The notes under the pieces are model-generated. The model saw only the letters and a program-made list of their open reading frames with translations. It ran no database searches and was not told the DNA's origin. The position numbers and the translations under genes were made by a program. Below are positions 1 through 64,000 of a stretch of DNA of 64,000 nt, in pieces. This DNA comes from Nitrobacteraceae bacterium AZCC 1564. GTDB taxonomy: Bacteria; Pseudomonadota; Alphaproteobacteria; Rhizobiales; Xanthobacteraceae. Each line of letters begins with the position of its first letter. The stretch's first letter is position 1. The stretch lies in the NCBI GenBank assembly GCA_036924835.1, contig JBAGRR010000001.1, positions 4,913,001 to 4,977,000 of the forward strand. The letters are read 5' to 3'.

Positions 1-618
1 CTGCGAATTGTCGCCGGTTTCGAGACGCCGACCAAGGGCGACGCGCTGATGTGGGACGTACCGATTGCGGGGCCGGGCCCCGAGCGGGGCATGGTGTTTC
101 AGGATTACGGACTCTTCCCATGGTTGACCGTGCGCGGGAATATCGCCTTCGGCCCGAAGTCGCGCGGACGCAGCACCGAGGAAGTGCGCGATACGGTCGA
201 GCGGTTTGTTTCGCTGGTGGGCTTGCAGAAATTCGCCGATGCTTATCCGCACCAGCTCTCCGGCGGCATGAAGCAGCGCGTCGCGATTGCGCGCGTGCTC
301 GCCAATGATGCCGAGGTGGTGCTGATGGACGAACCGTTTGGCGCACTGGATGCGATGACGCGCGATCGTCTTCAGGATGAGCTGCTCGACATCTGGCAGC
401 GTACCGGCCTCACGGTGCTGTTTGTGACCCATTCGATCGAAGAAGCCATCTTCCTTGCGGATCGCATCGTGGTGATGTCGCCGGGACCCGGCCGCATCGA
501 CAGCCAGATGGAGATTTCGCTGCCGCGCCCGCGCGATGTTGTGGCGTCCGAGTTCAACGATATTCGTCGCGAGCTGTCGTTGCGGCTGCACAGCCATCAT
601 GGGCGCAAGGCTGCCTGA
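1..618 (+). CDS. ABC transporter ATP-binding protein, NitT/TauT type (5' truncated by window)
   Basis: This is the cytoplasmic ATPase of an importer of the nitrate/sulfonate/taurine class; the reading frame is open from base 1, so the start and the Walker A motif lie outside the window. Counting from base 1, the Q-loop (VFQDYGLFPW) is near residues 31-40, the ABC signature LSGGMKQR at 86-93, Walker B VVLMDEPFGALD at about 106-117 and the H-loop histidine (FVTHS) near 144. The signature LSGGMKQRVAIARVL and the FQDYGLFPW Q-loop are typical of SsuB/TauB/NrtD proteins. The permease and binding-protein genes are not in the visible part, so the substrate cannot be named. A decayed palindromic repeat follows 23 bp after the stop. 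Confidence 0.9.
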   Translation: MRIVAGFETPTKGDALMWDVPIAGPGPERGMVFQDYGLFPWLTVRGNIAFGPKSRGRSTEEVRDTVERFVSLVGLQKFADAYPHQLSGGMKQRVAIARVLANDAEVVLMDEPFGALDAMTRDRLQDELLDIWQRTGLTVLFVTHSIEEAIFLADRIVVMSPGPGRIDSQMEISLPRPRDVVASEFNDIRRELSLRLHSHHGRKAA

Positions 619-641
619 TCTGAAAGGCGGCCTGATCTGAC

Positions 642-700
642 CTAGTGTCCTGAATCCAAAATCCGCCTCGTCGTGCAGCGCGCTCCGTAGCGAACTTTGG
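642..700. repeat. decayed CTAG-hairpin repeat (type A left half)
   Basis: The sequence begins CTAGTGTCCTGAATCC and follows the type A arm and loop seen at 11436 and 43551 for about 55 bp, including the loop motif GTGCAGCGCGCTCCGTAGCG. The right arm has diverged (GAACTTTGGCTTCG) and no closing CTAG is present, so this is a half copy between the ABC gene and the next CDS. Confidence 0.75.
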
Positions 701-824
701 CTTCGCGATACTCGCGGCGGAAGCATGGCGGCAAGGTTGCGAACGTAGCCTTATTGTTCCCGCCCGTGACGACGCCGTAACAGCGAGACGCGAGATTCTT
801 CCAGCAAAGCGATGGGAGAATCTC

Positions 825-1490
825 ATGCCGAACGAATGCTCGCCAGAACTGGCGAACAAAGTTGTAGCGCTCCACAAGGTGATCAAGCACGAAGATGGCG
901 GCGTCGCCGTCGTCGAGCCGCGCATCATGGTGCGCAGGGGCGTATCGCGGGCTGCGCTTTATCTGGCGCACATCGATTCGCTATCCCAGGAAATTCCGGT
1001 GGCGCCGGTGCTGGAGCCGGAGCGCCCGACGAAACCCATTTGGTCATCGGCGCTCGACTTCTTGGTGGAAGGTTTTGCGAATTGCGGTGCGCCGCTTTAC
1101 CCGCCTCTCGCGTATCTCGATGCAGGCGGTTTCCTGCTGGAGGCAGACGCTCCGCTGCGAGAGGCGCCCGCTGCGAACGAGCGGCGGGTGGCCATGTCCC
1201 TCGTGCCGAGTGCCGCGCGAATGGGCGCAGACGACCACCAAGTGACGAATGGCGTCGCAATGGCAAGCGTCGCTCTCCCCTCGCAGAAGATTGAACCACC
1301 AAAGCGATGGAATTGGCTGACGTCGTGCTGGGAGGCTGTCGTTACCTTTCTGGCGCATATGCGCCGGGAGCGGGAGATCCGGCAAGCAATCGATGCCTTG
1401 GCCGCCCTTGATGATTTCACATTGAAGGACATCGGCATTCATCACCGCGGCCAGATCGAACACGCCGTGAGGAATGCCAATGGTCACTGA
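825..1490 (+). CDS. DUF1127-containing hypothetical protein
   Basis: A 221-residue protein whose last ~45 residues (about 178-216, from RREREIRQAIDALAALDDF to IGIHHRGQIEHAV) match the DUF1127 / YjiS-like pattern of an amphipathic helix followed by L-x-D-I-G. The other 170 residues are not recognised and show no clear membrane segment. DUF1127 proteins are usually only 50-100 residues, so this is a long member with an unfamiliar N-terminal part. The ATG is preceded by GGGAGA at a suitable distance. Small DUF1127 proteins have been linked to RNA metabolism and phosphate or carbon regulation in alphaproteobacteria; no specific role can be assigned here. Confidence 0.7.
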   Translation: MPNECSPELANKVVALHKVIKHEDGGVAVVEPRIMVRRGVSRAALYLAHIDSLSQEIPVAPVLEPERPTKPIWSSALDFLVEGFANCGAPLYPPLAYLDAGGFLLEADAPLREAPAANERRVAMSLVPSAARMGADDHQVTNGVAMASVALPSQKIEPPKRWNWLTSCWEAVVTFLAHMRREREIRQAIDALAALDDFTLKDIGIHHRGQIEHAVRNANGH

Positions 1491-1905
1491 TGTGATCACC
1501 GCCGCGATTGTGGGAATGAATCTGGGCCGCGGTATCGTCTCGATCGACGGGATGTGGCAGGCGATTGATCCTTTTGTCAAACATCTGTCGATCGTGGCTT
1601 TTCATGTTCTGTTGCAGAACTTCCTGTTGAGCGTGTGTCACTCCGGGTAGCACGCGCTCACGTGGGCAGGGGGGTGTCGCTTCCGATGGACAACATCGGG
1701 GCGACATTAACTTTTGGCGTGTGGTTGAGTGCAACTAATTTCGCGCAAGCGATGGCGTGCATGAAATGAGCGCAATTGATTTTGAACGCGATGAGTTGCG
1801 CCGCTGGTGAATGTTACTGGTGTAGCTCATCGGCACTCAATTGAAATTCCCTCGCAATCAGATTCCGGTGATTTGCTCGTTCTGACATGAGGGAGCTTAA
1901 GCAGA
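1491..1905. other. intergenic region, no clear gene
   Basis: About 415 bp, less GC-rich than the flanks. A 56-codon open frame starts at 1480, overlapping the end of the DUF1127 gene, and ends at 1650; it has no recognisable family and no good ribosome binding site. The last 100 bp probably contain the promoter of the oxidoreductase at 1906, but no convincing -35/-10 pair was found. Confidence 0.5.
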
Positions 1906-3255
1906 ATGAGCAATATCTTTGGCCGGCGGGCCGTGGTGATCGGCGCGGGCTTCAGCGGTCTGCCGGCGGCAGCGGTCCTGGCAAAGCATTTCGAGCAGGT
2001 CGTCATCATCGAGCGCGACCGATTGGAAGACATTCCGATGTCGAGGCCCGGCACGCCTCAGGACCGGCATCCGCATCTTCTGCTCGCCGGTGGGCTGAAT
2101 GCGCTCGACGAGATTTTGCCCGGCTACAGCAAGGACCTTTCCGATGCGGGCGGTGTTCCCATTAGCCTCTGGCGGGACGCTCACTTTGAACGCGCGGATG
2201 TGGGCTTGCTGCCGAGGCGTGATTTCAACACCCCGGTTCTCTTGGCATCGCGGCCGCTGTTCGAGTTCGTCCTGCGGCGCAAGGTGCTGGCGATCAGCAA
2301 TATCGAGGTGCGCACGAAATGCAGGGTCACGTCCGTGCTGTCGTTCGATGGAGCGGTGCGCGGTGTCAGGCTTGAGGCGGAATCGCGCGCGGTGGAGAGG
2401 CTTGAAGCCGATTTGGTCGTCGATGCCTCCGGTCGCGCGCGGCCCACGCTGGAGTTGCTCGACGAACTTGACTACGAACGCCCGTCCGTCACCGAGCTCG
2501 GCCCCGATATCACGTATTCGACCGTCGTCGTGAAGATCCCACCTCATGCTGAGCCGGATGCGAAAATCGTGCGGACGTTTCCAGACCTGCCTGCTTCCGG
2601 AGTGAACGCCGCGATGGGACCGATCGAACGCGGCAACTGGATCGCATTCGTTGTCACACCCGTTGACGTCCCGCGTCCGAACAGTTGGGAGGCGTATCTC
2701 GATTTGCTGCGCGGACTGATCACGCCGACGCTCTTCGACATTCTGCGTCAGGCGGAGCCACCGAAGGTGATTGAGCATTTCGGCTTCCCTACCAGCGTGT
2801 GGCGGCACTTTGAACGGATGCCCCGGGTGCCTCGCGGCATTCTTCCCGTCGGCGATTCAATCTGCCGCTTCAATCCGACGTATGGCCATGGCATGAGCGT
2901 CGCGGCTCAGGAAGCAAGATTGCTGCAGGATGTGCTGGCGAGCGCGACGAGCGAGCCCGATCCGGTCGGCGGTGTGCAGGCTGAGTTCCTGGCGCGCCTT
3001 GAATCAATCTTGCGGACACCGTGGGACATGTCCGCGAATACCGACTTCGCTTCCCCCAAAACGCGCGGACAGCGGCCGGAGAATTTCGCGGAGATGCAGG
3101 AATTCGATACGGCGCTTTTCCGCGCGGCGGCTGCCGATCCGGTTGTCCAACGCGCGCTGGTGGATGTCGCGCAACTTCTTCAGCCGGGCAGCATATTGCA
3201 GGATCCGGATATCAAGGACCGTATTGCGGCGGCATCCGCCCCCGCAATCGCTTGA
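1906..3255 (+). CDS. FAD-dependent oxidoreductase / monooxygenase-like protein
   Basis: A 449-residue cytoplasmic flavoprotein. The N-terminal dinucleotide-binding motif is GAGFSG at residues 13-18, with the ribose-binding acidic residue in VVIIERD around residue 36. A second FAD contact of the GD type occurs around residue 316 (VGDSICRFNPTYGHGMS). The overall pattern, with HPHLLLAGG near residue 60, fits the squalene-epoxidase / geranylgeranyl-reductase / PHBH-like superfamily of FAD monooxygenases. The substrate is unknown. The gene stands alone and ends 12 bp before a strong hairpin that separates it from the convergent DUF3551 gene. GAGGGAG upstream of the ATG can serve as the ribosome binding site. 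Confidence 0.8.
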   Translation: MSNIFGRRAVVIGAGFSGLPAAAVLAKHFEQVVIIERDRLEDIPMSRPGTPQDRHPHLLLAGGLNALDEILPGYSKDLSDAGGVPISLWRDAHFERADVGLLPRRDFNTPVLLASRPLFEFVLRRKVLAISNIEVRTKCRVTSVLSFDGAVRGVRLEAESRAVERLEADLVVDASGRARPTLELLDELDYERPSVTELGPDITYSTVVVKIPPHAEPDAKIVRTFPDLPASGVNAAMGPIERGNWIAFVVTPVDVPRPNSWEAYLDLLRGLITPTLFDILRQAEPPKVIEHFGFPTSVWRHFERMPRVPRGILPVGDSICRFNPTYGHGMSVAAQEARLLQDVLASATSEPDPVGGVQAEFLARLESILRTPWDMSANTDFASPKTRGQRPENFAEMQEFDTALFRAAAADPVVQRALVDVAQLLQPGSILQDPDIKDRIAAASAPAIA

Positions 3256-3266
3256 ATGGAGTGATC

Positions 3267-3298
3267 ATTGCCGGACCAGCGTGAACTGGTCCGGCAAT
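3267..3298. terminator. 13-bp perfect hairpin between convergent genes
   Basis: ATTGCCGGACCAG pairs perfectly with CTGGTCCGGCAAT around a 6-nt loop. It lies between the ends of the plus-strand oxidoreductase and the minus-strand DUF3551 gene and can terminate transcription from both sides, although no strong T-run follows. Confidence 0.7.
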
Positions 3299-3308
3299 CC
3301 GTAGACTC

Positions 3309-3683
3309 TCAGCTGCGGTGACGATGCCTGCGGCGGCCATGCAGGCGACGACCATGTATGCGGGGAGCGTAGGCCATGCGGGGAGCATAGGCGAAGCTAT
3401 CTTCCGGGCGCCACCAGACATCTGGATAGCATTCGCCCTGGAGCCCGGAAGCCGACTGGCGGCATTGGTTCAGGGTCGCAAAGTCGCATTCCACTTCGGC
3501 TTCGCCGTATTCCATGCAGTAGTTGCCGGGACGTGAAAGTGTGTCGGCTCTCGCGGGTGATTGTGCCGTCTGTCCGAAGTCGAAGGGTGGAAGGTCGCTG
3601 GCTCTCGCGGGTGTCATCGTTCCGAAGGCAAGCACGTAGAAACCAACTGTCGATGCCACAGCGGCTGTCTGAAGGATTTTCAT
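3309..3683 (-). CDS. DUF3551 family secreted protein
   Basis: A small exported protein of 124 residues from the start chosen at 3683, which has GGAG 6 nt upstream; in-frame ATGs at 3689 and 3695 are alternatives. A signal peptide (KILQTAAVASTVGFYVLA, then ARA-S) is followed by YCMEYGEAEVECDF, QCRQSASGLQGECYPD and WW, the spacing of cysteines and aromatic residues that defines DUF3551 in Bradyrhizobium relatives. The C-terminal end is rich in Arg and His (RRLHGRRRHRHRS). The four cysteines probably form two disulfides. The function of the family is unknown. Confidence 0.8.
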   Translation of the reverse strand: MKILQTAAVASTVGFYVLAFGTMTPARASDLPPFDFGQTAQSPARADTLSRPGNYCMEYGEAEVECDFATLNQCRQSASGLQGECYPDVWWRPEDSFAYAPRMAYAPRIHGRRLHGRRRHRHRS

Positions 3684-3695
3684 ATTCATCTCCAT

Positions 3696-4104
3696 CTCAG
3701 CCCGGAGGAGATGATGGTGCGTCGCACAAGGAAAATCGAATCGTATTAAATTGACAGACGCACGGAGAATCTATCGTAAGGTGAGCAGTCCGCGTGCGTA
3801 TGGCGATGACCGGAACAGATGCCAGCAAATGATCGCGGCGAAGGATCGACGTGCGCTGTTGCAGATGTAGCGAAGCGATGTGGACAGCAACGTGCGGATG
3901 ACTGCTGACACGAACGCATCAATCGGGGTGAGCACAGGTGGGAAGATCAATCGGCGGAGAGACAACGTGATGTGCGGCGGGCTGCCGCCGCGCTGTGCAC
4001 GGAGATGAGATCTTTCGGGAGAATGGTTGGCTTATCGATTTGACGCATCGAGTTGACGTCATGCCCGGCGCAGGGACGGGCATGACGAGCTTGACGAGGA
4101 GAGG
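3696..4104. other. intergenic region, nothing recognised
   Basis: About 410 bp between two minus-strand genes. A 64-codon open frame on the minus strand (3771-3965) has no family resemblance and no ribosome binding site, so no gene is called. Confidence 0.5.
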
Positions 4105-4534
4105 TTACTTCTTCGTCGGATCATCCGCCGGATTTTCGTACACCGTGTCGGTGGGGCCGTTACCGGTGAGCAGCACGATCACCGCTTCGTCGCCGGTCGT
4201 GGCAAAGTGCGGCGCGTGATCGGGCTCGGTGTAGACTGAGCCGACCGGCAGCGTCTTCAGCTTGCTCTTGTCGAATTTGTCGCCATAGCCGAAGTGCCAG
4301 GTGCCTTTAACGACGGTGCCGATCCGGTCACCTGCATGATGGTGCGCGGGAATCTGCGCGTTGGCTCCGACCTTGAGCAACTGGGCATAGATGCCGGGCT
4401 TGGAGGCATCGCCAAGGATGGTGACCACCTGCACCTTGGGATTGCCCGAGCCGCCCGGGCCGCCTGTCGGCTGAACGGCCCGCCATTGTACAAAGTGCAA
4501 GAGTGACGCCGGCCAACAATCGGGAGAGAGACAT
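4105..4534 (-). pseudogene. secreted cupin-domain protein, frameshifted after the signal peptide
   Basis: Two frames together make one protein. From ATG 4534, with AAGGAGAAAGG just upstream, the frame gives a good signal peptide (MSLSRLLAGVTLALCTMAG) and then loses sense. Another frame, open from about 4500, carries the cupin domain: AQIPAHHHAGDRIGTVVKGTW gives the metal-binding His cluster of motif 1 and DHAPHFATTGDEAVIVLL gives motif 2. The shift lies between about 4455 and 4490. Cupins of this size often bind a metal and act as oxygenases or isomerases. It is the last gene of the minus-strand cluster with the hydrolase and the MFS gene. A sequencing error cannot be excluded. Confidence 0.7.
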
Positions 4535-4581
4535 CGGACATCCTTTCTCCTTGGGCTTAAGCTGGCCGGCGTTTCTCGCGA

Positions 4582-5583
4582 TCAGGTATGCCGCGGCCAG
4601 AACTTGCTGAGCTGATCGATGATGAAGTCGGGCTTCTCTTCAAAAACCCAATGACCGCAGCCCTCGATGACACCGCCTTCCGCGGACGTCGCGATCGCCT
4701 TGGCACTGTTGATGCAATGATCACTGAAGGAGGTTTCGCCCGCCCAGGCCAGCATCGGCACATTCAATTTGTTGCGGGTCAATTCTTTCGTTTGCTCGGC
4801 CATCTGCGGAATGTAGCCGTAGTGATTGAGGCTGGCGCGAAGGGTGCCGGGCTGGCGCATCTGCATGACGTAGTACTGGACATCGTCTTCGGGGAATGCG
4901 CTTGGGTTGTAGGCAAAGTCTCGGAAGAAATGGCGCAGGTACCGCTCTTCACGCCCTTCCACAAGCATCTGGGTGATGTCCATGTTCATGTGCATGCTGA
5001 GGTGCCAATAGGGGACACGCGGATCGACATAGCCGCGATAGCTCAAGCCGAAGAACGGCGTCTCAATGGTCGCCAGCGACATCGCGCGGCTGCCTGCCAG
5101 ATAGGCGAGCGCGACCGACGGCGGCCCGCCGATGTCGTGGCTGAGAATATGGAAGCGGTTCACGTTCTCTGCGTCCAGAATCGCGAGCATATCTTTGGCG
5201 ATGGTCTTCGGCTCGTAGCCGTCATAAGGCTTATCGCTGTCGCCGAAGCCGCGCATGTCCGGCGCGATCAGCGTGTAGCTGTCGCTCATCCGCTCGAACA
5301 GCGGCGCGTATTCCCGATGGCTTTGCGGCCAGCCGTGGATGCACAGCACAACGGGACCCTGGCCCACGGTGACGTAGTGAAGATTGACCCCGTTCGTTTT
5401 GAGGCGCTTGTGCTTCAAGTCGGATGGTTTCTTTGCCGCTACCGTATCTGCCGTCATCTCGGCGGATTGAGCCAACGCGGCGCCTGCTGTCGGCACCGTT
5501 GCAGCGGTGAGCGCGACGCCTGCAACGGTCATGGCGTCACGCCGGGTCAGTTGACAGGTGGATTGATGAGCTGTGTCTGGCAC
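4582..5583 (-). CDS. Tat-exported alpha/beta hydrolase, epoxide hydrolase-like
   Basis: A 333-residue alpha/beta hydrolase. The leader carries a twin-arginine motif (LTRRDAM, residues 12-18) and a hydrophobic segment ending AALAQ near 39, so export folded to the periplasm is likely. HGWP at 83-86 forms the oxyanion side. The nucleophile elbow SHDIGG at 148-153 places an Asp (D150) at the nucleophile position, as in epoxide hydrolases and haloalkane dehalogenases rather than serine esterases. The catalytic His is in GCGHWVFEEKP near residue 311. The substrate is not known. It lies 21 bp downstream of the MFS pseudogene and 47 bp upstream of the cupin pseudogene, so it may be the only intact gene of a former transport-and-degradation operon. 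Confidence 0.85.
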   Translation of the reverse strand: MPDTAHQSTCQLTRRDAMTVAGVALTAATVPTAGAALAQSAEMTADTVAAKKPSDLKHKRLKTNGVNLHYVTVGQGPVVLCIHGWPQSHREYAPLFERMSDSYTLIAPDMRGFGDSDKPYDGYEPKTIAKDMLAILDAENVNRFHILSHDIGGPPSVALAYLAGSRAMSLATIETPFFGLSYRGYVDPRVPYWHLSMHMNMDITQMLVEGREERYLRHFFRDFAYNPSAFPEDDVQYYVMQMRQPGTLRASLNHYGYIPQMAEQTKELTRNKLNVPMLAWAGETSFSDHCINSAKAIATSAEGGVIEGCGHWVFEEKPDFIIDQLSKFWPRHT

Positions 5584-5604
5584 GGTTACTCTCCTGGTTG
5601 GAAT

Positions 5605-6770
5605 TCATTTCGCGGGGGCTGTTTGCGGGCGAAGCGCGAACGTCGTGATCACGAGTACGATGATCGCCATGGCAATGGATGCGTAGGGCGTGGTGAGAAG
5701 GCCTGGGCCTTGCAGCAGTTGGCCACCGATGTAGGAGCCGGCCGAGATGCCAAGATTAAAGGCTGCGATGTTGAACCCGGAGGCCGTGCCGATCGCATCG
5801 GGCGCGACTTGCTCTGCTGTGGCCACCACGCCGGTCTGCATGATCGGCGGGATCGCGAAAGCGAAGACTCCCCAGATCGCGATGATGACGAAGATCGAAA
5901 TGTGATGGTGAATCGCGAGCGGAATGAAGGCGAACGAGACGATCAGGCCGCACAGCACGATCATCATTGCCTTGCGGGTGCCGAGCAGGTCGCTCAGGCG
6001 TCCGCCCGCGAAATTGCCGACGAACGACGCCGCGCCGAAGATCAACAACGCGATGTTGACGGTCCCCTTCGGCACGCCGGTGATGTTGGTGAGGAGCGGC
6101 GATATAAAGGTGAAGACGACGAAGGTGCTGCCGAAGCCGACCGCCGTGAGCAGATATAGGATCGCAAGGCTTCGATTGCCGAGCAAGCCGAGCTGCGCGA
6201 GGAACGGCGCCGGCTGCTGATAGGTGATGTCGCGCGGCAAGAGCCATACGAGTCCGAGTACGGCAATGATCGTCAGCGCGGTGACGATGAGGAACGGCGT
6301 CCGCCAGTCGAAGAGCTGGCCGATCCACGAGCCAAGGGGCACGCCGATCACCATGGCAATTGTCAGCCCGCCCATCATCGCGGCAACGGCGCTGCCGGCC
6401 CGCGACTTGGACACGAGGCAGTGGCGCACGCCGCACCGACGCCGAAGAACACGCCGTGCGCGACCGCCATCACGATGCGCAAGAGGAGCAGCGTGCTGTA
6501 GTTGGGGGCGAGAGCTGCGGAGAGATTTGTTGCGGCGAACACCACCATGAGCGTGATCGCGAGGCTCCGCCGGGGCAGGCCCCCGGTGAGCGCGGAAACA
6601 ATCGGCGTGCCAAGCGTGATCGCAAGGGCATAAAGACTGACAAGAAGGCCGGCGGTGGGAATGGAGACGCCCAGATCTGTTGCGATGCCCGGGAGCAGAC
6701 CAACGATCACAAACTCGGTCGTCCCGATGGCGAACGTCGCAACAGCAAGAGCAAAAATGGCACCTGGCAT
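5605..6770 (-). pseudogene. MFS transporter (DHA1, AraJ-like), frameshifted
   Basis: A single major facilitator gene is split in two frames. From ATG 6770 the first ~115 residues give TM1-TM4 of the drug:H+ antiporter-1 type (IFALAVATFAIGTTEFVIVG is a hallmark of AraJ/YdhP-like efflux proteins). The frame then breaks near 6415-6430, after FFGVGAACATA, where the family normally continues into a segment like SLVPPEKRASAVA. The remainder, SKSRAGSAVAAMMGGLTIA through the C-terminus, is in another frame down to 5605 with the remaining eight or so membrane segments intact. One indel explains both parts. Without correction the product would lack two-thirds of its membrane helices. Confidence 0.85.
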
Positions 6771-6883
6771 CGCGCTTGCCCTTACTTTTGAGAGCGCGGT
6801 GGAGACCGCTTACAGAAGTTTATCTTCCACGCACCGTGCAGCGTTTTACTGCAGAGCTATGATCGACCCATCAGCGGCATCGA

Positions 6884-7975
6884 TCACAGCGCGTCGACTT
6901 GCCGCGGATCATGTCTTGCGTTCTGTGTGCGCGGAAGTGAAATGACTTCAAGCGCGCGATGAGCGCGCTTCACCTGAAGCGCTGGCGTCTCGACCTCGAT
7001 CAATCGAACACGCAGCACCTCGCTGGCGCGCATCAGCATTCCGCGCAGCCACTCCTGCGTCTCGTCATTCGCATTACGTTCATGCCAGAGCGCGCTCACG
7101 TGCAACGAGGATGTCTTGTAGGGCAATTCGTGGATCGATAACGCGTGCATACGCGCCAGCGATTGACCGAGCGGCCGCGGGACGATGGCCACGAGGTCAC
7201 AGTTCTGAAGCAGGGCCGGAAGCGCCAGGAAGTGCGGCAGCGACACCGCGACCCGCGGGCTGCGTTGCGATCCGGAAAAGGCCCGCTCAAGGGCGAGGCG
7301 ATCGTACATGTCCGATCGGCGGCTGAGGCCCCGTATGGAAACAAAGCCATCGACGGCGCCTTCGTGTTCGCCGTGCAACGACACGGTTACGATGGAGAGG
7401 TCGGAGAGTTCTTCAAGCGAAAGCCTGTTTGAGCGCCAAGACGCATTGCTGAGAAGAACATCGTCATATGCAAAGAGCGAGCGAGACCGGAACCGCGCAG
7501 GCACATCACCAAACGTCCCGATGGCGATATCGATCAATCCGAGATCGATCTGTTCGGCGATGTCGATTTGCGCATCCGGGCGGATCACCAGATCGACGAG
7601 CGGCGCCTCGCGCCTCAATAAACTGAGGAGTTGAGGCATCATGATCAGGGTGCCGAAATCGCTGACCGCGATGGTGAAGCGCCGCGTCGAACTGGCGGGC
7701 TCGAATTTCGGCAATCCGATCGCCGCCTCCAGCGATTTCCATGCCTCGCGGATCAAGGGGGCCATGGTCAGCGCCCGGGCGGTCGGCTGCATCCCGGTGG
7801 GCGTACGTACAAACAAATCGTCGCCGAGCACGTCTCTCAGCCGGGCGAGGGCGTGACTGACGGCGGACTGGCTGACGCATAGCCGCTGCCCCGCGCGCAG
7901 CACGCTTCGTTCTTCCATCACCGCATCGAACACACGGAGCAGGTTCAGATCGAGCCTGTTGAAAGGTATCAGCAT
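6884..7975 (-). CDS. LysR-family transcriptional regulator
   Basis: A 363-residue regulator from the ATG at 7975, which gives the canonical LysR N-terminus (FNRLDLNLLRVFDAVMEE); the frame stays open 75 bp further upstream but that extension is not LysR-like. The helix-turn-helix is residues 18-60 (SVLRAGQRLCVSQSAVSHAL, then RLRDVLGDDLFVRT). An effector-binding domain of the periplasmic-binding-protein type follows. The C-terminus runs about 50 residues beyond usual LysR length and is rich in Arg and His. The gene lies 114 bp upstream of the MFS pseudogene on the same strand, so it may have regulated that cluster. Confidence 0.9.
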   Translation of the reverse strand: MLIPFNRLDLNLLRVFDAVMEERSVLRAGQRLCVSQSAVSHALARLRDVLGDDLFVRTPTGMQPTARALTMAPLIREAWKSLEAAIGLPKFEPASSTRRFTIAVSDFGTLIMMPQLLSLLRREAPLVDLVIRPDAQIDIAEQIDLGLIDIAIGTFGDVPARFRSRSLFAYDDVLLSNASWRSNRLSLEELSDLSIVTVSLHGEHEGAVDGFVSIRGLSRRSDMYDRLALERAFSGSQRSPRVAVSLPHFLALPALLQNCDLVAIVPRPLGQSLARMHALSIHELPYKTSSLHVSALWHERNANDETQEWLRGMLMRASEVLRVRLIEVETPALQVKRAHRALEVISLPRTQNARHDPRQVDAL

Positions 7976-8305
7976 GGGCGAACCACAAGGGATCGCCGGT
8001 CTCACGGCGTCAGGGGCGAGGTGCTCTTGCGTTGATCTCGCCCAAGACAAACAACAGGCGCTCTGTAGAGCATTTGTTAGGCCTGCGTGAGATGTCCGGC
8101 GCTAGTCCCATCGAGTGAATATGATGGAGTAAGGTTAAGGAGCGGGGCCAACGCGCTCCATTCTACAAACGTGTCGGCGCCGTATACGCTCGTGCCGAAC
8201 GCATCATACCTTGGTGTAAATTCGCGGCTATCTCTATCCGCGAGCGTTATCATTCGACGTCGTTTTCGATGGATGCAAAGCTGCTGAATCGCAATCGTTG
8301 TCGGT

Positions 8306-8758
8306 CTATTTTTTCTGATCGAGAGCATCCCGAACGCTATCGAGCAGATCGGATTCGGTGAACGGCTTGACGAGATAACTGATCACGCCTGCTTCAAGAG
8401 CGAGCGCGCGCACGCCCTCGCTTGGGTAACCGGTGATGAGGATCGTCGGGATCACATGACCATGCGATGACAGGTGGTGATAGAGATCAAGCCCGGTCAT
8501 TTCAGGCATATGAACATCTGCGATCAGGCACGCGGTGCACCCGACGTTGGGTGAGTTCAGGAAGTCCGGGCCACACGAAAATGCCTCGACGGAAAATCCC
8601 ATCGATCGCATCAGGCCTCTTAATGCTTCGCGAACGTACTCGTCATCCTCAACGATCGCTATCAAACGTGGCTTGTTTTCGTTTCCCACTGGCACCCCGT
8701 TACTGCGCGAACAGGGCAGCGGACGGACAGGGTTGTCGGTCTTCGCTGGCAAGAGCAC
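8306..8758 (-). CDS. single-domain response regulator (FixJ/CheY-like receiver)
   Basis: A stand-alone receiver domain. In the 150-residue frame the acidic pair is at 38-39 (VEDDEY), the phosphoacceptor is D81 (IADVHMPEM), T/S position is in ILITG and the conserved lysine is K131 (LVKPF). There is no output domain. The first ~21 residues are not receiver-like and the true start is probably a GTG at about 8695 or 8689. The closest relatives in this group of bacteria are FixJ/TodT-type receivers that modulate a partner kinase. The neighbouring receiver/LuxR regulator and MEDS kinase on the opposite strand are plausible partners. Confidence 0.85.
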   Translation of the reverse strand: MLLPAKTDNPVRPLPCSRSNGVPVGNENKPRLIAIVEDDEYVREALRGLMRSMGFSVEAFSCGPDFLNSPNVGCTACLIADVHMPEMTGLDLYHHLSSHGHVIPTILITGYPSEGVRALALEAGVISYLVKPFTESDLLDSVRDALDQKK

Positions 8759-8858
8759 GAAGAATAAAATATGAGCAAAGTTCGCCAGGCGCGATTATAC
8801 AAACGTGTAGGTAGTCGTTGCCTGTGGAAACAATCCTAAGTCTATTAAAGCGGTGCTC

Positions 8859-8894
8859 CGCAACCGCCGCAACCGCCGCAACCGCTGCAATCGC
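8859..8894. repeat. 9-bp tandem repeat, four units
   Basis: CGCAACCGC occurs three times without change at 8859, 8868 and 8877, followed by a diverged unit TGCAATCGC at 8886. The array lies in the divergent intergenic region between the two response-regulator genes. Confidence 0.85.
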
Positions 8895-9014
8895 TGTACG
8901 AGTTCAGTTTCGGCTGCATATACAGATTGGCCTAAATGCGTAGCGGCGAGAAGGCGAAACGGTCTTCGTTCGGGCGAAAATCGCGCTTAACATGGTTTAA
9001 CTGGGCATGGGAAT

Positions 9015-9695
9015 TTGGTGAAGGGGAATACTGTGGCATCAACGTCCAGCAAGCACCCCCCACACGTGATCGTGATCGATGATGATCCGGATATGCGCGA
9101 CGCATTGGGCAGGCTCCTTCGCTCGGTGGGTTTGCGGTTCGCGCTGTTTGGTTCGACCGCCGATTTCCTGAAAGCCGATCTGCCGCATGGTCCGCTCTGT
9201 CTGGTGCTCGATGTCCGCATGCCGGGACAAAGTGGGCTTGATTTGCAGCGCGAGCTTTCGAGCGACGCGAGGCGCCAACTGCCGATCATCTTCATTACCG
9301 GACATGGCGACATTCGCATGTCGGTGCAGGCGATGAAGGGCGGGGCGATCGAGTTTCTCACCAAACCATTCCGCGATCAGGATCTGCTCGACGCCATCAC
9401 GCTCGGTCATGAGCGCGATCGCACCTGGCTGGAGCACGAAGAGGAGTTGTCGGAGCTTCAGCACCGTTACGACAGCTTGACCGCGCGTGAGCGGGATGTG
9501 ATGCGATTTGTGGTGACGGGCCGGCTCAACAAGCAAATCGCCGCGGATCTCGGGATCAGTGAAATCACCGTGAAGGTTCACCGTGGCCAGGTGATGCGGA
9601 AAATGCTTGCCGCCTCGCTGCCGGATTTGGCACGCATGTCGGACAAGCTGAATCTGCCGTTGCCAAAGCCGGCGCAGCTGGGGCGCGCGTTGTAA
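9015..9695 (+). CDS. FixJ-family response regulator with LuxR-type HTH
   Basis: A DNA-binding two-component regulator. Counting from the TTG at 9015 (GTG at 9018 or 9033 are alternative starts), the receiver spans about residues 16-130, with IDDDPDM near 22-27, phosphoacceptor D66 (LDVRMPG) and K117 (LTKPF). The LuxR/GerE helix-turn-helix is at about 152-210 (LTARERDVMRFVVTGRLNKQ, then IAADLGISEITVKVHRGQVM). The layout is the same as FixJ, NodW and TodT. The kinase gene 131 bp downstream on the same strand is the obvious partner, and the FixJ-type family usually activates genes in response to redox or aromatic signals. Confidence 0.9.
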   Translation: MVKGNTVASTSSKHPPHVIVIDDDPDMRDALGRLLRSVGLRFALFGSTADFLKADLPHGPLCLVLDVRMPGQSGLDLQRELSSDARRQLPIIFITGHGDIRMSVQAMKGGAIEFLTKPFRDQDLLDAITLGHERDRTWLEHEEELSELQHRYDSLTARERDVMRFVVTGRLNKQIAADLGISEITVKVHRGQVMRKMLAASLPDLARMSDKLNLPLPKPAQLGRAL

Positions 9696-9826
9696 AGCGC
9701 CGCCGCTCACGAAGACGTGTCCCATCTCTGACGTTCGCAGAAGTGAATTCTGTCGATGCGGATAGGGGAGTCAGTACAGAACAAGTTTCGTGATCATCGT
9801 TCCCAACAGTCGCATAAGAGTCCTCC

Positions 9827-11287
9827 ATGAGCATGACGGCCCCCGAACTGCGGACAACGGACGTTGATATTTTTGGCGATATGCTCGCCTGGGGTTCTCA
9901 CTTCTGTCTGTTTTATGAAACCAAGGAGGATCTGCTCGACGCGCTGGTCTCCTATTGCAAGTCCGGGTTGGAGCGCGGCGAATATTGCCTCTGGATCGTT
10001 GCCGAACCACTGACAATCGAAGATGCGAAGGAAGCACTGAGAGATGCGATGCCTGATCTCGACCGCCACTTCGCGGCGCTCAGCATCGAACTTGTGCGGG
10101 CTCGCGACTGGTATCTCAAAGATGGCGCGTTCGATAACGATCACGTGGCGCGGGGCCTCGATGAGAGGCTCGCGCGTGTCGCCGCGAACGGCCACGCCGG
10201 TGTGCGGGTGACGGGTGATATGAGCTGGCTGGTGGAGGATTCGCGACCCCATTGCCAGTTCAAGCTCTGGAAGGACTTTTGCGAGCACGAAGATGGCATC
10301 AACGGCTTCATCGCCAACAAGCGGGTGGCCGGGCTCTGCACCTATCCGTTGGCGGCGTGCGGCGCGGCTGAAATCATGGATGTCGTTCGCACCCATCAGT
10401 TCGCCATCGCGCGGCGGCACGGGGCTTGGGAACTGGTTGAAACCGCAAGCCTCAAACAAGCCAAGGCGGAAATCAAACGCATCAACGAGGAGCTTGAGCA
10501 ACGCGTGATGGAACGCACCAGCGAGCTGCTGCTGGTGTTCGAGGATTTGCACGAAGCACAGGTCGAACTCAAGCGCGCCAATCGCGTCACCATGATGGGG
10601 CAGATGGCGGCCTCCATTGTCCACGAAGTCAACCAGCCGATCGCGGCCGCGATGACCAATGCCTATGCCGCCTTGCGATGGCTGGATACCAATCCGCCTG
10701 ACTTCGGCGAGGTCCGGCAGGCGCTCGACCAGATCATCAAGGCCGGCAACCGCGCCAGCGATGTCATCGGGCGCATACAGGATCTGGTCAAGAAGGCGCC
10801 GCTGCATAGGGACGGCGTTGAGCTCAACGACATGATTCACGATGTCATTGCGTTGATCCATGGCGAGGTGGTGAAGAGCGGCGTCTGCGTGCGGACGCAG
10901 CTCATGGAAGGCTTGCCGCTCATTCAAGGCGACAGGATCCAGCTGCAACAGGTGATGCTGAATTTGATCATCAACGCCGTTGAAGCCATAAAGGGCATGA
11001 GCGATGGGCCGCGCGAGCTGATCATCTGCACCGCGCGAGATACATCGTCGAGCGCGGTGCTCGTCACCGTGCAGGACACGGGCCCGGGAATGAAGCCGGA
11101 GAGTCTCAATCGCCTGTTCGATCCGTTCTACACCACCAAGCCCGGCGGCATGGGCATGGGCCTATCGATCTGCCGTTCGATTGTCGAGGCGCATGGCGGG
11201 CGCGTCTGGGCCACCAGCTCGCAAGGCGTCGGCGCCACCGTTCAGTTCACGCTGCCTGTGAGTGAGGGCTTAGTGGATCGGATTTGA
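9827..11287 (+). CDS. MEDS-domain sensor histidine kinase
   Basis: A 486-residue soluble kinase. Residues about 20-195 form a MEDS (DcmR-like) sensory domain: HFCLFYETKEDLLDALVSYC, GLERGEYCLWIVAE, MSWLVED and LCTYPL match that family, which resembles a RecA-like fold and is found in methylotroph and redox sensors. A coiled coil follows (205-255), then the phosphoacceptor region with H266 (ASIVHEVNQPIAA) and an HATPase_c domain with N box LIINAVEAI, DTGPGM and GMGMGLSI. It probably phosphorylates the regulator encoded just upstream. The last residues (VDRI) and the stop codon lie within the left arm of a CTAG hairpin, so the C-terminus has been rewritten by the repeat. Confidence 0.9.
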   Translation: MSMTAPELRTTDVDIFGDMLAWGSHFCLFYETKEDLLDALVSYCKSGLERGEYCLWIVAEPLTIEDAKEALRDAMPDLDRHFAALSIELVRARDWYLKDGAFDNDHVARGLDERLARVAANGHAGVRVTGDMSWLVEDSRPHCQFKLWKDFCEHEDGINGFIANKRVAGLCTYPLAACGAAEIMDVVRTHQFAIARRHGAWELVETASLKQAKAEIKRINEELEQRVMERTSELLLVFEDLHEAQVELKRANRVTMMGQMAASIVHEVNQPIAAAMTNAYAALRWLDTNPPDFGEVRQALDQIIKAGNRASDVIGRIQDLVKKAPLHRDGVELNDMIHDVIALIHGEVVKSGVCVRTQLMEGLPLIQGDRIQLQQVMLNLIINAVEAIKGMSDGPRELIICTARDTSSSAVLVTVQDTGPGMKPESLNRLFDPFYTTKPGGMGMGLSICRSIVEAHGGRVWATSSQGVGATVQFTLPVSEGLVDRI

Positions 11288-11511
11288 CGTTCGCTACTCT
11301 ACTTCCCGCGAATTCGTGATGCGAACGTCAAATCCCGGAGCTCCACTAGAATCTTATATCTGCTAGTGGTCCTTTGATTCTAACGTTCACATGAGGTGCC
11401 TGCTGAAACGGGATGCGAATGTTAGAATCGGGCCACTAGTGTCCTCTCGAATCCAAAGTCCGCTACGGAGCGCGCTGCATGATGAGGCGGACTTTGGATT
11501 CGGGACACTAG
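11269..11511. repeat. CTAG-hairpin array of three hairpins
   Basis: Hairpin 1 (11269-11349) has arms GATTTGACGTTCGC and GCGAACGTCAAATC and ends in CCACTAG. A 13-nt linker AATCTTATATCTG (11350-11362) follows. Hairpin 2 (11363-11439) has arms of the GATTCTAACGTTC type. Its closing CTAG is shared with the opening CTAG of hairpin 3 (11436-11511), which has arms AATCCAAAGTCCGC and GCGGACTTTGGATT. The array fills the gap between the convergent kinase and hflX genes. Confidence 0.9.
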
Positions 11512-11545
11512 CGTAGGGCGCTTTATCGAGCGAACTTCTGAACCA

Positions 11546-12895
11546 TCACACGAGCGCGCGCCGGATTCGTGCGATCGTGCCCGGCAGGCTACGGATCTTC
11601 AAGAGGCATCCGCTAGCATCGTAATCCTCGGACAGAACATGCGCGTTGGCGTACACGTCGCGGAGCAACGCCTGCTTCGCATACGGCAAGACAAGTTGTT
11701 CTTTGACCATCGCGGCTTCAAAATACGCGACAATGGTGTCGTGGAGCGCGGCGATGTCCTCCGGCGATTGCGAGGAGAGGAGGATCGCATCGGGGTGCTT
11801 CTCGCGCAGCGCCGCGCGGCCGGCCTCATCGACGCGATCGATCTTGTTGAGCAGCAGCAGCGAGGGAACGGCATCCGCGCCAATCTCGCGCAACACGCTG
11901 AGAGTGACGTCGAGTTGCGCTTCATGGGTCGGGTCGGATGCATCAACCACAAACAGCAGCAGGGATGCTTCGAGCGCTTCCGCGAGCGTGGACCGGAATG
12001 ATGCAACGAGATCATGTGGTAGTTTCTTGATGAAGCCGACCGTGTCGGAGACGAGCACGCGCGGCTTCGTCTCCGGCTGCAGCGCGCGCACGGTGGTGTC
12101 GAGCGTCGCGAACAGCTTGTCTTCGACAAGCACATCGCTGCCGGTGAGCGCCCGCATCAGTGAGGACTTTCCGGCGTTGGTGTATCCGACGAGTGCGGCC
12201 CGGAGCTGATCGCGGCGGGCCGTGCGGCGCTGATCGCTGTCGCGCTGGATCTCCTCGATCTGCTCTTTCAGTTCTGCCAGGCGATCGCGGATCTTGCGGC
12301 GTTCGAGTTCAAGCTCGGATTCGCCGGAGCCTTGCCCCTGCTGCCGATCGCTGCCGCCTTGAGACTCCCGCAGGCGTGGGGAGAGGTACTTCAGCCGTGC
12401 GAGTTCAACCTGCAGCTTCGCCTCACGGCTGCGCGCATGGCGGTAGAAAATCTCCACAATGACGCCGGTGCGGTCGAGCACCTGCGCGCCGGTCGCGCGC
12501 GCAATGTTGCGCGCCTGGTTCGGAGAAATATCGTGATCGACGATGACGAATTTCGGCGTCTCGCCGGGATCTCGTTCGCTTGGCGTTGCAGCCGGTTTTG
12601 TCTCATCGGTCTCGAAGCGTTCGCGCGCCTTGGATTTGCGCAGCGGTGCCATCGGTCCGACAACGGCGGTGCCGCCGGTCATGGCGGCGAGTTCTTCCAG
12701 CTTGCCCTTGCCGAGCACGGTTGCGCCTTCGAGCTCATCGCGCTTCTGCGAGAGCGTGCCGGCGACGTCGTAGCCGAGGGTGTTGACCAGACGGCCCAGT
12801 TCTTTGAGGCTCGTGGCATGGGCGGCATTATCGACACCCGGCATCTGGATGCCGACAAGGATCGCGCGTGGAACGGGCGGCTTGGTGTCCATCAC
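11546..12895 (-). CDS. hflX: GTPase HflX
   Basis: A 449-residue ribosome-associated GTPase that binds the 50S subunit and can split stalled ribosomes under stress. The HflX N-terminal domain is followed by a long helical region (about 155-225, LARLKYLSPRLRESQGG then a charged coiled coil) and the G domain: G1 GYTNAGKSS at 237-245, G3 DTVG at 284-287 and G4 NKID at 350-353. Residues about 86-115 form a charged Pro-rich insertion not seen in the shortest homologues. In many proteobacteria hflX follows hfq; here it follows a methyltransferase gene whose stop overlaps its start by 4 bp, implying translational coupling. Confidence 0.95.
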   Translation of the reverse strand: MMDTKPPVPRAILVGIQMPGVDNAAHATSLKELGRLVNTLGYDVAGTLSQKRDELEGATVLGKGKLEELAAMTGGTAVVGPMAPLRKSKARERFETDETKPAATPSERDPGETPKFVIVDHDISPNQARNIARATGAQVLDRTGVIVEIFYRHARSREAKLQVELARLKYLSPRLRESQGGSDRQQGQGSGESELELERRKIRDRLAELKEQIEEIQRDSDQRRTARRDQLRAALVGYTNAGKSSLMRALTGSDVLVEDKLFATLDTTVRALQPETKPRVLVSDTVGFIKKLPHDLVASFRSTLAEALEASLLLFVVDASDPTHEAQLDVTLSVLREIGADAVPSLLLLNKIDRVDEAGRAALREKHPDAILLSSQSPEDIAALHDTIVAYFEAAMVKEQLVLPYAKQALLRDVYANAHVLSEDYDASGCLLKIRSLPGTIARIRRALV

Positions 12896-13875
12896 GTTTT
12901 CCGGCGCCGGCCGATCAGCAACAGGTGCGCGGCGCTGTTGATGAGTTCAGGATTTGCAGCGTTCGCGATCTCAAGCTGTGCGAGCTCATCGGAAAGATGA
13001 CAACTGTCATTCGGCAAGTTCCACCGGGGATCGGGCATGAAGCGGGTGTGAAACAGGTCGAGGCCGCTCACGTTCTCAATGTCGAGGTGCGGCGAGAAAT
13101 AGTCGCGCAACTCCGCTGCGGTAAACAGGTGGAAGCCGAAGGTGATCCGCCGGCCGCCATGGAGTTCAATTTCACATCGGTTCCGGGTGTGGTCCTGCCT
13201 CAAGCGCCGGACTTTTTCTATTGAATCGACGAACGCCGTCGGCGGGCTGCCGACCGGACGCACCGTGGTGACGAAATGGCCGGCCGTCACACGGCCAAGC
13301 TCGGCTGCGATCTTAGGCAGAGCCAGAACGGGGAGATGGCTGAGGACGCTGTAGAGGCAGAGCGTCATGTCCACGGAGGCATCCGCTTCCGGAAGCCGGC
13401 CGGTCAGGTCCGCCACGTCGAACGTGAGAGTGATGCCCGGAAGTGCCAACAAAGGCTGTGCCAGAAATCGCGCGCGCTCGATCTGCACGTGCGCGATATC
13501 AAAGCCGCGAGCCTCGATCCGGCTAAAGCCAAGTCCATAGGCGCGCAGCACCAAACGCCGAAGCCACGTGCCGGGCCCGCAGCCGGCATCCAGAATGCGG
13601 ATTGCGCGTGCGCCCGAGGAGCGCAGGTCGACCAGCTTGGCTTCCAGACGATGCCACAACTGCCGGTCCGCGTAGGCGTGCATTCCGTCGAAGGCAAAGA
13701 GTTGCGCCGGGTCGCCATCCGCATAGGTGGCGTAATCGTCTCCCGCCTTGTTGTAGATGTCGGCGACGTCAGCGGCGTTACGTTCCTTGAACGCCACCAC
13801 GATCTGGTCCGTTTTGCGTGAGAGCGGAAAATCGGTAACGACTGAGTTGGAAGAACTGCGATTGCGGTCGGTCAC
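12892..13875 (-). CDS. class I SAM-dependent methyltransferase
   Basis: A 327-residue cytoplasmic methyltransferase. Motif I is ILDAGCGPGTWL at about residues 94-105, followed by an acidic loop (RGFDIAHVQIERAR) and a motif IV region (ASVDMTLCLYSVLSHLPVL). The final third is not recognised and the substrate is unknown. The stop codon overlaps the hflX start by 4 bp, so the two are co-transcribed and probably translationally coupled; whether the substrate is a ribosomal component is only a guess from that context. Confidence 0.8.
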   Translation of the reverse strand: MTDRNRSSSNSVVTDFPLSRKTDQIVVAFKERNAADVADIYNKAGDDYATYADGDPAQLFAFDGMHAYADRQLWHRLEAKLVDLRSSGARAIRILDAGCGPGTWLRRLVLRAYGLGFSRIEARGFDIAHVQIERARFLAQPLLALPGITLTFDVADLTGRLPEADASVDMTLCLYSVLSHLPVLALPKIAAELGRVTAGHFVTTVRPVGSPPTAFVDSIEKVRRLRQDHTRNRCEIELHGGRRITFGFHLFTAAELRDYFSPHLDIENVSGLDLFHTRFMPDPRWNLPNDSCHLSDELAQLEIANAANPELINSAAHLLLIGRRRKT

Positions 13876-14069
13876 GTCACGTCATCTTGTTCGCTGGGAA
13901 CGATCAAGGGAAGATGGGCGAAACGCCATAGGAAAGCGAGATGAGTGCGTCCCGTCCTTCATAAGCGAGACATAGACGTCTTGCTGGGGCGTCCGTATTG
14001 GATTGAGTGAAGCCGCCTTGCCTAGTAGAATTTGTGTCGCGGCCTCTAGGCGCTGTTTGGAGAACTCCA

Positions 14070-15611
14070 ATGACACTTGCGAAGACACTTCCAGAGACGA
14101 TCGCAAACGATGTGGATGTTCTGCTCCGGGACCTCGGCGTTCCGCGCGATCGCTTTAGCCATGGTTCGCGCGCGGTACGATCGCCCTTGACCGGCGAGAC
14201 CATTGCCTACGTGCAGGATGCAAGCCGCCAGAGCGTCGCCGAAGCCATCACGCGGGCAAGAGCTGCCTTCCTTGAATGGCGAACCGTTCCCGCGCCAAAG
14301 CGCGGCGAGCTGGTGCGCGTTCTCGGTGAGGAACTGCGCCGCGCGAAAGCCTCGCTTGGACGTCTGGTGACGATCGAGGCCGGAAAGATTCCGTCGGAAG
14401 GCGAGGGCGAAGTGCAGGAGATGATCGACATCTGCGATTTTGCCGTTGGTCTCTCGCGCCAACTCTACGGCCTCACCATCGCGAGCGAGCGGCCCAATCA
14501 CCGGATGATGGAGCAGTGGCATCCGCTGGGGCCTGTGGGCGTCATCACCTCATTTAATTTCCCGGTCGCGGTGTGGTCGTGGAATGCGGCGCTCGCCTTC
14601 GTCTGCGGCAATCCGGTGATCTGGAAGCCATCGGAGAAAACGCCGCTGACAGCGCTCGCCGTGCAAGCGCTGTCCGAGCGCGCGGCAGCCAAGGTTGGCG
14701 GCATCCCGGACGGTCTGTCGAGTGTGCTGATCGGCGGACGGGATGTCGGTGAGGCGCTGGTCGACGATCCGCGCGTGCCGCTGGTGTCTGCCACCGGCTC
14801 CACCGCCATGGGCCGCATGGTCGGACCGCGGCTCGCGCAACGCTTCGCGCGATCAATTCTGGAGCTCGGCGGCAACAATGCTTCGATCGTTTGCCCATCG
14901 GCCGATCTCGAACTCGCCCTTCGCGCTATTTCTTTCGCCGCCATCGGTACGGCCGGCCAGCGTTGCACGTCGCTGCGCAGATTGTTCATTCATCACAGCG
15001 TTTATGATGAACTCGTCGTCAGACTGCAGCAGGTCTATGGGTCGATCCGGATCGGAAATCCTCTCGTGAACGATGGCGTGCTTGCCGGCCCCCTCATTGA
15101 CGAGGATGCATTCCAGAGGATGCAGAACGTCCTTCTGGAGGCGCAGTTAGTTGGCGGCGAAGTTTACGGCGGCGCGCGCGTCGATGACGACAAGTACCCG
15201 TCCGCGTATTATGTCAGACCGGCGCTGGTGGAAATGCCGGCGCAGATCGGCCCCATGCTGCGCGAGACCTTCGCGCCCATTCTCTATGTGATGAAATACT
15301 CGGACTTCGACGTGGCGCTGGCGCTGCATAACGATGTGCCGCACGGCCTCTCCTCGTCGATCTTCTCGAATGATGTGCGCGAAGTGGAGAAGTTCATATC
15401 GGTGGCCGGCTCCGACTGCGGCATTGCCAATGCCAACATCGGCCCTTCCGGCGCGGAGATCGGCGGCGCATTCGGCGGCGAGAAAGAAACCGGCGGCGGG
15501 CGCGAGGCGGGTTCGGATGCGTGGAAGGCGTATATGCGCCGCGTCACCAGCACCATCAACTTCGGCGATGAACTTCCGCTCGCCCAAGGCGTGCGATTTG
15601 ATGTCGGGTGA
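14070..15611 (+). CDS. aldehyde dehydrogenase family 7 (alpha-aminoadipic semialdehyde dehydrogenase-like)
   Basis: A 513-residue NAD-dependent dehydrogenase. The ATG at 14070 is preferred over the upstream frame opening at 14007 because it gives the usual ALDH7 N-terminus. The general base is in ELGGNNASI (E265) and the nucleophile is C299 in AGQRCTSLR. The sequence WHPLGPVGVITSFNFPVAVW and the C-terminal GGAFGGEKETGGGREAGSDAW are characteristic of the ALDH7 / AmaB group, which oxidises alpha-aminoadipic semialdehyde in lysine catabolism. It ends 21 bp from the end of a convergent class III aminotransferase gene that could supply the semialdehyde, which supports a lysine or ornithine role. 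Confidence 0.9.
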   Translation: MTLAKTLPETIANDVDVLLRDLGVPRDRFSHGSRAVRSPLTGETIAYVQDASRQSVAEAITRARAAFLEWRTVPAPKRGELVRVLGEELRRAKASLGRLVTIEAGKIPSEGEGEVQEMIDICDFAVGLSRQLYGLTIASERPNHRMMEQWHPLGPVGVITSFNFPVAVWSWNAALAFVCGNPVIWKPSEKTPLTALAVQALSERAAAKVGGIPDGLSSVLIGGRDVGEALVDDPRVPLVSATGSTAMGRMVGPRLAQRFARSILELGGNNASIVCPSADLELALRAISFAAIGTAGQRCTSLRRLFIHHSVYDELVVRLQQVYGSIRIGNPLVNDGVLAGPLIDEDAFQRMQNVLLEAQLVGGEVYGGARVDDDKYPSAYYVRPALVEMPAQIGPMLRETFAPILYVMKYSDFDVALALHNDVPHGLSSSIFSNDVREVEKFISVAGSDCGIANANIGPSGAEIGGAFGGEKETGGGREAGSDAWKAYMRRVTSTINFGDELPLAQGVRFDVG

Positions 15612-15632
15612 GCAAGCGTTCGTCCTTTATAC

Positions 15633-16867
15633 CTAAATTGGCGCGCTCACCTTGGCGACGTCCTCCAAAACGTCCGCTAATCGCTCCACAGCCCAATCGA
15701 CTTGCGACTCGTCGATGATCAAGGGTGGAGCAAAGCGTATGGTGTTGCGATGAGTGTCCTTGGTCAACACTCCCGCTCGTAACAAGCGCAACGCGACGGC
15801 GTCGGCACCTGCGAGGTCGCGATGCAGCTCAACGCCTGCGAATAGACCCCGACCGCGGACTTCGCGAATGATCGGACTCTTGATCGAAGCGAGTCGATTC
15901 AGCAGGTGCGCGCCGACAGCTGCCGAACGTTCGATCAATCCCTCGTCGATCAGCGTGTCGAGCACGGCGAGTCCGACTGCCGCGGCGATTGGGTTTCCAC
16001 CGAACGTGCTGCCGTGATCGCCCGGCTTAAAGACTTCCATCACCTCGCGACGAGCAAGAAACAGCGACACTGGCAGAAGCCCGCCGCCGAGTGCTTGCCG
16101 CCGCCGAGTGCTTTGCCAAGCATCAAGCCATCAGGCTTTACTCCGTCATGCTGACAGGCAAGGAGACGGCCTGTGCGTCCCAGACCGGACTGAATCTCGT
16201 CGCAAAGCAGCAGCACGCGATGCGCCTGGCAAATGCGCTCGACGTCGGCGAGGTAGCCCGGCGGCGGCACGTTGATGCCCCCTTCACCTTGAATCGGCTC
16301 GACCAAAAAGGCCGCAGTGTTCGGCGTGATCGCAGCCTCTAGTGCTGCTGCGTCACCGAATGGAACGAGCTTGAAGCCGGGCGGGAATGGCCCAAAGCCA
16401 TCGCGATATTGGGGGATCGAGGAAAAGCCAACAATACAGATCGTCCGGCCATGAAAATTGCCCTCTGCTGCAATGATTTCCGCTCGATCGAATGGCACAC
16501 CCTTGACCTTGTAGGCCCATTTGCGCGCGGCCTTGAGTGCGGTCTCCACCGCTTCCGCTCCACCGTTCGTCGGCAGCGCAAGATCCATGCCCGTCAGATT
16601 GCAGGCCCGTGCCAGGAAGGGGCCTAATCGGTCGCTGAAATATGCGCGGGATATCGTGTCGAGTTGCCGGGCCTGTTCGGTGAGTGCTTCAACGAGACGC
16701 GGATGGCAGTGACCGACGCTCGCCGCCGAGTATGCTCCCATCATGTCGATGTAGCGCCGGCCGCTCTCGTCCCACACGTAGACGCCATCGCCGCGGACGA
16801 TCGTGACCGGCAGCGGCGCGTAGTTGGGTGCTCCGAAACGCGTTTCCAGAAGAGCTGGGCCGGTCAT
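15633..16867 (-). pseudogene. class III aminotransferase (ornithine/lysine type), broken by a 17-bp duplication
   Basis: This is a PLP-dependent aminotransferase of the ornithine-oxoacid / lysine transaminase group. From ATG 16867 the frame is normal for about 255 residues (NGGAEAVETALKAARKW, NFHGRT, then LLCDEIQSGLGRTG and DGLMLGKALGGG with the PLP lysine). Directly after the PLP lysine the frame is lost, and the rest (VSLFLARREVMEVF, GDHGSTFGGNPIAA and the C-terminal domain) is in another frame ending at 15633. The cause is a 17-bp tandem duplication at 16080-16113. Removing one unit restores the expected ALGGGLLPVSLFLARR. The full corrected length of about 405 residues fits the family. The truncated product would lack the small domain and half of the dimer interface. 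Confidence 0.9.
16080..16113. repeat. 17-bp tandem duplication inside the aminotransferase gene
   Basis: Two adjacent 17-bp units, 16080-16096 and 16097-16113, differ only at the first base (C versus G on the plus strand). Seventeen is not a multiple of three, so the duplication shifts the frame within the codons following the PLP lysine. Confidence 0.92.
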
Positions 16868-17570
16868 GCATGTGCTCCTTCCAATTCAAGACGACGCTCC
16901 CGCATCAAAAGCGCGGTGCGGTCGGACTGGTCGCGAGACGGAATTATACTCGACGATCTCAATCCCGAGGATCGCGAGTGAGGGAACTTGTCGGCCAGCT
17001 TTTGAGCTCAGCGTCGTTGCATCGATCGGGCGCGCGAGCAGTCGGTCAAAGGCCGACAAGGTTGGTCGTGGCCCTATGGCACGAGAGAACATCAACGCGA
17101 TCGGATAGGCCGAATATCCTCACCGAGGAATATATCCCGCTCCAACCTTCGGGAGTGGTGTTCGGACGCCGGCAAAAGAAATCGTGGTCTCAGTTCGGCC
17201 CGCTTTCCGACTTATTAAAGTCTCGCGGTGGTTCCATCACATCTCAGTGACTCTCCGCCGCGTATTCAAGGCGGCATTTGCTGAGGGGACCGGGACGGCA
17301 GAGTTACTTACAGGTGCGTGCGGCCTCGCGACAGTCTTGCCGGCCGCGCGATAAGTTCTTGCAATGCCAATTTAACATCCAACGCTTCGATTTAAATTTC
17401 CCGCCAATGAAACCGAGCATCACCTGCGGACAGGGCTTTCCCGTGCGACGGAGTTCGCGTGGCCTGGAAGCATGTGACTCTCTCGTCAAAGGAAACGTTC
17501 GACGGGCCAGATGGCCGCGGCGCCGATCGGCGTCTGCGGTGCACTGGTTATGCGTCATGAGGAGTAGCGT
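16868..17570. other. 700-bp intergenic region without a recognised gene
   Basis: This gap separates the aminotransferase start from the next gene. Several open frames of 60-140 codons are present on both strands but none has a recognisable family, consistent codon use or a good ribosome binding site. The last 200 bp are locally AT-richer (around 17360-17410) and may hold the promoter of the gene at 17571. No repeat element was seen. Confidence 0.5.
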
Positions 17571-18176
17571 ATGAGTATCCTGAGTTCAGACGACCATCTC
17601 AGTCCTCACAATCCGTTGTACTACGCACCGCGCCGGTTGCGTGAAAGATCACAACACTCGTCAGCCTCGTTTGCAGAAGCGCGATCCGAACATCTCAAGC
17701 GGCCTATTTCCACTTCACCCGCGTACGATGCTTCGCTTGAGGAAGCGGTCGCCGACGCTTTGCGACGCCCACTCGATCCCCAATCACTTGAGCCTCGGGT
17801 CGTTCACGAGCCTCCCGGATTTTCGAGTGAACAAGATCGGCGAAAGGGCTTGCTTCGCGTCGCCGGCCGCTCCGCTGTAGCCATTGCCGTTTCGGCCGTC
17901 GTGGCATTTCTGTTCGTGATCATGGTTCCAGTCTCGCAAGACCATGCACGACAGCCAGACCGCTTTGGTTCATCCATGTCTGGGATGTTGGATGAGGTCA
18001 AAGCCGCTTTTTATTCGCCGCGTCAAAGCGACGACGACGCGAAACTTGCTCCTTCCGAGTTTGAGACAATTCTTGCGTCAAGCCGGGCTGAGCAGCCTGT
18101 TGTGACGCACGAGCAGTCCGAAACGCTGCTTCAGCAATTTTTGCAGTGGCGGGGAAAGCCAACTCGCACGCCTTGA
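17571..18176 (+). CDS. single-pass membrane protein of unknown function
   Basis: A 201-residue protein with an N-terminal cytoplasmic part of about 98 residues rich in Ser, Arg and Pro, one strong transmembrane segment at about residues 100-120 (VAIAVSAVVAFLFVIMVPV), and an 80-residue C-terminal part that ends with LLQQFLQWRGK. GAGGAG lies 6 nt before the ATG. Proteins of this layout occur widely in Bradyrhizobium relatives but I do not know a function. It is followed 76 bp later by the binding-protein gene on the same strand. Confidence 0.7.
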   Translation: MSILSSDDHLSPHNPLYYAPRRLRERSQHSSASFAEARSEHLKRPISTSPAYDASLEEAVADALRRPLDPQSLEPRVVHEPPGFSSEQDRRKGLLRVAGRSAVAIAVSAVVAFLFVIMVPVSQDHARQPDRFGSSMSGMLDEVKAAFYSPRQSDDDAKLAPSEFETILASSRAEQPVVTHEQSETLLQQFLQWRGKPTRTP

Positions 18177-18252
18177 TCACGTAAGCTGCGATAATTGATA
18201 CACGAGAGGAATTGACGATGTTTCACGATAGGTCCGATCTCACATTGGTCTC

Positions 18253-19815
18253 GTGGAGTTGGCGATGACCTCTCGTTGGATCGCGCTCGCACTTGGTGTT
18301 GTGCTTGCAGGCTCCGCTGGTGCGGCGCCTGGAGATAGGGTGGACGTTGTGCGCGACCTTGCCGGCCGTGTCGGGCCGGTTGTCGGCGCAGCGTTGGCTT
18401 GCCCGGACATCGCCCGGCCCCGCATACGGGCGATCGTCAATAAATTCGCGACTGTCGTCAGGGAAGCCTCATCCAACGAGGCTGAGCGCACCGATCTCAC
18501 CCAGCAGCTTGATCGCACTGTCGCGGACGGCCGCAATGCGGTCACCACAGGGCAAATGGATTGCGGATCGGCGGACCGCCAGCTCGCCGATCTCGAACGC
18601 TCGATCGCGGGACCCATTTCGCCGCCTGGTGCAACTGCGCAGGCTGCCACCACTCCACCCTTCGCAGCAGCCGCGCTGGCGGCAACCGGCCCCGCGGTTC
18701 GCGGTGTGACCGATCGCGAAATCCGGTTCGGAATCTCCGCTCCATTCTCCGGCCCCGCCAAGGAGCTTGGACGTCAAATGAAACTCGGGATCGACACTGT
18801 TTTCAACCGGGTCAACGACGCAGGAGGCGTGGACGGCCGGATGCTCCGGCTCATCGCGGCTGATGACGGCTACGAGCCGACGCGAACCGCGGAAACGATG
18901 AAGCAGCTCTACGACAAAGACCAGGTCTTCGGTGTCATCGGAAACGTCGGGACACCCACCGCGGCTGTCGCCGTGCCGTTCTCACTCGAGCGAAAGCTGT
19001 TGTTCTTCGGCGCTTTCTCAGGTGCGAATGTCCTGCGGCGCGATCCCCCTGACCGTTATGTCTTTAACTATCGTGCGAGCTATGCGGAGGAAACCGATGC
19101 CGTCGTGCGCTACCTGGTGAAGGTGCGCCGGATACAGCCCAGGCAGATCGCCGTTTTCGCCCAGCAGGATGCGTATGGCGATTCAGGATTCGCCGGCGTC
19201 GCCAAGGCCATGCGTGCGCTCAGTCCACGTGACAGCACGGTTCTGCGGCTCAACTACAAGCGCAACACCGTGGATGTGGACGATGCGATCAATCAACTGA
19301 AAGCGCAAAAGACACCCATCAAAGCGGTCGTCATGGTGGCAACCTATCGGGCTGCCGCGAAATTTATCGAAAAGACGCACAGCCTCTATCCGGGGTTGAT
19401 CTACACCAACGTATCGTTCGTCGGCAGCACCGCGCTTGCGGATGAATTGATGCTGCTCGGACCGCGCTACGCGAGCGGCGTCATCGTGACGCAAGTGGTG
19501 CCGGCGGTGTCCGGTTATTCGACAGCAATTCTCGAATACAAGTCCGCCCTCGCCAAGTATTTCCCGGGCGAGGCGCCGGACTATGTGTCACTCGAGGGCT
19601 ACGTCGCGGCAAACCTTCTGGTGCAGGCTCTCAAGAGTGCCGGGCCTCAACTCGATACTGAGAAGCTGATCGAGACTCTGGAGAACATGAGAAATGTCGA
19701 TATGGGTCTTGGGACACCTCTCAACTTCGGTCGTGCCGAGCATCAAGCCTCTCACAAGGTCTGGGGTACGGCGCTCGATGAAACCGGCAAGTACCAGGCC
19801 ATCGAGCTGGAGTAG
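18253..19815 (+). CDS. branched-chain amino acid-type ABC substrate-binding protein with N-terminal extension
   Basis: A 520-residue periplasmic protein. The GTG at 18253 and the ATG at 18265 are both possible starts; either gives a signal peptide ending GSAGAA near 25. Residues ~150-520 are a Peripla_BP_6 (LivJ/LivK-like) domain: ISAPFSGPAKELGRQMKLGI, FNRVNDAGGVDGRMLRL and VFGVIGNVGTPTAAVAVPF are diagnostic. Between them is an extra ~120-residue helical segment with two cysteines (C50 and C104) that ordinary LivJ proteins lack. No permease or ATPase gene is adjacent, so it may feed a remote transporter or act as a sensor. The ligand is unknown. Confidence 0.85.
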   Translation: MELAMTSRWIALALGVVLAGSAGAAPGDRVDVVRDLAGRVGPVVGAALACPDIARPRIRAIVNKFATVVREASSNEAERTDLTQQLDRTVADGRNAVTTGQMDCGSADRQLADLERSIAGPISPPGATAQAATTPPFAAAALAATGPAVRGVTDREIRFGISAPFSGPAKELGRQMKLGIDTVFNRVNDAGGVDGRMLRLIAADDGYEPTRTAETMKQLYDKDQVFGVIGNVGTPTAAVAVPFSLERKLLFFGAFSGANVLRRDPPDRYVFNYRASYAEETDAVVRYLVKVRRIQPRQIAVFAQQDAYGDSGFAGVAKAMRALSPRDSTVLRLNYKRNTVDVDDAINQLKAQKTPIKAVVMVATYRAAAKFIEKTHSLYPGLIYTNVSFVGSTALADELMLLGPRYASGVIVTQVVPAVSGYSTAILEYKSALAKYFPGEAPDYVSLEGYVAANLLVQALKSAGPQLDTEKLIETLENMRNVDMGLGTPLNFGRAEHQASHKVWGTALDETGKYQAIELE

Positions 19816-19853
19816 TCTTCGAGATCACCTCGCATCTCCGCCGCTGACAGGTC

Positions 19854-19879
19854 GCCCGGCGACAGCGTGGCCGCCGGGC
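19854..19879. terminator. GC-rich hairpin between convergent genes
   Basis: GCCCGGCG pairs with CGCCGGGC around a 10-nt loop, and CTTTTT follows about 10 nt later on the plus strand. It lies just after the binding-protein gene and before the end of the minus-strand methyltransferase. Confidence 0.6.
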
Positions 19880-19895
19880 ATAGCGGTACTTTTTG

Positions 19896-20726
19896 CTAAG
19901 CCGCTTTGGTGACGACCACCTCGAGATATTCGCTCGGGACGACGGCTGTGCCGTCCTTGGCGACATTGAACCTGTCGATTAATGTCCGCAAATCCGCGTC
20001 GAGGCTGGCCTGCCTCTCGGTATCGAGTGCGGCAAAGGTTTTCAGCACCGGGCCATAGTAAGTGCGGAAGACTTCAATCCAATGGTCGGGCGAACGGTAG
20101 CGCAACATGAAGTAACGGCTTGCGGCCTGCACTGAGCCGTGATGCCGGAAAAGAATCTCGAGATGAACGCGGCTGCCCCACAGGGCTGGCGATTTCGTGC
20201 CCGGTGCAGGCGCAATGTATTTACCGAAGAGCTTGAACACCTGGCCGATGAAGCTGTCCGGCGTCCAGTTCGCGAGCCCGATTTTGCCGCCCGGCTTGCA
20301 AACCCTGATCAGCTCTTTCGCGGCCCGCTCCTGACTGGGCGTGAACATCACGCCAAAGGTCGAAAGCACGACGTCGAAGCTTGCGTCAGCGAAAGGCAGG
20401 TTCTCCGCATCGGCCTCCTGAAAGGTGATCGGCAAACGTTCGGCGTGGGCGCGTGCACGCCCGCGATCGAGCAGGGCGCCGACATAGTCGGTGGACACCA
20501 CGTCCGCGAAGCGGCGCGCAGCGGCGAGCGATGCATTGCCGTTGCCGGCCGCGACATCCAGGACGCGATGGTTGCTGCGCAGGTCAACCGCCTCGCACAG
20601 ATTTTCTCCGACGATCTGCAATGTCGTGCCGATAACCGCATAGTCGCCCGAGCTCCACGCCGCGTGTTGTTTCGACTTCACGGCCGCAACGTCCGGCGTT
20701 GCCATCACAGGCGTCTGGATATTCAT
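19896..20726 (-). CDS. class I SAM-dependent methyltransferase (UbiE-like)
   Basis: A 276-residue methyltransferase with motif I RVLDVAAGNGNASLA at about residues 54-68, an acidic residue after strand 2 (VVSTDYVGALLD), PFADASFDVVLSTFGVMF as motif IV and GGKIGLANWTPDSF as motif VI. This pattern is shared by many UbiE/Methyltransf_11 proteins acting on small molecules. The substrate is unknown. GGAGGA lies upstream of the ATG. A small DUF4242 gene lies about 60 bp further upstream on the same strand, so the two may be co-transcribed. Confidence 0.85.
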   Translation of the reverse strand: MNIQTPVMATPDVAAVKSKQHAAWSSGDYAVIGTTLQIVGENLCEAVDLRSNHRVLDVAAGNGNASLAAARRFADVVSTDYVGALLDRGRARAHAERLPITFQEADAENLPFADASFDVVLSTFGVMFTPSQERAAKELIRVCKPGGKIGLANWTPDSFIGQVFKLFGKYIAPAPGTKSPALWGSRVHLEILFRHHGSVQAASRYFMLRYRSPDHWIEVFRTYYGPVLKTFAALDTERQASLDADLRTLIDRFNVAKDGTAVVPSEYLEVVVTKAA

Positions 20727-20788
20727 GGTCTCCTCCTATGATTTGCTGATTTAAATGTGGGCGGGGCTGTTAAAGGTGTTGCCTCCAA

Positions 20789-21103
20789 TCAGACTGAGGA
20801 CAGGACTGGTTGCACTTGTTGTATAGGATCGTCATGGACGACGACTGTCGCCGCGACCTTGTAGAACTCCTCGCCAGGCATCCCGGCGCGCCGCCCATGC
20901 TCGCGAATGGAATCGCCGTCACGCGCCTCGTAAATGCAGAACGTGCCAAATCGGCCATCGGATTCGTGGATGATGTAGCTGCGGATCCGGCGCATGCGAT
21001 GTGACATGAGGCCGTTTGCGATACGCGCCGACATTGCGTCTGCTGCTTCGAATTCATCGAGATCTGCCCAGGCGCTCGGGCGGCGGATGACGTAGAGGTC
21101 CAT
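20789..21103 (-). CDS. DUF4242 domain protein
   Basis: A 104-residue protein. The start at 21103 is preferred over much longer upstream frames because it has AAGGAGATCGCC directly before the ATG and gives the family N-terminus MDLYVIRRPSAW. FGTFCIYEARDGDSIREHG and AGMPGEEFYKVAATVVVHDD match DUF4242, a ferredoxin-like alpha-beta fold whose role is not established, although some members are annotated as nickel-binding. It may be co-transcribed with the methyltransferase downstream. Confidence 0.85.
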   Translation of the reverse strand: MDLYVIRRPSAWADLDEFEAADAMSARIANGLMSHRMRRIRSYIIHESDGRFGTFCIYEARDGDSIREHGRRAGMPGEEFYKVAATVVVHDDPIQQVQPVLSSV

Positions 21104-21141
21104 GGCGATCTCCTTTTCAAAGCGTCGTTGTGGATGTTCGA

Positions 21142-21480
21142 TCAGACCTTGAGCATGCAAGCCTTGCGTCTGGTGGCTGTCATTGGACGAGCTGTGTTGG
21201 GCGTAGCTCTGCTGGGCGCGGCAGGTTTGGCGTGATCTGCCTGCTGAGCGACGACTGCGTTGGCTTTGATGGCATCGCCGAGGATTGCCTCGCCAAGGCC
21301 GAGGGCGCTCGCCTTCACCGCACGCGTCATCGATTTCGCAGCGATCATTGCGGTTCCAAGTGCGGTGTTGTCGGCGCGCGCCGCGACAACGAGAGAATGA
21401 GCGGCAAACACGGACCCCGACACTGCGAAGGTCATAAGAACAGCAATCGTCGCAATTCTCCGTCGCATCATCATGTTCAA
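21142..21480 (-). CDS. small Ala-rich secreted protein
   Basis: A 112-residue protein with a cleavable signal peptide (RRRIATIAVLMTFAVSGSVF, then AAH) and a mature part of about 85 residues that is rich in Ala, Lys and Thr. A single cysteine is four residues from the end. No family is recognised. It lies 39 bp upstream of the DUF4242 gene on the same strand and is divergent from the winged-helix regulator at 21633, with about 150 bp between. Confidence 0.5.
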   Translation of the reverse strand: MNMMMRRRIATIAVLMTFAVSGSVFAAHSLVVAARADNTALGTAMIAAKSMTRAVKASALGLGEAILGDAIKANAVVAQQADHAKPAAPSRATPNTARPMTATRRKACMLKV

Positions 21481-21632
21481 TCCATTGAAAATGCTGAGGC
21501 TTTGGCGTCATCTCGCCGCATTGCCGTTCGCGGTCTTGAAAGTGGTATAGTCGCAACCATACATGGCGTCCTTACGCGGTTCTGATCATTTCCTGAATTT
21601 TCATTGATCCCGGCGGCAGATAGGTACGTTCG

Positions 21633-23384
21633 GTGACGCTGAAATTTGGCCCGTTTGAATTGGACGAACCGAGGCGCGCTTTGCTTCTGCAAGGTCGCGA
21701 GCTGTCGCTGCAGCCCCGCATTTTCGATCTGCTGATCTACCTGATCAACGCGCGCACACGCGTCGTCTCGAAAGACGAACTTCTCGATGCCGTCTGGGGC
21801 GGCGTCACCGTCACCGACAACTCACTGCAGAGAGCCATCAGCACGCTGCGCACGATTCTGCGCGAGGGCGGAATGGAGAGCGCGGTGCGAAACTTTCCCC
21901 GCAATGGCTATCGCTTCTGTGTCGAGCTCGACGAGCGGACACCATCTCCGCAGAGCGAGCTCGCGCCGGATGCGTCTTCGTTAAGTGCGGCGCGGCAAGC
22001 GGCAGCGGAGCGACGTTGGCAGGATGCCGTTGCGCAGTATGAGCAGGCCGACGGTGAAGCTTCTCTCACGGGTGAAGATCTGGATCGTTGGTCGCTCGCG
22101 CTGCAATGTGTGGGCAAGCCATCGGATGCGATCCCGTTACTCGTCCGTGCGGTTGCCGAACACACGAAAGCCGGCCGCCCGGATTTGGCTGCGACCAGCG
22201 CGGTGACGCTGTCGACGATACATGGCGAGCGCGGCGAGATGGCGGTTTCCAAAGGATGGCTCGCGCGCGGACAGGATCTCGCCGCTGACGCACCGGACTG
22301 CCGGGCGATCGGACAAATTCTCTGGATGGAATCGCGCATCGCGGCAGTCGAGGCGCATCCGCACGAAGCGTTGCGCAAGGCTGACGCGGCCTACAAATTC
22401 GGGCGCGACCACGGCTATATCGAAATCGAATCCTTAGGGCTGATGTACCGCGGATTCTTTCAACTGAGCTTGGGTGACACCGATAGCGGCCTGGCCGACC
22501 AGGACCACGCTGCGGCGCTGGCGCTGTCGCGGAATATAGATCCGCTCACTGGCGGCACACTCTACTGCAACATTCTTTGGGCGTGCAGAACGTTCGGCGA
22601 TTGGGCGCGGGCGAACCAGTGGACGCTGGGCTATCAGCAATTCTGTTCGAAAAGCAGAATGGAATTCGCCGGATCGTGCCAGCTACATCGCGCCGAAGTG
22701 TTGGGCATTCAGGGGACCTTGGCTGACGCTGTCGAACACATCAGTGATGCGTTGAGCAGATTGACGGGCGATGCGCCGTGGGCGGTGGGTGATGCTTATC
22801 GTGTGCTCGGTGATATCCGATCCGCCATGGGCGACGAAGATGAAGCGCTCGTAGCATATGAGCGATCCTACGCGCTCGGTTGGGACCCGCAGCCCGGCCA
22901 TGCGATGCTGCTTCTCGAGCGAGGACACTTCGACGCGGCCTATCTGAGCCTTGAGCGAAGCCTGATCGGGGAGAGCTGGTGGACATTGCAGCGTCAGGGG
23001 ATTCTGTTGGGGCATCTCGCGGTCGTGGCGGCCCGTTCGGGAAAGCACGAACGAGCGCGAGCGATCGTCGACGACTTGACCGGCCAGGCCCATCGCTGGC
23101 CGATGGCGTCGATCCGCGCACTCACCAATGAGGCGTGCGGGTACCTCGAATACAAGAGAGATCCGAAGAAGGCGCTGGATTATTTCCACCTCTCGCGTCA
23201 GCTCTGGACCAGTGTCGACTCCCACATCAACGCCACGCGTCTTCGATTGCGGTTGGCAGAGCTCCAGCTTCGCTTAGGCGACAAGACGGGCGCCGCGCAC
23301 GAGATCCGCGCTGCTATGGCCGCGGCGAAGGAGCATGGCGCGAAGAAATTGCTGAAGCAGGCCTCGGCCCTGTTGGCCGCTTAA
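21633..23384 (+). CDS. OmpR/CadC-type winged-helix regulator with TPR-like region
   Basis: A 583-residue regulator starting at GTG. Residues 1-100 are a Trans_reg_C winged helix (KFGPFELDEPRRALLLQGRE, RIFDLLIYLINARTRVVSKD, ELLDAVWGGVTVTDNSLQRA, NFPRNGYRF). The remaining ~470 residues are helical repeats resembling tetratricopeptide repeats (AEAL/A-x-x-Y spacing, for example DEDEALVAYERSYALGW and RGHFDAAYLSLERSL). There is no membrane segment, unlike CadC, and no receiver domain. This architecture occurs in many rhizobial regulators of unknown signal. It is divergent from the small secreted protein upstream, a possible target. Confidence 0.85.
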   Translation: MTLKFGPFELDEPRRALLLQGRELSLQPRIFDLLIYLINARTRVVSKDELLDAVWGGVTVTDNSLQRAISTLRTILREGGMESAVRNFPRNGYRFCVELDERTPSPQSELAPDASSLSAARQAAAERRWQDAVAQYEQADGEASLTGEDLDRWSLALQCVGKPSDAIPLLVRAVAEHTKAGRPDLAATSAVTLSTIHGERGEMAVSKGWLARGQDLAADAPDCRAIGQILWMESRIAAVEAHPHEALRKADAAYKFGRDHGYIEIESLGLMYRGFFQLSLGDTDSGLADQDHAAALALSRNIDPLTGGTLYCNILWACRTFGDWARANQWTLGYQQFCSKSRMEFAGSCQLHRAEVLGIQGTLADAVEHISDALSRLTGDAPWAVGDAYRVLGDIRSAMGDEDEALVAYERSYALGWDPQPGHAMLLLERGHFDAAYLSLERSLIGESWWTLQRQGILLGHLAVVAARSGKHERARAIVDDLTGQAHRWPMASIRALTNEACGYLEYKRDPKKALDYFHLSRQLWTSVDSHINATRLRLRLAELQLRLGDKTGAAHEIRAAMAAAKEHGAKKLLKQASALLAA

Positions 23385-23428
23385 TGCGTCGCCCCGAGAT
23401 GGCCAGCGCCGGCCGCGTTGCCCAGTTC

Positions 23429-24082
23429 TTATTTCATCTCCACCAGCGTGCCGGGAAATGTCGACACATCGCGGTAGTAAGTGCCGAACTGTGCCAACCG
23501 GCTCAGCATCGACAGATGCTTCGGCGCGCTAAGCTTCTCGACATGTTTGATGTCCGCGATGCCGCCCAGCGCCAGAGCAGGGACGAAGCCGTAGATTTCT
23601 GCCTCATTGATCGGGCCGAACTTTTTCAGGCAGACGGAGAGAAGTTCGTAATGATCTCCCATGACCTTATCAGGAATAGTCACCGTGAGATTGAGCTCAC
23701 GATCCGTGTCGCTTAATTCCTCGACGGGCTCGTTCGGGAAGTAGATCATCGCTTTCAGGAAATCGATATTGGCGTGTCCAAACTTGCGATGCCAGACGCG
23801 CATGTGGCCGAACGCCGTGATGCTGTAGGGCACGACGTCCTCAGGCTGAATGAAGGGATTTCCTTTGAGGAGATCTTCCAGCACGCCGATGTAAGCCGCC
23901 GGATCGACGAACTGGAGAGAGTTGTTCGCCCAATTGGAAACACCGAATTTGCGCCAGAGATAATCGAGCGATTGAGGCACACGATCCTGATAGGGCGTAG
24001 GATCGAAGTGGCGCAAAGTGACAGGCTTGGCCTGGTCTGCCAGGTACGCGATCTCTTCCACAAACTCGTCATCCAGCACCAT
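23429..24082 (-). CDS. GAD-like / DUF1851 protein, Tdi1-like T6SS immunity family
   Basis: A 217-residue protein from the ATG at 24082; the frame remains open for 70 more codons upstream without family resemblance. The N-terminal half has the GAD-like pattern (PQSLDYLWRKFG, WANNSLQFVDPAAYIGVLED), and the C-terminal half the DUF1851 pattern (YSITAFGHMRVWHRKFGHAN). This two-domain layout is that of Tdi1, the immunity protein that neutralises the DNase effector Tde1 in Agrobacterium. No effector, VgrG, Hcp or other T6SS gene is visible within the window, so this looks like an orphan immunity gene. The family assignment is from pattern memory and should be checked with a profile search. Confidence 0.65.
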   Translation of the reverse strand: MVLDDEFVEEIAYLADQAKPVTLRHFDPTPYQDRVPQSLDYLWRKFGVSNWANNSLQFVDPAAYIGVLEDLLKGNPFIQPEDVVPYSITAFGHMRVWHRKFGHANIDFLKAMIYFPNEPVEELSDTDRELNLTVTIPDKVMGDHYELLSVCLKKFGPINEAEIYGFVPALALGGIADIKHVEKLSAPKHLSMLSRLAQFGTYYRDVSTFPGTLVEMK

Positions 24083-24300
24083 AAGGGACTGCCTTTCGTA
24101 AAGTTTGGGGGAATATGCCTTTGGGTAAACTGTGCTTATGAACCTGAAATGACCTATGTTGCAAAGCGGAACATGCCGGGCCGCAAAAACGCCTTCAAAA
24201 TGGCTGACTGATCGCAGCTTAATTTGTATCGTGGAATCCAGCCCCGCGTTTGCGGGGTCGCCTACAGTTTGGGGAACCTCCAGCAAGGGCATTTATTCCG

Positions 24301-26409
24301 ATGCTTCTCGCACGCCGGTTGACTGTTGCTGCGACGGCAGGATCGCTGATCGCAGGTGGTTTCATTCTGCTGTTTTCAAAAGAGAAAGCCTTTGCCCAGG
24401 CGCCGCCAGCACATCAGGCGCCGCCAGCACATCAGGCGCCGCCAGCGCTCCAAATGGCAACGGCAGTGCAGGCGCAGCCCAGCATCTGCAAGGACGCGCC
24501 CGAGCTGACGGTGCTGCCGTCGCCCCTGTCACCATGGAAGGGCGCGCCGCTCCGCGTCATGGTCGTGAGCGAAAAGCCGATGGAAGGCGCGCTGTCACTG
24601 ATCGCGCCCGATGGCAGCATTGCTGCGAAATCAACCAGCCGGCAGGGCGGGCCGCCTTATGCGTGGATCGCCGAGGTCGCGACGCCAGCGCCAGGCACAT
24701 GGCACGCGACGCTCGCGCTCCATCAGGGCCCTGCGGGCTGCCGCGCCATCACCCACGATATTACCGTAGCTGCGAAAAAGCCCGCGGGCGTGCCGACGAC
24801 CCAGGACAGTTTCTGGAAGGTGCGCGGCACCTGGAACGCGACCACGGAGACTTTATTTTCCGCGTGGATCGAGAAGCTGTTCGATGCACCGCCGGATCAG
24901 GACCTGTCTTGGAAGGTGTGGCACGAAGTGCTGCACGACAAGTCGCGCAATTTCCTGTTCAACTATCTCGGCCGCGGTGAAGACGATGCCAAGAGCGGCC
25001 TTAAGCCGGACTGCGCCGACTTCGTCTATTTCCTGCGCGCCTATTTCGCTTACAAGATGGGCCTGCCATTCGGCTATTCGAACTGCTCGCGCGGGGCCGG
25101 CGGCAGGCCGCCGAAGTGCTACCAGTGGTTCGACATCGAACATCCCGAACTGACGCGTCCACCTGCGCCGCCTGAGCAGCAGGACATCATGGCCTCCCAG
25201 ACACCCGGCGCACCGCTGGCTTCGCCCGCACCGGCGCAACGCAGGCCGGGCATTCTCGGCATCTTCGCCGGAGCGCAGCAACCGACCGAGCTGCCGCCGC
25301 TGCCGGACGTGGCGACGCCGCAAGCGCCAAAACCGCAACCGAAGCGTCCGTCGAACTTCAACGAATATCTGCGCGCCGTCGGCGACGTGGTGCATTCCGG
25401 CACCGTGCGCGTGGCGGGGAGAGACGACAACACCGACTTCTATCCCGTCGCGCTGACGGAGCAGTCGCTACGTCCGGGCACGGTGTATGCCGATCCTTAT
25501 GGTCACGTGCTGATGCTGGTGCATCGCGTGCCGGAGGTAGATGGCAAGCCCGGCGTCTTCCTCGCTGTCGATGCGGAGCCGGATGGTTCGATCACGCGTA
25601 AGCGGTTCTGGCGCGGCAACTTCCTGTTCGCGCATGATCCCGCGCTTGGCAACGCCGGCTTCAAGCACTTCCGCCCGGTGGTGCGCGAGAAGGGCGGCGG
25701 CTTACGGCGGCTGAGCAACGCCGAGATCGCGAAGAACGCAAGCTACGGCGATTTCTCGCTCGATCAGGCGAACATGAGCATGGAGGATTTCTACGATCGC
25801 ATGGACGACGTGATGTCGCCCGAGCCGCTCGATCCGGTGAAGGCGATGACGGATGCGATTGCAAGTCTGCACGAGCAGGTGAAGACGCGCGTGACGTCAG
25901 TCGAGAATGGACGGAAGTATCAGGAGAAGAAGCCTGGCGAGATTTCGATGCCGAACGGCCCTTCGATCTTCCAGACGTCGGGGCCGTGGGAGGATTACTC
26001 GACACCGGCGCGCGATTTCCGCCTGCTGATCGCGATCGATGTGGTGCGCGGCTTCCCCGATCACGTGGTGCGGCGTGCGTCGCGCTACACCATCCAGAGC
26101 AAGAGCGCCAAGGCCGAAGTCAGCCAGTTGCAGGACGTGCTCGCCTCTGAACTCGCCTCGCGCAAGATCTCCTACACTCGCAGCGATGGCTCGCAATGGA
26201 CGCTGTCGTTGAAGGACGTCCTCGACCGAATGCAGGATTTCGAGATGGCCTACAATCCGAACGACTGTGCTGAGCTGCGGTGGGGCGCGCCGGAAAACAG
26301 CCAAGAAGCCTCGACGTGCAAGCGGCGTGCGCCGCAGGCGCAGAAGGCGAAGATGTCGTCGGACTATCGCAACTGGTTCCGCGCGCGGCATTGGCCGACG
26401 AATACGTAA
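24301..26409 (+). CDS. large secreted protein with possible NlpC/P60-like catalytic core
   Basis: A 702-residue exported protein from ATG 24301, with a signal peptide ending near AFAQAPP. The leader is followed by three copies of a short Ala-Pro-Pro-Ala-His-Gln repeat. The core contains C238 in KPDCADFVYFLRAYF and, 164 residues later, H402 in YADPYGHVLMLVHRV. A Cys at the head of a helix and a Gly-His-Val strand are the arrangement of NlpC/P60 papain-like amidases; this is an inference. A Pro-rich segment (residues ~285-355) separates the two. The C-terminus ends SSDYRNWFRARHWP, and the DNA of this tail recurs twice in nearby non-coding sequence. No neighbour suggests a partner. Confidence 0.6.
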   Translation: MLLARRLTVAATAGSLIAGGFILLFSKEKAFAQAPPAHQAPPAHQAPPALQMATAVQAQPSICKDAPELTVLPSPLSPWKGAPLRVMVVSEKPMEGALSLIAPDGSIAAKSTSRQGGPPYAWIAEVATPAPGTWHATLALHQGPAGCRAITHDITVAAKKPAGVPTTQDSFWKVRGTWNATTETLFSAWIEKLFDAPPDQDLSWKVWHEVLHDKSRNFLFNYLGRGEDDAKSGLKPDCADFVYFLRAYFAYKMGLPFGYSNCSRGAGGRPPKCYQWFDIEHPELTRPPAPPEQQDIMASQTPGAPLASPAPAQRRPGILGIFAGAQQPTELPPLPDVATPQAPKPQPKRPSNFNEYLRAVGDVVHSGTVRVAGRDDNTDFYPVALTEQSLRPGTVYADPYGHVLMLVHRVPEVDGKPGVFLAVDAEPDGSITRKRFWRGNFLFAHDPALGNAGFKHFRPVVREKGGGLRRLSNAEIAKNASYGDFSLDQANMSMEDFYDRMDDVMSPEPLDPVKAMTDAIASLHEQVKTRVTSVENGRKYQEKKPGEISMPNGPSIFQTSGPWEDYSTPARDFRLLIAIDVVRGFPDHVVRRASRYTIQSKSAKAEVSQLQDVLASELASRKISYTRSDGSQWTLSLKDVLDRMQDFEMAYNPNDCAELRWGAPENSQEASTCKRRAPQAQKAKMSSDYRNWFRARHWPTNT
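24397..24450. repeat. 18-bp in-frame tandem repeat, two and a half units
   Basis: Two perfect 18-bp units (24397-24414 and 24415-24432) are followed by a partial third. They encode Gln-Ala-Pro-Pro-Ala-His repeats immediately after the signal peptide of the secreted protein. Confidence 0.85.
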
Positions 26410-26889
26410 AAGCGCTGCGCACGCGCCGTATGCCAATTCCTCAGCGCTGCGCTTTGCGGCGGTGGAGACAGCGGTACGCAATCCCATCGAGCATCTCAAT
26501 CCTCTGGCGGAGGCGACCTCCGTCAGACGGATGATGCTATGCGGTTTTGCGAAGCGCTAAAGTAGGGAGCGGGGGGTCGGGTCGTCCGTTGACGATCAAC
26601 TCCCAAAAGACTGGTGTTGGCTACTTGGCCCTTACCTGCGGCGACGAATCCACCAACGTCATCTATCTGCATCCTGCTGATCTATAACGGGCTTGCAACG
26701 ATCTACCTTCTCTATGTCGGGATCGGCGGGGGCGACAGGTATTCTGTTGTGGCCAGCGATCGCGCTCCATGCCATCTTCTCGGTCCTTCTCGGTCGTGCC
26801 TGGCGCACGATGAGGGAATTCCGGAGAGGAGAAGATTTTTCAAATTAATTGATCTTGAGAACTTTTCGAAGGTGAGAAGGAGCGCAGTC
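26410..26889. other. 480-bp intergenic region
   Basis: No gene is called. A frame open from 26614 runs into the small protein at 26890 but its first 92 codons have no signal-like start and no family. The segment 26820-26880 is AT-rich and may contain the promoter of the 26890 gene. No hairpin repeat was found. Confidence 0.5.
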
Positions 26890-27180
26890 ATGGGCAAACC
26901 GCTTGGGTCAATAGTGCTAGGTGCCGCAGCTGTGCTTTCCGGCACACCGGCGCAGACGCAACAGGGGACGGCCGCACAGATCGCGGCCGAGACGCCGCAA
27001 ACCATGCTCGCGGCGCAGATTCGCCTACAAGGCTTTACCTGCGACAAACCGCTTAGTGCAGTGAGGGACAAGAAACGATCGAAACCAGATCACGCGGTTT
27101 GGGTCCTCAGATGCAGCAACGCCAGCTACAGGATAAGCCGCGTTCCCGACATGGCCGCGAAGGTGGAGCCGCTGGAGTAA
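26890..27180 (+). CDS. small secreted protein of unknown function
   Basis: A 96-residue protein from ATG 26890, with GAAGGAG in the 15 bp upstream. The leader KPLGSIVLGAAAVLSGTPA is weakly hydrophobic. The conserved-looking core is AAQIRLQGFTCDKPL, then SKPDHAVWVLRCSNASYRI, with two cysteines likely to pair. Similar short proteins are frequent in Bradyrhizobium relatives with no known role. It is followed after 5 bp by the DUF2721 gene, suggesting an operon. Confidence 0.7.
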   Translation: MGKPLGSIVLGAAAVLSGTPAQTQQGTAAQIAAETPQTMLAAQIRLQGFTCDKPLSAVRDKKRSKPDHAVWVLRCSNASYRISRVPDMAAKVEPLE

Positions 27181-27185
27181 CTGAC

Positions 27186-27629
27186 ATGCGCGACGCATTA
27201 CCGCTGATACCTTCGGTCGAGCAGTTGTCCCGCATCATCGGCAGTGTCGCAGCGCCGGCATTTCTATTGGGCGCCGTCGCGGCGTTCATCTCGGTGCTGA
27301 TTTCGCGCATGAACCGGGTGATCGATCGCTCGCGATTCCTCCACGGCATTGTCGATGGCGATGGAACAAAAGCGTATCTCAAGTCGGACATTCCCCGCCT
27401 CAAGCGCCAAGCGGCGCTGCTCAACCAATCGATCTTCTATTGCACCATATGTGCCATCATCACGGGCTCTTTGATTATCGTCGCGTTTGTGAGCGCTATG
27501 CTGCATCTCGAGCATGAGTATGGTTTTGCACTCCTCTTTATTGTTGCGCTGACGTTTTTTGTTCTCTCGCTGATAAACCTCGCGCGCGAGACCCGAATTG
27601 CTCTCCACGAGTTCGATCATCACGTATAA
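27186..27629 (+). CDS. DUF2721 membrane protein
   Basis: A 147-residue protein from ATG 27186, 5 bp after the previous gene. It has one N-terminal hydrophobic segment (residues ~20-42, VAAPAFLLGAVAAFISVLIS), a charged helix (RMNRVIDRSRFL) and two further segments (FYCTICAIITGSLIIVAFVS and FALLFIVALTFFVLSLINLA). This three-helix layout with a conserved Arg-rich cytoplasmic loop defines DUF2721, a family with no known function. Co-transcription with the upstream secreted protein is likely. Confidence 0.85.
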   Translation: MRDALPLIPSVEQLSRIIGSVAAPAFLLGAVAAFISVLISRMNRVIDRSRFLHGIVDGDGTKAYLKSDIPRLKRQAALLNQSIFYCTICAIITGSLIIVAFVSAMLHLEHEYGFALLFIVALTFFVLSLINLARETRIALHEFDHHV

Positions 27630-27709
27630 CAGCCTCATTGACGCAAGCTGGACGAAGACCAGGTCGTTGGCGGCAAGTTTGTCGTAGCGCCTTCTGCAGC
27701 GTCCACCCT

Positions 27710-27760
27710 TATACGCAACTGGTTTCGCGCGCGACATTGGCTGGCGCATACGTAAACCGC
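27710..27760. repeat. dispersed copy of the 26344-26410 coding tail
   Basis: TATACGCAACTGGTTTCGCG and the following bases to CATACGTAAACC match, with scattered changes, the DNA that encodes the last 15 residues of the large secreted protein (26359-26410). Here it lies in a 326-bp gap (27630-27955) that otherwise shows no gene. Confidence 0.65.
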
Positions 27761-27955
27761 GCTGCGTCCATCGCCGGACATTCCAAGCATCGGTCGGCTG
27801 TAGGCCTCCCTCGTCGGACCTAAACGAGCGTGGGCGAAACTTAGGCATTGACCTAAGTATCGCGCGAGGCTAGAAGCGGGCAACAGCAGCACGATGGCGG
27901 CGCCGAGAGGACAGCACCATTTGGCGCCGGTTCATCAAACAGATGGACACAATCC

Positions 27956-28330
27956 ATGACTCCACAAGCAGGCCGCTCCGCGCCTCAGGGCAAGGTCTCG
28001 CCCGCGGTCGTTGATAGCGTCTTTCGCGCGCTGGCCGATCCCACACGGCGCGATGTCCTGGTTCGGCTCAGCGAACGCTCGGCCTCGGTCAGCGATCTCG
28101 CAGCGACGTACGATATGGCGCTGCCGTCCTTCATGGAGCACCTCAAGGTGCTGGAGGGCAGTGGGCTTGTTCGCTCCCACAAAGAAGGGCGCGTCCGGAC
28201 CTATGAGCTCGTGCCCAAGCAATTGAGGCTGGCGGAAGACTGGCTCACGCGTCAGCGCACGCTTTGGGAGCGCCGCCTTGATCAACTCGACAGCTATCTG
28301 ATGCAAATGAAACAGGAGAGTGAGAAGTGA
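27956..28330 (+). CDS. ArsR-family transcriptional regulator
   Basis: A 124-residue winged-helix regulator. VDSVFRALADPTRRDVLVRL is the typical first helix of the ArsR family, and SVSDLAATYDMALPSFMEHL followed by LEGSGLVRSHKEGRVRTYEL is the helix-turn-helix and wing. There are no metal-binding cysteines, so it belongs to the subgroup that is paired with SRPBCC/AHSA1 proteins. Its stop overlaps the start of the SRPBCC gene by 4 bp (GTGA), a strong sign of coupled translation and probably autoregulation of the pair. Confidence 0.92.
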   Translation: MTPQAGRSAPQGKVSPAVVDSVFRALADPTRRDVLVRLSERSASVSDLAATYDMALPSFMEHLKVLEGSGLVRSHKEGRVRTYELVPKQLRLAEDWLTRQRTLWERRLDQLDSYLMQMKQESEK

Positions 28331-28818
28331 CTTCATCCGTGATCAAGATCGACCCGAAACTCGACCTCGTCCTCGAACGCGAGATCGACGTTCCCGTTGA
28401 ACTCGTCTGGAAAGCCTGGACTTCACCGGAGCATCTGCGCCACTGGTTCGCGCCAAAGCCCTGGACGATTACCTCGTGTGAGATCGATCTGCGCCCCGGC
28501 GGCTTTCTCAACTTCACCATGCGCTCACCGGAGGGGCAGGAATATCCCCACACACAGTGCTACCTCGAAGTCTCTCCGTTCGAGCGGCTGGTGACCACTG
28601 ACACACTCCTCGGCGGCTATCGTCCCTCGCCAAATCCTTTTTTCACCGCCGTGATCGAACTCGCGAGGAACGGCAACGGCACGCGCTACAAGGCGATCGC
28701 CATTCACGGCAACGACGCAACGCGCCAGAAGCATGAGGAGATGGGATTCCATGGCGGCTGGGGCACTGTGCTGACGCAAATGGTGGACTACATCAAAGCG
28801 GGACGGATGCATTCCTGA
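28327..28818 (+). CDS. SRPBCC / AHSA1-domain protein
   Basis: A 163-residue START-like lipid- or ligand-binding protein with GTG start overlapping the ArsR stop by 4 bp. The diagnostic segments are REIDVPVELVWKAWTSPEHL, RHWFAPKPWT, CEIDLRPGGFLNFTMRSPEG and GFHGGWGTVLTQMVDYIKAG. AHSA1 proteins have a hydrophobic cavity and are commonly coupled to ArsR regulators, but the ligand is rarely known. A GC-rich hairpin follows 26 bp after the stop. Confidence 0.92.
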   Translation: MTSSVIKIDPKLDLVLEREIDVPVELVWKAWTSPEHLRHWFAPKPWTITSCEIDLRPGGFLNFTMRSPEGQEYPHTQCYLEVSPFERLVTTDTLLGGYRPSPNPFFTAVIELARNGNGTRYKAIAIHGNDATRQKHEEMGFHGGWGTVLTQMVDYIKAGRMHS

Positions 28819-28844
28819 TTAAAAGAGCCGGTGGTGATTTATGG

Positions 28845-28870
28845 CCCACGCCCCGCTGAAGGGGCGCGGG
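28845..28870 (+). terminator. putative terminator of the ArsR-SRPBCC operon
   Basis: CCCACGCCCC and GGGGCGCGGG form a 10-bp stem with one mismatch around GCTGAA, followed by CTTATTT. Position and composition fit an intrinsic terminator with a weak T-tract. Confidence 0.6.
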
Positions 28871-28901
28871 CTTATTTGGCCCTCTCGTTTGCGCAACGAG
28901 G

Positions 28902-28970
28902 CAAGGCGCGAAGATGTCGTCGAACGATCGCAATTGGTTTCGCGTGCGACCTTGCCGATGAATACCTAAA
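28902..28970. repeat. second dispersed copy of the 26344-26410 coding tail
   Basis: The sequence GCGAAGATGTCGTCGAACGA and the following ~45 bp, ending AATACCTAAACG, match the 3' end of the large secreted-protein gene (26347-26409) base by base with a few substitutions. It is non-coding here. Confidence 0.7.
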
Positions 28971-28999
28971 CGTCCGTTTTGCTTGGTGGGTGGCGGTTT

Positions 29000-29147
29000 C
29001 TAGTGTGGCGGTTCAGAAGTTCGCCCGTTTTTTCCTGCGAGTCCTTCCAGCGAACTTCTGAACCTGGACCACACGAGTGCCGCCGATTTGAAGTTCTTCC
29101 GAGTGAAGCCGCAAGCCTGTGCGAACTTCGGAATCGGGACACTCTAG
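29000..29147. repeat. CTAG-hairpin array of two hairpins
   Basis: Hairpin 1 (29000-29077) has arms GTTCAGAAGTTCGC and GCGAACTTCTGAAC and opens with CTAGTGTGG; its closing tetramer reads CGAG. Hairpin 2 (to 29147) starts with the arm GATTTGAAGTTCTTCC and ends GCGAACTTCGGAATC, GGGACACTCTAG, so its two arms come from different subtypes. The terminal CTAG supplies the TAG stop of the minus-strand HlyD gene. Confidence 0.85.
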
Positions 29148-30253
29148 AGATACGCCGTGTAAGAGTTGATCCACGCCAGAATGGACGCCAGCAGGCCAAT
29201 CACACCAGCATTCGGTGCGAATGCGGTGACGTTTCCCGACATTCCGAGCCGAAGCGACTCGCGGCTCATGTCGTCGGGAATGGAAAGTACGGCCGGAAAC
29301 GTTGTGGCGCCGCCGAGCGCGGTGGTCTTGGCAAGCGTGCCAGACACCGCGACCTGTCCCTGGCCAATCCCTTTGGGAATAGCGATCACCCGCGCATGGT
29401 AAATGCGGCCCGGAATATTGTCGAACACGATATCGACCGGCGCACCGTCCTTGACGGTCTGGAAACCGTTTTGGGGAAACAAGCCAACCAGCGTGATCTC
29501 GTTCTCGACGATGAACGACATCGTGCTTTGTGCCTGCATGGCACGATCGCCGACAGTTGCCGTGACGATCGTCACGTATCCATCGGCGGGCGCACGGATT
29601 GTCGTCTGCGCCAATTCCCAATTGGCATTTTCAAGCTGTGCCTGAATCTGCGCGACCGTGGTGTTGACGCCGCTGATTTCCGAATCCATTGCAAGCTTGG
29701 CGCTCTGTTGCGCCGCCTTCGCTGCGTTGAGTTGAGCCAGAACGGTTTCGTACGCGTTCTTTCTATCCTGTGCCTGAAACAGCGTGTTGGCATCCTCCGA
29801 TGCGAGTTGTTCGATGTTGGCAAGCCGTGTCGCGTTGAAGGCAACCTGCGCGGTCAGCCCCATCACGTTCGCGCTCGCTTGCAGATAATTCGCTTTCAGG
29901 ATTTCGACCTGTTGGCGTGCGGCCGCCAACGATGCCTGCAGTTGTGAAACCTTGTACTGGAATGGCGCAGGATCAATCTGAAACAATACGTCGCCAGTCT
30001 TTAGCAGCACGTTGGGTTTGGCCGGAATGGCGATGATCTGACCCGACACATTCGGCGTCACCTCAACTACACGGCCCGCGACGGTCAATCGTCCAGCTGG
30101 TGTCAGATAGTTAAACAAAGCGAGGAAGGTCGCGAGGATCAGCGCCCCAACAAAAACCGCAACCGAGCCGGAGACCCATCCCCAGCGGACCAGCTTGAAT
30201 CTTACGAAGATGGCCCAGAGAGCAATAACATAAAGGCAAAGAATGATGAGCAT
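29144..30253 (-). CDS. HlyD-family membrane fusion protein (YibH/EmrA-like)
   Basis: A 369-residue periplasmic adaptor from ATG 30253. Two hydrophobic segments at the N-terminus (residues ~1-18 and ~24-48) anchor it in the inner membrane; the two-segment layout resembles YibH/YiaV. The biotinyl-lipoyl-like half motifs are GRVVEVTPNVSGQIIAIPAK, VLFQIDPAPFQYKVSQLQAS and the returning WELAQTTIRAPADGYV, with a long helical hairpin between them (90-215) and a beta-barrel after. The partner transporter and outer membrane channel are not adjacent. The stop codon TAG comes from the CTAG end of a repeat, so the natural C-terminus may have been altered. Confidence 0.88.
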   Translation of the reverse strand: MLIILCLYVIALWAIFVRFKLVRWGWVSGSVAVFVGALILATFLALFNYLTPAGRLTVAGRVVEVTPNVSGQIIAIPAKPNVLLKTGDVLFQIDPAPFQYKVSQLQASLAAARQQVEILKANYLQASANVMGLTAQVAFNATRLANIEQLASEDANTLFQAQDRKNAYETVLAQLNAAKAAQQSAKLAMDSEISGVNTTVAQIQAQLENANWELAQTTIRAPADGYVTIVTATVGDRAMQAQSTMSFIVENEITLVGLFPQNGFQTVKDGAPVDIVFDNIPGRIYHARVIAIPKGIGQGQVAVSGTLAKTTALGGATTFPAVLSIPDDMSRESLRLGMSGNVTAFAPNAGVIGLLASILAWINSYTAYL

Positions 30254-30642
30254 GGCATGCTCCACCGTTGTATTTGCCGTTCTCTCAGGCTACCGGCGGG
30301 GAAGGCGACTGACAACGCAAATTCCGCCAGTCTATTCTGCGTATCGGGCGGCGAAGCTTCATGAGCCAAAGCGGAACGCTTTGGTCTCAATTATCGTCGG
30401 CGAGCTTTCTGCAAGCTTCAACCTTCCCCAAATGGCTGACTTGGTGCGCCGTTTGCGCCGGGCTAATTTGCGTGGACCATAAGCTTTGGGCGATGAACTC
30501 AAGCGCTCTTGTTGTCGTGCCCAGCGTATCGGTCGCTTTTTCCATCATGATCGGCTGGGCCGGAGCGATGCTTTTGCACCTGCTGCGCCACCCATAAGGA
30601 TCTCTGCCTCGAAACGACCCTGATCTGATTGAGGAGAAGTCC
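30254..30642. other. intergenic region, divergent promoters likely
   Basis: About 390 bp between the HlyD start on the minus strand and a truncated gene on the plus strand. A plus-strand frame 30361-30597 encodes a short hydrophobic stretch near its end but no family is recognised. No repeats were seen. Confidence 0.45.
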
Positions 30643-30753
30643 ATGTCCTCCCACACTCAGCACACACTATCGCGACGCGGATTTTGCCTGTGCCGCATGA
30701 CGGCCGGCACCTTGGCGGCGTTCGCACCCTGGTTGGCGCGAGGAGAAGCTGAA
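30643..30753 (+). pseudogene. Tat-signal leader of a truncated exported protein
   Basis: GAGGAG lies 8 nt before an ATG that starts a twin-arginine leader: SRRGFCLCRMTAGTLAAFAP, then WLARGEAE. Sense is lost exactly where the 3' end of the minus-strand AraC gene begins (30754), so the body of the gene is missing. The leader resembles those of Tat-exported metallo-beta-lactamase-fold proteins found in Bradyrhizobium relatives (inference from memory). Confidence 0.65.
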
Positions 30754-31761
30754 TCAACTTGTCTCGTTTCTCCACCGCTCGCGAAATTCTCGCGGGGTAC
30801 ATCCGGAGATCCGGCGGAAAGCGCGAGCAAAGTGGGCAGGGTCCGCGTAGCCCGATGAGAATGCCACGTCGATGATCTTGTTCTCCGTATCGCTCAGGAG
30901 CTTTACCGCATTGTTGAAGCGAACCTGCGCAAGCAGGTCTGAGTATGTCAGCCCTGCAAGCGACAGTTTCCTTTGCAGACTCCTGACACTCATTCCAACG
31001 ATCTCGGCTGCTTGATTGAGCGCAGGGCCTCCTTCATCAAGGTACGACGGTAAAGTCAGCTTGAGAATGCTGACGATGTCGTTGCTGAAAGGCTGTTGCT
31101 CAGTCTCAGGTGAATTGGTCCGCACAACATCTGCCAGATTGGAGCGGCTCAAGAACTGCGGGGGCACTTCGATCCATGAAGCCCTCTGACCTGACAGGAA
31201 GCGTGTGTTCGGCCAAAGCGACTGAACTTCAATACTCGGCGTATAGGTCGCTTCAAACGCGATCACTGCCGGAGTCCAGTTCGCTCCCGCGAATTGACGG
31301 ACGATGTGCATGACGAATATGTTCTGAAGCCATTGGGACATCTCAAGGTGGAAAATGCCCTTCGTTCCAACGAGGACGCTGCAAATCTTCACGCTCTCGA
31401 CAGATGGCTCCAGCCATAGTTTGAGATTTGTATCTTCGATCGGCGCCCACTTGCACATCTGTTGAAGAGCAACCAGCAGGGTTGGCGAATGGCGAATTCG
31501 AGCCCGCATGGCTTGGCTTAAGTGGTCGAATGAGAGCCGCTGGGCAGCGCGAAAGGCAATCTCTGACAGACCTTGCTTTTCCTGGGCGGCTGTCGCGAAG
31601 CGAACTGCCGGCAGCAGCGGCACGTAATGATCCGCTTTTTCTTCCAAGGACGTAGGCAGCAGAAATTTAGCGAGAAGTGCGGAAGTTGGTCCGCCTATCT
31701 CGGAGTGAATCTCAGCGAAAGGCATGAGAAATTGACAACGAGTCAGCGGAATGACGGGCAT
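30754..31761 (-). CDS. AraC-family transcriptional regulator
   Basis: A 335-residue regulator. The N-terminal ~220 residues have the Arabinose_bd-type layout seen in the ArgR/OruR-like AraC subgroup (QAMRARIRHSPTLLVALQQM, then the segment SRSNLADVVRTNSPETEQQP). The C-terminal domain carries the two AraC helix-turn-helices: LNQAAEIVGMSVRSLQRKLS and IIDVAFSSGYADPAHFARAF, followed by SGCTPREFRERWR. Its end abuts the truncated Tat gene in the opposite direction, which indicates a past rearrangement at 30753/30754. The target genes are unknown. Confidence 0.88.
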   Translation of the reverse strand: MPVIPLTRCQFLMPFAEIHSEIGGPTSALLAKFLLPTSLEEKADHYVPLLPAVRFATAAQEKQGLSEIAFRAAQRLSFDHLSQAMRARIRHSPTLLVALQQMCKWAPIEDTNLKLWLEPSVESVKICSVLVGTKGIFHLEMSQWLQNIFVMHIVRQFAGANWTPAVIAFEATYTPSIEVQSLWPNTRFLSGQRASWIEVPPQFLSRSNLADVVRTNSPETEQQPFSNDIVSILKLTLPSYLDEGGPALNQAAEIVGMSVRSLQRKLSLAGLTYSDLLAQVRFNNAVKLLSDTENKIIDVAFSSGYADPAHFARAFRRISGCTPREFRERWRNETS

Positions 31762-31977
31762 ACTATCTTATCCCAGAAGTTTACCGCGATCGCAGACTAG
31801 CAGGCCGCAAATCTTCTTGCCTTGTCTTTGTCGCGGGCCCAGGCCGACAAGAAGCGCCCGATTAATTCCATTTGACGGAAATTTTGGCGGCTGATGGCCA
31901 GATTAACCTTTGAGGCGACTGTAGCTTAGGGGCCCGTTTTTCTTGAGAGAGCAAAGGCTTCACGCCTCGCATCACCG

Positions 31978-32334
31978 ATGAAAGCTGTCCGTTTGCCTTC
32001 ATCCCAAGCGGTCCGCGCTGTCATTGCCGCGTCGCTGCGACATGGAGACGCATCACTCGAAAGTAGTGCTCGAAAACTCAAGATCAGCGCGCGCACGTTA
32101 CAGCGTCATCTCAGCCGCATGGGCACAAGTCACAGCGAAATGCTCGCGGAGGCTCGCCTGAACCTCGCCTGCCGCCTGCTCGAGGGCTCAAGCCAGCGTC
32201 TGTCGGATATCGCCAAAACCCTCGGATATTCCAACGCAAGCAGCTTCAGCCGGACTTTCGTGCGTTTGATGAAAGTTCAACCTGTTGTTTACAGGAAGCA
32301 GCAACTTGCCCGTAAGGATAGGCCGGCACACTAG
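31978..32334 (+). CDS. AraC-type DNA-binding domain protein without sensor domain
   Basis: A 118-residue protein that consists almost only of the AraC DNA-binding domain: LESSARKLKISARTLQRHLS, then LACRLLEGSSQRLSDIAKTL and GYSNASSFSRTFVRLMKVQP. The effector domain is absent; either this is a stand-alone MarA-like activator or the 3' portion of a larger gene that lost its 5' part. The stop codon TAG at 32332-32334 belongs to the opening CTAG of a hairpin repeat, so the C-terminus is set by the repeat. It is divergent from the AraC gene at 31761. Confidence 0.75.
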   Translation: MKAVRLPSSQAVRAVIAASLRHGDASLESSARKLKISARTLQRHLSRMGTSHSEMLAEARLNLACRLLEGSSQRLSDIAKTLGYSNASSFSRTFVRLMKVQPVVYRKQQLARKDRPAH

Positions 32335-32499
32335 TGGAGTCCTCTGCGCCATTCCGAACGATTGGCGCGAAATGGCAAGACGCGCGATCTGAATTGGCGC
32401 GAAATGCTTAGCGAAGCTGCCCAAATTGCCGGGCTCTAGTGTCCCGAATGCAAAGTCCGCCCCATCGTGCAGCGGGCTTTGGATTCCAGAGAACACTAG
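32331..32499. repeat. CTAG-hairpin array, partly decayed
   Basis: The first unit opens CTAGTGGAGTCC at 32331 and closes CTCTAG at 32439, but its arms have diverged. The second unit (32436-32499) is type A with left arm AATGCAAAGTCCGC and a shortened right arm GCGGGCTTTGGATT, closing with CACTAG. The array separates the small AraC gene from the secreted protein at 32601. Confidence 0.8.
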
Positions 32500-32600
32500 A
32501 AGGAGCCATTTGTTTGCCTGATCGGAGAATCCGCGGGGAATTGGGAAAGCCAGATCGCCTCACCCAAAAGAGTTAGCCCGCTGTAATGGAGAGAACCACC

Positions 32601-33269
32601 ATGACAGTTCGTACTGCTCTGATTTCGTTTTGCGCCGGCGCATTGCTGATCTGCCCACAAGATCTTTTTGCTCAATCGGCATCCGAACGTAAGCCGCATA
32701 CGCCGCTTGAGAAATCTATCGGCCAGGCGAAGCCGGAAGTCGTGCCCTCGCTCTTCGTTCTCAATTCGCGCGGTGCGAGCTTGAAGGACGGGAAACTTGT
32801 GCTGACCGGAATTTCGCCGAATGCTATCGTGTTTGCCGACCGACCTGTTCGGGCGGCCGGGCACGATCTCACAGCGCGAATTGTCGAGGATTGGGGTAAC
32901 GGCAGCGACAATTTCGCAAAAGATCCCCCGAACGCTACGGTTTCCGGATTCAAGAGTGACGGTTCATCGGTGATGGACGCCGTCGTTGTCCTGAAGTCAC
33001 CCAAGCTTGAAGGCGACAAACTGACTTTCGATGTCGATGTGCTCGAAGGCGATCTTGCGGGAGCTGATGGGCCGGCCTCGGTCTTCATCGACATCATTGG
33101 CCGGCCGTTTACGCCGCTGTCCTTTGCCGGCGTCGCCCGCCGGACGGCATGGCGCGGGGCTTTCTACCGTGGCGCTGCCTATGCAGGAGCCGCCGCCGTG
33201 GCCGGCGCTGCGGCCTATCCGTATTACGCAGCCCGATGCGGATACTATCCTTATCCGCCTTGCTATTGA
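32601..33269 (+). CDS. secreted protein with Ala/Tyr-rich C-terminus, unknown function
   Basis: A 222-residue exported protein from ATG 32601; the frame also opens at 32586. The signal peptide TVRTALISFCAGALLICPQD ends at LFAQ. The mature N-terminal ~150 residues have alternating beta-like segments (SLFVLNSRGASLKDGKLVLT, TFDVDVLEGDLAGADGPASV). The C-terminus turns into an Ala/Tyr-rich stretch (AAYAGAAAVAGAAAYPYYAA, RCGYYPYPPCY) resembling other surface proteins in this window. No family is recognised. The next gene is 156 bp downstream on the same strand. Confidence 0.65.
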   Translation: MTVRTALISFCAGALLICPQDLFAQSASERKPHTPLEKSIGQAKPEVVPSLFVLNSRGASLKDGKLVLTGISPNAIVFADRPVRAAGHDLTARIVEDWGNGSDNFAKDPPNATVSGFKSDGSSVMDAVVVLKSPKLEGDKLTFDVDVLEGDLAGADGPASVFIDIIGRPFTPLSFAGVARRTAWRGAFYRGAAYAGAAAVAGAAAYPYYAARCGYYPYPPCY

Positions 33270-33425
33270 GCCGCGTCGACTGGCGGCATCGTCGCCGCTG
33301 CAGCGTTGCACGGTTCATCCGGACGACCCTGTCATTGAGGCCATCGCTGTCGCGTTCAAGGCAGTGAACGAAAATAGGAATCACGACCCCTCATGTGAGT
33401 TCATTTCAAAAAAAAGGAGATAGCG

Positions 33426-34856
33426 ATGAAGATTAGCCGTCGATCCCTTGCATTTGGTGGAATGGGGCTGCTGGCAGGAGCCGCCGCAACGCGATCAGCC
33501 TTTGCCCAGGATTCCTTTCTTGGTGTGGGCCAGGGTCTCGAGGATTTCTGGCTCGCGAGCGATGCCTACATTTTTGGCTATCCGCTGGTGACGATGGAAA
33601 TGACACGCCGGATCATTACCAATGTTGCCGAACCCGTCGGAACGCGGGGACCGATGGGCCATATCATCAAGCTACGCCAATATCCGAATGCCTCGTTCAG
33701 GGACGTCACCGCGCCAAACGCGGACACGCTCTATACGACGGCGTTTTTCGATGTCGGGCAAGAGCCGTGGGTGTTGAGTATCCCCGATATGAAGGGGCGC
33801 TATTTCCTGATGCCCATGCTGGACGGTTGGACGACGGTGTTTCACGTCCCGGGCAAGCGCACCACGGGCACCGGCGCACAAACCTACGCAATCACTGGAC
33901 CGGATTGGAAAGGCAAGCTGCCGGATGGCGTGAAGGAGTACAAATCGGCCACCAACATCGTATGGCTGCTCGGCCGCATCTATTGCACCGGCACGCCGGA
34001 GGACTACGCGGCCGTGCACAAGTTGCAGGACGAGTGCAAGCTCGTTCCGCTCAGTGCCTACGGCAAGCCGTACACGCCACCTGCGGGAAAGGTCGATTCG
34101 TCCATCGACATGAAGACAGCTGTCCGCGAACAGGTCAATCGCATGGACGCGGTGTCGTATTTCAAGCTGCTGTGCGAGCTCATGAAGGCCAATCCGCCAT
34201 ACGCGGCAGATGCACCCCAGCTTGCCAAATTCGCCCGCATCGGCATCGTCCCGGGACAGGACTTTGACGAAAGCAAGCTCAAGGCGGACTTCCTGAAGCG
34301 CGTGCCGGAATTGTCGTTCGACAGGATCATGCTCCAGTTCAAGATCAACAAGGCGATCAAGGACGAGAATGGTTTTGCCTACACGACCAAAACCGGCATC
34401 TACGGCACCGATTATTTGATGCGGGCCCTCGTCACCGCCATTGGCCTCGGCGCCAACCGTCCGCAAGATGCGGTCTACCCCACCTCGGAAAAGGATGCGG
34501 ATGGCCGCAAGTACAACGGCGCGAACAAATACGTCATGCGGTTTCCCAAAGGCCACCTGCCTCCCGCGGAGGGGTTCTGGTCACTCACGATGTACGACAG
34601 CGGCTACTTCTTTGTGAACAATCCGCTCAACCGCTACTCGATCAGTGCCCGCGAGGATCTGAAGCAGAATCCGGATGGCTCGACTGATCTTTACATTCAG
34701 AAGGACTCCCCAGGCAAAGATAAGGAAGCAAACTGGCTTCCTGCGCCGGCGGGAGATTTCATACTCATGCTGCGCATGTACTGGCCGCAGGAAACCGACC
34801 CGTCGATCATCAACGGCACGTGGACGGTTCCTCCCGCCAAGAAGGTCGGGGCTTGA
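33426..34856 (+). CDS. DUF1254/DUF1214 domain protein, exported
   Basis: A 476-residue protein with a twin-arginine-like leader (ISRRSLAFGGMGLLAGAA, ending AFAQ). The N-terminal DUF1254 region includes YIFGYPLVTMEMTRRI, APNADTLYTTAFFDVGQEPW and DMKGRYFLMPMLDGWTTVF; the C-terminal DUF1214 region includes YVMRFPKGHLPPAEGFWSLT, MYDSGYFFVNNPLNRYSIS and DLYIQKDSPGKDKEANWLPA. Two-domain proteins of this kind are widespread and have no established activity. AAAAAAAGGAGATAGCG before the ATG is a strong ribosome binding site. A large nested repeat follows 21 bp after the stop. Confidence 0.9.
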   Translation: MKISRRSLAFGGMGLLAGAAATRSAFAQDSFLGVGQGLEDFWLASDAYIFGYPLVTMEMTRRIITNVAEPVGTRGPMGHIIKLRQYPNASFRDVTAPNADTLYTTAFFDVGQEPWVLSIPDMKGRYFLMPMLDGWTTVFHVPGKRTTGTGAQTYAITGPDWKGKLPDGVKEYKSATNIVWLLGRIYCTGTPEDYAAVHKLQDECKLVPLSAYGKPYTPPAGKVDSSIDMKTAVREQVNRMDAVSYFKLLCELMKANPPYAADAPQLAKFARIGIVPGQDFDESKLKADFLKRVPELSFDRIMLQFKINKAIKDENGFAYTTKTGIYGTDYLMRALVTAIGLGANRPQDAVYPTSEKDADGRKYNGANKYVMRFPKGHLPPAEGFWSLTMYDSGYFFVNNPLNRYSISAREDLKQNPDGSTDLYIQKDSPGKDKEANWLPAPAGDFILMLRMYWPQETDPSIINGTWTVPPAKKVGA

Positions 34857-34877
34857 GAATTTGAACTCATGCCGGCA

Positions 34878-35115
34878 CTAGTGTCCCTTAAGTTCTGACA
34901 TTCGTAAGCGAGCTAGTGTCCCGTCTCCGAATAACCGCCTCATTCGCGGCGCGCTCGCACGGTTATTCGGAGACGAGAGGACACTAGCAGAATCAAAATG
35001 CTAGTGTGGCTTTGTCTCGCAATTGCCGATGAGAAACCTGCCGCAAGAGAGATCGGCAATTGCGAGACGCCACACTAGCCGCAAACTGATACGAATGTCA
35101 GAACCGGGACACTAG
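34878..35115. repeat. nested CTAG element: outer stem enclosing two hairpins
   Basis: The outer ends 34878-34912 and 35079-35115 pair through GTGTCCC/GGGACAC and GTTCTGACATTCG/CGAATGTCAGAAC. Inside are two complete CTAG hairpins: 34913-34987 with arms GTCTCCGAATAACCG / CGGTTATTCGGAGAC, and 35001-35078 with arms GTCTCGCAATTGCCGA / TCGGCAATTGCGAGAC. A 13-nt linker CAGAATCAAAATG joins them. Folded as a single strand the unit makes a cloverleaf-like three-stem figure. Confidence 0.92.
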
Positions 35116-35138
35116 GAGTGGGCCGGCATGAACCAGGT

Positions 35139-35242
35139 CTAAAGCGCGATGAGATCAGGATGAATCATCATCGCGCTTTAGGTTATTGTTTGAGCATGAT
35201 CTTTTCGGAAAACCGCTGCACACTTTTCCGGATCATGCTCTA
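35139..35242. repeat. second palindromic family: two adjacent hairpins
   Basis: The first hairpin, 35139-35181, has arms CTAAAGCGCGATGA and TCATCGCGCTTTAG. The second, about 35192-35239, has arms AGCATGATC(TTTTCGGAAAA) and (CTTTTCCG)GATCATGCT. Elements of this type are common in Bradyrhizobium relatives. The closing CTAG supplies the TAG stop of the minus-strand cyclase gene. Confidence 0.85.
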
Positions 35243-36325
35243 GTTGGGAGTGACCGCCTGAAGTCCATGACACTCGAATAGTTCGAGGACTCCCTTTCCC
35301 TTCAGTTCCACGAGACCGCAGCTTCGGCCCGCGCAGCAATGGCGAACCTCTTCCCAGGCTGCGGCACTCATAAAGATCGATCCTTCGTTGGCGTGCGAGG
35401 TGATACGGGCGGCGGTGTTCACCGTATCTCCCCACAAATCGAACAAATATTGATGCCGGCCCATGACGCCCGCGATCACCGGACCGTTATGAATCCCGAC
35501 GCGGATCGACCAGCCGGGCTTGAGGCTCCGCGAGGTTTCGATCATCGCCCTCGCACAGCGCACCGCGGCGAGCACGCCGTCCTGCATTGGCCTCAGCAGT
35601 CCGGCGGTGGCAAAGAATGCATCCCCGATGGTTTTGATCTTTTCCATCGCATGCGCATCGACGATGTCCTCAAACGCATCAACAAGACCGCGAAGTTCAG
35701 AGACCACCTGCTCCGCAGGGTGGCTGTCGCAGTACTGCGTGAATCCAACGATATCGCTGAACAGCACCGTCACGTCTTCCACGCGGCGCGGCTTGACCTC
35801 GTTCGTCGCCTTTAACTCAGCCAAGGCACTTGGCGGCAGGATGGCTTGCAGCAATTCATCAGCGCGGCGCCGCTCGCGTTGGATCTCTTCGCGGTAGTAG
35901 GCCTCGCGGTCTCGCAGGCGCTTTTTCTCAAGGCACGCGCCGACCCGCGCTCCGAGAATGACGGGATTGAACGGCTTGAGAAGATAGTCGTCGGCGCCAA
36001 GTTCGATACCGCGAACCACGCTGTGAACGTCGTCCACTGCAGAAATCATGATCACGCGGATTTCTTGCAGGGCAGGGCGGGCTTTGAGTTGCTCCAGCAC
36101 TTCATGACCATTCATTCTTGGCATCATGACGTCGAGGAGCATCAGATCCACGGGGCGCTCGGAGAGCATTGACAAGGCCTCGACCCCATCGGCGGCGGTC
36201 AAGACCGTCTCATAGCCCAGGTGTCGTAACCGGCGCAGGAGCAGATAACGATTGTCCTCGTTGTCATCGACGATCAGGATCGTGGGCGAGGGTTCGTTCA
36301 TGAGGGTTCGTTCATGCAAGCTCAT
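35240..36325 (-). CDS. response regulator-adenylate cyclase fusion
   Basis: A 361-residue protein that links a receiver to a class III cyclase. The receiver (residues ~14-130) has ILIVDDNEDN, phosphoacceptor D65 (LMLLDVMMPRM) and K117. A charged helical linker (130-165, signalling-helix-like) leads into the catalytic domain at ~182-345. Metal-binding aspartates are D191 (LFSDIVGF) and D235 (GDAFF); K231 and D297 (FDLWGDTVN) are the residues that select adenine, so cAMP is the expected product. ATG 36301 is an alternative start. It directly follows the receiver gene at 36326 in a minus-strand signalling cluster. The stop is inside a palindromic repeat. Confidence 0.92.
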   Translation of the reverse strand: MSLHERTLMNEPSPTILIVDDNEDNRYLLLRRLRHLGYETVLTAADGVEALSMLSERPVDLMLLDVMMPRMNGHEVLEQLKARPALQEIRVIMISAVDDVHSVVRGIELGADDYLLKPFNPVILGARVGACLEKKRLRDREAYYREEIQRERRRADELLQAILPPSALAELKATNEVKPRRVEDVTVLFSDIVGFTQYCDSHPAEQVVSELRGLVDAFEDIVDAHAMEKIKTIGDAFFATAGLLRPMQDGVLAAVRCARAMIETSRSLKPGWSIRVGIHNGPVIAGVMGRHQYLFDLWGDTVNTAARITSHANEGSIFMSAAAWEEVRHCCAGRSCGLVELKGKGVLELFECHGLQAVTPN

Positions 36326-36697
36326 TCATGTCTTGGCTGTCAGAAGAGTTTCGATCCGATCAAGCAACTGCGGAAAGTTCGTCGGCTTTGCAATGAAATC
36401 ATTGCACCCGACCGCGAGCGCTCGCTCGCGATCCTCCTGCATGGCGTGGGCAGATAGCGCGATGATAGGGACGGCCGCAGTCTCCGGCGCCATACGCAAC
36501 TGCTGCGTCACCTCCCAGCCGTCGAGGACCGGTAGGCCGAGATCCATCAAAATAAGGTCCGGGACCTGGCTTTTGGCCTGCGCCAGACCTTCCGCGCCGT
36601 CGCGTGCAACGAGGACTTCGTAGCCTTTTCGATGCAATCGGCGGGACATCATGTAGATGTTATCTTCGTTGTCCTCAATGTACAGGATCCTGACCAT
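36326..36697 (-). CDS. single-domain response regulator
   Basis: A 123-residue stand-alone receiver from ATG 36697 ([20 protein letters not shown]). The phosphoacceptor is in DLILMDLGLPVLDG, the switch Ser in IIALSAHAM and the lysine in CNDFIAKPTNFPQL; this is the DivK-like type. Its start overlaps the end of the hybrid kinase gene by 23 bp and its stop touches the start of the cyclase gene, so it is part of one operon and probably carries phosphate between these proteins. Confidence 0.92.
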   Translation of the reverse strand: MVRILYIEDNEDNIYMMSRRLHRKGYEVLVARDGAEGLAQAKSQVPDLILMDLGLPVLDGWEVTQQLRMAPETAAVPIIALSAHAMQEDRERALAVGCNDFIAKPTNFPQLLDRIETLLTAKT

Positions 36698-39413
36698 GGC
36701 TCTCGGCTCGCCGTTGCAGTCCATTGATGGGAAGCATGTGCGTGAGGAAGTCACGGATTCTCGTCAGCAACTCGTCGTGGGTGCAACCCGCCTTGGACAC
36801 GAACTCAACAATTCCGTTATTGAGCCGCTTGCGATCCGCTTCGCTGAGGTCTGTGGCAGTTATCACGACGACAGGAATATTTCCGAATGCCGCGTCGCTG
36901 CGGAGCTGCTCAAGGAACTCGAACCCGTCCATCTCCGGCATCATCAGATCGAGCAGGATCAGGCTCGGTCTGCGTTGAGCAAGTTGCTTCAATCCCTGCC
37001 GGCCGTTTTCGGCTTCGACGATACGCCATCCCTCAACGGCAAGTCTTGACGCCAAAAGTCGCCGCATCCGTTCGTCGTCCTCGACGAGAAGAATATCCTT
37101 GTCCGACGGGCTTCCGCTCAAATGGTGCAGAATGGCCCGGAGCCTGCTCCAATCGATCGGCTTGGTAATGTAATCGCTGGCGCCCAGCGCATAGCCCTTG
37201 CTGCGCTCATCAACGATGGTCAGCATGATCACAGGTATAGAAGCCAATTCCGACGATTTGAGTTCTCTGAGCACGTGCCAGCCGTCCAGCTCTGGCATCA
37301 ATACATCCAGAGTGATCAGCGAGGGGTGAAGTTCATGCGCGAGCTTAAGCCCATCCCGTCCTCCTTGTGCGGTCAGGACGTCAAATCCCTCTTTGCTGAG
37401 GAAGCGACGCATCACATCGAGGGCGTCACGATCGTCGTCGATAACAAGCACGCGTGGGGCGGGGCCAATCGTCCGAACGGGAAGGGCGCCCTGCGTAGCC
37501 GGCGGTATCTCGGCGCGCTGTGCTGCCGCACGGGCGACTTGATCTGGCAAGCGAACGGTGAAGACAGCTCCACGACCGGGCATGCTCGCAACGGTGATTT
37601 CTCCACCCATGGCCTGGCACAAGCGCCGGCTGATCGCCAGGCCCAGCCCCGAGCCGCCATATTTGCGGGTCGTCGAGCTATCGGCTTGGGAGAACTCTTG
37701 AAAGAGACGCCCAAGCTGTTCCGCCGTCATCCCGATGCCGGTGTCGGCCACGATGAAGACCAGCCATCCGGTTGATCCGTCCGTTTTGCGCGAAGCTGTC
37801 AGGCGTATCTCGCCGTCCTCCGTGAATTTACACGCATTGCTCAGCAGATTCAGGAGCACTTGACGCACCCGCGTTGCATCCGCCCGCATCACGCCAATGT
37901 CCGCCGGACATTCGACGATGAGTCGGTTGCGATTCTTGTCGGCGATCGATTGGGTGGTCTTCGTCAATTCGCCAACGAGCGCCGCAATATCGAACTCCTC
38001 CACGTACAGATCGAGCTTACCGGCCTCGATCTTGGACAGGTCGAGAATATCGTTGATCAACATGAGAAGATGTTTGCCGGCCCGCACGATGCGGCCCACG
38101 GGCTCGGCAAGTGCGTTATCGCGCTCCTCCTGCGTCTCCTCGTGAAGCAACTCGGCGATTCCGATGATGGCGTTGAGTGGCGTTCGAAGTTCGTGGCTCA
38201 TATTCGCCAGGAATTGGCTCTTTGTCCGGTTTGCGGACTCTGCCTGCTCGCGCGCCTGCTCGAGCTCGATCTGACGGCGCTTCAGCTCGGTGATGTCGGT
38301 GTAGACGAAGACCGTGCCTCCGTCATGCGTCTTACGCTGGGTCACTCGCACCCAGAGATCATTCCGGTACGAATACTCGGCGACGCTGTAAGGCTCGGAA
38401 TGCTGCCTCAGGCGCTCCGCAATCCACTCCTCCGGGGTACGCCCATTCAGGTCGGGCACAGAGCGCGCAATGGCTGCCTCGAGGATTTCGCGAAAGCTCG
38501 TGCCAGGGCGGAAGAGGTCTGCCCGCTGAGGGTAGATCTCTCGTACGCGCTCGTTGCACACCACGATGCGGTCGTCCGCATCATAGAGAACAAATCCGTC
38601 CGAGATGGTTGCGATTGCCGCCGCAAGCGTCTTGCGCTCGTGTTCCCGTTCGGCGGTCAGCCGGTCCCGCTCCGTGAGGGTGTCGCGGAAGACCGCCAAC
38701 GTCTTTGCCATGGCACCGATCTCGTCGTGGCCCGCCGCCGGAATCGGGACTGCCACGTTCCCGGCGTTGAGGCCATTGATCGCCACCACAAGCCGCCGGA
38801 GCGGCTGCGTGATCGAGCGCAACAAGAAGAAGGTCAGGAGCGCAGCGAGAATTGCGACCGTCACTGCGACCCCTTGCGTGATCCTGGTCGCAGTGGCGAC
38901 ATCCGCAAGCGCACGGTCGCGGCCGGCTGCCGCCTCACTGGTCAGGTCAGTGACGATCGATCTGAGCTGCTCATCGATCACTGCACTGTGTTGTCGCGCC
39001 TGAGCCAGGAGCGTGTTGCCCATCACGCGACGATCAGCCGTGTACTCCTCGACGGCATCAGCGGCCAATTTCTGAAACTGCGCGAGTTCTGTGCGAACCG
39101 ATGCGATGCGATTGGGTTTCCTCGCGGCCAATTGATCGAGAAGATGCTCCATCCGGTCCCGGGCTGCCGCCGCGTTCTTTTCCGAGAGCGTCAGCATGCT
39201 GACGGCGAGGTCCGTCATCCAATAGCGCATCTCTCCAAACGCGACGCGCGCACCATTCGCCGATTCAATGACGTCGATCAAATCGGCCACTTCAGATACG
39301 ACCGCCGAATTGTTCGCCAGCTTGCGCGTGAGATAGGTATCCGTTCCCCAGATCACGAGGAGCAATGCGCTCGACAGAAGAATGATCCGCGTTCGGATAT
39401 TCAATCGCGACAT
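36675..39413 (-). CDS. hybrid sensor histidine kinase with two C-terminal receivers
   Basis: A 912-residue inner-membrane kinase from ATG 39413. Order: transmembrane helix 1 ([19 protein letters not shown]), periplasmic four-helix sensor (~35-180), helix 2, HAMP ([20 protein letters not shown]), PAS-like domain (~265-380, including [20 protein letters not shown]), HisKA with the His near residue 405 ([18 protein letters not shown]), HATPase_c ([24 protein letters not shown]), receiver 1 ([23 protein letters not shown]) and receiver 2 ([21 protein letters not shown]). The frame upstream of 39413 runs into a repeat and is not native. It heads the operon with the receiver and cyclase; the c-heme protein gene upstream is on the same strand. 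Confidence 0.93.
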
Positions 39414-39438
39414 CGTCGCAAGCCTCGCAATTCTCATG

Positions 39439-39768
39439 CTAGTGGAGTGGATTTGACATTCGCTACCCACCTAGTGTCCCGATTCCGAAGTTCGCATCAT
39501 TCCGCAGCACGTTCGTTTGCGAGCTTCGGAATCGAAGGACACTAGCAAGTTATTGTTCTAGTGTGGCTTTGGTTCAGAAGTCCGCATTATGGACTTGCTG
39601 CACGAATGATGCGGACTTCTGAACCGCCACACTAGCGGCGAGTTCGTCAAGCGAATGTCAAATCCAAAACTCCACTAGAAGTTTATATTTGCTAGTGGTC
39701 CTTTGATTCTAACATTCGCAGGTGGCGCCTGCTGAAACGGGATGCGAATGTTAGAATCGGACCACTAG
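39439..39768. repeat. nested CTAG element followed by a further hairpin
   Basis: The outer stem (39439-39470 with 39636-39678) pairs GATTTGACATTCGC with GCGAATGTCAAATC and CTAGTGGAG with CTCCACTAG. It encloses hairpin 39471-39545 (GATTCCGAAGTTCGC / GCGAGCTTCGGAATC) and hairpin 39558-39635 (GGTTCAGAAGTCCGC / GCGGACTTCTGAACC), joined by the 12-nt CAAGTTATTGTT. A 13-nt linker AAGTTTATATTTG then leads to hairpin 39692-39768 (GATTCTAACATTCGC / GCGAATGTTAGAATC). The whole fills the space between the c-heme gene and the hybrid kinase. Confidence 0.93.
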
Positions 39769-39769
39769 G

Positions 39770-40543
39770 CTATTGGTACAGAATGATGCTGATGACGCCG
39801 CCCAGCTCGTTCAAATTCGCGCCTTCCTTCGGGTAGCCTGTGATGTCGACTTCGCCTTTTGGCGAACCGTGGCAAGCCAGGCAGGACTTGTCGTAGTACT
39901 GCGGCACCATGACTCGGAACGCGGGACGCCCGCCCGTTTCGACAGCAATCGAATAGGCCTGGTCGCGCGGCCAGTTTGGTGCGAGCAGCTTTGATTTGAT
40001 GACGTCAGTCTCCCAGGCGTCCGGACGTGCCTTTCGGTTGCGGATGCGATCGGCCGGCCCCGTGAGCTTGACTTCAGCTTCACCCTTTGCCTTGCGGGCG
40101 AAGGCTTCGTTCACCAGGCGCGCGAACAAGGCCGGAATGAATCCCTTGAAGGCGGCTCCCTTCGCGTTGATCGTTGCCTGATTGGCGTCCATCACCTCGA
40201 CTATCGCGTCCATTTGGGCGCGCAGCAGTCGGCCATGTCGCGAGGCTGGGTCGATGGTTGCGGGATCGAGGCCGGTTGTCGTGCGATAGATTTCGCGTGC
40301 CTGCCTGATAAACGCATCGCCGCTCAGGCCCTTGTCGCCGATCTTTGGATCATCGATCCGGTCCTGCTCACGGGAGATGACAGTTTCGCCGGCGACCAGC
40401 ATGTCGGCCAGGCTCTTGCCGATCAATAGATCCTCGCGCAGATCTTCGCTCTCCGAGCCCGCGTCAATCACCGATGCCGGGATTGTGCCCATCAAGAAAA
40501 GGGCTACCGTCACTGTCACCCACGAATGCCTGGACCGGACCAT
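39770..40543 (-). CDS. DUF3365 (Tll0287-like) c-type heme protein
   Basis: A 257-residue exported protein. A signal peptide or anchor (WVTVTVALFLMGTIPASVI) is followed by a helical domain and a C-terminal heme site CLACH (C221, C224, H225) in YYDKSCLACHGSPKGEVDI. DVIKSKLLAPNWPRDQA and VETGGRPAFRVMVPQYYDKS match the DUF3365/Tll0287 fold, a PAS-like heme module proposed to sense redox or small gases. It is upstream of the hybrid kinase, separated only by a repeat array, so it is a good candidate for the periplasmic sensor of that pathway. Confidence 0.85.
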   Translation of the reverse strand: MVRSRHSWVTVTVALFLMGTIPASVIDAGSESEDLREDLLIGKSLADMLVAGETVISREQDRIDDPKIGDKGLSGDAFIRQAREIYRTTTGLDPATIDPASRHGRLLRAQMDAIVEVMDANQATINAKGAAFKGFIPALFARLVNEAFARKAKGEAEVKLTGPADRIRNRKARPDAWETDVIKSKLLAPNWPRDQAYSIAVETGGRPAFRVMVPQYYDKSCLACHGSPKGEVDITGYPKEGANLNELGGVISIILYQ

Positions 40544-40582
40544 CGCTTCGTCTCGCTGTGACTGAGCAAGTATAGGTATAAG

Positions 40583-43039
40583 TCAATGCCCCTCAATCGC
40601 CGCCATCACCTTCGCCGGGGTGAACGGGACCGAGCGCAACCGCACGCCGATGGCGTCGAACACGGCGTTCGAGATCGCCGATGGCACGATGACGGATGCA
40701 GGCTCGCCCGCGCCCCAGGGTTTCTCATTCGGACGATCGATCAGCTCGATGATGACGTCCGGCACCTCGGGAAACGTCAGGATTGGGTATGTTGCCCAAT
40801 GCAGGCTCGTCACCGCTGATCGGTCAAAGAGAACTTCCTCTTTCAACGTGCGGCTGACGGTCTGGATGACATTTCCCTCGATCTGATTCCTGACGCCGTC
40901 CGGGTTAATGATCTGCCCGCAGTCGTGCACGATGAGGAACCGCTGCACGTTGATCTCGCCAGTTCGCCGGTCGATCTCGACCTCAGCGACGGCGCCGACA
41001 TAGGTGCGGCCCAGATCATATTTCACGTAGCTGATTCCTCTTCCCGTCACTCGCTCTCCCTTGACGTCCTTGCGGGGAGAGGGGCGTTTATCCCATCTCG
41101 TGAGAGCAGCCAGACGCACCAGAAGCTCGGCACCGCGCGGATCGTTGAGATGGCCAAGGCGAAAATCGAGCGGGTCGGCACCAACAAAAGCAGCGAGCTC
41201 ATCAACGAAACATTCGTTAGCGAAAGTATTTTGCAGCCGCCCCGGTGACCGAACCCATGACCAGCGCAGTGGCGCTTCTGCAAGGATATGCGCGAGGGTC
41301 TTGATGTTTGGAAACGTGTAGGGGATCGCCGAGTTGGTGGTCATCACATTGGGGAAGGCGAACCGGTACGGCTCCGTTATCGGTCCAGTGGACACGCCGG
41401 CGAGCGTGGCCGCGATCAGTGGCACCGGCGCGAGGCCATCCTCAGGAACGAAGAACTCCGACTCCCAGGCGATCACCTTGCCTTCGTCATCAACTCCGGC
41501 ACGGACGTCGATCAGTATTGGCGGACCTTTGGGATCCCAGCCGTGCTCGTCAGCGCGCATCCACTGGACGCGAACTGGTCTGCCGCCCATCGCGCGCGAG
41601 AGGAGAGCAGCGTCGCCGGCCGCGTCTTCGTGCCCGTTGCGGCCGTAACAGCCCGAACCCTCGACATAGAGACAGCGCACATTGTCGGGTGGCATATCCA
41701 TCATCGCGACGAGCTGTCGTCTCAACCTATGCGTCGCCTGAGAGGCGCTCCAACATGTAAGCGTCCCGTTGCTGATCTCGACGACAGCACAAGACGGACT
41801 GATCGAACCGTGGGTGTGGATGGCGAAATCGTACGTTGCCGAGATGCGTTTCGGCGCATCACCGAGCGCCTTGGTGCTATCACCGACATTGGAGGTCACC
41901 TGATCGCCATTGGTTTTGGTGGCGCGAACGTGCTCCCAGAGGTGAGCGCGCTCCGGCAGTCCTTTCCATTCTGACCAGGTCGCCTTCAGCTTGCGTGCGG
42001 CCTGAATGGCGCCCCATTCGGTTGTTGCCACGACGCCCAGGAAGTCGCCTTCGCGGATCACCTTGAGGAGGCTAGGCACGTCATTCACGGAGGATTCGTC
42101 GACACTCTCGAGGCGAGCACCGATGGCCAACGGGCGAACCACGCGGCCGTGCAGCATTCCGTCGACACGGAAATCTTGCATGTAGGTGAAATGTCCGGTC
42201 GCCTTTTCTGGAATATCGGGACGCGCCGCAGACGTGCCCACCACCGTGTACGTCGCCGGGTCCTTCACAGGCGCTTTGTTGTCGATCTTCAGCGAGAACG
42301 TGCCGCCGCCGACAAGCTCGGCAGCTCCGTCGACACTCTCGAGGCGAGCACCGATGGCCAACGGGCGAACCACGCGGCCGTGCAGCATTCCGTCGACACG
42401 GAAATCTTGCATGTAGGTGAAATGTCCGGTCGCCTTTTCTGGAATATCGGGACGCGCCGCAGACGTGCCCACCACCGTGTACGTCGCCGGGTCCTTCACA
42501 GGCGCTTTGTTGTCGATCTTCAGCGAGAACGTGCCGCCGCCGACAAGCTCGGCATAGGACGCGCTTCTGCCTTGACCTGCGATCATGCCGCTCTCGATGC
42601 GAAGCTCCGTCGTCGGCACGCCCAAGCGATCTGCGGCGATTTCGGCCAGCGCTTTGCGCGCTGTCGCCGCGGCCCGTCGTATCTGCATCCCGCCGATCTG
42701 AATCGAGAGGCTTCCCCAGGTTGGGCCCTGGTCCGGTGTGAGCGCGGTGTCACCCTGGATGAGGCTGACTTGGTCGAGCGGCACGTCGAGCTCTTCGGCC
42801 GCGATCTGCATCAGCGCGGTGGGTAATCCAGTCCCGAGGTCGACTTTGCCGGTATACACGGTGACCCGCCCGTCAGCATCGATCGATAGGAATCCGTCGA
42901 CCTCGTCGGATGCGACGTTCTTTTTTGCGGCGCTGCTCTGCGCCAAGGCGGAACGCACCTGTCCCGCGAGCGTGAAGGTGACGAAGAGCGCACCGCCGGC
43001 TTTCAACACGTCACGACGGGTGGAGACGACATCCAGCAT
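40583..43039 (-). CDS. xanthine dehydrogenase-family molybdopterin-binding subunit (IorB-like), with internal duplication
   Basis: An 818-residue large subunit of a molybdenum hydroxylase, from ATG 43039, carrying a Tat leader (STRRDVLKAGGALFVTFTLA). Recognisable parts include VYTGKVDLGTGLPTALMQIA, EGSGCYGRNGHEDAAGDAAL, WSWVRSPGRLQNTFANECFV and the C-terminal VHDCGQIINPDGVRNQIEGN with WGAGEPASV near the end, which holds the catalytic Glu. This is the isoquinoline 1-oxidoreductase beta / aldehyde dehydrogenase type without FAD subunit. Residues about 162-238 and 239-315 are identical copies produced by a 231-bp in-frame duplication. The unduplicated length would be 741 residues, which fits the family. 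The substrate is unknown. Confidence 0.92.
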   Translation of the reverse strand: MLDVVSTRRDVLKAGGALFVTFTLAGQVRSALAQSSAAKKNVASDEVDGFLSIDADGRVTVYTGKVDLGTGLPTALMQIAAEELDVPLDQVSLIQGDTALTPDQGPTWGSLSIQIGGMQIRRAAATARKALAEIAADRLGVPTTELRIESGMIAGQGRSASYAELVGGGTFSLKIDNKAPVKDPATYTVVGTSAARPDIPEKATGHFTYMQDFRVDGMLHGRVVRPLAIGARLESVDGAAELVGGGTFSLKIDNKAPVKDPATYTVVGTSAARPDIPEKATGHFTYMQDFRVDGMLHGRVVRPLAIGARLESVDESSVNDVPSLLKVIREGDFLGVVATTEWGAIQAARKLKATWSEWKGLPERAHLWEHVRATKTNGDQVTSNVGDSTKALGDAPKRISATYDFAIHTHGSISPSCAVVEISNGTLTCWSASQATHRLRRQLVAMMDMPPDNVRCLYVEGSGCYGRNGHEDAAGDAALLSRAMGGRPVRVQWMRADEHGWDPKGPPILIDVRAGVDDEGKVIAWESEFFVPEDGLAPVPLIAATLAGVSTGPITEPYRFAFPNVMTTNSAIPYTFPNIKTLAHILAEAPLRWSWVRSPGRLQNTFANECFVDELAAFVGADPLDFRLGHLNDPRGAELLVRLAALTRWDKRPSPRKDVKGERVTGRGISYVKYDLGRTYVGAVAEVEIDRRTGEINVQRFLIVHDCGQIINPDGVRNQIEGNVIQTVSRTLKEEVLFDRSAVTSLHWATYPILTFPEVPDVIIELIDRPNEKPWGAGEPASVIVPSAISNAVFDAIGVRLRSVPFTPAKVMAAIEGH
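42097..42554. repeat. perfect 231-bp in-frame tandem duplication
   Basis: Bases 42097-42323 and 42328-42554 are identical over 227 bp by direct comparison, with a 4-base junction GCTC, giving a period of 231 bp (77 codons). It lies in the molybdenum hydroxylase gene and keeps the reading frame. Confidence 0.95.
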
Positions 43040-43055
43040 CTTTGTCTCCTTTGTC

Positions 43056-43523
43056 TCACGCCGTCCCGGCCGCCCGCTGCACTGCCCGAACGATGCGAAG
43101 ATGCGTGCCGCAACGGCAGAGATTGTCAGCAAGCGCCTTCTTGATCTGCGGAACGGTCGGGTTCTTGGTTTTTGCGAGGAGGGCGGTCGCGCTGATGATC
43201 ATGCCATTGAGGCAGAAGCCGCACTGCGCGGCCTGTTCGTCGATAAAGGCTTGCTGAACAGGCGAGGGATGCTCCGGACTGCCGAGTCCCTCGAGCGTCA
43301 CGATCTTCTTGTTTGCGACCTTGGTGAGTGGGGTTTCACAGGAGAGCGCAGGCTCGGAGTCCAAAAGCACGGCGCAGGTGCCGCACTGGCCCAGTCCGCA
43401 GCCGAAGCGCGGACCCTTCAATTCAAGATGATCTCGCAGTGCATAGAGAAGCGGCATGCCCGGGTCATCGACTTCAATCGTGACCGCGCGGCCGTTGACA
43501 TCGAGCGAAACCGACGTGGGCAT
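43056..43523 (-). CDS. [2Fe-2S] subunit of molybdenum hydroxylase (IorA-like)
   Basis: A 155-residue electron-transfer subunit from ATG 43523. The N-terminal plant-type ferredoxin cluster ligands are in GPRFGCGLGQCGTCAVLL with a fourth Cys in PALSCETP; the C-terminal helical cluster ligands are in QCGFCLNGM and NLCRCGTH. It passes electrons from the molybdopterin subunit, whose gene starts 16 bp downstream, presumably to a cytochrome c since no FAD subunit is present. A CTAG array lies immediately upstream, where the promoter should be. Confidence 0.94.
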   Translation of the reverse strand: MPTSVSLDVNGRAVTIEVDDPGMPLLYALRDHLELKGPRFGCGLGQCGTCAVLLDSEPALSCETPLTKVANKKIVTLEGLGSPEHPSPVQQAFIDEQAAQCGFCLNGMIISATALLAKTKNPTVPQIKKALADNLCRCGTHLRIVRAVQRAAGTA

Positions 43524-43550
43524 GCGTCCCTCCCACAATCGTAGCTATTG

Positions 43551-43716
43551 CTAGTGTCCCGAATCCAAAGTCCGCCTCATCGTGCAGCGCGCTCTGTAGC
43601 GGACTTGGATTCGAGAGGACACTAGTAAATCTATGATTCTAGTGTGGTTCAGGTTCAGAAGTTCGCTGGAAGGACCCGCAGAGAAAATCGGGCGAACTTC
43701 TGAACCACCACACTAG
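43551..43716. repeat. CTAG-hairpin array of two hairpins (inverted orientation)
   Basis: Hairpin 43551-43625 is type A (AATCCAAAGTCCGC / GCGGACTTGGATT). Hairpin 43639-43716 is type B (GTTCAGAAGTTCGC / GCGAACTTCTGAAC). The 13-nt linker TAAATCTATGATT is the reverse complement of the linker form found at 45770 and 47639, so the array lies in the opposite orientation. Confidence 0.93.
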
Positions 43717-43856
43717 TAACTTATACTCCCTTCGGGGGTTGTTTGAACGTACTCCTTTCGAGAGGGCTTTTCGCTTGATTTGCATCGACTGCACGGACTG
43801 GCTCTAAGTCGCCCGCATCACCATGTCTGCTTGTGGCCACCTAGGAGTACACGGCA

Positions 43857-44005
43857 CTAGTGTCCCGAATCCAAAGTTCGCCTCATTGTGCAGCGCGCTC
43901 CGTAGCGAACTTCGGATTCGGATCGTTCTAGTGTGGTTCAGGTTCAGAAGTTCGCAGGACAGACTCGCGGGAAAAGTGGAGCGAACTTCTGAACCACCAC
44001 ACGAG
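43857..44005. repeat. CTAG-hairpin array touching a start codon
   Basis: The first hairpin (43857 to about 43922) has arms AATCCAAAGTTCGC and GCGAACTTCGGATT and has lost its closing CTAG. The second (43928-44005) is type B, with arms GTTCAGAAGTTCGC and GCGAACTTCTGAAC, and ends CGAG. The next base is the A of the ATG of the MpaB-like gene. Confidence 0.9.
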
Positions 44006-45025
44006 ATGGCATTGGACATCGCGGGCTGGTTGAACACATCGATGTCCCGCTCCTGGTCGCGAAAGGTGTGCCCATTGGTCTCCCAAAGCGAACTCAACGC
44101 TGCTCTTGATTTCGTCCGGGCCGAGGCCGCGGGGTCGGTTGAGGGCATCTTTGGTCCAGCCTCGGTGACATGGCAGATCGATCGGGAAGCCATCATCTTT
44201 TTGGGCGGCGGTCGTGCCTTGCTGCTTCAGCTCGCGCATCCATGGGTTGCCGCCGCTGTCGCCGAACACTCTCGCACGTTTGCGGACCCGATTGGTCGCT
44301 TCCATCGCACCTTCGATGTCGTCTTCACAATGGTGTTCGGCTCGCGCGACAGCGCGCTTGCTGCTGCGAGGCGCTTGTATCAGCGTCACGCCGCGATCGT
44401 CGGTGTCTTGCCGGAAGCGGCCGGTCCTTTTGCTGCAGGCTCATCCTATCGCGCGAACGAGGTCTCGGCGTTGCGCTGGGTTCACGCGACCCTCGTGGAC
44501 ACCGCTCTCATGGTCCACGACCTTGTGTTGCCTCCGTTGTCAGTCGAGGAGCGCGAGCGATATTGGAGTGAGGCCCGGCTGTATGGCGCGTTGTTCGGCT
44601 TGATGCCGGCTGATTTGCCGGCGGATTGGGCATCGTTCACCACCTACAACGCGGCGATGGTGCAATCGGATGTTCTGACCGTCAGCAGCGCGGCGCGCGA
44701 GATCGCCGCGCAGATCTTCGCGGGCGGGCGGCCATGGTTGCGGCCACCGCGATGGTATCAGACCCTCACTGCGCAGATGCTGCCAGACCGATTACGCGAG
44801 GGCTTTGGCTTCGCCTTTGACGAACACGACAAGAAAGTCGCGGATCGCGCGCTGAACCGGATACGACGCATCTATCCCAAACTGCCCGGGCGCATTCGTA
44901 CCGTCGGTCCGTATCAGGAGGCTAAGGCGCGATTGCAGGGAAGGGCGCAGCCCGACTTTGCGACCCGATGTCTCAACAGGGCTTGGATCGGACGGCCACA
45001 ATTGGATGACGCTTGGAATAAGTGA
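44006..45025 (+). CDS. oxygenase MpaB family / DUF2236 protein
   Basis: A 339-residue protein. WQIDREAIIFLGGGRALLLQ, LAHPWVAAAVAEHS, GRFHRTFDVVFTMVFG and AGSSYRANEVSALRWVHATL match DUF2236, the family of the mycophenolic acid oxygenase MpaB and the latex-clearing protein Lcp, which use a heme bound by a conserved His. The H in LAHPWV and the His in RWVHATL are candidate heme or active-site residues. The ATG at 44006 is the first base after a hairpin repeat; ATG 44042 is an alternative. The open frame continues upstream through the repeat but that part is not native. The stop lies in a 20-bp tandem duplication. Confidence 0.82.
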   Translation: MALDIAGWLNTSMSRSWSRKVCPLVSQSELNAALDFVRAEAAGSVEGIFGPASVTWQIDREAIIFLGGGRALLLQLAHPWVAAAVAEHSRTFADPIGRFHRTFDVVFTMVFGSRDSALAAARRLYQRHAAIVGVLPEAAGPFAAGSSYRANEVSALRWVHATLVDTALMVHDLVLPPLSVEERERYWSEARLYGALFGLMPADLPADWASFTTYNAAMVQSDVLTVSSAAREIAAQIFAGGRPWLRPPRWYQTLTAQMLPDRLREGFGFAFDEHDKKVADRALNRIRRIYPKLPGRIRTVGPYQEAKARLQGRAQPDFATRCLNRAWIGRPQLDDAWNK

Positions 45026-45052
45026 ATTGGAATTGGAATAAGTGAATTGGAA
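45013..45052. repeat. perfect 20-bp tandem duplication across a stop codon
   Basis: The 20-bp unit TTGGAATAAGTGAATTGGAA is present twice, at 45013-45032 and 45033-45052. The first copy contains the TGA stop of the MpaB-like gene, so the duplication lies after it and leaves the protein unchanged. Confidence 0.93.
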
Positions 45053-45097
45053 CAAATGAAGCACTTGGAACAAGCAAAACGTCCTCGTCCCTTCCCG

Positions 45098-45130
45098 AAT
45101 GCGACCCGGGAAGAGACACCGGGTCGCATT
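45098..45130. terminator. 12-bp perfect hairpin between convergent genes
   Basis: AATGCGACCCGG and CCGGGTCGCATT pair perfectly around a 9-nt loop. It lies between the MpaB-like gene and the minus-strand gene at 45210 and may terminate either, although no clear T-run follows. Confidence 0.65.
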
Positions 45131-45209
45131 AAGAGTGGTCAGGTTCCGCAATTCGTCGCCAATGCTGCCGCGAGTGAAATGCGAGCAGCCGAATTGAACG
45201 GATCGGCGA

Positions 45210-45500
45210 TCAGTGCCGCCCCGCAAGCGTGATGACAACGCCTGTTGGTTCGGGTTCGTGCGCCCGCAAACTCGTCTTGGTCTCATCGCTCCAGTAGGCA
45301 AGACTGACGAGCTCGCCGGCTTCGGCTCCCGATTCCGACGCTCCGGCGGGCTCCAGGACGTTCAGGCCGCTGTTGTCCAGGAAGAACGTATGATCCCCAA
45401 ACAGGTTGTTCAGTTGAGGAACCGCCGGGTGATTGTCAGGGAGAACCTGAGCATCGCATTGGCTTAGGGTCCGCATGACTTGGTCTGAGTTCAGTTTCAT
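45210..45500 (-). CDS. small hypothetical protein, conserved-looking
   Basis: A 96-residue acidic protein (KLNSDQVMRTLSQCDAQVLP, then QLNNLFGDHTFFLDNSGLNV). It has a plausible beta-sheet pattern, no signal peptide and no membrane segment. Short proteins with the same FGDHTFFLD core occur in Bradyrhizobium relatives, as far as I recall, without assigned function. It is flanked by a hairpin on its 3' side. GGGAAAAG before the ATG is an acceptable ribosome binding site. Confidence 0.65.
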   Translation of the reverse strand: MKLNSDQVMRTLSQCDAQVLPDNHPAVPQLNNLFGDHTFFLDNSGLNVLEPAGASESGAEAGELVSLAYWSDETKTSLRAHEPEPTGVVITLAGRH

Positions 45501-45664
45501 GAGCTTTTCCCCTCAGGCTTCGGCGCAAGGAAAATTACACGCACAGCGGCGCGCCTCCGCGAGAACTCTCTCCCGCCGGATGGACCCGGCACCTAGGTGC
45601 CTTCAGAATGAATTCAAGGCCGAAACGCCCGCGGGACTTAAAAGATCGCCGAATTGACATAATT

Positions 45665-45930
45665 GAGAGCGTTTTCGAGCGAAGTGGCACATGAGTACCG
45701 CGGATTTGAGGTTCTTCCGAGTGAAGCCGCAAGCTCGATGAAGAACTTCAAGTCCAAAAGCGGAACTCAAATCATAGGTTTGCTAGTGTCCTCTCGCATC
45801 CAAAGTCCGCTACGGCAGCGCGCTGCACGATGAGGCGGACTTTGGATTCGGACATTAATTCGCGTGAAGAAAACGTGTCGAAACCAAAACTGAGAGCTTC
45901 AGTTCTGATTCAATCAGAACCGAAGCACGA
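45665..45930. repeat. second-family repeat interrupted by a CTAG-hairpin array
   Basis: The left half of the GCGTTTTCGAGCGAAGTGG repeat (45665-45690) is separated from its right half (about 45857-45927, CGCGTGAAGAAAACG to the TTCTGATTCAATCAGAA palindrome) by about 166 bp. The insert contains hairpin 45692-45769 (arms GGATTTGAGGTTCTTC / GAAGAACTTCAAGTCC), the 13-nt linker AATCATAGGTTTG, and type A hairpin 45783 to about 45856. The uninterrupted form of the host repeat is at 56636-56742. Confidence 0.9.
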
Positions 45931-45947
45931 TTGCCGAAGAGGTGAGG

Positions 45948-47564
45948 ATGATGCACAGCGCCCGCGTCACTTTCTCAGTGATCACCTCAGTGATCCTTCT
46001 TGCATGTCTCTCTCATCCTGCGCAGGCGCAAGACGCTGTGCCACACAGCGTCGAGAGTTTGGACAAGCAGCAGCCTGGCCATCCGCCCAGCGAGATTGGA
46101 AGCCAAGGAAAGCAGGGCAATTCAAAGCAGAGCAGTTCATCGTCAGCCGGCGTGCTCGGTTTATTGCCGGCCGACTCCGTGACAGAACATGTCCTCAACG
46201 TCGGTAGCCAAACACTTTCCTACAAGGCCACGGCTGGGACGCTGAATCTCTACGGACAGGACGGCAACCGATCGGCTGCGGTTTTTTACACGAGCTATGT
46301 GGCTGATCATCAAGGAGCGGATCGTCCGCTGACATTCGTCTTCAATGGCGGACCAGGCGCGGCATCTGCGTTCTTACACCTCGGTCTGGTTGGTCCCAAA
46401 GTTCTCGATTTTGGTCCATTAGGACGAGACGGCGCGAACGCCAGATTGGTCGATAACCCTGAAAGCTGGCTCGCCTTCACCGATCTGGTGTTGATTGATC
46501 CGATCGGGACGGGTTGGAGCCGTACCGCCAAACCCGACGAGGCGAAGGAATTCTACGGCGTGCGGCAGGACGCACAAGCCATCGCCAAGACGATCGCACT
46601 CTATATCGCTCACAGCGGCCGCTTCTCCTCTCCGGCTTATCTGTTTGGCGAGAGCTACGGCGGTCTGCGCGCGGTGAAGGTCGCTCACGTGCTTCAGCAA
46701 GACCAGGGGATCGCTGTGTCAGGCATCGTGATGCTGTCGCCACTTCTCGAAGGGCCAATCACGCTCGGTGCCAATCGCTTTCCGTTTGGCGCAGCCCTTC
46801 AGCTTCCGTCGCTGGCGGCCGCAGAGATGGAACGTGCGAAGACGTTTTCAAAAGACGGCGTCGAGGCCGCCGAACAGTTTGCGATGCATGATTTTCTGGT
46901 CACGCTCGCAGGTCCGCCTCCGCAAGGCCCGGCCGCAGACATGTTCTATCAACGCGTTGCCAAATTCACAGGCTTGCCGATCGAAACGGTCCGCAGAACC
47001 CGCGGCTTCGTACGCGATGAGTTCATCAAACATTTGCGGAAAGATGATGACTCTATTGTCAGCCGCTACGATGCCGCATTCGCCGCGCCCGATCCGTTCC
47101 CTGAGTCAACCGCAGCGAAACAGGATGATCCAATTCTGGATGGATTCGTTCGCAGCTACGGAGGAGCCTTCGTGCGGTATGCCCGCGACCAGCTCGGCTA
47201 CAAGACCGAGATGACGTATATACTCCTCGCGGAAGACATCAACGGGAAGTGGGATTGGGGGCGGGGGTCTCGCTCCCAAATCAGCGTCAGCGATGATCTC
47301 CGCCAGCTTCTAGCCTTGAATCCTTCCATGCGGGTCCTGATCGCCCAAGGCTACAGCGATCTGGTCATCCCTTACGCTGCCAACAAATACGTTGTCGATC
47401 ATCTGCCGGATAACATCGATCGCCGTGTGACATTCAAAGTCTATCGCGGTGGCCACATGCTTTACACAAGACCGCCTTCACGGACTGAATTTACGACCGA
47501 CGCAAAGGCGTTTTATGCCGATCATATTCGGTGCTGCGCAGAGCAGGACCGCTCGGAGCGCTAG
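45948..47564 (+). CDS. serine carboxypeptidase-like protein (peptidase S10), exported
   Basis: A 538-residue exported alpha/beta hydrolase. A GTG at 45942 and ATGs at 45948 and 45951 are possible starts, with GAGGTGAGG close by. The signal peptide ends at AQAQ. The catalytic Ser is S236 in FGESYGG; the oxyanion region is TFVFNGGPGAASAFLH; the Asp is in AQGYSDLVIPYAA and the His in RGGHMLY near the C-terminus. LIDPIGTGWSRT is also typical of S10. Eukaryotic S10 enzymes are acid carboxypeptidases; bacterial members are little studied. The stop codon TAG is the CTAG opening of a hairpin repeat, so the protein ends at the repeat boundary. Confidence 0.9.
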   Translation: MMHSARVTFSVITSVILLACLSHPAQAQDAVPHSVESLDKQQPGHPPSEIGSQGKQGNSKQSSSSSAGVLGLLPADSVTEHVLNVGSQTLSYKATAGTLNLYGQDGNRSAAVFYTSYVADHQGADRPLTFVFNGGPGAASAFLHLGLVGPKVLDFGPLGRDGANARLVDNPESWLAFTDLVLIDPIGTGWSRTAKPDEAKEFYGVRQDAQAIAKTIALYIAHSGRFSSPAYLFGESYGGLRAVKVAHVLQQDQGIAVSGIVMLSPLLEGPITLGANRFPFGAALQLPSLAAAEMERAKTFSKDGVEAAEQFAMHDFLVTLAGPPPQGPAADMFYQRVAKFTGLPIETVRRTRGFVRDEFIKHLRKDDDSIVSRYDAAFAAPDPFPESTAAKQDDPILDGFVRSYGGAFVRYARDQLGYKTEMTYILLAEDINGKWDWGRGSRSQISVSDDLRQLLALNPSMRVLIAQGYSDLVIPYAANKYVVDHLPDNIDRRVTFKVYRGGHMLYTRPPSRTEFTTDAKAFYADHIRCCAEQDRSER

Positions 47565-47712
47565 TGTGGTGGTTCAGAAGTTCGCCTGATTCTTCCTGCG
47601 AGTCCTCCCAGCGAACTTCTGAACCTAAACCACACTAGCATCATAGATTTGCTAGTGTCTTTGATTCCGAAGTTCGCATCCGAGCAAGACGCAAGCTCCT
47701 GCGAACTTCGGT
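47561..47712. repeat. CTAG-hairpin array, second hairpin incomplete
   Basis: Hairpin 47561-47638 is type B (GTTCAGAAGTTCGC / GCGAACTTCTGAAC). A 13-nt linker CATCATAGATTTG follows. The second hairpin starts CTAGTGTC at 47652, with arms GATTCCGAAGTTCGC and GCGAACTTCGG, and lacks its closing end. The first CTAG provides the S10 peptidase stop codon. Confidence 0.9.
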
Positions 47713-47848
47713 GGATCCTTTCATCCTCACACGCATCGGGGAGAGTTGCCGAGGTTGATGGCTAAAGAGACTGATCGCTAAAGCAGCCCCCCATGAAGCA
47801 AGCTCGACGCCCGCGCGCCGAAATTGCTCCAGATCGCGGTCAACACCA

Positions 47849-48361
47849 TCAACTGCACACCTGAACGGGGCGCAGGCGCCATCCATGTGTGGTGTGCACG
47901 CGTCGTTGAATGATGTAGCAATCACCATTGTCGTCGTAAGTATCGTCGTACGCATACGGATAGCCGTAACCGTAGTCGTCATAGCCATAAGGTCCGTAGA
48001 GGCCGAAGCCTAGCCCCGCAGCGCCGAACGCAAATCCGCGCCTGAAGCCGCGACCGTGAAAATGACCACCGTGAAAATGACCACCATGGAATCCACCACC
48101 GTGGAATCCGCCGGCGAGACCACCGCCATGGAAGCCGCCACCATGGAAACCTCCGAAGCCGCCACCATGAAAACCACCGCCTCCGAAGCCGCCACCACCA
48201 TGAAAACCGCCACCTCCAAATCCGCCGCCATGGCCGCCTCCAAAGCCGCCGCCACCGCCGCCGTGGCCGCCGCCTCCGCCGCCACGAGCCAACGCCACGG
48301 TCGGCGAAACCAAGCCAACCGACGCGACTGCTAATAACGCGATGATTGTTCTACGCAACAT
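47849..48361 (-). CDS. Gly/His-rich secreted protein
   Basis: A 170-residue exported protein from ATG 48361. The signal peptide (RRTIIALLAVASVGLV, ending ALA) precedes a low-complexity region of about 85 residues made of short Gly-Gly-Gly-Phe-His-type repeats, then FAFGAAGLGFGLYGPYGYDD and a Tyr/Asp segment, and finally GDCYIIQRRVHTTHGWRLRP with two Cys in the C-terminal 25 residues. Proteins with such repeats are exported in Bradyrhizobium relatives; a cell-surface or metal-binding role is only inferred from the histidines. The repeat DNA is a slippage-prone region. Confidence 0.75.
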   Translation of the reverse strand: MLRRTIIALLAVASVGLVSPTVALARGGGGGGHGGGGGGFGGGHGGGFGGGGFHGGGGFGGGGFHGGGFGGFHGGGFHGGGLAGGFHGGGFHGGHFHGGHFHGRGFRRGFAFGAAGLGFGLYGPYGYDDYGYGYPYAYDDTYDDNGDCYIIQRRVHTTHGWRLRPVQVCS

Positions 48362-48910
48362 AACCACACTCCGTCAGAAATCGATTGCACGTCTGAGGTG
48401 GGTTCGTTTTCAAATATAGCTACAGTTCTCGGCAAGCTCGTCACTCAACTCTCTGCGAGCAATGTCTGATTAAAGTTTAATTCGGCGAAAGAGCGTCTGC
48501 CGGACAGTGATGAGGGAGATCGTCTGTTGCGGATGTAACGCGATCTGAGATTTCGTAACAAAAAAATGCCACCACGTACCGGCGCGAAAAGCGTCAGCTT
48601 CGCGATTAGCAGTTCGAAAGCCGTTCGGCCTCGATTGAAGTGAGCGAAGATTGGCCTGAACGCTAGTGGTCCGGTTCTAACGTTCGCATTACGAATTCAC
48701 GGCAGGCAGGGTCGCGAACGTCAAATCCGCTCCACTAGTTATGGTTTGCGGGCGGGTTTTTGTGCTAAGAATGCTCCCAGCTTCTGATTGCCATGCGGCG
48801 AGTTAGAGCGGGGACCTGCCCATGCTCTTGGATTTTGCCAGCAATGTTTGGTCCGGGTGTCGGCTTGTGAACTTGGGAGAAAGCCGCACCGCACTTGCGT
48901 GGAGGCTTAA
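48362..48910. other. intergenic region with promoter-like AT-rich part
   Basis: About 550 bp between divergent genes. It contains one chimeric CTAG hairpin (48663-48738). The AT-rich stretch 48400-48500 upstream of the Gly-rich gene and 48738-48800 upstream of the aldolase probably contain the two promoters. No gene is supported. Confidence 0.5.
48663..48738. repeat. chimeric CTAG hairpin (type C left, type D right)
   Basis: The left side, CTAGTGGTCCGGTTCTAACG, belongs to the subtype at 11363 and 39692; the right side, GCGAACGTCAAATCC to CTCCACTAG, belongs to the subtype at 11269 and 39439. Only the inner AACGTTCGC / GCGAACGT pairs well. The hybrid fits deletion or recombination between two neighbouring hairpins. 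Confidence 0.88.
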
Positions 48911-49939
48911 ATGAATCTCACTGACCTCAACAGGGTTGCTCAGGCCCTCGTCGCGACGGGCAAAGGCATTCTTGCCGCCGATGAATCCTCCGGCACGATC
49001 AAGAAACGGTTCGATGCGATCGGCGTGCAGTCCACCGAGGACAACCGTCGCGACTATCGCGAAATGATGTTCCGGGCCAAGGACGCGATGTCAAACTATA
49101 TCTCCGGCGTCATCCTCTATGACGAGACCATTTGGCAGAAGGGTAAGGACGGGATGCCCTTGATCAAACTGATCGAGCAGGCGGGCGCGATTCCCGGCAT
49201 TAAAGTGGACGAAGGTACCCAGCCGTTGCCAGAGTATCCTGGCGAACTGATTACCGTCGGCCTCGACAGGCTCTCGGAGCGACTGAAGAGGTATTATGAG
49301 CAGGGTGCACGTTTCGCGAAATGGCGCGCAGTCATCGATATCGGTAAGGGCATTCCAAGCACCACTGCGATCCACACCAACGCGCACGCGCTGGCGCGCT
49401 ACGCAGCGCAGTGTCAGGCTGCACAGATCACACCAATCGTTGAGCCGGAAGTCTTGATGGACGGCGATCATGACATTGGTCGCTGCTACGAGGTGACCGA
49501 GTTCGTTCTCAAGCAAACATTCCAGGAACTTTACTGCCAAAAGGTCGCGCTCGAAGGCATGGTCCTGAAGCCCAACATGGTCGTATCCGGCAAAAAGAAT
49601 GCGAAGCAAGCCTCCGTTCAGGACGTCGCGGAAAAAACCGTCCGGCTGCTCAGGAATTGCGTGCCGGCGGCGGTGCCGGGCATTGCATTTCTTTCCGGTG
49701 GTCAATCTGACGAGGAAGCCACCGCGCACCTTGACGCGATAAACAGGATCGGCAATCAGCCGTGGAAACTGACGTTCTCCTTTAGTCGTGCGCTACAGTC
49801 CGCACCACAGAAGGCTTGGTCGGGTAACCCCGAAAATGTGCCGGCGGCGCAGCAAGCCTTCACCCATCGCGCGCACATGAACTCGCTCGCGAGCATGGGC
49901 GAGTGGAAATCAGATTTGGAAAGCAAGCGAGCGGCGTGA
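48911..49939 (+). CDS. fructose-bisphosphate aldolase, class I
   Basis: A 342-residue glycolytic/gluconeogenic enzyme that cleaves fructose 1,6-bisphosphate through a Schiff base. The sequence follows the animal-type class I aldolase closely: GKGILAADESSGTIKKRFDA, GVILYDETIWQK, KWRAVIDIGKGIPS, PIVEPEVLMDGDHDI and the Schiff-base lysine in LEGMVLKPNMV. PGIAFLSGGQSDEEATAHLD is also typical. Length fits. It stands alone with a repeat-bearing upstream region. Class I aldolase is found in part of the alphaproteobacteria beside or instead of class II. Confidence 0.95.
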   Translation: MNLTDLNRVAQALVATGKGILAADESSGTIKKRFDAIGVQSTEDNRRDYREMMFRAKDAMSNYISGVILYDETIWQKGKDGMPLIKLIEQAGAIPGIKVDEGTQPLPEYPGELITVGLDRLSERLKRYYEQGARFAKWRAVIDIGKGIPSTTAIHTNAHALARYAAQCQAAQITPIVEPEVLMDGDHDIGRCYEVTEFVLKQTFQELYCQKVALEGMVLKPNMVVSGKKNAKQASVQDVAEKTVRLLRNCVPAAVPGIAFLSGGQSDEEATAHLDAINRIGNQPWKLTFSFSRALQSAPQKAWSGNPENVPAAQQAFTHRAHMNSLASMGEWKSDLESKRAA

Positions 49940-49982
49940 GCTTCCTTGTTTCAATTGGTACAACTCTTGCGGCGCTTCACTC

Positions 49983-50057
49983 GAGCATATTCAGTTCTGA
50001 TTGAAACAGAACCGAAGCTCTCAATTCTTATTTTGACGCGTTTTTCTTCACGCGAAC
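49983..50057. repeat. second-family repeat, inverted and truncated
   Basis: GAGCATATTCAGTTCTGATT through GACGCGTTTTTCTTCACGCG is the reverse complement of the 3' two-thirds of the element at 56636-56742; the GAGCGAAGTGG part is absent. It sits between the aldolase and dodecin genes. Confidence 0.8.
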
Positions 50058-50145
50058 AATTCTTAATGAGGTCATTGCTGTCGATATCATCCCACCGGTG
50101 TCGCAAGCCTGCTTTCTAGACGACAAGATAGAACAGGAGGACGAT

Positions 50146-50355
50146 ATGGCTGAGAGTGTTTACAAGGTCATCGAGGTGATCGGGACCAGTACCGATTCTT
50201 GGGAAATGGCAGCCAAAGCAGCAGTCGATACGGCCGCAAAATCGCTTCGTGATCTTCGTGTTGCCGAAGTCGTCCAACTTGATTTGCAAATGAATAACGG
50301 AAAGATCGAGGCGTACCGCGCCAAACTCAAAGTCTCGTTCAAATTCGAGAGTTAG
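50146..50355 (+). CDS. dodecin family protein
   Basis: A 69-residue protein, the usual dodecin size, with AGGAGG 8 nt before the ATG. Dodecins form hollow dodecamers that store or buffer flavins. VYKVIEVIGTSTDSWEMAAK, AAVDTAAKSLRDLRVAEVVQ and the final KLKVSFKFE match the beta-alpha-beta-beta fold. The family's flavin-stacking Trp, usually in an RWFEV-type strand, is replaced here by VAEV; W19 in the loop before the helix is the only Trp. Flavin binding is therefore not certain. Confidence 0.92.
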   Translation: MAESVYKVIEVIGTSTDSWEMAAKAAVDTAAKSLRDLRVAEVVQLDLQMNNGKIEAYRAKLKVSFKFES

Positions 50356-50408
50356 CGTCTCCGACTTTTCGAAGATGCGTGGCAGCGCGGCTGACTGCAG
50401 GTGCGTGA

Positions 50409-50476
50409 ATATTGCAGAGACTTGGATATTGCAGAGACTTGGATATTGCAGGCACCTCGATACTGCAGGCGCTTGG
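50409..50476. repeat. four 17-bp tandem units
   Basis: The unit ATATTGCAGAGACTTGG is repeated at 50409 and 50426 without change, and in diverged form at 50443 and 50460. It lies just beyond the 3' end of the minus-strand ftsZ gene. Confidence 0.9.
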
Positions 50477-50493
50477 AAACGAGTTGCTTTGGT

Positions 50494-51747
50494 TCAGTTG
50501 GCCTTGCGGCGCAGGAAGGCCGGGATATCGAGAGCGTCTTCTTCGCTCGAATTGTGCACGGAAGAGGATTGGCGGTGCGGATCAAGACCGTGTGGAGCCG
50601 CATGGCGCGCATTTTCCGAAATCGGTCTTGCTGTTCGCCCTTCGGACGCGCGCGCGGTCGGGCTCAGCGGCGGAGACTTCACCTGCGCCAGCGGTGCATG
50701 ACCAAGCCTATCGTCGCGAAGACTGTCGTTACGAATCCTGCCGGCCAGCTCCGTGAGTGAAGTTTCACCTGGCGCCTCGCTCGCCTTGCCGAGATTATCG
50801 ATGCCGGTTGCCACCACGGAGACGCGAACCGTGCCTTCCAGACTGTCATCGAACGACGCGCCGACGATGATGTTGGCGTTCGCGTCGGCCTCGTCGCGAA
50901 TGCGGGACACAGCTTCGTCCACCTCGCACAACATCATGTCCTTGCCGCCGGTGATGGAGATGATGAGGCCGCTGGCGCGCTTGATCGAAGGATCCTCGAT
51001 CAGCGGATTGGACATCGCCGCCACCGCGGCGGTGAGCACGCGCTTCTCGCCGGACGCCTCGCCCCTGCCCATCATGGCCTTGCCCTTCTCGCGCATGACG
51101 GTGAGAACGTCGGCAAGGTCGAGATTGATCAGACCTTCCTTGACGATGAGGTCGCTGATACAGGCCACACCCGAATAAAGCACCTGATCCGCCAGGGCGA
51201 AGGCATCGGCGAATGTGGTCTTCTCGTTGGTGACCCGGAACAGGTTCTGGTTTGGGATGATCAGCGCCGTGTCCACCACCTTCAGCAATTCCGCGATGCC
51301 GGCTTCGGCAAGGCGCATACGGCGTTGGCCCTCGAAGTGGAATGGCTTGGTGACGACGCCGATGGTGAGAATGCCAAGCTCACGCGCGGCTTGAGCGATG
51401 ACGGGCGCGGCCCCGGTGCCGGTGCCTCCGCCCATCCCCGCCGTCACGAACACCATATGTGTACCGGTGAGATGCTCGCGGATCGCATCGATGGTCTCTT
51501 CGGCCGCGGCGCGCCCCACTTCAGGCTGCGAGCCGGCGCCAAGACCCTTGGTCACCTTGGCACCCATGTGGATGATACCGCCCGCTTTCGACATCATGAG
51601 CGCCTGTGCATCGGTATTGGCGACGATGAAGTCGACGCCTTGCAACCCGGCCGCGATCATATTGTTGACGGCATTGCCGCCGGCGCCGCCGACTCCAAAC
51701 ACGGTGATGCGCGCCTTCATCTCGCGAATATCGCTGAGGTTCGTCAT
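50494..51747 (-). CDS. ftsZ: FtsZ paralogue (short type)
   Basis: A 417-residue tubulin-like GTPase. The GTP-binding face is complete: [20 protein letters not shown], the tubulin signature [22 protein letters not shown] and the T7 region [10 protein letters not shown] ~90-residue variable linker ends in [12 protein letters not shown], which is the FtsA/FtsW-binding conserved tail. The principal alphaproteobacterial FtsZ is much longer (about 580-600 residues) and lies in the dcw cluster; neither applies here, so this is probably the second FtsZ that many Bradyrhizobium relatives carry. It is 18 bp downstream of a coiled-coil protein gene. ATG 51720 is an alternative start. Confidence 0.9.
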
Positions 51748-51765
51748 GGTGCTATACGCCTTTTG

Positions 51766-52269
51766 TTACTTACAAGCTTTACGGTCTGCTTCCACAATGG
51801 TCGCAGCCAGATGTCCCAACCGGCGCGCAGCTTGTCCGCGGCTGTCGATCGCGCCGTCAACGCGACCACGGATCTGCAGAACGGCCACTTCATCTTGAAG
51901 CCGCGCCGTCATCTCCTTCGCTGCATTCAGCTCGGCCGTCGCCTGCTGCAGCTCACTCGTCAGGCGATCGGTGCGCTCGCGCTCGCGCTCGAAATCCGCG
52001 CGATGATCGGCTGCACTTGCTTCGAGCCGCGCGATATTCGCCTGCAAGGCCGCGATGCTTGCCGCGAACGCGGCGATGCTGCCAGCCTCACGCACAGCTG
52101 TTTGCCGGGGCGTGTGCGTGAAGTCAGCGAGATCGACGCTCACCAAAGCCTTGCCATCGTCTGAGCGCGCGCGCGGCAACCGCAGCCGACGGGCCAGCGA
52201 ACGCGCAGCCTCCGGCGAGATTCTCAGGCGCGCACCTAAAGCGGCATATGTCAGCGCTTCAACGGACAT
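51766..52269 (-). CDS. HTH plus coiled-coil protein (KfrA-like organisation)
   Basis: A 167-residue protein. The N-terminal 45 residues look like a short helix-turn-helix (LTYAALGARLRISPEAARSL, ARRLRLPRARSDDGKA). Residues about 65-140 are a strong coiled coil (IAALQANIARLEASAADHRA, then DFERERERTDRLTSELQQAT and AAKEMTARLQDEVAVLQIRG). DNA-binding domains with long coiled coils are found in KfrA-type nucleoid or plasmid proteins. It lies 18 bp upstream of the ftsZ paralogue, so it is likely co-transcribed and could link DNA with the division ring; this is inference. Confidence 0.7.
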   Translation of the reverse strand: MSVEALTYAALGARLRISPEAARSLARRLRLPRARSDDGKALVSVDLADFTHTPRQTAVREAGSIAAFAASIAALQANIARLEASAADHRADFERERERTDRLTSELQQATAELNAAKEMTARLQDEVAVLQIRGRVDGAIDSRGQAARRLGHLAATIVEADRKACK

Positions 52270-52723
52270 CGGCTGTTCTCCTCGAACGAACCGGGCGGGG
52301 AATCGGCTGATGATGACCGGGCGATGACAGGAAGCTAGGCTGCGTTGGTTAACAGAGTGTTAAGAGCTAACGAAATGTTAAGAACGCCAGTCCGGCGACC
52401 GCGGCCGGGCCTATATCAGACCATCTGACTTCGCATCGGAACTCGCCGGCACGTGGGGCTTGCCGAGCCAATTTGTGTGGTCGGCTCTACGCGAACCGGT
52501 CGGCAAAGGAATGTCCGTTCCGGATCAAAAAACAGACTCCCAGGGAATGTCGGCTAGGCGCTAAGCGGACCCGCACTGGACACGCGGCAACCCACTGAAA
52601 CCCGAGATGCGCACGCAGCGCGCGGCGAACTCTGTTGACGCCGTCAAGCGGGAACACGAGATATCGTATACCATCGGACCCAAGTCACTGAACAAGTCAC
52701 TGCTCGCCGCTCAGGAGCATAAG
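52270..52723. other. intergenic region with divergent promoters
   Basis: About 450 bp between the coiled-coil gene and the cyclase gene. AT-rich around 52345-52385 (AACAGAGTGTTAAGAGCTAA). The cyclase frame is open from 52607 but the first ~39 codons are not conserved-looking. No hairpin repeats or further genes were found. Confidence 0.5.
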
Positions 52724-53923
52724 ATGAACGCCCCACGCAACATCGATCCCGCCACCGCGCATTCTGACGGCGATGTTGTGTACTGGCTGACAAACCACAC
52801 GCGCGAAGAGCGCTTCATTGACAATATTTTCGCCGAGCTATGTCTTCGACTCCAGCGCGCGGGCATTCCTGTCAAGCGGGCCTCGCTTCATATCCTCATT
52901 CATCATCCGCAGTGGCTTGGCGCCCGGATCATGTGGGCCGACGGGATGCGCGAGGCCACCATTGAGAGAGTGGACTACGATGTGAGGGGGCGATCCGAAT
53001 ACATCGGCAGTCCTGCCAACGAGATCTTCGACGGTGTTACCGAGGTGCGCGAGAACCTCGAACGCGATCCCTCGCTCGGTCGCAAGCACGCCCTCTATGA
53101 TGAGATGCGGGCGAAAGGCCTGACCGACTATGTGGCGTGGCCGCTGTATCATACGCTCGGCAAGCGGCATCTCGTGACCTTTGCAACCGACCGGGTAGGA
53201 GGTTTCGATGACGCGCATATCGCCAGCCTGTTTAAACTGTTGCCGGTTTTGTCGCTGGTGAGCGAAATCCGCGTCAAGAACCGGCTGGCGCGAACGCTGC
53301 TCGAAACCTATGTCGGGTCCCACGCCGGCGAGCTCATTCTGGCCGGCGCCACCAGGCGCGGAAGCGGGACGACGGTACGCGCCGCGATCATGATCTGTGA
53401 TCTGCGCGGCTTCACGAAAATCTCCGATAACTGGCCGCGTGATGACGTAATCGATCTTCTGAACGGTTATTTCGATGCGATGTCGGAGCCGATCGTGCGA
53501 CGTGGCGGGGAAATCTTGAAATTCATGGGCGATGGCCTGCTCGCCATTTTTCCGCTCAGCCAGCCGTCGGCCTGTGCAAATCTGCTGCATGCCGTGAGCG
53601 AAGCGCGTCAGGCCATGATTGCCCTGAACGAAAAGAACGGAGAGGCCGGTCGTGCGCCGCTGAATTACGGCGTCGGCGTCCATGTCGGAGACGTCATGTA
53701 CGGCAATATCGGGTCGCGCACCCGGCTTGACTTCACGGTCATCGGTCCTGCGGTCAACATGGCGTCGCGCCTCGAAGGCCTCACCAAACAATTGGGCAAA
53801 ACCGTGCTGCTCTCTCGCGCGTTCGCCGATTTTGTTGCAAGCGATTTCGATCTCGAACGCGTCGGGGAATACTCGGTCCGCGGCTTCAATGACGCCATCG
53901 AGCTGTTTAGCTATCAGGGCTGA
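52724..53923 (+). CDS. class III adenylate/guanylate cyclase
   Basis: A 399-residue soluble cyclase from ATG 52724, with CAGGAG upstream. The N-terminal ~210 residues look like a sensory domain of the type found before rhizobial cyclases (SLHILIHHPQWLGARIMWAD, YVAWPLYHTLGKRHLVTFAT). The catalytic domain has metal ligands in MICDLRGFTKI and MGDGLLAIF, the lysine in EILKFMGDG and LDFTVIGPAVNMASRLE, where Thr is at the second purine-contact position as in class IIIb. The product is therefore probably cAMP. It stands alone. Confidence 0.9.
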   Translation: MNAPRNIDPATAHSDGDVVYWLTNHTREERFIDNIFAELCLRLQRAGIPVKRASLHILIHHPQWLGARIMWADGMREATIERVDYDVRGRSEYIGSPANEIFDGVTEVRENLERDPSLGRKHALYDEMRAKGLTDYVAWPLYHTLGKRHLVTFATDRVGGFDDAHIASLFKLLPVLSLVSEIRVKNRLARTLLETYVGSHAGELILAGATRRGSGTTVRAAIMICDLRGFTKISDNWPRDDVIDLLNGYFDAMSEPIVRRGGEILKFMGDGLLAIFPLSQPSACANLLHAVSEARQAMIALNEKNGEAGRAPLNYGVGVHVGDVMYGNIGSRTRLDFTVIGPAVNMASRLEGLTKQLGKTVLLSRAFADFVASDFDLERVGEYSVRGFNDAIELFSYQG

Positions 53924-54109
53924 ATGGCGAACTATCGTCAGCTGCCGAGCCGCCCTCAACGGGCGAGCCGAGAGGCGTGTGCCTTCGCAGTGCTTCTCAC
54001 GCCAGCTTTCCCAATCGCGACCTAATCGGTATCTCGCACTGCTATTCGGGCCACACCGATTATGGTAGGCTTCACGCGTTTACGACTGCACGTAAAGAGG
54101 GAGGGTTTC

Positions 54110-54550
54110 ATGCGTTTCGTTCATGCATCGTCATTCGCTCTTCTTCTGCTCAGTGCCGCTCCGGTGGCATCCTTTGCCGCTGATCCCAAGAGCGATGTCA
54201 CAGCGGCTTACGCAGCGTGGGATGCGGCGTTCAACAAGGGCGACGCGAAGGCCGTTGCCGCCGAATATCTGCCGAATGCGAAGCTGCTCCCGCCATCCCA
54301 CGAGGTAGCGTCGGGTCCAGCGGCCGTTGAGAAGTTTTTCGCTGAGTTGCAAAAGGACGGCGTAACGAACCACAAACTCGAGCTGATCGATGCGGGAGGC
54401 GATGACAAGGTCGTCTTCGGCACGGCGAACTGGAGCGCCAAAGGCAAGGACAAGGATGGCAAGCCTGCCACCTTCTCTGGCATCGCCACGCACGTGTTCG
54501 AGCGCCAACCAGGCAACGCGCTGAAGCTTAGGTTGCACACCTTCAATTGA
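54110..54550 (+). CDS. SnoaL/DUF4440-like secreted protein (NTF2 fold)
   Basis: A 146-residue exported protein from ATG 54110 with AGAGGGAGGG as ribosome binding site. The signal peptide RFVHASSFALLLLSAAPVAS ends at FAA. YAAWDAAFNKGDAKAVAAEY followed by AKLLPPSHEVASGPAAVEKF is the SnoaL / DUF4440 pattern of the NTF2-like fold, and the C-terminal strands (TFSGIATHVFERQ, LKLRLHTF) complete it. The family includes ketosteroid isomerases and many small-ligand binding proteins; the ligand is not known. Confidence 0.85.
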   Translation: MRFVHASSFALLLLSAAPVASFAADPKSDVTAAYAAWDAAFNKGDAKAVAAEYLPNAKLLPPSHEVASGPAAVEKFFAELQKDGVTNHKLELIDAGGDDKVVFGTANWSAKGKDKDGKPATFSGIATHVFERQPGNALKLRLHTFN

Positions 54551-54813
54551 GGTGTGATCGACTGAGGCGTGACGCGCCGCGGCTCTAGTGCGCGCATACC
54601 AAACCAGGTGGTTCAGCCGCGTCCTTTGCAAAAAGAAATGCATACGGGACCAACATCGAGGCCTCGTGGCCTTACGTCGCTAACGCCGAGCTGATCACGA
54701 CAGCAATGTTTACATTCACAGCACATCACACAATCGCCATCGGCCGATGAGCAACTGTCGTTTCATGATTCCTTTTCTTGCTTCACCGAACCGCAAAATG
54801 AAGGATCAGATAA

Positions 54814-55359
54814 ATGACAGCCAAATCAAAGAGGAAGGACAATAAGAGCGCTTCGAAAACGATGGTTAAGGGCGCGCTCGACGCATCTGCGGAAACGATC
54901 AGCCAGGGTTCACTCGAGGCACCTGCACACGTCGTAAGTGAGGACGTTCGCAGCGCAACTGCAGACGTGGTGAGTGAGGGCACCCCCAGCGCATCCGCGG
55001 GAGTCATTTTATCTAGCTGCGCAAATGCCGGCGAGGTGGACGAGAAGGTGCTGACGGGAAGCACACATTTCAACGCGCAGGGGATTAACGCGCAGGGGAG
55101 CATGATCCTCCAGAATCTGGTCCAGGAATGGTTCGAGTTTGCCGGTATGCGGATGCGCCAGCACATGCATCTGATCGAGACCATTCAGGGTTGCCGGTCA
55201 TTGCCGGATTTGCAGCAGGCCTACAGTCAATTCTGGCAGAACGCATATACTCAGTATGGCGAGAAAGCGCAGCGCATGCTGCTGATCACGCAGGGCGCTA
55301 TGGACGACGCATCCTGCGCTGCGCATGAGAATGGCGCACTGGAAGCCACGCTGCATTAG
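54814..55359 (+). CDS. phasin-like protein
   Basis: A 181-residue protein. The N-terminal ~90 residues are low-complexity, rich in Ser, Ala and Glu. The C-terminal ~90 residues are amphipathic helical: LQNLVQEWFEFAGMRMRQHM, IQGCRSLPDLQQAYSQFWQN, QYGEKAQRMLLITQ. That pattern matches phasin proteins, which coat polyhydroxyalkanoate granules and are common in this bacterial group. No PHA synthase or depolymerase gene is nearby. A 263-bp gap with no recognisable feature precedes it. Confidence 0.7.
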   Translation: MTAKSKRKDNKSASKTMVKGALDASAETISQGSLEAPAHVVSEDVRSATADVVSEGTPSASAGVILSSCANAGEVDEKVLTGSTHFNAQGINAQGSMILQNLVQEWFEFAGMRMRQHMHLIETIQGCRSLPDLQQAYSQFWQNAYTQYGEKAQRMLLITQGAMDDASCAAHENGALEATLH

Positions 55360-55541
55360 GCGGGCTGAACCGGCATCGCATGCGGCCGACGCGCGCTCTC
55401 GCGACGGCCGCTTTGCCGCGAACTGCGCACCATTCACTTCCCTCAGGTAAAGGATAGTTTTAGAGCGACTCGGGAGGGGGCAGAGGGAAAGCCAACAGCG
55501 GAAGCTGGCAACTTGCTTCCGTTATCGTAAGGAGCTTCAAG

Positions 55542-56568
55542 ATGACGAGTACCCCCGTTGGCAATGCGCGCCAAAGCTCTTCTCTGCAAGACTCCGCTCC
55601 TCAAGGCCCTGCTGCTCCGTCGATGAAAGCTTGGCGCGTGCATGCGTTTGGCCCGCCGGAAGCGATGAGTCTCGAAACTGTCCCGACGCCGGATCCCGGT
55701 CCGCGCGAGGTGCTTGTCCAGGTTCACGCAGCAGGGGTCGGTCCCTGGGATGGTTGGATCAGGGCCGGAAAGAGTGCGTTGCCGCAGCCGCTTCCTTTGA
55801 CGCTCGGTTCTGATTTGTCGGGAACAGTTGCGGCTGTGGGCCCGAAGGTGTTCGGCGTTTCTGTCGGAGATCAGGTGTTCGGCGTCACGAATACCCAGTT
55901 CGTTGGCGCTTATGCAGAGTACGCAGTGGCCTCCGCAGGGATGATCGCGAGGAAGCCAAGCTCACTGAGCTATACTGAGGCGGCTTCCGTCCCTGTTATC
56001 GCGGTCACGGCCTGGCAAGGACTATTCGATCATGGACGCCTGGAAGCCGGTCAGACGGTCGTCATTCATGGCGCTGCAGGGAATGTGGGAGCCTACGCGG
56101 TTCAGCTCGCTCGGCGCGCGAACCTGCGCGCTATTGCGACGGCCGGAGCCCAGGACATCGATTATGTGCGCTCGCTTGGTGCTGACAAGGTGATCGACTA
56201 TCACACGCAACGCTTCGAAGATGAGGTCAAGGATGCTGACGCAGTCCTCGATCTGGTCGGAGGCGAGACGCAACGACGTTCATTTCAGGTTCTGCGCCCG
56301 GGCGGCAAGCTGGTCTCCGCCGTATCCCCCGCCTGATCAAGAGTGCGCGAAACAACACGATGTCACCGCAGCGTTTTTCCTGGTGGAGGTGACGGCCGAG
56401 CGTCTGTACAAAATCGCCGAATTGATTGATCGCGGCGAACTGAAGACACGGGTGGGTGCGGTCCTTCCGTTCTCCGCTGCGCGGGATGCCCACATGATGT
56501 TGGAAGGCCGGCGGCCGTCACCGAAAGGAAAAATCGTTCTCGACGTGGAAAGGGCCGCCTTGAGCTGA
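55542..56568 (+). pseudogene. NADP-dependent quinone oxidoreductase (zinc-type ADH superfamily), frameshifted
   Basis: A medium-chain oxidoreductase split near its 3' end. The first frame (55542-56336) gives the GroES-like domain (GPREVLVQVHAAGVGPWDGW) and the Rossmann fold (VVIHGAAGNVGAYAVQLARR). It stops after GGKLVSAVSPA. The rest, PDQECAKQHDVTAAFFLVEV to KGKIVLDVERAALS, is in another frame. At 56327-56331 there is a run of five C; with four, the frame reads SPPDQECAKQHD and the protein is continuous at about 341 residues. The 5-C tract is either a real slippage mutation or a sequencing error. Confidence 0.88.
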
Positions 56569-56635
56569 GACGCGGCAGGCGCCGCAGCTCAAGCAATCGG
56601 CTTTCAGTGTTCAGGCTCGCCAATGAGTTCTGACC

Positions 56636-56742
56636 CTAGAGCGTTTTCGAGCGAAGTGGCACCCGGTTTCGCGTGAAGAAAACGCGTCAAATCAAAAATT
56701 TAGAGCTTCGGTCTGATTCAATCAGAACCGAATATGCTCTAG
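56636..56742. repeat. intact copy of second palindromic family
   Basis: A 107-bp element bounded by CTAG. The first stem is GCGTTTTC ... GAAAACGC around GAGCGAAGTGGCACCCGG; the second is TCTGATT ... AATCAGA in the segment AGCTTCGG to ACCGAAT. It is uninterrupted, unlike the copy at 45665-45930. It ends 18 bp before the ATG of the HD protein. Confidence 0.88.
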
Positions 56743-56760
56743 GCTACAGAGGAGAGCGCC

Positions 56761-57558
56761 ATGAAGCTTCATACCACTCTCACATCTGCCGCCCTCGCAT
56801 TGGTGTTCGCTGGATTCGCCTTGGCACCAAACAGTCAGGCCGAAACGATCACGCCCAGCGTCGATAAAGCGGCTTCGAACGCCAGCGATGAGATTTCGGG
56901 GATAAGGATTCCTGAGAGCAAAATGGCTCGCGATGCAGCTCAGGTCGTTCGCGATAGCGAAGGCGATTTGCTGTATCAGCACTCGGCGCGCGTTTATTAT
57001 TGGGCAGCCTTGGCAGGACAGCGCAAGGGTCTGACCTTTGACCCCGAACTCCTCTACGTAGCGGCCATGTTCCATGATTATGGGCTGACGGCAGGTTATG
57101 GGGAAAGCCACCGGCGCTATGAAGTGGATGGCGCGTACGCCGCGCGTGACTTTTTACGGAGCCATGGCGTTTCGGAGGCCGACGCCCAGAGCATCTGGCT
57201 TGCGATCGCACTGCATACGACAAATGGAATTTCCCCGCATCTATACCCGATCGCTTCACTCCTTGCCGAAGGAGCCAACATGGACCTTGTCGGCGCCGGC
57301 TTTGACGATTTCCCTGCTGCGCAGCGGAGCGCTGTCGAGGCGGCTCATCCGCGTTCACCGCAATTCGCGGAAGATTTCATGCAAACCCTGTACGACAGCC
57401 TCAAGCACCGTCCTGAAACCACCCAAGGCACCGGTTTGGCCGATGTCATGGTCTATACGAACCCTCATTTCGCTCTCAGGGACTTCAGCAAATTGATGCG
57501 CAAGTCGCCCTGGACCACAGGGACCGAAGCGCCTCCTAAGCCGTCGGGTGCCGATTAG
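56761..57558 (+). CDS. exported HD-domain phosphohydrolase-like protein
   Basis: A 265-residue protein with a signal peptide (TTLTSAALALVFAGFALAPN, then SQAE). The HD motif is complete: LYQHSARVYYWA, AAMFHDYGLT, and later LAIALHTTNG. These supply the metal ligands H...HD...H of the cyanamide-hydratase-like subgroup. HD hydrolases usually act on nucleotides in the cytoplasm, so an exported member is uncommon; its substrate is unknown. The palindromic repeat directly upstream leaves only 18 bp for the leader, so the repeat must lie within the promoter or 5' UTR. Confidence 0.85.
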   Translation: MKLHTTLTSAALALVFAGFALAPNSQAETITPSVDKAASNASDEISGIRIPESKMARDAAQVVRDSEGDLLYQHSARVYYWAALAGQRKGLTFDPELLYVAAMFHDYGLTAGYGESHRRYEVDGAYAARDFLRSHGVSEADAQSIWLAIALHTTNGISPHLYPIASLLAEGANMDLVGAGFDDFPAAQRSAVEAAHPRSPQFAEDFMQTLYDSLKHRPETTQGTGLADVMVYTNPHFALRDFSKLMRKSPWTTGTEAPPKPSGAD

Positions 57559-57720
57559 TGGCGCGGTGCGACATCTATGATCAGGTGTGACTAATCCAAT
57601 CGGGGAATACTCGTTATGGAGTCGACTTTCATCTTCTGAAAGAAAGCACCTTCACTTATTCGCGGTTTTGTATTGTTATTTAACCGCTCGCCGAAAATGA
57701 CCCGAAGCGGACCTCGCACA

Positions 57721-57760
57721 GCTCAAGCGGCGCGAAGCAAATGCCCCGCGCCGCTTGAGC
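57721..57760. terminator. 14-bp perfect GC-rich hairpin
   Basis: GCTCAAGCGGCGCG and CGCGCCGCTTGAGC pair over 14 bp around a 12-nt loop. It lies 8 bp beyond the stop of the minus-strand alkylsulfatase gene, convergent with the HD gene. No T-run follows on either strand, so it could be a structural terminator or 3'-end stabiliser. Confidence 0.65.
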
Positions 57761-57767
57761 GTTCAAA

Positions 57768-59795
57768 CTATCGGGACGTTCCGCCTCGTCCCGTTGTGAC
57801 ACCTGATTGGGCCATTGGGTTCGGCGTCACGATGTTGAACCAGAATTCGAAATTATCGAGAGCGGATACGAGCTCATTCAGCTTGGCCCGGTCTCCGCTG
57901 ACCTTCACCGCATCCGACGAAATCGCGTCGTCGAGCTTGGTTTGCTGAAGAATGATCTTGTTCAGAGTGTCCCTCGACAGCGTCAAGGTCGCATCGGCGT
58001 TATTCGATTTCATGTTTGCCGTGTGGTTGAGAACTCCGTTCTCCAACTCGACAAAATAGTTGCCGTCCTGGCCGAAATCGAAGTTCAGCTTCGCGCGGGC
58101 GTTGCCGGCCTTTTCGCTGTTCAGGCGAACACCGAGATAATCGAAGAACAAGTCCGCAGACATTGCGCGCACCGTATCGGGGCTCGCGGTGTTGGGCGTC
58201 GGCAGCTTCGCGACCCCATTGCGCAGCTCCTGGGCGCCGGTCAGATAGAAGTTGCGCCACGGCCCGGACTCGGCCTGATAACCGAGCTGTTCAAGCGCGT
58301 CGGCCTCGAGGTTCTTGGCGGCCTGATTGCTGGGGTCAGCAAACACGACGTGATGGACCACTTGGGCTACCCAACGATACTCGCCCTTGTCGTAGGCCGT
58401 CTTGGCGTTCTTCAGAACGTCGTCGGCCCCGCCCATGAACTCGACGTACTTCTTGCTCGATTCGACAGGCGACAGTTCGTGCAGCGTGGCGGGATTACCA
58501 TCGAACCAGCCGAGATAGAGAACGTAAGTCGCTGCGACATCGTGATAGACCGAGCCGTAGTAACCGCGGTTCGCCCAGACATTGGCAAGGCTGTCCGGCA
58601 TCTTGAAGTTGTCCGCAATCTCGCGCATCGTCATGCCGTGGTTGACCATGCGCAGGGTTTGGTCGTTGATGAAGCGATAGAGATCGCGTTGACTGCTCAG
58701 AAGAGCAACCACCTTGTCATTGTCCCAGGTCGGCCAGTGATGCTGAGCGAAGACCACGTCAACCTTGTCACCCCACATGACGAGAGCCTGGTTCAGGTAC
58801 TTCGACCAGGGAAGCGGCTCACGAATCTTGGCGCCACGAAGCGAATACGTGTTGTGCAGCGTATGGGTCGCGTCCTCGGCGGCTTCCATCGCCTTCTTTT
58901 CCTCAATGAACCACATCATCTCGGAGGGCGCCTCCGAACCGGGCGCCATGAGAAACTCATAAGTTAGACCGTCGATTTTCTCCTTCTGTCCAGTCTCCTT
59001 GATGATGTTGGTCGGTGCGATCAGGGTCACCGTGCCTGCGGAGGTCGTGGTGCCGAGACCCGCGCCCACCTGTCCTTTCGGATCCGCCTTCAGGAGGTTG
59101 CCATACATGTAGCTGGCACGTCGGCTCATGGCCGTGCCGGCCATGACGTTTTCCGCCACGGCAGCCTCCAGGAAGCCCTCTGGCGCGTAGACCTTGACCT
59201 TGCCCGATTGGACGTCGTCTTCGCTGGTCACTCCTCGCACGCCACCATAGTGGTCGACGTGACTGTGAGTGTAGATCACAGCTTTAACGGGCTTGTTCCC
59301 GCGCTTCGAGCGATACAGGTCGAGCGCCACCTTTGCCGTCTCTGCCGAGACGAGGGGGTCAACGATTGTGATGCCCTCGCTGCCCTCGATGATCGTCATG
59401 TTGGACAGGTCTTGATTGCGGACCTGATAGATACCATCAGTTACCTCGAACAACCCAGAGATGTTGATCAGCCGGGATTGTCGCCATAGGCTCGGGTTGA
59501 CTGTATCGGGCGCGGTCGCGTCCCTGATGAAGCCGTATTGCTGCGGATTCCAGATCGCGTTGCCCGTGCTCCCCTTGATTGCCTCGGAAGGCAACGCGGC
59601 CAGGAAGCCTTTGTTCGCAGCGTCGAAATCGGAATTGTCATTAAAGGGCAGTTGTCTAAGCAGGGCCGAATTCGCTTGCTTGGTCGCGTCAGTTGCGCCT
59701 CTGCGCAAATCCTGCGTCTGCGCCGCAGCACCACCAATCAACCCCGCGCTAACGACTCCGAGGATTGACGCTTTCGTGAAAAAACCGTTCCTCAT
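57768..59795 (-). CDS. alkyl/aryl-sulfatase, metallo-beta-lactamase fold (SdsA/BDS1 type)
   Basis: A 675-residue exported zinc hydrolase that cleaves sulfate from alkyl sulfates such as SDS. The signal peptide ends near GGAAAQ (residue 26). The zinc site starts with THSHVDHYGG, giving H177, H179, D181 and H182. QHHWPTWDNDKV, MRLGYEAES-like residues in the dimerisation region and the C-terminal SCP2-like domain (KLNFDFGQDGNYFVELENGV) match SdsA1. The products, alcohol and sulfate, could feed beta-oxidation and sulfur assimilation. GGGAGAG lies before the ATG. No regulator or sulfate transporter is adjacent. Confidence 0.93.
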   Translation of the reverse strand: MRNGFFTKASILGVVSAGLIGGAAAQTQDLRRGATDATKQANSALLRQLPFNDNSDFDAANKGFLAALPSEAIKGSTGNAIWNPQQYGFIRDATAPDTVNPSLWRQSRLINISGLFEVTDGIYQVRNQDLSNMTIIEGSEGITIVDPLVSAETAKVALDLYRSKRGNKPVKAVIYTHSHVDHYGGVRGVTSEDDVQSGKVKVYAPEGFLEAAVAENVMAGTAMSRRASYMYGNLLKADPKGQVGAGLGTTTSAGTVTLIAPTNIIKETGQKEKIDGLTYEFLMAPGSEAPSEMMWFIEEKKAMEAAEDATHTLHNTYSLRGAKIREPLPWSKYLNQALVMWGDKVDVVFAQHHWPTWDNDKVVALLSSQRDLYRFINDQTLRMVNHGMTMREIADNFKMPDSLANVWANRGYYGSVYHDVAATYVLYLGWFDGNPATLHELSPVESSKKYVEFMGGADDVLKNAKTAYDKGEYRWVAQVVHHVVFADPSNQAAKNLEADALEQLGYQAESGPWRNFYLTGAQELRNGVAKLPTPNTASPDTVRAMSADLFFDYLGVRLNSEKAGNARAKLNFDFGQDGNYFVELENGVLNHTANMKSNNADATLTLSRDTLNKIILQQTKLDDAISSDAVKVSGDRAKLNELVSALDNFEFWFNIVTPNPMAQSGVTTGRGGTSR

Positions 59796-60052
59796 AGGAC
59801 TCTCCCTTCATTATGGCCTCCTCCCTAAAGTATCGAGCCCTAAAGTACCGAGAGGACATTCGTTCCACCCCCAGTGGTGAATAAAAGCGGGCCTGTTGGC
59901 ATCGACCTGCATGGAACGATCCGCGAGCGCATCGACAGCCAGCTGAAATAAGGATCCACGAACGCGGGTCAGCGATCGCTACGAATGCGGCTGAGGCTTC
60001 AACATCGTGGCAAAGACCATCGCTCCATACGTAAGCATGCTGCTTGCTGTGT

Positions 60053-60537
60053 TCACGCGGTCCCTGCTCGAAATACAAAAAATGTCGCCGATCCATGCGC
60101 CAGCAAGGTCCCTTTGCTGTCGAACACGCGACCTTCAGCGGAAGCCGTGCGGCTGCCGGAGTGCAATACCGTTGCCTCGCATCGGATCGCGCCAGTGAGC
60201 GCGCGCACAGGTTTGATAAACGCCACATTCAACGCGATCGTCGAATAGGAATAGCCCGCGTCCAACGTCGTGTGCACCGCGCAGCCCATGGTCGTGTCCA
60301 GCAGCAGTGAAGCCCAGCCACCGTGCACGATGCCGATATGATTGTTGAACTGGGGAGACGGCGTTCCTTCGAACGTCACGCGACCGCGCTCAACCAGCGT
60401 CGGCTTGACATTTGTGATTCCTGCGAATGGGGGAGGCGGCACTTGACCGTTCAAAAGCCCTTGGATGATTTCAAGTCCGGGCAGACGGCTTGCGAGCTCG
60501 AGCGACAACGCCACCGGCTGTTGAGTTGACTGTGTCA
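60053..60537 (-). CDS. PaaI-family acyl-CoA thioesterase (hotdog fold)
   Basis: A 161-residue hotdog protein. GTG at 60537 is chosen as start because AAGGAGAAATCGC directly precedes it; the frame continues upstream without resemblance to the family. FNNHIGIVHGGWASLLLDTT is the hotdog signature with HGG and the catalytic Asp/Glu region, followed by VAFIKPVRALTGAIRCEATV. PaaI-type enzymes hydrolyse aromatic or short acyl-CoA thioesters. The gene stands alone. Confidence 0.88.
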
Positions 60538-60934
60538 CGCGATTTCTCCTTCGATCCAAATCGTTATATGATAATCGTAATATAATAGGCTGAAGGTGGT
60601 CAATTTGAGAACCTGGCATAGCTTCAATGCACTGACGCTCGTTCTGCCGGCCGCTGTGCTGATCCCGCTTGTTGCCCTACAATTCGAATAGGGTCTTTGC
60701 AGATGCATTGCGCAGCCGGCGGGATCATCCTTTGGTGTTAAGGACGAAACTCAAATTCCTGAATTTTGATCGGCAATGGGAGTGGCAAACGGGCGCTCTT
60801 GGTGTTGAGTCATGATGTTCTGTCTTGAGAGTGCTAGCGTCCCGAATCCAAAGTCTCGCGGGAAAGGTGGAGCGAACTTCTGAACCACCACACTCGATTG
60901 TCGGCATACGCCCCCGCCATCAGGGAGAAAGTCA
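60538..60934. other. intergenic region with one hybrid repeat
   Basis: Almost 400 bp between divergent genes. An AT-rich stretch at 60560-60600 (ATATGATAATCGTAATATAA) is probably the promoter of the thioesterase gene. It contains the chimeric repeat at 60834-60896. No gene is supported. Confidence 0.55.
60834..60896. repeat. CTAG-hairpin deletion hybrid (A-left, B-right)
   Basis: CTAGCGTCCCGAATCCAAAG is the left end of a type A hairpin; it is followed directly by TCTCGCGGGAAAGGTGGAGC and GAACTTCTGAACC, the loop and right arm of the type B hairpin as found at 43966-44001. The arms no longer pair. The whole looks like an array of the 43857-44005 kind from which the middle ~85 bp was deleted. 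Confidence 0.88.
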
Positions 60935-61621
60935 TTGCTGTCCAACGCCATCGTTTATCAGGTCTCGACCTGGCTTCTTCCGCTTCTCATCGCGATTACA
61001 TTTCACGAGGCCGCTCACGGATTTGTTGCGCGTCTCCTCGGGGACGATACCGCAACGAAACAAGGGCGCGTCACGCTCAATCCGATCAGGCATATCGATC
61101 CGTTCGGGACCATCGTGCTGCCGGCGGTGCTGTTACTGTCGAACTCGCCCTTCCTGTTTGGTTACGCCAAACCCGTGCCTGTTGATTTTCGAGCGTTGCG
61201 TCACCCGCGGTTCGATATGGTCTGGGTCGCTGCAGCAGGACCCGCCATGAACATCTTGCTGGCAACGCTCGCCGCATTGGCGTTTCACCTTGTCGGTTTG
61301 GCGCCGGCTGGTAGCACGCAATGGATCGCCGACAATCTTAAGAATGCGCTGATCATCAACATCGTTCTTGCCGTCTTCAACATGCTGCCACTGCCTCCGT
61401 TGGACGGAGGCCGCATTGCCGTTGGATTGCTGCCCGATGTGCTGGCGCTTCCATTGGCGCGGCTTGAGCCCTTTGGATTGCTGATCCTGATCGGCCTTTT
61501 GATTATTCTTCCCATCCTCGGGCGGGAAACGGGATTTGACTTGGACTTTATTTCCGAGATTCTGCGCGTCTCAACGAGCTTCGTGCTCAGATTGATCTTG
61601 TTGGTCACAGGAAACGCTTAA
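60935..61621 (+). CDS. site-2 protease family membrane metalloprotease (M50)
   Basis: A 228-residue integral membrane protein. The start is taken at TTG 60935, with AGGGAGAAAG upstream. The zinc motif HEAAHG (residues ~24-29) is in the first membrane helix and FNMLPLPPLDGGR, containing the third zinc ligand Asp, is in a later one. At least five hydrophobic segments are seen, including LILIGLLIILPIL. This is the minimal-core YdiL/S2P-like group without PDZ domain. Substrates of this subgroup are generally unknown. GC-rich repeats directly upstream may limit the promoter to a short region. Confidence 0.88.
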   Translation: MLSNAIVYQVSTWLLPLLIAITFHEAAHGFVARLLGDDTATKQGRVTLNPIRHIDPFGTIVLPAVLLLSNSPFLFGYAKPVPVDFRALRHPRFDMVWVAAAGPAMNILLATLAALAFHLVGLAPAGSTQWIADNLKNALIINIVLAVFNMLPLPPLDGGRIAVGLLPDVLALPLARLEPFGLLILIGLLIILPILGRETGFDLDFISEILRVSTSFVLRLILLVTGNA

Positions 61622-61872
61622 ACCGCCTCGTATCGCGGCAAGCGGATTGATGACGCGACCAGCGCAATCGCGCGCGTCGCAGCCGCTATCATGTCTTCGG
61701 TGCATCATGTTGTCGGCGTTCCCCTTGCAGCTTTCATTCATGTTCAATGAAGGCGCGCCGCGAGAGTTGTTCCTCAAAAAAATCCGCTGTCCGCAAATTC
61801 ATATCGGTGAGTTCCGGCAACAACCTCTCGCTCGCGATGTTGACTCCGCTGGAATAGGGAAAGGAGTACGGC

Positions 61873-62175
61873 ATGCGAAAGATAGCCCTAACGGCTGCAG
61901 CAGTTGCGGCACTCGCGGCCGCTGTTGCAAACTCGCCAGCGGAAGCCCGTGGTGGACGGGGCGCGGCAGGCGCGGCGATCGGTTTCGGGTTGGCGGCGGG
62001 CGCCTTGGGCGCGGCAGCGGCTGCTAACTCAGGTTACTACGGGCCGGGTTACGGCTATTACGGGCGTGGACCATACTATGGTGGGTCATACGCGTATTAT
62101 GGCGGTCCTGCCTATTATGGTGGGCCAAGGTATTACCGGCATCGCTATTACCGCCACCACTATCACCACTGGTAA
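61873..62175 (+). CDS. small Tyr/Gly-rich secreted protein
   Basis: A 100-residue exported protein with signal peptide RKIALTAAAVAALAAAVANS (cleavage after AEA). After an Ala/Gly stretch (AAIGFGLAAGALGAAAAA), the mature C-terminus is made of Tyr-Tyr-Gly-Gly-Pro-like units and ends in an Arg/His/Tyr cluster (HRYYRHHYHHW). Similar Tyr-Gly proteins occur in many Bradyrhizobium relatives; a role in the cell envelope is guessed. GGGAAAGGAG lies upstream of the ATG. A strong terminator follows immediately. Confidence 0.8.
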   Translation: MRKIALTAAAVAALAAAVANSPAEARGGRGAAGAAIGFGLAAGALGAAAAANSGYYGPGYGYYGRGPYYGGSYAYYGGPAYYGGPRYYRHRYYRHHYHHW

Positions 62176-62181
62176 AAAAAG

Positions 62182-62206
62182 AGCCCGGAGTGATCCGGGC
62201 TTTTTC
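62182..62206 (+). terminator. intrinsic terminator
   Basis: AGCCCGGA, loop GTGA and TCCGGGCT form an 8-bp perfect stem, preceded by an A-run and followed by TTTTCTTT. It starts 6 bp after the stop of the Tyr-rich protein gene and is the clearest rho-independent terminator in the window. Confidence 0.95.
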
Positions 62207-62397
62207 TTTGGCAATTCACTTTGAGCCTGAGAGTTGCGACCGGGAAAATTCGCTGGCCGAAGAGCTTGCTTGATGATCCCGATCATTCACCGGATGAGGG
62301 ATTGGACACTGATCCTTTTCTTCTTCGGCGCCTTTTGAATACATGGCTGGCTTGTTATCGCGCTACGATATTTGAAAACGGGTAGGGGACGCGGTCT

Positions 62398-63108
62398 CTA
62401 CTTCCGCAGCAGAAGCCCCAATCTGACATCCGTCTCCACGAAATTATCTCTGACCGCCCGTTCAGCATCGTCGGCGTCACCGCTTGCGATCGCCTCGATG
62501 AGAGCGTCGTGGAAGTGCAGCATGCTTCGCAATTGACCTTGTCCCAGGATCAGCCGCACATTTCCTTTGAAGGCTTCATTCAGATTTTCATAGGCGCTTC
62601 TAAAAAGCCGGTTCTGAGAAGCCCTGATGATCGAAAGGTGAAAGAGGAAATCCAAACGGGCAAATTCGGTTGCGCTGTCGCTTTGGACAGCCTGTTCGCA
62701 TCGATCCCACGCGTCGCGAATGTCTTTCATCTGTTCGGGGGTTCGGCGCTCCGCAGCCAACCGCGCCGCAGGGATTTCGATTGCTTTCCTGAATTCGAAT
62801 AGCTCGACCAGGGATTCGGCGGTTTGCGGCAACTCGATCCGGCTATCCGGCATCGTTTGTTGCGTGACATACGTCCCAAGACCGGTTCTCGATTCAACCA
62901 GTCCCAAATGCCCTAGAACCCGCAATGCTTCTCTGATCGTCGAGCGGCCGACGCCGAGTTGCCGGCTCAGCTCGAGCTCTGAAGGCAACTTGCTTCCGGC
63001 GGTCCAAATGTCTTTTTCCAGCATTTGGCGCATCGTTCGGATCACCTCGTCCACCAGGGAAACCTTGGTCACTTTGGGCAGCATCATTGGCGCTGGCTTG
63101 CTGTTCAT
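62398..63108 (-). CDS. GntR/FadR-family transcriptional regulator
   Basis: A 236-residue repressor-type regulator. The GntR winged helix (residues ~17-85) contains IRTMRQMLEKDIWTAGSKLP, SELELSRQLGVGRSTIREAL, RVLGHLGLVESRTGLGTYV. The C-terminal all-helical FCD domain (SLVELFEFRKAIEIPAARLA, LDFLFHLSIIRASQNRLF, HDALIEAIASGDADDAERAV) has the Asp/His residues that bind a metal and a carboxylate effector in this subgroup. It is divergent from the DHDPS-like gene at 63272, with a TGTCAGACA palindrome between, and probably controls it. Confidence 0.93.
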   Translation of the reverse strand: MNSKPAPMMLPKVTKVSLVDEVIRTMRQMLEKDIWTAGSKLPSELELSRQLGVGRSTIREALRVLGHLGLVESRTGLGTYVTQQTMPDSRIELPQTAESLVELFEFRKAIEIPAARLAAERRTPEQMKDIRDAWDRCEQAVQSDSATEFARLDFLFHLSIIRASQNRLFRSAYENLNEAFKGNVRLILGQGQLRSMLHFHDALIEAIASGDADDAERAVRDNFVETDVRLGLLLRK

Positions 63109-63200
63109 TCGAGGAACTCCGGTTGGCTCCCGAATTTCGCTAACAAAAACAACGGAATCTTACAAGGCATTCAGTCAGCATGGCTAGCAGTCTGCCTGCT

Positions 63201-63209
63201 TGTCAGACA
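63201..63209. promoter_or_regulatory. candidate FadR/GntR operator
   Basis: TGTCAGACA is a perfect palindrome with central A; with the flanking T it reads TTGTCAGACAG, close to the T-N-G-T-N3-A-C-N-A pattern of FadR-subfamily operators. It lies between the divergent gntR-type gene and the DHDPS-like gene, 63 bp before the latter's ATG. Confidence 0.5.
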
Positions 63210-63271
63210 GCCTGATATGTGCTGAAGTCTGCTGGCGATGGCGTGGTGTCGATCGCATTGGGAGGTCTTTC

Positions 63272-64000
63272 ATGAACAAACAAACGCAATTCTGGTCTCG
63301 GGTTTTCACGTTCCTGCCCACGCCAACGAAGGACGGAGGTGAAACCATCGATGAAAGGCGTTTGCTGGAGGAAGTCGACTTCCAGATTTCGAACGGTGTC
63401 CATGGCGTGTGCATCTTCGGAAGCACCGGCGGCAACGGCTCCTTCAGCGACGACGAAATGAAAAAGACGACTCAAGCTGTCGCGAAGCACGCTGCCGGCC
63501 GCATTTCGGTGATCGTCGGAACGGGGGCTCGCACGACATCCGCATGCATTTCATTATCGCGTCATGCTCAGGACGTCGGGTGTGATGGCGTGATGATCCT
63601 GCCGGTGTCCTACTGGCCTTTGACGGAAAGTGAAGTTCTCACTCACTACGAGCGCGTCGCCACTTCGATTAGCCTGCCGATCTGCGTCTACAACAATCCG
63701 TGGACCACCGGCGTCGACATGAAGCCGGATTTCCTCGCGCGCCTTGCGGAGTTTGATAACGTCAATTGCATCAAGGAAAGCACAGGCGACCTTTCTCGCA
63801 TTTCGGCGATCCGGCGACTCGTCGGCGACGACGTCGCTCTCATCGCGGGATGGGAATCGACCAGCCTGCAAGCGTTCATGGCGGGCGCATCGGGCTGGGC
63901 ACCCGTTTGCACCAATTTCGTTCCGCAATTGGCGATGCAGTTCTTCGAGGCCGCCACCCACAAACGCGACGCCGTCCTCAGCCGCGATTTGTGGGATCAG
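63272..64000 (+). CDS. dihydrodipicolinate synthase/N-acetylneuraminate lyase family protein (3' truncated by window)
   Basis: The first 243 residues of a class I aldolase of the DapA/NanA superfamily; the gene runs past the end of the window. GGGAGG precedes the ATG. VFTFLPTPTKDGGETIDERR, GVHGVCIFGSTGGNGSFSDD and the Schiff-base lysine K168 in NCIKESTGD are clear; YNNPWTTG replaces the common YN-PxRTG, which suggests that the Arg that binds the carboxylate of aspartate semialdehyde is absent. It is therefore probably not a lysine-biosynthetic DapA but an aldolase acting on a sugar-acid or keto acid. Regulation by the divergent GntR protein supports a catabolic role. Confidence 0.9.
   Translation, partial: MNKQTQFWSRVFTFLPTPTKDGGETIDERRLLEEVDFQISNGVHGVCIFGSTGGNGSFSDDEMKKTTQAVAKHAAGRISVIVGTGARTTSACISLSRHAQDVGCDGVMILPVSYWPLTESEVLTHYERVATSISLPICVYNNPWTTGVDMKPDFLARLAEFDNVNCIKESTGDLSRISAIRRLVGDDVALIAGWESTSLQAFMAGASGWAPVCTNFVPQLAMQFFEAATHKRDAVLSRDLWDQ

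Follow-up and report, generated by a model that had tools for sequence, protein, structure and literature searches.

Bacterial genomes commonly contain palindromic repeats. RIME, for instance, are intergenic palindromes of related bacteria that by their description resemble the units reported here, and integron attC sites, which these units also resemble, are folded single-strand hairpins with unpaired bases, conserved ends and a variable stem. Closest in layout are REPINs, or GTAG-type REP doublets with RAYT, in which inverted palindromes separated by a short spacer form the replicating unit (PMC3116915, PMC3733652, PMC8266576; this and the following comparisons draw on parts of the papers cited). 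CGTC-tagged REPs are palindromic dimers reported to lack linked transposase genes, some of them found in Bradyrhizobium and Rhodopseudomonas (PMC3733652). MITEs of the IS630 or IS5/IS427 type, and IS711/Bru-RS of Brucella, use a YTAR or CTAG target and insert into palindromic repeats (PMC2266754, PMC2170065). Br-REP1 and Br-REP2 of Bradyrhizobium are likewise intergenic palindromes in related bacteria, although their printed consensus sequences bear no evident likeness to our units (PMC5082802). A search of open-licence PubMed Central papers retrieved no description of the present CTAG hairpin-pair family.

The composite at positions 34878..35115 of the window (the whole 64-kb stretch of DNA analysed) is one hairpin-pair element inserted into another, and both belong to a family that is REPIN-like but distinct. 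Like REPINs, the members of this family are inverted pairs of palindromes with a short spacer, occur in high copy number and mostly in intergenic positions, form subfamilies and leave singlets as remnants; some REPINs also have a bulge in the stem. They differ in that the feet of the composite read CTAG, within the stem, instead of the GTAG tag (our wider sets were selected for CTAG and hence are no test of this point), in having ca. 25-pair stems of freely varying sequence in units of ca. 166 bp, and in that no Y1 transposase was found in their own genome, whereas REPINs flank RAYT genes. Like CGTC-tagged REPs they are palindromic dimers for which no linked transposase was found, but the tag differs, and CTAG never starts a word in the main text of PMC3733652. 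Unlike IS630 or IS5/IS427 MITEs, they carry a bulged hairpin at each end, and we found no parent element for them among the DDE_3 and DDE_Tnp_1 matches of their own genome. Thus, the family resembles REPINs in layout and is distinct in its CTAG tag and in that no Y1 transposase was found in the own genome. We consider it more interesting than the nest itself; it bears on the spread of RAYT-less palindromic repeats in bacterial genomes.

Within the composite, to which no strand was assigned and which was delimited from its sequence, folding, copies and restored loop, a hairpin of subfamily G is split by a hairpin pair of subfamily A. From sequence reading and the fold, the interrupted outer hairpin has its 5' arm at 34878..34906 (CTAGTGTCCC and the bulge TTA, followed by AGTTCTGACATTCGTA or GTTCTGACATTCGTA according to the placement of the bulge) and its 3' arm at 35090..35115. 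Comparison with uninterrupted relatives, such as that in L171 (GAG-CTAG-CCGC), places the remnants of the outer loop at 34907..34912, ending at the CTAG target, and at 35079..35089. Between them lies the inserted pair, which spans 166 bp from CTAG to CTAG (34913..35078), as defined by its dispersed copies and the restored loop. Hairpin search and pairing resolve it into hairpin H1 (34913..34987), with a 3-nt bulge in its 3' arm, and hairpin H2 (35001..35078), with a 3-nt bulge in its 5' arm; both bulges are on the side of the 13-nt linker (34988..35000, by sequence reading). The sequence-only reading had described complementary outer ends that close over two intact CTAG hairpins with a 13-nt linker, and this arrangement is borne out both by the sequence and by the predicted structure. 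Its distance of 165 bp between the outer arms, in turn, needs correction, as GTTCTGACATTCG (34892-34904) and CGAATGTCAGAAC (35092-35104) are 187 nt apart and the inner unit measures 166 bp. The folding that it had suggested recovered all three stems, with the outer one closing over the two hairpins: the minimum energy was −83.7 kcal/mol as single-stranded DNA (shuffle mean −35.6, z −14.0) and −139.7 as RNA (shuffle mean −73.8, z −13.6), and none of 200 shuffles equalled either value.

Removal of the inner unit, except for one CTAG, restores a hairpin with 96% identity over 77 nt to the uninterrupted copy in L171, indicating that the inner pair occupies the loop CTAG of a G hairpin. The joined flanks also match uninterrupted G hairpins in L163 (95% over 76 nt) and at seven more places; in all, insert-free matches to the outer hairpin appear at no fewer than nine places in the sampled part of the genome, one of them gapped. 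Conversely, among 40 scored candidates from this genome (356 in a first look), 37 match the inner unit wholly or partly without the outer arms, and three correspond to the nested element in full or nearly so. The single three-stem design put forward in the sequence-only reading has therefore to be abandoned, since in this genome outer arms do occur apart from inner hairpins. The nest is present at three loci, namely the one described here, L002 and L003. Since no alignment was obtained between the 50-nt flanks of these loci, the composite, once formed, seems to have been duplicated as a whole. The nest in L003 retains a left partner hairpin and linker, that in L002 has a left arm resembling an arm of the L003 partner, and ours has neither partner nor linker; our inner unit is 99.4% identical to that of L002.

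A second nest was identified by hairpin search and folding at 39439..39768. The sequence-only reading had noted a further copy at 39439-39678, and the same layout is indeed found there, although this segment is only the interrupted first hairpin of a subfamily-F pair, whose second hairpin (39692-39768) begins 13 nt later, after the linker (39679-39691). A subfamily-D pair (39471..39635) lies within the loop of the F hairpin, and its removal leaves a hairpin that shares 97% identity over 77 nt with one in L178; at the insertion point, the F relatives show CTGG, CTTG, CCAG and similar words where CTAG would be expected. The segment 39430-39780 folds with a z of −16.3, equalled by none of 100 shuffles. 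This is the same kind of insertion event as in our composite, with different outer and inner subfamilies (F/D instead of G/A). Units also abut in other ways: in L031, an F pair is placed at the CTAG that joins hairpin and linker of another pair, outside any loop; a hairpin search showed two hairpins sharing one CTAG at 11363..11511; and in 864 kb of this genome six neighbouring hairpins overlap by exactly the four letters of one CTAG.

CTAG is scarce in these 864 kb, which comprise the window and L015-L054, with 760 sites versus 1074 for GTAC, 3932 for CATG, 6747 for TCGA and 7297 for GATC. Our hairpin criterion gave 179 hits from the 760 CTAG sites, versus 26 at GATC, 7 at CATG, 2 at GTAC and 23 at TCGA, which agrees with the earlier view that this is not a chance pile of REP sequences. 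Hairpins usually span ca. 75–78 nt, with a CTAGTG...CACTAG foot, a stem of ca. 25 pairs, a loop of ca. 22–26 nt and a bulge, usually of 3 nt (range usually 3–4), placed after pair 9 or 10. In 107 pairs, representing 105 distinct sequences, the linker measured 13 nt in 73, 12 nt in 27, 14 nt in five and another length in two, and in 90 of them both bulges were on the linker side, which makes the two hairpins inverted versions of one design; moreover, H1 and H2 have outer arms as similar to each other as imperfect terminal repeats would be. The dispersed unit, then, consists of two inverted bulged hairpins of ca. 166 bp in total, with a 12–14-nt linker and bounded by CTAG; an uninterrupted subfamily-B pair found by hairpin search at 43551..43716 serves for comparison. 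No partner was detected for 89 hairpins; a pair-like sequence lies within 100 nt of 81 of them, and eight have none; one of these eight is near a stretch end and several resemble the first arm of H1 fused to the last arm of H2. The pair, and not the single hairpin, is the unit, and singlets are remnants.

We read ca. 28% of the genome, a single contig of 5,994,409 bases (1.664 Mb including one 10-kb overlap), with some stretches, L051 among them, partly picked near known copies. In the genome, 114 places match the TCC/TGG layout exactly (none for the reversed control), and a more general layout gave 293 forward and 270 reverse matches (0 and 1 for the control). Within the genus, the general layout was found in 26 of 29 genomes, with at most 31 matches per reading outside the own genome, and the control yielded up to two matches in single genomes. 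Across the order, which relatives of a neighbouring gene suggest to be Hyphomicrobiales, it was found in 35 of 397 genomes and 18 of 141 genera. Two or more matches occurred in 33 of the 35 positive genomes versus 5/397 genomes for the control, as counted from the table; single layout hits are therefore no proof of the family. The layout reached further than sequence similarity, by which the inner unit retrieved nothing from 16 genomes outside the genus.

Plasmid searches with the composite, with one relative and with one further relative gave no match. One hairpin from the order-wide set did match plasmid records of Martelella sp. NC18 and NC20 and Rhizobium sp. SSA_523 at 80–81% identity; the NC18 copy is a full pair and the SSA_523 copy failed the hairpin test. 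A scan of viral sequences with one exact arm was negative. Viral contigs nonetheless contained at least three real hairpin pairs among the 80 loci listed (L302 is an unrelated repeat), and three of these pairs adjoin genes that, from their translations, resemble those for terminase, portal or capsid proteins. In two contigs with phage-like genes (L292 at 4346-4349 and L354 at 3436-3439), the CTAG of the unit provides the TAG stop of the preceding reading frame.

Most copies in the genome are not recent, as just 16 of 1334 aligned unit pairs show at least 95% identity, three of them being double readings of one place. In a placement sample formed by the window and two further sets from this genome (L051 included), with genes approximated as longest frames, 44 of 46 units lie outside the rough gene calls. 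The 43 units with a gene on each side occupy 10 convergent, 23 codirectional and 10 divergent gaps, near the respective shares of gap length (24%, 46% and 31%).

Comparison among species indicates gains. Of 42 units in stretches fetched from other species, those more than 400 nt from an end were compared, and seven face an orthologous empty place in a sister species, six of them filled in G013 and empty in G041 and one the reverse. The empty sites read CTGA, C-AG, TCGG, GTAA, TTAG and CTCG, plus one irregular (L226), and none reads CTAG; in six of the seven, 3–5 letters stand at the place of CTAG, in one case with an adjoining 4-nt gap. The empty sites thus vary, and the cut position within CTAG is ambiguous as regards a TA or CTAG target duplication. 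At the L223 site, the unit is missing from nine other species, four of which have CTAG there, three TTAG, one TCAG and one CTAA; this fits a gain at YTAG in the G013 line. At the L222 site the unit is common to G013, G018 and G043 and absent from eight aligned species, of which two carry a few additional bases there; the unit is absent in G041 yet present in more distant species, and the own genome carries a different unit ca. 40 bases further on. In L245 (874-1034) and L222 (near 8340-8504), a unit in one sister species stands opposite unrelated sequence of nearly equal length in the other.

The stem sequences vary between subfamilies and genera although their pairing persists. Stem pairing was counted directly, both within subfamilies and in 42 hairpins chosen across subfamilies and genera, in which it was held in 1034 of 1050 pair cells versus 672 on average and 707 at most when partners were shuffled 500 times; pair positions 7 to 25 show two to four pair types each. 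This set favours paired hairpins, since those from the own genome had passed a pairing filter and the viral ones the hairpin finder; 22 were hand-picked from the order-wide list, the bulge of each was set where pairing was best, and the selection itself fixed the CTAG(TG) foot. Within subfamilies of the own genome, 4325 pair cells contained 59 compensated, 108 one-sided and two otherwise changed pairs, with 37 of 210 hairpins omitted (20 without a family and 17 with poor pairing). The 5' arms differ by 1–11%, the loops by 8–39% and the 3' arms by 0–31%, the last value being ungapped and inflated by shifted bulges.

Stems are also kept after landing, changing ca. three times more slowly than loops. 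In 13 orthologous comparisons, 20 of 1296 stem-arm letters changed (1.5%), versus 29/611 in loops (4.7%; Fisher p = 8e-5), 7/158 in linkers (4.4%; p = 0.02) and 228/5184 in flanks (4.4%; p = 2e-7); the bulges had one change in 75. These comparisons are partly dependent (10 are between G013 and G041, and three share one locus across three species), the flanks include coding DNA, and L245_874 was dropped because it has unrelated stretches between the flanks. Three causes could account for this upkeep: selection for a host use, correction within the palindrome, or activity that persists. One compensated change at an orthologous site, in G018 versus G020 and G013, leaves template-switch correction as no more than a possibility.

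The composite is very probably the product of a non-autonomous, hairpin-pair mobile element of ca. 166 bp that inserted at the loop CTAG of a hairpin from a different member of its superfamily. The observed basis for this reading comprises the dispersed unit, the restored loop, the empty sister sites, the covarying stems and the other nested or abutting copies; a mobile unit was among the options that had been offered from the sequence. The element consists of two inverted hairpins with ca. 25-pair stems and linker-side bulges, bounded by CTAGTG...CACTAG; a putative enzyme acting in trans would recognise the hairpins or the CTAGTG feet and join the pair at CTAG or YTAG. We tentatively favour a version, at slightly less than even chances, in which this enzyme would work on hairpins folded in single-stranded DNA, by analogy with IS200/IS605, REP and attC systems, as the stems keep their pairing and the place of the bulge but not their sequence. 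The TnpA-REP system of E. coli, for which the tetranucleotide and the bulge matter, offers a parallel (PMC8266576, in part). Against the insertion reading count the failure to link a transposase to the units, the lack of any empty sister site reading CTAG, the fact that most copies are not recent, the excess of one-sided over compensated stem changes within subfamilies, and a constraint on stems after insertion that is not what plain decay predicts. Against single-strand insertion counts that the orientation of units showed no bias with respect to GC skew or replichore (27:26 versus 17:18), which such insertion might show. A broader proposal, possible but doubtful, is an order-wide superfamily of shape-recognised hairpin-pair transposons with a fixed CTAGTG foot and bulge and a free stem, which would be moved by a non-RAYT enzyme and kept through a gained host use. 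Filled and empty sister sites, hundreds of copies in one genome, copies beside phage genes and covarying stems make it possible to test what moves the hairpins and what maintains them.

The searches for a mover bear on the most serious rival, which we regard as less likely than not. In this view the history of nested insertion is the same, but the unit would be a MITE mobilised by a DDE transposase of the IS630/Tc1 or IS5-IS427 type with the TA in CTAG as its target, the hairpins deriving from repeated inverted ends. A TA duplication at CTAG or YTAG would leave CTAG at both ends and one unit added, as observed, and the likeness of the outer arms of H1 and H2 is that of imperfect terminal repeats. 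Furthermore, a preference of IS630 for TA in CTAG appears in a title of the reference list of PMC2170065, and IS711 is reported to use YTAR with TA duplication and to prefer palindromic Bru-RS repeats (PMC2266754, in part). Such a MITE, though, needs neither a bulged hairpin at each end nor freely covarying stems, and a search of the own genome for DDE_3 and DDE_Tnp_1 gave just one and two matches, respectively, which were rejected as movers because their ends do not fit the units. The CTAG sites near L055 and L056 are not part of hairpin-pair units, and L057 is a truncated IS fragment adjoining one unit, with a second ca. 0.8 kb past its other end, although its sister copy L056 has neither; being such a fragment beside a unit, L057 was also discarded as the filled counterpart of L056.

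A RAYT/Y1 mover was likewise rejected, as Y1_Tnp had no match in the own genome (the control was positive in 5/14); in the genus it was found in three of 29 genomes, and no CTAG hairpins occur in the loci around these genes (L179-L183). Hence, these searches (Y1_Tnp in the own genome and the genus, DDE_3 and DDE_Tnp_1 in the own genome) found no transposase linked to units. A search for genes recurring beside units across genomes (716 open stretches in 39 loci) mostly retrieved the units again and orthologous loci, together with a single family at L190, L011, L014, L213 and L189.

The nested element could also be a structured RNA, or a two-way terminator, retained for the sake of its transcript, but this is far less probable than insertion by either kind of enzyme. 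Its very stable RNA fold, its position between two convergent reading frames and the constraint on stems after insertion would suit this idea, but an Rfam scan of the window gave no match at the gathering score, and we found no promoter-like or terminator-like site in 34800-35300. Besides, the wobble signal is weak (43 G-T versus 34 A-C and 33 other mismatches on the TCC-first strand), and convergent gaps are not enriched by the rough gene calls, with 10 of 43 placed units versus ca. 24% of gap length. Finally, a three-stem cloverleaf designed as one unit, to which the recurrence of the nest at three loci with unlike flanks and the two nests of the window might point, is highly improbable, because its inner and outer parts occur separately, the two nests were built from different outer and inner subfamilies, and the L031 pair sits at a hairpin-linker junction instead of a loop.

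Two convergent reading frames flank the composite, at 33426-34856 (+) and 35240-36325 (−), which we take to be DUF1254-like and response-regulator/cyclase-like, respectively. The neighbouring gene was found in one of the 29 genomes of the genus, the own, at a strict cut-off of 1e-100, and 80 loci around relatives of the DUF1254-like gene contained no such hairpin at the threshold used. The composite is bracketed by the 10-bp halves of a host palindrome, TCATGCCGGC (34867-34876) and GCCGGCATGA (35122-35131), and its own landing site may thus have been a host hairpin loop, although 104 pair insertions show no such trend. Insertion into host inverted repeats was indeed rejected as a trend, because only one of these 104 has seven or more matching letters, with 1.3% in the control; this single case is the inner unit of our composite.

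Other repeats are found in the window. Two more palindromic repeats lie beside the composite at 35139-35242, CTAAAGCGCGATGA... and GAGCATGATC...TCGGAAAACCG, and their motifs were counted nine and four times in the sampled genome, both strands included. A different family of short palindromic repeats, TTCAGTTCTGATT..CAGAACCGAAG, is present at 45898, 49990 and 56706. Lastly, the long reading frame 40583-43132, presumably oxidoreductase-like, contains at 42079-42540 an in-frame tandem duplication of 231 bp (77 codons) with 97% identity.
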